A DNA stretch of 16,544 nucleotides from positions 1 to 16,544 of the forward strand of contig JAGOGU010000011.1 in NCBI GenBank assembly GCA_017996515.1, read 5' to 3'. Of this stretch, positions 1-16,544 are shown in pieces. Both the position numbers and the translations under genes were made by a program. The stretch's first letter is position 1. The number at the start of each line of letters is the position of its first letter. This stretch comes from Allobrachymonas sp. GTDB taxonomy: Bacteria > Pseudomonadota > Gammaproteobacteria > Burkholderiales > Burkholderiaceae_C. The notes beneath the pieces were generated by a model that worked only from the letters and a program-made list of their open reading frames with translations, had not been told where the DNA came from and did not search any database.

Positions 1-1003
1 CCTGCACGGTGGCCTCATCCAACTGCTGATTGATCTGTACCGGCTGACCATACTTTTGCAGCATGACCTGAATCATGGCAATCTTCATGGGCTGCTCCAT
101 ACTGTTGAAGGTATTGCGCACATTGCCCACCACCACCGGGTCGGGCTGGGCGCCCGGAATGCTGCGCCAGTACGGTGTGTTGGTGGCCTTGCCCAACAAC
201 TCCAGCACGCTCAGATCCACCAGCGTGCGAATGGCAGAGTGCCGCCCTTGCAGGTATTTGCCTTCCAGCTTGAAGCCGAACGAGTCGCCATAAAAGCCCA
301 AGCTGGCATTGGTTTCCTTGCTGAAATTCCACACCTTCATGACGTTGGCCGCCTGCATCTGCGGCATCATCTGGTTGGTACTGAAATTGACCAGATTCAA
401 GTCCAACCCCAATGAAGACAGAATGGCCGTGCGCTTCCAGTCGGCTCCGGCATCGGTCTCGCCGCGCCCCTTGCCGAAATTGAGCGACAGATTGTTGGAT
501 CGCCCCGCGCCCGACAATGCCCGGTCAAACTCGGTCAACGCACCCGTAATCACGTAGTTGGGCATGGTCACACCAAACTGCGCGCCCATTTGCGCCTGTG
601 CCACCAAATAGTCCGGATAGAACGGGATATAGACCACATTCGGGCCAATGCGGTTGATGGCCGTGCGCACCATTTCGGTAATCTCGCCCGGTATCTCAGC
701 CCCTACCAGCGGGTGCGACAGATTGGTGGCATCGCGAATGTCGCGCGTTTGCACATAAATGGTCGGGTCGCCCTTCTTGTAGATTTGCAGCATCTGCCCG
801 AATCGCTGCAATGCCAACGAATAATCATTGAGGTTGGCTGCGGGCTTGAGCTTGCGTTGCTCGCTTTCGGCATACAGTTTTTGCGTATCGCTCACCGCTT
901 TGTCCATGCTGGCACAACCGCCCAATATGGCCAAAGCAGCCAGCAGGCCGGCTCGGAAAAGAAAAGTTTTTTTGCCAGGTTGAGAAATAGCCATTGCAGT
1001 CAT
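1..1003 (-). CDS. CsgG/HfaB-like outer-membrane secretion lipoprotein (partial, C-terminus off the window)
   Basis: Probable outer-membrane pore that exports the repeat proteins encoded upstream. 334 codons are visible; the frame stays open to the left edge. Start ATG at 1003, with a modest AAGAG seven bases upstream (in-frame ATG at 994 is an alternative). The N-terminus is a lipoprotein signal ending in the lipobox LGGC (lipidated Cys30, followed by Ala-Ser, so not an inner-membrane retention signal). The body follows CsgG in order: IYVQTRDIRDAT resembles CsgG's first strand, PNYVITGALTEFD resembles NIMVEGSIIGYE, LDLNLVNFSTNQM resembles NLRVVNVSTGEI, and KYLQGRHSAIRTLVDLSV resembles the C-terminal helix. 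After about residue 295 there is extra sequence (IAMIQVMLQKYGQPVQINQQ) that looks like the start of a peptidoglycan-binding repeat. Last gene of the visible operon. The family match is by eye; whether it is closer to CsgG or HfaB is not settled. Confidence 0.78.
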   Translation of the reverse strand, partial: MTAMAISQPGKKTFLFRAGLLAALAILGGCASMDKAVSDTQKLYAESEQRKLKPAANLNDYSLALQRFGQMLQIYKKGDPTIYVQTRDIRDATNLSHPLVGAEIPGEITEMVRTAINRIGPNVVYIPFYPDYLVAQAQMGAQFGVTMPNYVITGALTEFDRALSGAGRSNNLSLNFGKGRGETDAGADWKRTAILSSLGLDLNLVNFSTNQMMPQMQAANVMKVWNFSKETNASLGFYGDSFGFKLEGKYLQGRHSAIRTLVDLSVLELLGKATNTPYWRSIPGAQPDPVVVGNVRNTFNSMEQPMKIAMIQVMLQKYGQPVQINQQLDEATVQ

Positions 1004-1096
1004 GATTGAACTCTTTTAGTCGATTGTTTTTTATGCAGAGCCTGGAAACAGCGAGCGGCCTGCCTCCTGAGTACGCAGCACGCGCACAAAAGTCGC

Positions 1097-1534
1097 TTAT
1101 TGATTGATCACAGTGACGTTTTCCGGCCCCTCTCCATCTACATACAGAATCACGGTGCCATTCACATTGCCGTCAATTTGCGGACTGGCAATGCGCACAT
1201 CACCAGTGCTGCCTGTTTGCACATCGTTGTAATTGGTACGAATGACCATGTTCTGTCGGTTGCGCGGCAGGGCAATCGTGCCGTCGGCCTGCGTCAAATC
1301 TCGCGCATTCAGCACGGTGCTTTGACGGATGGCTTTGGCTACGCGTGTTTTGGCCGTCACTTTTGCCGAAACCTTGTCATGCAATTCGATATCGCCTTTT
1401 TGCGCGTCTTTGTAATTGGCCAAGGCCTCGTTGTAATTCACTATCTGCGCCTGCCCCAATACAGGGGATAAAGCACAGACAACGCCTACCCACATCCAAT
1501 GTCTGCGCATTGCCCAACAAGAGGGAAAAAACAT
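1097..1534 (-). CDS. Small secreted protein of unknown fold in the fibre operon (possible HfaA-like or accessory factor)
   Basis: 145 aa. The start at 1534 is chosen because a near-perfect AAGGAGG sits five bases before it; ATG 1537 is only two bases from that site, and ATG 1582 has no such site. The N-terminus (basic MRRHW, then VGVVCALSPVLGQAQ) is a Sec signal peptide cut near AQ-IVNYN. The mature part has a charged N-terminal half (KDAQKGDIELHDKVSAKVTAK) and a C-terminal half rich in N, T, V and alternating hydrophobics (NVNGTVILYVDGEG) that would suit beta structure. It lies 51 bases after the long repeat gene and 93 bases before the CsgG-like gene, the slot held by hfaA in the hfaABD arrangement. 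I do not recognise a named domain; it could be a minor subunit, nucleator or periplasmic adaptor. No lipobox. Confidence 0.72.
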   Translation of the reverse strand: MFFPSCWAMRRHWMWVGVVCALSPVLGQAQIVNYNEALANYKDAQKGDIELHDKVSAKVTAKTRVAKAIRQSTVLNARDLTQADGTIALPRNRQNMVIRTNYNDVQTGSTGDVRIASPQIDGNVNGTVILYVDGEGPENVTVINQ

Positions 1535-1585
1535 CATGACCTCCTTCACATCCGCTGTTTGGCCGTTCATGCAACGGCACATCGC

Positions 1586-3805
1586 TTAATGGGTGCCACC
1601 CACAATGACCGACTGGCTGATGACACCCGTCGCTGCGCCGCCTCCGCCAAGCGTGCTGCCAGCGGGCGCCGCCACCACCTGGTTGCCCACGATGGCAACC
1701 GTTCCGGAAATATTTCCTTTATTGATGACGGAGTTGGTGATGCCGCCCGTAGCAGCAGTCCCTTGGTTGCCTGAAATCAGCACCGTGCCATGCAGGTCGC
1801 CGTGATTGATGACCGAGTTGGTCGTACCACCGGCTGCGGCGGAACCCTGGTTACCGGCAATCACCACCTTGCCCCGCAGGCGGCCGCGGTTTTCAATGCT
1901 GTTGACCTTGCCATTCCCCGTTGTTGCGCCCACGTTACCCACCAAGGTAATCGTGCTTTGGTTGATTTCGCCGCTGTTTTTCACGCTATTGACCATGCCA
2001 CCATTCGTGGCACGAGCCAGATTGCCTGAGATCAGCACATTGCTGTTGCGCAGCTGCCCGGTGTTTGTGTTTTCAACGCTATTGGCCTGACCGCCCGAAC
2101 GCACACTGCCGGTGTTGCTCATCACCGTCAGTCGACTGGCATGGATTTCCCCATGGTTATCCACGCTGTTGACGCTCCCTTTTTCGACAACATCGCCCGT
2201 ATTGCCGCTCACCTGAATCCGGCTGCCGCCTTCGATGCGCCCGCCATTGCGGTTGTGCACACTGGCTGCCACTGCATCGCCACGGCCGGCATGGGCGCTC
2301 ATGCGGTTGTTTTGAATGGCAACATCTGCATTGTTGATGCGACCTTCATTCTGCAGACTGGAAACCAAAGCCGTTTTGCCATTTTCAGCCTGCGCACGGG
2401 TGGTGGTATTGCCAGCGATGCGCACACGGGCGTTATCCAGCCTGCCATCATTGCCAACTGCCACACTGTTGGCTGCCGCCAAGCCTTTGCTGGCCGAAAC
2501 ATTCGTGGCCTGATTGCGCACAATGCCAACCCGCGCATTGTTCATTTGCCCGTCCACTTGCAAGGCATTGGCCTGACTGGTTCCGACGTTGCGGCTCACC
2601 GCACGCCCCATCACCGTCGTTTCACTGCTTTTGCTGGAAATGTTGCTGGCTCGGTTGCTGTCCAACAAAACCGTGCCGCCATTCACCTTGCCGCGAGCGT
2701 TTACCGCCAGGGCATTGGCATTGACGCGGCCACCATCGGCCTGCACATCGGTAGCCGTATTGCCGCGCACGGCAACCGTTGCACGGTTGATTTCCGTGCC
2801 CTCATTGCCTTCCACATATACGCTATTGGCAGCCAGAATGCCGTTTTTGCTGCGACCACCACCCAACACCTCGTTGGTTGAGCCTTTGACGCTGACGTTG
2901 CTGGCGGTATTTTTTTGCAGGGTAATCGTTCCGCCCTGCACGCGCCCCTGGTTGTAAACCGCCACCGAGTTGGCAAATGCCGACCCGCCGGGCGCTTCAA
3001 CCTGCGTCGCCTGGTTGCCCGACACATTCACGCGCGCGCCGTTGCCGACCGTTCCATCTTTCACGGATACCGAGTTGGCCGCCGCCATGCTGCGTGCGTT
3101 GGTATTGGCCGCTCCCAACGCCACCGAGCCTTTTCCGCCATTCGCGCTCACACGGCTGGCGCGGTTATTGGCGCTTTGCACCGTGGCGTTATCCAGTTTG
3201 GATTGGCGTGCCAACACGCTATTGGCCAATGCAGACCCACCGCTGCTGTGCACCTGATCGGCCTGGTTGCCGGACACGATCGAACGGGTGTTTTTCACCT
3301 CTGTTTGCTCGAACGATTGGCTATTGGCCAAGCTGCGGCCTGTTTTATCGACCGACGCCACAGCGCCCAATGCAACATGGCCTTTACCACCCGTGGCGCT
3401 CACATTCTGGGCACGGTTGTCTGCATTCACCGCGCGGCTGCCTTGCATTTGGCCGCCGCTTGCCAGCACACTGTTGGCTGCGGCCGTCGAACCCACGCTG
3501 CTGATATTTCCTTGGCTGCGGTTGCCCTGTACCTGTACCTGGCTGTTGCGCATATCCTGATTGCGCAACGCCGCCGCATTGGCATGCGCTGAACCTGTCA
3601 GATCAATTTTCCCGACCACGTTGGCACCAACACCACCGCTGGCGCCTTTTGTTTCTACCTTGCCACTTTGCTTGTTACCGGTGACACGGATTTTGCTATT
3701 GCCATTCAGGCTGGTTTGCGCATGCACGCCAGAAGCGGATAGCGCCCCCAAGGCCACTACACATGCAAACGCTATGGGACGAAAAGAAAACTGCAACAGC
3801 TCCAT
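1586..3805 (-). CDS. Large secreted repeat protein, putative fibre/adhesin subunit (amyloid-like or beta-solenoid)
   Basis: 739 aa. Start at ATG 3805, with AGGAG in a purine-rich run a few bases upstream; an in-frame ATG 45 bases further upstream lacks a site. Residues 1-30 form a Sec signal peptide ending GVHAQ. The remainder is about 19 degenerate repeats, each with a hydrophobic-x-G-N-x-[AT] element and, in most, an A-N-S-V element. The last three are exactly 28 aa apart; the earlier ones average 35-45 aa. The mature chain has no Cys or Trp, two Tyr, two Phe and two Pro that I can find, and is dominated by N, G, S, A, V and T. This composition fits an exported amyloid-like fibre or beta-helical adhesin. 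There is no LPXTG, autotransporter barrel or type I secretion tail, so export through the CsgG-like pore is the natural inference. Holdfast protein HfaD is the nearest analogue I know in layout; homology is untested. Confidence 0.82.
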   Translation of the reverse strand: MELLQFSFRPIAFACVVALGALSASGVHAQTSLNGNSKIRVTGNKQSGKVETKGASGGVGANVVGKIDLTGSAHANAAALRNQDMRNSQVQVQGNRSQGNISSVGSTAAANSVLASGGQMQGSRAVNADNRAQNVSATGGKGHVALGAVASVDKTGRSLANSQSFEQTEVKNTRSIVSGNQADQVHSSGGSALANSVLARQSKLDNATVQSANNRASRVSANGGKGSVALGAANTNARSMAAANSVSVKDGTVGNGARVNVSGNQATQVEAPGGSAFANSVAVYNQGRVQGGTITLQKNTASNVSVKGSTNEVLGGGRSKNGILAANSVYVEGNEGTEINRATVAVRGNTATDVQADGGRVNANALAVNARGKVNGGTVLLDSNRASNISSKSSETTVMGRAVSRNVGTSQANALQVDGQMNNARVGIVRNQATNVSASKGLAAANSVAVGNDGRLDNARVRIAGNTTTRAQAENGKTALVSSLQNEGRINNADVAIQNNRMSAHAGRGDAVAASVHNRNGGRIEGGSRIQVSGNTGDVVEKGSVNSVDNHGEIHASRLTVMSNTGSVRSGGQANSVENTNTGQLRNSNVLISGNLARATNGGMVNSVKNSGEINQSTITLVGNVGATTGNGKVNSIENRGRLRGKVVIAGNQGSAAAGGTTNSVINHGDLHGTVLISGNQGTAATGGITNSVINKGNISGTVAIVGNQVVAAPAGSTLGGGGAATGVISQSVIVGGTH
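1682..1933 (-). repeat. Three regular 28-aa (84-bp) C-terminal repeats in the large fibre protein
   Basis: Residues 625-708 are three consecutive units of exactly 28 residues, each ending in an [I]-[AVS]-G-N step and carrying NS[VI]-x-N-x-G near the middle (NSIENRG, NSVINHG, NSVINKG). A fourth unit just before them is 29 residues. The DNA copies differ at many positions, so this is an old protein repeat and not a recent DNA duplication. Confidence 0.85.
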
Positions 3806-3892
3806 ACCCTCTCCTCGTGGAAGCCAGAAGAAAAGAGGCGGCGAACGCATTCCATCAAGAAAAGTGCCCGCAGCCTCTCCGCTCTATTTGCG

Positions 3893-3921
3893 GCAAGGAC
3901 CTTCAAGCACGAAGGCCTTGC
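3893..3921 (-). promoter_or_regulatory. Intercistronic stem-loop between the two fibre genes
   Basis: An 11-bp inverted repeat (GCAAGGCCTTC with GAAGGTCCTTGC in the transcript sense, one bulged T) encloses a 6-base loop. It lies 18 bases after the stop of the 119-aa gene and 88 bases before the start of the 739-aa gene. No T-run follows in the transcription direction, so it is not a classical Rho-independent terminator. A 3'-protecting hairpin that lets the first gene be expressed more than the distal genes is the likely role (inference). Confidence 0.6.
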
Positions 3922-3939
3922 TCACAAGTCAGGCACCAA

Positions 3940-4299
3940 TTAATGGATTTGCACGCTGTTCACGTTGGCCTGACCGCCAATGGCGTTCACTTCCTCGGAG
4001 CTGTTGTCCATTACATTGATCCGGCTATCGCTCACTTTGGAGTTGCTGATCTGCACAGAGTTGACGTTGGCCTGACCAGACATATTGGCACTGACAGGGC
4101 CGGCACCCAGCGAGCCGCCACCAACCGTTACCTTGCCGGACTTGTTGCCCATGACATTGATGGTGCTGTTCTTCACTTCAGAACCGCTGGCACCTTTGAC
4201 ACTGCCAATACCAGGGATATCAATGCTGCCAGACTGGGCAAAAGCGTTGGCAGAGAAAACGAGCGTCAAAACACCAGCGATGGTTGCAATCTTCTTCAT
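3940..4299 (-). CDS. Small secreted repeat protein, putative major or nucleating fibre subunit
   Basis: 119 aa, first gene of the operon. ATG 4299 is preferred over TTG 4305 because GAGAGGAG lies at proper spacing before it. Residues 1-21 (MKKIATIAGVLTLVFSANAFA) are a textbook Sec signal peptide cut before QSGS. The mature ~98 residues contain no aromatic residue and no Cys and are rich in N, S, G and V. Two copies of the unit S-x-I-N-V-M-[GD]-N-x-S are present, and GQANVNSVQI occurs twice, the second copy ending the protein, so the chain stops mid-repeat. The same GN and NSV elements recur about 19 times in the 739-aa neighbour, so the two belong to one repeat family. Size and position recall CsgA/CsgB or HfaA, but the spacing is not the curlin S-x5-QxGxNxA repeat. 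Confidence 0.78.
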   Translation of the reverse strand: MKKIATIAGVLTLVFSANAFAQSGSIDIPGIGSVKGASGSEVKNSTINVMGNKSGKVTVGGGSLGAGPVSANMSGQANVNSVQISNSKVSDSRINVMDNSSEEVNAIGGQANVNSVQIH

Positions 4300-4395
4300 A
4301 GTCAAACTCCTCTCTCAGAAAGATTGAAAACATGCGGCCCGATGAAGGCCACAGCGTCACCTTATCGGCATCACGTCCTCTTTTGCACGCCTTCA

Positions 4396-4434
4396 GCAGT
4401 AAACCCATGTAAACCAAGTAAAGCCATACAAACC
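4396..4434 (-). promoter_or_regulatory. Four phased direct repeats upstream of the fibre operon (candidate operator)
   Basis: Plus-strand units GCAGTAAACC, CATGTAAACC, AAGTAAAGCC and ATACAAACC follow one another with no gap, their CC ends spaced 10, 10 and 9 bases apart, which is one DNA turn each. They lie 97-135 bases upstream of the first fibre gene. Direct repeats at helical spacing are typical of OmpR/PhoB-type or LuxR-type activators. No matching regulator is encoded in the window and I see no convincing -35/-10 pair next to them, so the function is inferred. Confidence 0.5.
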
Positions 4435-4446
4435 GATCTTCCCAAG

Positions 4447-4474
4447 GGCGCAGTCGAAAGATTTTTTCTGCGCC
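4447..4474. other. Inverted repeat in the alr / fibre-operon divergent region
   Basis: GGCGCAG and CTGCGCC face each other across 14 bases that include a weaker GAAA/TTTT pairing. No T-run follows on either strand and no gene reads into it, so it is not a terminator. It could be a regulator site or a leader hairpin; nothing decides between them. Confidence 0.35.
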
Positions 4475-4615
4475 ATTAACATCCGCTTGAATCTCGTTGC
4501 CCTCCTGACTGTTGCCTGAATGCTTTTGCGCGCAGCTTTTTGGCAAATCCGGACAACGGCGGCGCCTGCCGCAATGCGAGACAATATCCGCATCGTTTTT
4601 TCTGTACCATCCACC

Positions 4616-5725
4616 ATGCCCCGCCCCATCCACGCCCTCATCCACACCGCCGCGCTGCGGCACAATCTGCAGCGCTGCCGCCAAGCTGCAGGCGGTGCGC
4701 GCGTGTGGGCGGTTGTCAAAGCCAATGCCTACGGGCACGGCATGGCCCGTGTGTACGAGGCTCTGCAGGGTGCTGACGGCTTTGCCTTGCTGGACTTGCA
4801 CGAGGCGCAACTGCTGCGCGATCTGGGCTGGCGCGGCCCCATTTTGTTGCTGGAAGGCGTGTTCGAACCGCGCGATCTGGAGCTGTGCTCGCGGCTGAAC
4901 ATCTGGCATGCCGTACACAGCGACGAGCAGCTGGCCATGCTGGCCGCCCACAAAACCTTGCAACCGCACACGGTCTTTCTGAAAATCAACACCGGCATGA
5001 ACCGCCTGGGCTTTGCGCCCCACCGCGCCCGTGCCGTATGGACGCGCCTGCAAGCCATGCCGCAAGTGGAAGACATTGGCTGGATGACCCACTTCGCCAC
5101 CGCCGATGTGGCTGAACCCGGCTTGCACAGCGCCTGGCAAAGTTTCATCCACACCACGGCCGAATTGCCCGGGCTGCGCAGCGCCTGCAACAGCGCCGCT
5201 CTGCTGCGCCACCCGCAGATTGCCGCGCAAACCGATTGGGTACGCCCCGGCATTGCACTGTATGGCAGCAGCCCCGATGCACCTGAACACGACATCGCGC
5301 ATTGGAATTTGCAGTCCACCATGAGCCTGCGCAGCCGCATCATCGCCGTGCAAGACCTGCTGCCCGGCCAAAGCATAGGCTACGGCGCAACCTTTACCCC
5401 CGACCGACCGCTACGCATCGGCATCGTGGCTTGCGGCTATGCCGACGGCTACCCGCGCATCTGCCCAACCGGCACGCCCGTTTTGGTGGATGGCCAACGC
5501 AGCCGTACGCTGGGCCGCGTCAGCATGGACATGCTCGCCGTTGACCTCAGCGCCAACCCGGCCCTGCCTGACTGGCAGCCGGGCCACGGCAGCGAAGTGA
5601 CCCTGTGGGGCACCGCCAGCAACGGCGCTGTTTTGTCTATTGATGAAGTGGCCGCTGCCGCAGGCACCCTGGGCTACGAGTTGATGTGCGCCCTGGCTGC
5701 CCGCGTGCCCGTACAAACCGATTGA
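4616..5725 (+). CDS. alr: Alanine racemase
   Basis: 369 aa. A PLP enzyme of fold type III that interconverts L- and D-alanine in the cytosol and feeds D-Ala-D-Ala synthesis for peptidoglycan. The PLP lysine is K35 in [12 protein letters not shown]. The catalytic tyrosine is Y256 in SIGYGATF. The C-terminal domain carries [10 protein letters not shown] and GRVSMDM (residues 301-306). Length matches the family (about 360). The start is set at ATG 4616 ([10 protein letters not shown]) because the family begins just before this point; upstream in-frame ATGs would add residues not usual for Alr. There is no Shine-Dalgarno, but a TACCAT box ends five bases before the ATG, so a leaderless message is possible. 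It is divergent from the fibre operon and is followed 44 bases later by a nucleotidase gene. Alr versus the catabolic DadX cannot be separated by sequence alone; no dadA is adjacent. Confidence 0.95.
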
Positions 5726-5769
5726 CCCATTGATCGATTCACCCAGACCGATTCAACACGGAATATCCC

Positions 5770-6687
5770 ATGCCCGCCTCACTGGACAATCTGCTGGTCG
5801 TTGCGCTCTCTTCGCGGGCGCTGTTCAATTTCGAAGAAGAAAACCGCGTGTTCGAAGAGCAAAACGACCGCGCCTACATGCAATTGCAACTGGATCGGCT
5901 GGAGCAAGCCGCCCAACCTGGTGTGGCTTTTCCGCTGGTGAAAAAACTGCTGGCTTTCAATGCAGACGGCAAACAGCGGGTAGAAGTCGTCATCCTCTCG
6001 CGCAACGACCCTGTTTCTGGCCTGCGCGTGTTTCGCTCGGCAGAAGAACGCGGGCTGAAAGTGGAACGCGGCGTGTTCACGCGCGGCCGTTCGCCCTACA
6101 AATTCCTCACGCCATTGGGTGCCCACCTTTTTCTGTCGGCCAATGCCGATGATGTGCGCAAGGCGCTGCAAGCCAACTTCCCTGCCGCGCAGGTGTTTGC
6201 CCACTCGCATATCGATACTGACCGCCACGCCGACGAATTGCGCATTGCCTTTGACGGCGACGCCGTGCTGTTCTCGGACGAAGCCGAGCGCGTGTACCAC
6301 GACCACGGTCTGCATGAATTTCAGGCGCATGAACGCACCCACGCCACGCGCCCCTTGCCGCCCGGCCCGTTCAAGCCTTTGCTCGAAGCCTTGCAGCGCC
6401 TGCAAAGCATGAGCGACAAGCAAGTGCCGGTACGGCTGCGCACGGCGCTGGTGACGGCGCGCAGCGCCCCCGCGCACGAGCGCGCCATCCGCACCCTGAT
6501 GGACTGGGGCGTTTCCGTGGATGAAGCCATGTTTCTGGGAGGGCTGGAAAAAGGCCCGTTTCTGGACGAGTTTGAGCCCGACTTCTTTTTCGACGACCAA
6601 ACCGGCCATTGCGAATCAGCCGCACGCGCAGGCCCTGCCGGCCATGTCATCAACGGCGTGCGCAACCACAATCCGCAAGCCGACTGA
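5770..6687 (+). CDS. Cytosolic 5'-nucleotidase, NT5C1 type
   Basis: 305 aa. It hydrolyses 5'-nucleotides such as AMP or IMP to nucleoside and phosphate; the substrate here is not known. It matches the vertebrate NT5C1A/bacterial family closely: N-terminal VVALSSRALFNFEEE, SPYKFLTPLGAHLFLSAN, then the HAD motif I AFDGDAVLFSDEAER (D162 and D164), LVTARSA (T229), and motif IV FFFDDQ (D275, D276). The end is about where the family ends. Start ATG 5770 is 44 bases after alr, with only a weak GGA upstream, so it may be co-transcribed with alr. No signal peptide, so it is cytosolic, unlike UshA-type periplasmic nucleotidases. Confidence 0.92.
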   Translation: MPASLDNLLVVALSSRALFNFEEENRVFEEQNDRAYMQLQLDRLEQAAQPGVAFPLVKKLLAFNADGKQRVEVVILSRNDPVSGLRVFRSAEERGLKVERGVFTRGRSPYKFLTPLGAHLFLSANADDVRKALQANFPAAQVFAHSHIDTDRHADELRIAFDGDAVLFSDEAERVYHDHGLHEFQAHERTHATRPLPPGPFKPLLEALQRLQSMSDKQVPVRLRTALVTARSAPAHERAIRTLMDWGVSVDEAMFLGGLEKGPFLDEFEPDFFFDDQTGHCESAARAGPAGHVINGVRNHNPQAD

Positions 6688-6829
6688 CACACTCTGGCCC
6701 ACATCGCCATTTGAAGCGGAATGTAAAAATTCTCTGCACACCGTTTGCCTCCGTGCTATTCAGGCACAATGCTTCGCCTGAGAGGCCGTTCAGAGTCTTT
6801 GCCCTTTTCCATCTGCCCCCAGTAGTACC
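6688..6829 (+). other. Gap between the nucleotidase and the ArsR-type regulator
   Basis: 142 bases with no supported coding sequence. No intrinsic terminator follows the nucleotidase, and I could not see a clear palindromic operator of the ATTC-N8-GAAT kind expected for BigR-like repressors. Confidence 0.4.
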
Positions 6830-7159
6830 ATGCCTGACGACGCTCAACCCATCGAACTGCCCCTTCTTCTCGACGCTGCGCGCCAAGCCAATGGACTGCT
6901 GCGTGCGCTCGCCAACGAAAACCGCCTGCTGCTGATGTGCCAATTGAGCCAGGGGGAACGCTCGGTTGGCGAGCTGGAAGCCCTGCTGGGCATTCGCCAG
7001 CCCACCCTGTCACAGCAACTGGGCATCTTGCGTGAAGAAAAGCTGGTCACCACCCGCCGCGCAGGCAAGCAGATTTTTTATCGAGTCAGCAACGAAGATG
7101 CCCTGCAGGTTCTGCAAACGCTGTATCGGCTGTATTGCCCTGTGCCCAAAAAACTCTGA
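6830..7159 (+). CDS. ArsR/SmtB-family regulator, persulfide-sensor type (BigR/SqrR/YgaV-like)
   Basis: 109 aa winged helix-turn-helix repressor. Helices run LLRALANENRLLLMCQL, then SVGELEALLGI, then the recognition helix RQPTLSQQLGILREEKLV and the wing TRRAGKQIFYRV. The ELCVCDL metal site of ArsR/SmtB is absent: that position reads SVGELEAL. Instead there are only two cysteines, C37 and C103, 66 residues apart, the same spacing as the redox pair of SqrR (C41/C107), BigR (C42/C108) and YgaV (C33/C99). That suggests sensing of persulfides or other reactive sulfur by a C37-C103 polysulfide link. No sulfide oxidation gene (sqr, blh) is adjacent; the target genes are unknown. No clear Shine-Dalgarno precedes ATG 6830. 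Confidence 0.88.
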   Translation: MPDDAQPIELPLLLDAARQANGLLRALANENRLLLMCQLSQGERSVGELEALLGIRQPTLSQQLGILREEKLVTTRRAGKQIFYRVSNEDALQVLQTLYRLYCPVPKKL

Positions 7160-7254
7160 GTTTCTCCCGATCAGAGCAAACGCGATTATCAAACCTTCAC
7201 GTCGAACACCTCCACACCGAGCTTTGCCCTTCATCCTGGTAGCTGCACCCCCTG

Positions 7255-7282
7255 TTTCCATCATCACATCCTCCTGTACAAT
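7255..7282 (+). promoter_or_regulatory. Probable promoter for the manganese riboswitch-alx transcript
   Basis: A TACAAT -10 (7277-7282) is preceded at 16 bases by TTTCCA (four of six to TTGACA). The predicted start near 7289 would begin the transcript exactly at the riboswitch, which supports the placement. Confidence 0.55.
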
Positions 7283-7288
7283 CGCCCT

Positions 7289-7405
7289 CGCCGAAAGGGG
7301 AGTAGCGAGCCTGCGTGCAATGCGTGGGCGCTGAATTCGTCAAGACGCTGCCTAATGGCTGCCGGTTTCAGCAGAAATACACTTTCCCCGCAAGACCTTT
7401 CGGAA
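7289..7405 (+). ncRNA. yybP-ykoY manganese riboswitch
   Basis: The two hallmark blocks of the family are present: AAAGGGGAGTAGCG near the 5' end (7294-7307) and TACACTTTCCCCGCAAGACC near the 3' end (7378-7397). P1 is a perfect 8-bp stem, CCGAAAGG (7291-7298) with CCTTTCGG (7396-7403). The intervening stems fit the two-legged fold of this Mn2+ sensor. It sits directly before an alx-type gene, the classic target. The 3' strand of P1 (GACCTTT) is also complementary to the downstream ribosome site AAAGGTT (7434-7440, one G-U), so Mn2+-stabilised P1 should free the ribosome site and turn translation on (inference consistent with E. coli alx). Confidence 0.92.
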
Positions 7406-7433
7406 ACTCCTTTTCCGTTCCCTGTCTTTTTCT

Positions 7434-7440
7434 AAAGGTT
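7434..7440 (+). promoter_or_regulatory. Ribosome binding site of alx, anti-P1 sequence of the riboswitch
   Basis: AAAGG lies nine bases before ATG 7448. It can pair with CCTTT at 7396-7400, which is the 3' half of riboswitch stem P1, giving mutually exclusive P1 and sequestered states. A short CGGAAA/TTTCCG hairpin (7401-7417) lies between them. Confidence 0.65.
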
Positions 7441-7447
7441 TTGCTGT

Positions 7448-8410
7448 ATGTCAGCGTTATTCAATTCGTCCGAGCCGCTATGGCTCTGGGTTGTGTTTGC
7501 GTGCATCGTGGTGGCCGCGCTCCTGGTCGATTTCGTACTGCTGCGCAAAAAAGGTTCGCATGTGGTCGAGGCGCGCGAAGCCGCCATGTGGTCTGTCATC
7601 TGGGTAGTGGTGAGCTTGCTGTTCAACGCCCTGCTGTGGTGGGCCGTGCGCGACACAACCGGCTCCACCACCACTGCCACCGAAAAGGCCATTCATTTTC
7701 TGACCGGCTATCTGCTGGAAAAAAGCCTCGCGGTTGACAACATCTTTGTGTTTCTGATGATATTCAGCTATTTTTCGGTGCCGCAGGCTTACCAGAAGCG
7801 CGTGCTGATGTTCGGCGTGCTCGGCGCACTGGTGCTGCGCGCAATCATGATCCTGGCGGGTGGCTGGATGTTGCAGCAATTTCACTGGCTGCTGTATGTA
7901 TTTGGCGGCTTCTTGCTGTTTACGGGTGTGAAAATGTGGTTTTCTGCCGGAACGGAAATGTCGCTGACAGAAAACCCTGCGCTCAAGCTGCTGCGGCGCG
8001 TCATGACCGTGAGCAAACATTACGACGGCGAAAAATTCTTCACTTTTGAGAATGGCCGCCGCGTCGCCACGCCGCTGCTCATGGTGGTGGTAGTGATCGA
8101 ATTTTCTGATGTGGTGTTTGCCGTTGATTCGATTCCGGCCATCTACGCCGTCACAACCGATGCTTTCATCGTGCTCACCAGCAATATTTTCGCCATTCTG
8201 GGGCTGCGCGCCATGTATTTTCTGCTGGCGGCGGTAGCCAACCGCTTTTCTCTGCTGAACTATGGTTTGGCCTGCATTCTGGTATTCATCGGCCTCAAGA
8301 TGCTGCTGATTGATTGGATCAAAATTCCCGCCATGCTTTCGCTCGGCGTGGTGGTTGCCATTCTGGCCGCCACCATGATTCTGAGCTGGATGCAAACCAG
8401 AAAGCAATAA
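7448..8410 (+). CDS. alx: TerC-family membrane protein, Alx-like manganese exporter
   Basis: 320 aa, nearly the length of E. coli Alx (321). It has about nine hydrophobic segments spanning nearly the whole chain. Two internally related acidic motifs of the TerC family are present: EKSLAVDNIFVFLMIFSYF and IEFSDVVFAVDSIPAIYAVT; their Asp/Glu residues lie in membrane segments and are thought to handle metal. ILGLRAMYFLLAAVANRF follows as in Alx. Alx and its relatives export Mn2+ and are induced by manganese or high pH through the riboswitch that is found directly upstream here. The gene ends 33 bases before the stop of the convergent rhomboid gene, and I see no terminator in that gap. The older name as a tellurite resistance protein is not supported for this subgroup. 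Confidence 0.93.
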   Translation: MSALFNSSEPLWLWVVFACIVVAALLVDFVLLRKKGSHVVEAREAAMWSVIWVVVSLLFNALLWWAVRDTTGSTTTATEKAIHFLTGYLLEKSLAVDNIFVFLMIFSYFSVPQAYQKRVLMFGVLGALVLRAIMILAGGWMLQQFHWLLYVFGGFLLFTGVKMWFSAGTEMSLTENPALKLLRRVMTVSKHYDGEKFFTFENGRRVATPLLMVVVVIEFSDVVFAVDSIPAIYAVTTDAFIVLTSNIFAILGLRAMYFLLAAVANRFSLLNYGLACILVFIGLKMLLIDWIKIPAMLSLGVVVAILAATMILSWMQTRKQ

Positions 8411-8443
8411 AATCGGGTTCGGCTTAGGCGCTTGATTGAATCC

Positions 8444-9976
8444 CTACCTCCGGGCTTGGCTTGCCAACCACAAGGTCATGGGGTCGCGCGGTGCCAGCCG
8501 CTGCAAGGCAGGCAACCAGGCTTGCGCCTTGTCCATTCTGCCCGCTCTGGCCCAGGCATTGGCCAACTGGCTCCAGAGCGCAGGCACTTCCGGCCGATCA
8601 GGCGCATTCTTCTCCAGCAGGCGACACAGCCGCTCGGCCTCGTCCAGATCGCCCAGCACGATGAAAGTGCGCGCCAACTGCAGCATGTGCACAGGGCGCA
8701 GGCGCATGAATGGCTTGGCCTGCGCCAGATAGGTTTGGTAAGCCTGCTGTTGCAGCAGACGGGTGGCATCGTCGCGGGCGCGCAGTTGAAACAGCATCTG
8801 CGCTGCGCTATGGAAATCATCGCCATCGGGCCAGTGCCGCGCCACATCGAACCACGCTTGCAGCACCGCCGGATCTTTGGGACGCAGCTTGGCCGCTGAT
8901 CGCCAGGTTTTGCTGGCCGCCCGAAAATCCAACGCATCCGTCTGCGCCCGGGCACGCGCCATCAAGGCCGCCAGCGCGTCGGTGGCAAGCTCGCGCTGTG
9001 TTTCTTTCGCCTGCCCATCAGCCGCATGGGCACGCACCGGATACAACAGGCCAATCAGAGCCATCAGCAAAGCGCCACTGGCCAGCCCTCCAAAGTGCGC
9101 CATATAGGCCACATTGCTGTCGGATACGGCGCTTTGCAGCAGTTCATAGCCCATCCATACCGGCAGCATGATGAGCGCAGGCAGGCGCGCATAGTTGAAA
9201 TAGAACAGGATGTAATAAAAAAACCGGATGCGCTGCAAACGATACAGCACGGCATACATGCCCATCAGCCCCGAGATCGCGCCCGAAGCCCCCAGCCCGT
9301 AACCACCGCTGCCGGCATACGCCCACGCCGCCACGATCGATGCCCCCAGCCCCGCCAGCAAATAAGCCCCCAGGTACAAGCCCGAGCCCAGCGTTTTCTC
9401 CAGCGTGAAGCCGAAGATGAATAAAAACACCATATTGCCCAGCAAATGCATGAACCCGCCATGCAGAAACGTGGATGTCAACAACGTGATGGGGCGCTGC
9501 AGCACATCGGCCACGCTTTGCAAGGCGTAATCCTGCGACCAGCGCGTGGTAAAGGCTTCGGGCTCGCGCGCATTGAACGCCTGGCGCGCGGAACGCCAGG
9601 TTTCGTACTGCTCATCGTCTGCACGAATCACCTTGCCTGCCAACAAATCGCGCCTGAACTGGTGCTCATCCCACATGAAAACGTACAGCTCGCTGTAGTT
9701 TTCGTCGGCCAACTCCGCTTGCAGGCTTTCCACCAATTCATCGCCGTACTTTGCGGGATCTTGCTCGCGCTGGCGCTGGATATGCTCCACAAACCGCGGC
9801 AACTCCAATGCGGGCAAGGGGCTTTCGGCATAGATAGAGGCCGCCTTGCGCACAGCGGTCTCCTCACTCACCTGCCAGCCGAAATAAATCAGCACATTGA
9901 TCACGATCAAGGCAATCGTCATCCACGGAGGCGATTTCAGCGAGGGTTTGTGTTCAACAGGTACGGCCAGAAACAT
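8444..9976 (-). CDS. Rhomboid-family intramembrane serine protease with C-terminal TPR region
   Basis: 510 aa. Start ATG 9976 (MFLAVPVEHKPSLK) gives a short N-tail followed at once by TM1 (residues about 19-35). A hydrophilic stretch of about 130 residues follows before the rhomboid core. The core has HGGFMHLLGN (H172, H177, N181 as oxyanion), the catalytic GASGAISG (S231) and the partner AHFGG (H294), the same order as H150/N154/S201/H254 in GlpG, so it should be an active protease. After the last helix (about residue 330) about 180 residues form alpha-helical repeats with TPR character (AWFDVARHWPDGDDFHSAAQ; ALWSQLANAWARAGRMDKAQ), probably cytoplasmic and for partner binding. Upstream in-frame ATG codons exist but precede non-family sequence. 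Substrates are unknown. Confidence 0.9.
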   Translation of the reverse strand: MFLAVPVEHKPSLKSPPWMTIALIVINVLIYFGWQVSEETAVRKAASIYAESPLPALELPRFVEHIQRQREQDPAKYGDELVESLQAELADENYSELYVFMWDEHQFRRDLLAGKVIRADDEQYETWRSARQAFNAREPEAFTTRWSQDYALQSVADVLQRPITLLTSTFLHGGFMHLLGNMVFLFIFGFTLEKTLGSGLYLGAYLLAGLGASIVAAWAYAGSGGYGLGASGAISGLMGMYAVLYRLQRIRFFYYILFYFNYARLPALIMLPVWMGYELLQSAVSDSNVAYMAHFGGLASGALLMALIGLLYPVRAHAADGQAKETQRELATDALAALMARARAQTDALDFRAASKTWRSAAKLRPKDPAVLQAWFDVARHWPDGDDFHSAAQMLFQLRARDDATRLLQQQAYQTYLAQAKPFMRLRPVHMLQLARTFIVLGDLDEAERLCRLLEKNAPDRPEVPALWSQLANAWARAGRMDKAQAWLPALQRLAPRDPMTLWLASQARR

Positions 9977-10349
9977 GATGGCCGCATTGTGAAGCGAAAT
10001 GACACAAATTACACGGATTGAATCTTTTCCCGTGCGCAAGTCGAGCTTAACGTCAGCGAAACACAACTTTTTTCCGTCTGCCCAAAGCCTGTTTGCCTGC
10101 AAACGCGCCAAATCCGGCATTGCGGTCATGGATGACGCTGATGGCGGCTATCTCCAGCATCGGCACATATTCATAAGCAATATGGATGCGCATCAGTTTC
10201 TCTGATGTTGTCGTTACAATGTGCAAATACTCCCTGCTCCGCAACCGATCCATCGCGCGTTTGTTGTTGCGGCTGCTTGGTCGCCTACTGCTTGCCCGTT
10301 TATATGGCAGACTGTGGGTTTTCCATTTTTTACCTTCCGGCTTTTTATC
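9977..10349. other. 373-bp divergent region between the rhomboid gene and dnaN
   Basis: It must hold the promoters for both genes. A TACAAT box at 10215-10220 is a candidate -10 for dnaN but has only a poor -35. A 46-codon minus-strand frame starting ATG near 10195 lacks a ribosome site and family resemblance and is not called. I see no TTATCCACA-type DnaA boxes, so no sign of oriC. Confidence 0.5.
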
Positions 10350-11456
10350 ATGCAAGTCTTCAAAGCCCCCCAGGCTCAGGTTCTGGCAGCCCTGCAATCC
10401 GTAGCAGGGGTGGTGGAGCGACGCCAAACCCTGCCCATTCTTTCCAATGTGCTATTGCGCAAGCAAGGCGAAACGCTGGAGCTGCTGACCAGCGATCTCG
10501 AAATCCAGATTCGCACCAGCGAGACGCTGGGCGGCGATAGCGCCAGTTTTCAAACCACCGTGGGCGCACGCAAGCTGATCGACATTTTGCGCAGCATGCC
10601 GTCTGACCAGACCGTGACGCTCGAATCGGCACAGGGCAAGGTCGTGCTCAAAGGCGGCAAGAGCAAGTTCACGCTGCAAACGCTGCCGGCAGAAGACTTT
10701 CCCCTGGTGCAAGAGGCTGCCAATTTCGGCCCTGCGTTCAGCGTGCCGCAAAAAACGCTCAAGCGCCTGCTGGCGCAGGTGTCGTTTGCCATGGCGGTGC
10801 ACGACATTCGCTATTACCTCAACGGCATCTTGTTCGTGGCCGAAGGCAAAACCCTGAACCTTGTGGCCACCGACGGTCACCGCCTGGCCTTTACCAGCGC
10901 CGATCTGGATACCGAAGTGCCCAAGCAGGAAGTGATCCTGCCACGCAAAACCGTGCTGGAGTTGCAACGCCTGCTCAGCGACAGCGACGAGCCGCTGGAG
11001 CTGCAATTTGCCAACAACCAGGCGCGCTTCCGCTTTGGCAAGATGGAATTCGTCACCAAACTGGTGGAAGGCAAATTCCCCGACTACCACCGTGTGATCC
11101 CAAAAGACAACCGTCACCACCTCGTGCTGGGGCGCCTGCCGCTGCTGGCCGCGCTGCAACGCACGGCCATTCTCACCAGCGAAAAATTCAAAGGCGTGCG
11201 CATCAATGTCGAACCCGGCACCCTGCGCATTGCCAGCAACAACGCCGAACAGGAAGAAGCGGTGGACGAGCTGGATATCGAGTACAGCGGCGATGCGATG
11301 GAAATCGGCTTCAACGTCACCTATCTGATCGATGCACTCACCAATATGGATCAGGAGATGGTGCAACTCGCCCTGCAAGACGGCAACAGTTCGGCCCTCG
11401 TCACCATTCCTGAAAACACGCATTTCAAATACGTGGTGATGCCGATGCGGATTTGA
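10350..11456 (+). CDS. dnaN: DNA polymerase III beta subunit (sliding clamp)
   Basis: 368 aa (E. coli 366). The homodimeric ring clamp tethers polymerase III and other enzymes to DNA. Start ATG 10350 (MQVFKAPQAQVLAALQSVAG) matches the family N-terminus; in-frame ATG 10221 would add unrelated residues. Visible family motifs are RRQTLPILSNVLL, FAMAVHDIRYYLNGILF, ATDGHRLAF, FRFGKMEFVTKLVEGKFPDY, and the C-terminal end TPENTHF-like segment YVVMPMRI, where MPMR forms part of the client-binding pocket. No Shine-Dalgarno is obvious. dnaA is not upstream and gyrB is not downstream, which is unusual for this gene; it is bounded by a divergent rhomboid gene and a convergent metK. Confidence 0.97.
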   Translation: MQVFKAPQAQVLAALQSVAGVVERRQTLPILSNVLLRKQGETLELLTSDLEIQIRTSETLGGDSASFQTTVGARKLIDILRSMPSDQTVTLESAQGKVVLKGGKSKFTLQTLPAEDFPLVQEAANFGPAFSVPQKTLKRLLAQVSFAMAVHDIRYYLNGILFVAEGKTLNLVATDGHRLAFTSADLDTEVPKQEVILPRKTVLELQRLLSDSDEPLELQFANNQARFRFGKMEFVTKLVEGKFPDYHRVIPKDNRHHLVLGRLPLLAALQRTAILTSEKFKGVRINVEPGTLRIASNNAEQEEAVDELDIEYSGDAMEIGFNVTYLIDALTNMDQEMVQLALQDGNSSALVTIPENTHFKYVVMPMRI

Positions 11457-11505
11457 TGCCGCCCGCGGCCTGCCCATGCTCACCCTGTATGGGGACATGA
11501 GATGA

Positions 11506-11543
11506 CAAAAAGCCCTGCAGGCTCACGCTTGCAGGGCTTTTTG
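11506..11543. terminator. Strong bidirectional Rho-independent terminator between dnaN and metK
   Basis: Perfect 14-bp arms CAAAAAGCCCTGCA (11506-11519) and TGCAGGGCTTTTTG (11530-11543) around a 10-base loop. The A-run and T-run make it act in both directions, ending dnaN (49 bases earlier) and metK (46 bases away on the other side). Confidence 0.95.
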
Positions 11544-11589
11544 TTGCGCGCATCTTTGTTATTGATGGATGCACACTACTCGCCAAAGT

Positions 11590-12771
11590 TTACAGACCAG
11601 CAGCCGCACGCAACGCAGCCGCTTTATCCGTTTGCTCCCAAGTAAATTCCGGCTCATTGCGGCCAAAGTGACCGTAAGCCGCGGTCTTGGTGTAGATGGG
11701 GCGTTGCAGATCCAGCATTTCGATGATGCCTTTGGGGCGCAAATCGAAGTGCGCGCGCACCAGCCGGGCAATTTGTTCGTCGGCGATCACGCCCGTGCCT
11801 TCGGTATAGACGGTGATATTCATCGGCTCGGCCACGCCGATGGCGTAGGCCACCTGAATCTGGCATTGCCGCGCCAGGCCCGCCGCCACGATGTTTTTGG
11901 CCACATAACGCGCGGCATAGGCGGCACTGCGATCGACCTTGGTGGGGTCTTTGCCACTGAAAGCACCGCCGCCATGCGGGCAAGCGCCGCCATAGGTGTC
12001 CACAATGATTTTGCGACCGGTCAAGCCGCAATCGCCCTGCGGGCCGCCCACCACAAAGCGCCCCGTGGGGTTGATGAGGTATTTGGTGTTTTGCAACCAT
12101 TCGGCTGGCAACACGGGTTTGATGATTTCTTCCACCACCGCTTCGATGAAGCTGGCTTTCATCTTCGTGGGAGTTTCGCTCTGGTCCGGCGTGTGCTGGG
12201 TGGAAAGCACCACGGTGTCGATGCTGTGCGGTTTGCCGTCCACGTAACGCATGGTGACCTGACTTTTGGCATCAGGCCGCAAGAAGGGCAAGCGACCGTT
12301 TTTGCGCAATTCGCTTTGACGCTCCATCAACCGGTGGGCGTAGTGAATGGGCGCGGGCATCAGTTCGGGCGTTTCGTCGCAGGCGTAACCAAACATCAGG
12401 CCCTGGTCGCCCGCGCCGGTGTTGAGGTGATCATCCGATGCTTGATCCACCCCCTGCGCGATGTCATTGCTCTGCTTGTCGTAGCAGACCATCACGGCGC
12501 AGCCCTTGTGGTCGATGCCGTAAGTGGTGTCGTCGTAGCCGATAGCCTTGATGGTGTTGCGCGCCACGTCGATGTAATCCACATGCGCGTTGGCGCTGAT
12601 TTCGCCTGCCAGCACCACCAGGCCGGTATTGGTCAGCGTTTCGGCGGCCACGCGGGCGCGGGTGTCTTGTTCCAAGACCGCGTCCAGCACGGCATCAGAG
12701 ATTTGATCGGCCACCTTGTCGGGATGGCCTTCGGAGACGGATTCGGAAGTAAAAAGAAAGTCGTTCGCCAT
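11590..12771 (-). CDS. metK: S-adenosylmethionine synthetase (methionine adenosyltransferase)
   Basis: 393 aa (E. coli 384). It makes SAM from methionine and ATP in the cytosol, as a tetramer with Mg2+ and K+. Start ATG 12771 ([19 protein letters not shown]) follows the family; GAGGA lies ten bases upstream. Motifs are EGHPDK (catalytic His16), the ATP-binding [12 protein letters not shown] near residue 120, the second signature [19 protein letters not shown], and RYVAKN. It is convergent with dnaN with a shared terminator, and divergent from the lipid A acyltransferase pair, an arrangement common in Burkholderiales. A structured leader precedes it. Confidence 0.97.
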
Positions 12772-12867
12772 GGATGTGTTTTCCTCAAGCAAGCACATTC
12801 AGCGCGTTGCCACCTACGGCGAACGCTTTAGCAGTAGGCGCTGCCTGTGCCGTGGCTTTGCCTGTAC

Positions 12868-12889
12868 ATCCGCATGCGACAATGCGGAT
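12868..12889 (-). promoter_or_regulatory. Hairpin in the metK 5' leader
   Basis: ATCCGCAT and ATGCGGAT form an 8-bp stem with a 6-base loop, about 97-118 bases upstream of the metK start. No T-run follows in the metK direction, so it is not a terminator. It may be part of a regulatory leader; it does not match a SAM or SAH riboswitch that I can recognise. Confidence 0.4.
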
Positions 12890-12943
12890 TGCGCACTGGC
12901 ATCGGATGGTGCCGCCCTGCAAGTTGCTCGTTAACTCGGCGGC

Positions 12944-12949
12944 ATTGTA
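12944..12949 (-). promoter_or_regulatory. Candidate -10 box for metK
   Basis: TACAAT on the minus strand, five of six to consensus. The best -35 at 16 bases is TTCAAT, which is weak. If used, the metK leader would be about 165 bases long. Confidence 0.4.
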
Positions 12950-13100
12950 GGATGATAGCATTTTGATTGAAGATGATTTGATAACCTTATATCGATCAGG
13001 CTCTTGCGCCAGATCCGGCAAGGGGCATGCGCAGACTCGTATCCGTCCCCGGTGGCTGCAAAACACATTTTTCATCGCAACGGCGCAAACCGTTTTTGAC

Positions 13101-14009
13101 ATGATTGGCATATTTCGTTTTTTATCGCATTTTCCTCTGCGGGTGTTGCACGCTCTGGGCGCCGTGATGTGGTGGCTGGTGTATGGGCTGTCCGCGCGTT
13201 TTCGCAAACGCTGGAACGAAAACCGCGCCCAGGCAGGCTTGAGCGCCAGCCAGGTGCGCGGCGGCATCGCCCACAATGGCCGCATGATGCTGGAGCTGCC
13301 CCGCCTGTGGCTGGGCAAGCCCGTGCCCACATTCTGGCAAGGCCTTGAGCACGTCGAGCAGGCCTACGCCCAGCAACGCGGCGTTGTTTTTCTGACGCCG
13401 CATTTGGGTTGCTTTGAAATCACGGCGCAGATGATCGCCAAAAGCTTTCATGAGCAGCATGGCGACCTCACCGTCATGTATCGCCCGCCCAACCAGCGCT
13501 GGATGACCGAGATGATGACGTATGTGCGCAACCGCCCCGGTCTGCGCGCCGTGCCCACCAACTTGACGGGTGTGCGCCAGATGGTGCGCGAACTGCGCCA
13601 GGGGCGTGCCGTAGGCATTCTGCCCGACCATGTGCCGCCCGAAGGCCAAGGGCTGTGGGCGCCATTCTTTGGCCGCCCTGCCTACACCATGACGCTGGCG
13701 GCCAAGTTGGTGCACCAAACGGGAGCCGTCGTGGTTTTCGTCTGGGGCGAGCGCCTGCCTGCCGCGCGCGGTTATCGAATGCACTGCGTGCCCATGCAAG
13801 AGCCCCTCTCGGCCGACCTGCAAACAGCCGTCACACAAATCAACCAGGCAATGGAAGCACTGATTCTGTCGGCCCCCGAGCAATATATGTGGAGCTACGC
13901 GCGCTACCGCCATCCGCGGCCACAGCCTACAGTTTCCGAACAAGCGCCCGCTGCTCAACGACCTCCGGCCAACGCGTCTGCCAACCAAGAACAAGAACCC
14001 AGTGCCTGA
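13101..14009 (+). CDS. Lipid A late acyltransferase, LpxL/HtrB family (first of two)
   Basis: 302 aa inner-membrane enzyme that adds a secondary acyl chain to Kdo2-lipid IVA during LPS assembly. Start ATG 13101 (MIGIFRFLSHFPLRVLHALG) gives the usual N-terminal membrane helix. The catalytic HX4E dyad is H101/E106 in LTPHLGCFEITAQ. Family signatures follow: VMYRPPNQRWM, VRELRQGRAVGILPDHVPPEG and FFGRPAYTMTLAAKL. The last 30 residues are a Pro/Ala/Gln-rich tail with no expected role. No clear Shine-Dalgarno. Its stop overlaps the start of the second acyltransferase by one base (TGATG), so translation is coupled. Which acyl chain or position each enzyme uses cannot be read from sequence; LpxL and LpxM labels would be guesses. 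Confidence 0.93.
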   Translation: MIGIFRFLSHFPLRVLHALGAVMWWLVYGLSARFRKRWNENRAQAGLSASQVRGGIAHNGRMMLELPRLWLGKPVPTFWQGLEHVEQAYAQQRGVVFLTPHLGCFEITAQMIAKSFHEQHGDLTVMYRPPNQRWMTEMMTYVRNRPGLRAVPTNLTGVRQMVRELRQGRAVGILPDHVPPEGQGLWAPFFGRPAYTMTLAAKLVHQTGAVVVFVWGERLPAARGYRMHCVPMQEPLSADLQTAVTQINQAMEALILSAPEQYMWSYARYRHPRPQPTVSEQAPAAQRPPANASANQEQEPSA

Positions 14010-14959
14010 TGCAAGCAGCAACCGATTCCCGGCAGCCCTCTGACAACACCGCCCCGCAGCGGACCTTGCCCCCACCCAGTGGTTTGGAGCGTGCTGTTTA
14101 CGCCCTGCTGAGCCTGCTGGCCCGGTTGCCGCTGGGTGTATGGCGCACGCTGGGCGCCATACTGGGCTGGCTGATGTATCTGCTACTGGATCTGGCACGC
14201 AAGCGCAAACGCGTTGCCGACATCAATTTGCAACTGTGCTTTCCCGAACTGGACGCCGCCCAGCGCCAGCACATCATCCGTCAGCACTGCGTGCGGCTGG
14301 CTCAATCCCTGTTCGATCGCATCTGGTTGTGGCACGGCAGCGAGGTCCTGTTGCAACGTCGCATCCACTGGGCAGGCAACCGCACAGCTCTTCTGACCGA
14401 CACCCCCACCATCATGTTTGCCCCGCATTTTCTGGGCATGGATGCTGCGGGCATGCTGCTGGTGCCCTTGCTGCGACCCCGCGCCTGTGTCACCATCTAC
14501 AGCCCGCAACGCAATGCGGCCATGGATCGCTGGATGCGCCGCGGCCGTAGCCGCTTTTCCAACAGCCGCCCCATGTGGAAAGGCGATGGCATCAAGCCCA
14601 TCATCTCTGTCCTGCGCAAAGGCGGCATCCTGTACCTGCTGCCCGATATGAACTTCGGCGCAGAAGAATCCATTTTCGTCAATTTTTTCGGACACCCGGC
14701 CGCTACCATTCCGTCGCTGTCGCGCTTTGCCCGGCTGGGGCGGGCGCAAGTCGTCACTGCCGTGACCTATATGGAAGCGCACGGCTACACCGTACATGTG
14801 AGCGATCCGTGGCGCGATTTTCCTACCGATGATGTGCATGCCGATACCCAGCGCATGAACACCCATCTGGAAGACTGGGTGCGCCAGCGCCCCGCAGAAT
14901 ACTTCTGGCTGCACAAGCGCTTCAAAACCCGCCCGCCCGGCATGCCGCCGGTGTACTGA
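14009..14959 (+). CDS. Lipid A late acyltransferase, LpxL/HtrB family (second of two)
   Basis: 316 aa. Start ATG 14009 shares a base with the upstream stop TGA. A polar N-terminal stretch of about 25 residues precedes the membrane helix (YALLSLLARLPLGVWRTLG). The dyad here is HX4D: H140/D145 in FAPHFLGMDAAG. Other family features are KRKRVADINLQLCFPELDA (stronger match to LpxL than the first copy has), VTIYSPQRNAAMDRWMRRGR, GGILYLLPDMNFG and FFGHPAATIPSLSRFARL. It probably adds the other secondary acyl chain, giving the cell a pair with different specificity. Confidence 0.93.
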   Translation: MQAATDSRQPSDNTAPQRTLPPPSGLERAVYALLSLLARLPLGVWRTLGAILGWLMYLLLDLARKRKRVADINLQLCFPELDAAQRQHIIRQHCVRLAQSLFDRIWLWHGSEVLLQRRIHWAGNRTALLTDTPTIMFAPHFLGMDAAGMLLVPLLRPRACVTIYSPQRNAAMDRWMRRGRSRFSNSRPMWKGDGIKPIISVLRKGGILYLLPDMNFGAEESIFVNFFGHPAATIPSLSRFARLGRAQVVTAVTYMEAHGYTVHVSDPWRDFPTDDVHADTQRMNTHLEDWVRQRPAEYFWLHKRFKTRPPGMPPVY

Positions 14960-14998
14960 GCATCTCCCGCCCAGACCTGTCGAACGCTCGACTTCGGT

Positions 14999-15004
14999 CA
15001 CAAT
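14999..15004 (+). promoter_or_regulatory. CACAAT -10-like box six bases before the next gene
   Basis: CACAAT ends six bases before ATG 15011, which would put the transcript start at or next to the start codon. No Shine-Dalgarno is present, so a leaderless message is possible. A 5-bp hairpin (GTCGA/TCGAC) lies just upstream. Confidence 0.35.
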
Positions 15005-15010
15005 GCGCCT

Positions 15011-15634
15011 ATGTCAACCGATCTTGCCATCGCCGCCACTGCCGCTCGCCTGGTTGTAGAGGAGGGCTTGGAATACGCGGCCGCCAAGCGCCGAGCGCTC
15101 AAGGAGCTGGGGCTGCCTGCGCGCACCCCCTTGCCTGACAACGACCTGCTCGAAGAGGCCGTGCGCGAACACATCGCCCTGTTCTGCCAGAACACACAAC
15201 CGCGCGAGCTGGCCGCCCTACGCAAGCTGGCTTTGCTGTGGATGCAACGATTGCAAGCGTTTGAACCCCTGATCGGGGGCGCCGTGTGGCGCGGCACCGC
15301 CACACGCCTGAACGATATTTACCTGCAACTGTTTACCGACGACCCCAAGGCCGTGGAAATCACCTTGCTGGATCAGCGCATCGATTACGACGTCAGCCGT
15401 GTATCGGGGCTGCATGGCCACGCGGTCGATGCGTTGAGCATCCATGCCTGGTGCGAAGGGCTGCAAGAAGAAGTGGGTGTGCACTTGCTGGTCAACCCTG
15501 TTCAGGCCCAGCGCGGCAGCCTGCTCAACGATGCGCGTGGCCGCCCACTGCGCGGCACGGCCGCCCGCCTGCAAGCCCTGCAAGCCGAGGCCGAGGCCGA
15601 GAGCAACAATACCCCGCAACATCCACCCGCATGA
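15011..15634 (+). CDS. Conserved betaproteobacterial protein resembling a nucleotidyltransferase (often labelled UDP-N-acetylmuramate--alanine ligase)
   Basis: 207 aa, soluble, no signal peptide. From memory of related Burkholderiales proteins, the stretches EEGLEYAAAKRRALKELGL, LPDNDLLEEAVREHIALF and FEPLIGGAVWRGTATRLNDI are highly conserved. None of the MurC ATP-grasp-like GxGKT or Mur ligase motifs is present and the size is less than half of MurC, so the common Mur ligase label is not supported. The segment GGAVWRGTATRLNDIYLQLF looks like the G-S/N-x(n)-S-D-[IL]-D core of nucleotidyltransferases, but the aspartates are largely replaced (NDI-Y). It may therefore be an inactive relative or a divergent enzyme. 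Downstream of the acyltransferases by 51 bases. Function unknown. Confidence 0.82.
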   Translation: MSTDLAIAATAARLVVEEGLEYAAAKRRALKELGLPARTPLPDNDLLEEAVREHIALFCQNTQPRELAALRKLALLWMQRLQAFEPLIGGAVWRGTATRLNDIYLQLFTDDPKAVEITLLDQRIDYDVSRVSGLHGHAVDALSIHAWCEGLQEEVGVHLLVNPVQAQRGSLLNDARGRPLRGTAARLQALQAEAEAESNNTPQHPPA

Positions 15635-15726
15635 CGTTTGTCGGCACTCTTTTCATGCACGCGCGTACCAAAAAGTGGGGAAAGCCCTAGAATAGGGGCC
15701 TTATCTGCTCGATCGAGGAGGCTGTG

Positions 15727-16047
15727 ATGCTCTACCGGTTCAACTCTGCGGCAGCAGGCGAAATCGTCATGCTCGCACCCCATGCAGAAGAAATTTTTTC
15801 TGCCATGGATCGCCCACTGGAAGCTCGCGGCGTACTCCCTGCATCCCAATTACCGGCAGCCATTGCTGCACTGCAAGCAGCGGTTGATCGCTCCAAAAAA
15901 CAGGCCGCAGCAGCAGGCAGCACAGCAGACGAACATGATCGCGGCGCGGCTGATGCGCCCGTGCCCTTTCATACCCGAGCCATTCCGTTTTTGACCATGC
16001 TGAACAAAAGCCAAGCCGCGCAGGCAGATGTTACTTGGGGCATTTGA
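15727..16047 (+). CDS. DUF1840 family protein
   Basis: 106 aa. ATG 15727 is chosen because AGGAGG lies five bases upstream, the best ribosome site on the right half of the window; GTG 15724 is the alternative but is too close to it. The N-terminus MLYRFNSAAAGEIVML and the segment LPAAIAALQAAVDRSKK are typical of DUF1840, a small family found mainly in Betaproteobacteria with no assigned function. The C-terminal segment FHTRAIPFLTMLNKSQAAQADVTWGI is also typical. Soluble, no cysteine. The sequence CCCTAGAATAGGG upstream (15685-15697) includes a possible TAGAAT -10. Confidence 0.85.
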   Translation: MLYRFNSAAAGEIVMLAPHAEEIFSAMDRPLEARGVLPASQLPAAIAALQAAVDRSKKQAAAAGSTADEHDRGAADAPVPFHTRAIPFLTMLNKSQAAQADVTWGI

Positions 16048-16203
16048 ATTTTTGCCAACAGCTGCGCCATCTGCCTTTATTTTTCTGTTTTCTTCGATAA
16101 AAATACAGTTTGTATCTTATCTTCACATCAACAGCAAATGACTTGTCTTTTGCGTCTCGGTCGCAATGGCGGCCAATTCTGTAACGATTTTTCTGAAAAA
16201 TTT

Positions 16204-16224
16204 GCGCTTTTTCAGCGCTTTTTT
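16204..16224 (+). terminator. Weak intrinsic terminator downstream of the DUF1840 gene
   Basis: GCGCT-TTTTC-AGCGC gives a 5-bp GC-rich stem with a 5-base loop, followed by six T residues. The stem is short, so termination may be partial. Confidence 0.45.
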
Positions 16225-16272
16225 GCGTGAGATGCCTGTTTTTGCCTCCTCGAAAGATCGATTTGTGACAAA

Positions 16273-16293
16273 ATATGCATATGCACTGCATAT
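16273..16293. promoter_or_regulatory. Inverted repeat upstream of accB (candidate operator)
   Basis: ATATGCA and TGCATAT face each other across seven bases; the left arm also lies in the 10-base palindrome ATATGCATAT. TTGTGA lies just before it (16263-16268), so the repeat may overlap an accB promoter. No regulator is known to me for this motif. Confidence 0.4.
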
Positions 16294-16395
16294 CTTTTCA
16301 ACCCCGCTGTCAAACGGCAGAATTTGAGCATTCGGTCACACTCAAGACTCATTGCCTCAACCCTGCTTGATGATGGCCATACAGGTGATATCGCC

Positions 16396-16544
16396 ATGGA
16401 TCTGCGAAAACTCAAAACCCTGATTGACCTGGTGTCGGAATCCAACGTCTCCGAATTGGAAATCACCGAAGCCGAAGGCAAAGTCCGCATCGTCAAAAGC
16501 GTGGCTGCCGAGGCGGCACCCCTTGTCTATGCCCCCCAGCCTGG
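16396..16544 (+). CDS. accB: Biotin carboxyl carrier protein of acetyl-CoA carboxylase (N-terminal part, cut by window edge)
   Basis: 49 complete codons are visible. MDLRKLKTLIDLVSESNVSE followed by LEITEAEGKVRIVK is the well conserved AccB N-terminus. The biotin-carrying EAMKM domain lies beyond the edge. AccB carries the carboxyl group between biotin carboxylase AccC and the carboxyltransferase AccAD in the first step of fatty acid synthesis. AGGTGA lies seven bases before ATG 16396. accC is expected next. The start of a Pro/Ala linker (AAEAAPLVYAPQP) is visible. Confidence 0.92.
   Translation, partial: MDLRKLKTLIDLVSESNVSELEITEAEGKVRIVKSVAAEAAPLVYAPQP

Follow-up and report, generated by a model that had tools for sequence, protein, structure and literature searches.

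A candidate CsgG/HfaB-type surface-export operon with predicted β-helix cargo in Comamonadaceae

We describe an eight-gene operon (genes A to H) that is conserved in Comamonadaceae yet unnamed, and which we read, with a probability of roughly 0.6, as a distinct CsgG/HfaB-type surface-export operon that would use a curli-like (type VIII) or HfaB-like route for a different cargo. Because it pairs a protein related to the outer-membrane pores of curli and holdfast systems (D) with long, spiral-folded secreted proteins that differ from curli, its probable product is a surface fibre or adhesin. No paper on the eight-gene operon was found in the open-access literature among the matches listed.

Gene content, conservation and distribution

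The window, i.e. the whole stretch of DNA analysed, is a complete contig of 16,544 nucleotides (G000:C107:1-16544) from a host assembly that is 62% complete. The open reading frames and their translations bear out the four consecutive minus-strand genes (A to D, see Table 1) that the initial annotation had placed at its left edge, and Sec-type signal sequences, visible by eye, agree with the description of A, B and C as three Sec-dependent secreted proteins. For gene C (a secreted protein of about 146 aa), a 161-aa reading from position 1582 is less likely than the 146-aa start with its good ribosome-binding site (RBS). The extent that had been given to the system, 1-4299, is right for this contig, yet the operon comprises eight genes in relatives and only about half of it falls within those positions.

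Table 1. Features of the operon in the window (positions are those of the window)
Feature	Position	Strand	Details
Gene A	3940-4299	minus	119 aa; ATG start, aggag RBS at 4311-4307
Stem-loop	3893-3921	minus	just past the A stop codon, in the A-B gap
Gene B	1586-3805	minus	739 aa; alternative upstream ATG at 3850 gives 754 aa
Gene C	1097-1537	minus	146 aa; ATG at 1537 or 1534 behind aaggagg
Gene D	2-1003	minus	334 aa, cut by the contig end
Predicted long β-hairpins of D	290-556	minus	strands of the L002 model, shifted 10 residues to the window protein

The order A-B-C-D-E-F-G-H on one strand is found in all 15 complete related loci (L002, from a Brachymonas MAG, and 14 further orthologous loci, taken from 20 fetched stretches), and A to D stand in the same order in the window, where the contig end truncates the operon. 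F was undetected by tblastn (E ≤ 1e-3) in one of the 15 complete loci, L031; a gap of 483 nt remains there between E and G (L031:11178-11660). In two loci (L038 and L035) the matched part of B is located after A. C immediately precedes D in all 16 loci (the 15 complete ones and the window). Several adjacent genes overlap or are a few bases apart, as in an operon (the starts were chosen by script). In L002, D has 418 aa and is followed by E, F, G and H: E matches the Sel1 repeat with an E-value of 1.2e-5 (under the family cutoff), G is a lipoprotein by eye and has no Pfam match over the cutoff, and H contains an OmpA domain (E 1.5e-18). Matches of A, B, C, F and G in Pfam and NCBIfam are at chance level only.

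A divergent lipoprotein gene (208-312 aa as called, recognised by eye) is located upstream of A in 13 of the 16 loci (L028-L040; e.g. L036:15095-15727) and is absent from the window, L002 and L027. We had suspected a CsgD-like regulator in this divergent gene of about 210 aa; its sequence is that of a lipoprotein, and the one copy that was scanned has no Pfam match.

The 81 nt after the A stop codon have a fold energy of -38.3 kcal/mol in the window (z -4.2), and fold z-values below -2 were observed after A in 9 of 16 loci, as compared to 12 of 96 random windows and 0-3 of 14-16 loci after the other genes. By a simpler single-stem score, z is 0.8 after A in the window, and values above 2 were obtained after A in 6 of 16 loci, after C in 6 of 16 and after the remaining genes in 0-2 of 14-16. 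The whole-fold energy sets A apart but the single-stem score does not, and we regard the stem-loop as suggestive. The stem-loop lacks a T run; our guess is that it may boost the amount of A over that of B. The promoter scan gave no signal near A, and the Rfam scan no match at the gathering threshold anywhere in the window.

The rest of the window holds several genes with observations of their own. dnaN is flanked by a rhomboid gene and metK (window 10341-11456 and 11590-12798, by Pfam-type domains); the usual place of dnaN is beside dnaA and gyrB. In the rhomboid gene (8444-10129), weak TPR matches come after the rhomboid protease domain, and there is also a weak match to rhombosortase. A TerC/Alx family gene is found at 7448-8410; genes of this type are often under a manganese riboswitch, and the Rfam result given above includes this gene. 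Positions 12963-14009 and 13655-14959 contain a tandem pair of lipid A acyltransferase-type genes.

With D as the query, 57 out of 299 family genomes were matched, including 15 with orthologues (64-100% identity) and 42 with matches of only 22-35% identity, mostly via a longer protein. B was found in 15 of the 299 genomes, the same 15 that carry close D orthologues; in the neighbourhood survey suggested by the initial annotation, the long repeat gene is never seen without the pore gene among these genomes. At the order level, the D profile matched 17 of 349 genomes, four of them strongly (G000, G020, G088 and G314), and the A profile matched 9 of 330 genomes (the same four strongly, five marginally). 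Among 321 class-level genomes, the own genome was the sole match of the A profile. From these counts the system is therefore patchy in the family and rare beyond it in these samples.

G314 belongs to another family, and its locus (L063) has the order H-A-C-D followed by a DUF2807 gene, with no B at the locus. By tblastn, D and H are detected there with E-values of 5.5e-94 and 6.8e-6, a distant C-like gene precedes D (HMM E 3.3e-5), and the A profile, which finds B elsewhere too, has a single match in G314. This H-A-C-D locus without B leads us to infer a core of A, C, D and H, with B as a later or optional part. A, retained there alongside the other core genes, is probably the basic subunit. 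In two quite different loci (L063:7563-8285 and L045:6573-7466), the immediate neighbour of a D-type gene is a DUF2807 (head GIN domain) gene.

The closest named relative of D comes from the Brachymonas MAG (89% identity, L002), in line with the betaproteobacterial host that had been proposed. Database relatives are named Variovorax, Xylophilus, Acidovorax, Comamonas, Diaphorobacter, Ottowia and Brachymonas, among others, and only a few members carry a protein name in the databases (D as 'CsgG/HfaB family protein' or 'CsgG', and B as 'beta strand repeat-containing protein'). A search for plasmid-borne copies of D gave a single 27% match, in Azospirillum.

The CsgG/HfaB-like lipoprotein D

The lipobox of D reads LGGC, with Cys30 as its cysteine, and this position is invariant in 60 aligned relatives. 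Profile-profile comparison matches D to HfaB with a probability of 98.1%, which identifies D, at the level of sequence profiles, as a distant HfaB homologue. The initial annotation had proposed an HMM search of this protein against CsgG and HfaB: a CsgG-domain match is present but weak, with PF03783 (CsgG) found in 14 of 60 D proteins at E ≤ 0.1 (best 0.0012, below the Pfam cutoff) and in 7 of 15 D loci (each below the cutoff), and HfaB is likewise under its NCBIfam cutoff (17.9 and 17.4 bits, cutoff 300). Two outcomes had been named as evidence against the proposal, namely the absence of a CsgG-domain match and the regular occurrence of repeat genes away from any CsgG-like gene; neither was observed, the CsgG match being a weak one. 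Against the PDB, the single-sequence search with D returned chance matches only, and the profile search returned none.

In searches with the predicted structure of D (a model of moderate confidence), CsgG comes first in both Foldseek and VIA, and LptE ties with it in VIA. CsgG accounts for 22 of the 23 Foldseek matches with E ≤ 1e-3 (CsgG E 9.5e-7), followed by FlgT (4.2e-3) and PelC (1.5e-2); LptE is not among the 50 matches listed. The model of the L002 protein has strands at residues 160-176, 180-186, 192-216 and 221-248, which give the predicted long β-hairpins (pLDDT of only 40-79 in this block) in what we take to be the place of the CsgG membrane strands. D also carries an extra C-terminal, peptidoglycan-binding-like domain. 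Fold and profile evidence together support the view of D as a CsgG/HfaB-like lipoprotein; its model predicts a CsgG fold, and D is probably an outer-membrane export pore.

A CsgG fold may also serve a barrel-free periplasmic ring or clamp, and this is the main rival explanation. D would then be a periplasmic lipoprotein of the kind of PelC, LptE and FlgT, acting as a wall-bound scaffold and forming no protein pore, and A, B and F would either leave via an unlinked barrel or make up a periplasmic, envelope-stabilising layer with E and H. We consider this unlikely: CsgG outranks FlgT and PelC in the Foldseek search (with LptE outside the listed matches), long β-hairpins are predicted in D where CsgG presumably has its membrane strands, D is tightly linked to secreted repeat cargo, as in hfa loci, and a barrel-type transporter was not recognised in E-H of L002 or in B.

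Secreted repeat proteins and proposed mechanism

All 16 loci have an orthologue of A, with a length of 119-122 aa, and A consists of about two repeat units. A and B match each other in profile-profile comparison (probability 97.6%, E 4.6e-12), as had been expected of two proteins built from the same repeat, and the A profile also matches F (97.6%), so one repeat is common to A, B and F. Both A and B are rich in N, G, S and V, and B contains 14 copies of the motif [AVT]N[SAG][VIL] (mean 2.2 and maximum 8 in 500 composition shuffles). Relatives of B in the databases reach about 1,230 aa. The AlphaFold model of B (pLDDT 83.5, pTM 0.85) is a confident parallel β-helix, which answers, for B, the earlier call for structure prediction of the repeat proteins, and its best structural matches by VIA are β-helix proteins (tailspikes, Vag8, EtpA, AlgE4 and PfbA). 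Among 24 B proteins the best Pfam match has an E-value of 0.026, and none has a TPS or autotransporter domain (Pfam, E ≤ 1). B is accordingly predicted, from its model, to be a parallel β-helix like those of secreted adhesins and tailspikes, and not a curlin.

The cargo bears directly on the possibility that the operon is a true but very divergent curli system, which we regard as highly improbable. Such a system would share the predicted pore fold and the secreted repeat proteins with their N, G, S and V richness. However, none of the 16 genomes that carry the system (the own one being 62% complete) gave a match to CsgE, CsgF or the curlin repeat (PF07012) at E ≤ 0.001, a threshold at which the E. 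coli control was positive. This agrees with the initial annotation, which had recognised neither CsgE nor CsgF and had described the repeats as non-curlin. The curlin half-motif is absent from A in three of three cases tested, and occurs 3, 3 and 0 times in B as compared to shuffle means of 1.1, 1.4 and 1.6, i.e. near shuffle level. With a B model that matches β-helices, the divergent curli explanation is largely contradicted by the cargo.

Returning to the reading of a distinct export operon, we propose the following mechanism. A, B, C and F would enter the periplasm by their Sec signals, and the lipoprotein D, with its CsgG fold, would assemble into an oligomeric outer-membrane pore, which its peptidoglycan-binding-like tail and the OmpA-type protein H would fix to the cell wall. 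E (Sel1) and the lipoprotein G may assist in the periplasm, and C, the neighbour of D in all 16 loci as well as in L063, may act as a pore partner. A, B and F would cross D unfolded, fold outside into parallel β-helices, and stack or join via their common repeat to give a cell-anchored fibre or adhesive coat, in which B is the proposed long, adhesin-like subunit. Of this scheme, the gene order, the co-occurrence, the common repeat and the distant kinship of D with HfaB are observed, the CsgG fold of D and the β-helix of B are predicted by structure models, and pore formation, export of A, B and F via D, assembly and the adhesive role are proposals. Passage of β-helix proteins with 739 to about 1,230 residues through a CsgG-type pore would mean that the route extends beyond curli, and would give a testable identity to a surface system present in 15 of 299 sampled family genomes.

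Comparison with known systems

The HfaABD system of Caulobacter resembles the operon in having a CsgG-type lipoprotein after a small secreted protein, linked to a repeat protein; it differs in gene order, in the four additional genes here (Sel1, F, lipoprotein and OmpA) and in the extra C-terminal domain of D. The resemblance to hfaABD pointed out in the initial annotation holds for the pore but does not extend to kinship with HfaA or HfaD: hhalign of A, B and C against shallow sets of HfaA (4 rows), HfaD (3) and long HfaD-like proteins (2) gave at most 21.8%, over the signal peptide. The long HfaD-like proteins have an N-rich repeat that looks like that of B by eye; kinship of B to them is unsupported by hhalign (2.6%).

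A related explanation is a holdfast-anchor analogue, in which exported β-helices form no fibre and, like HfaABD, tie exopolysaccharide to the outer membrane. The distant homology of D to HfaB fits this explanation, as do the predicted β-helix fold of B, which many polysaccharide-binding or -cleaving proteins share, and the reported dependence of HfaA and HfaD on HfaB for reaching the outer membrane (PMC6707917). We nevertheless consider it quite unlikely, given that A, B and C show no similarity to HfaA or HfaD in the small sets compared and that none of the eight genes is a polysaccharide synthesis gene (Pfam; D-H scanned in L002).

Curli are similar to the operon in the predicted pore fold, the lipoprotein, and the operon-linked secreted repeat subunits in two sizes, and differ in that no CsgE, CsgF or curlin repeats were found in the 16 genomes with the operon, whose cargo is a predicted β-helix of another repeat. 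The initial annotation had spoken of a distinct fibre system that shares only the pore; it was right about the pore-only kinship, though D has an additional C-terminal domain, and the fibre is our inference.

The nearest wider family of D consists of proteins of about 550 aa with a CsgG core, PG_binding_1 and DUF4384 (99.8%, 337 columns). Their loci are similar in having a Sel1 neighbour in 4 of 8 cases (mostly one neighbour gene scanned per locus), and different in that no A, B, C or F was found among the ORFs of the 8 loci; H-, G- or E-like genes are near 4 of the 8. Of three distant D relatives scanned (L041, L042 and L045), all have a CsgG-like core and DUF4384, and two have PG_binding_1. 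Most of the 42 weak-only matches in the 299 family genomes are probably due to such CsgG-DUF4384 proteins, which may represent a second, undescribed envelope system. Four distant relatives of about 550-600 aa (L041:5958-7655, L042:8470-10182, L043:8470-10113 and L046:7459-9300) are each located beside a Sel1-repeat gene.

Two-partner and autotransporter adhesins (EtpA, Vag8), as well as PfbA, share with B the β-helix passenger (by the predicted model); B differs in lacking a TPS or autotransporter domain, and a CsgG-type gene takes the place of the barrel partner. Elsewhere, parallel β-helix adhesins are known as cargo of autotransporter and two-partner systems, and the known CsgG-type pores mainly handle amyloid-like cargo. 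We see an even chance that the operon represents a branch of its own within CsgG-type secretion, with a pore anchored to the cell wall that would export β-helix adhesins instead of amyloid curlins; the wider CsgG-PG_binding-DUF4384 family, found beside Sel1 or DUF2807 genes, would then provide further members.
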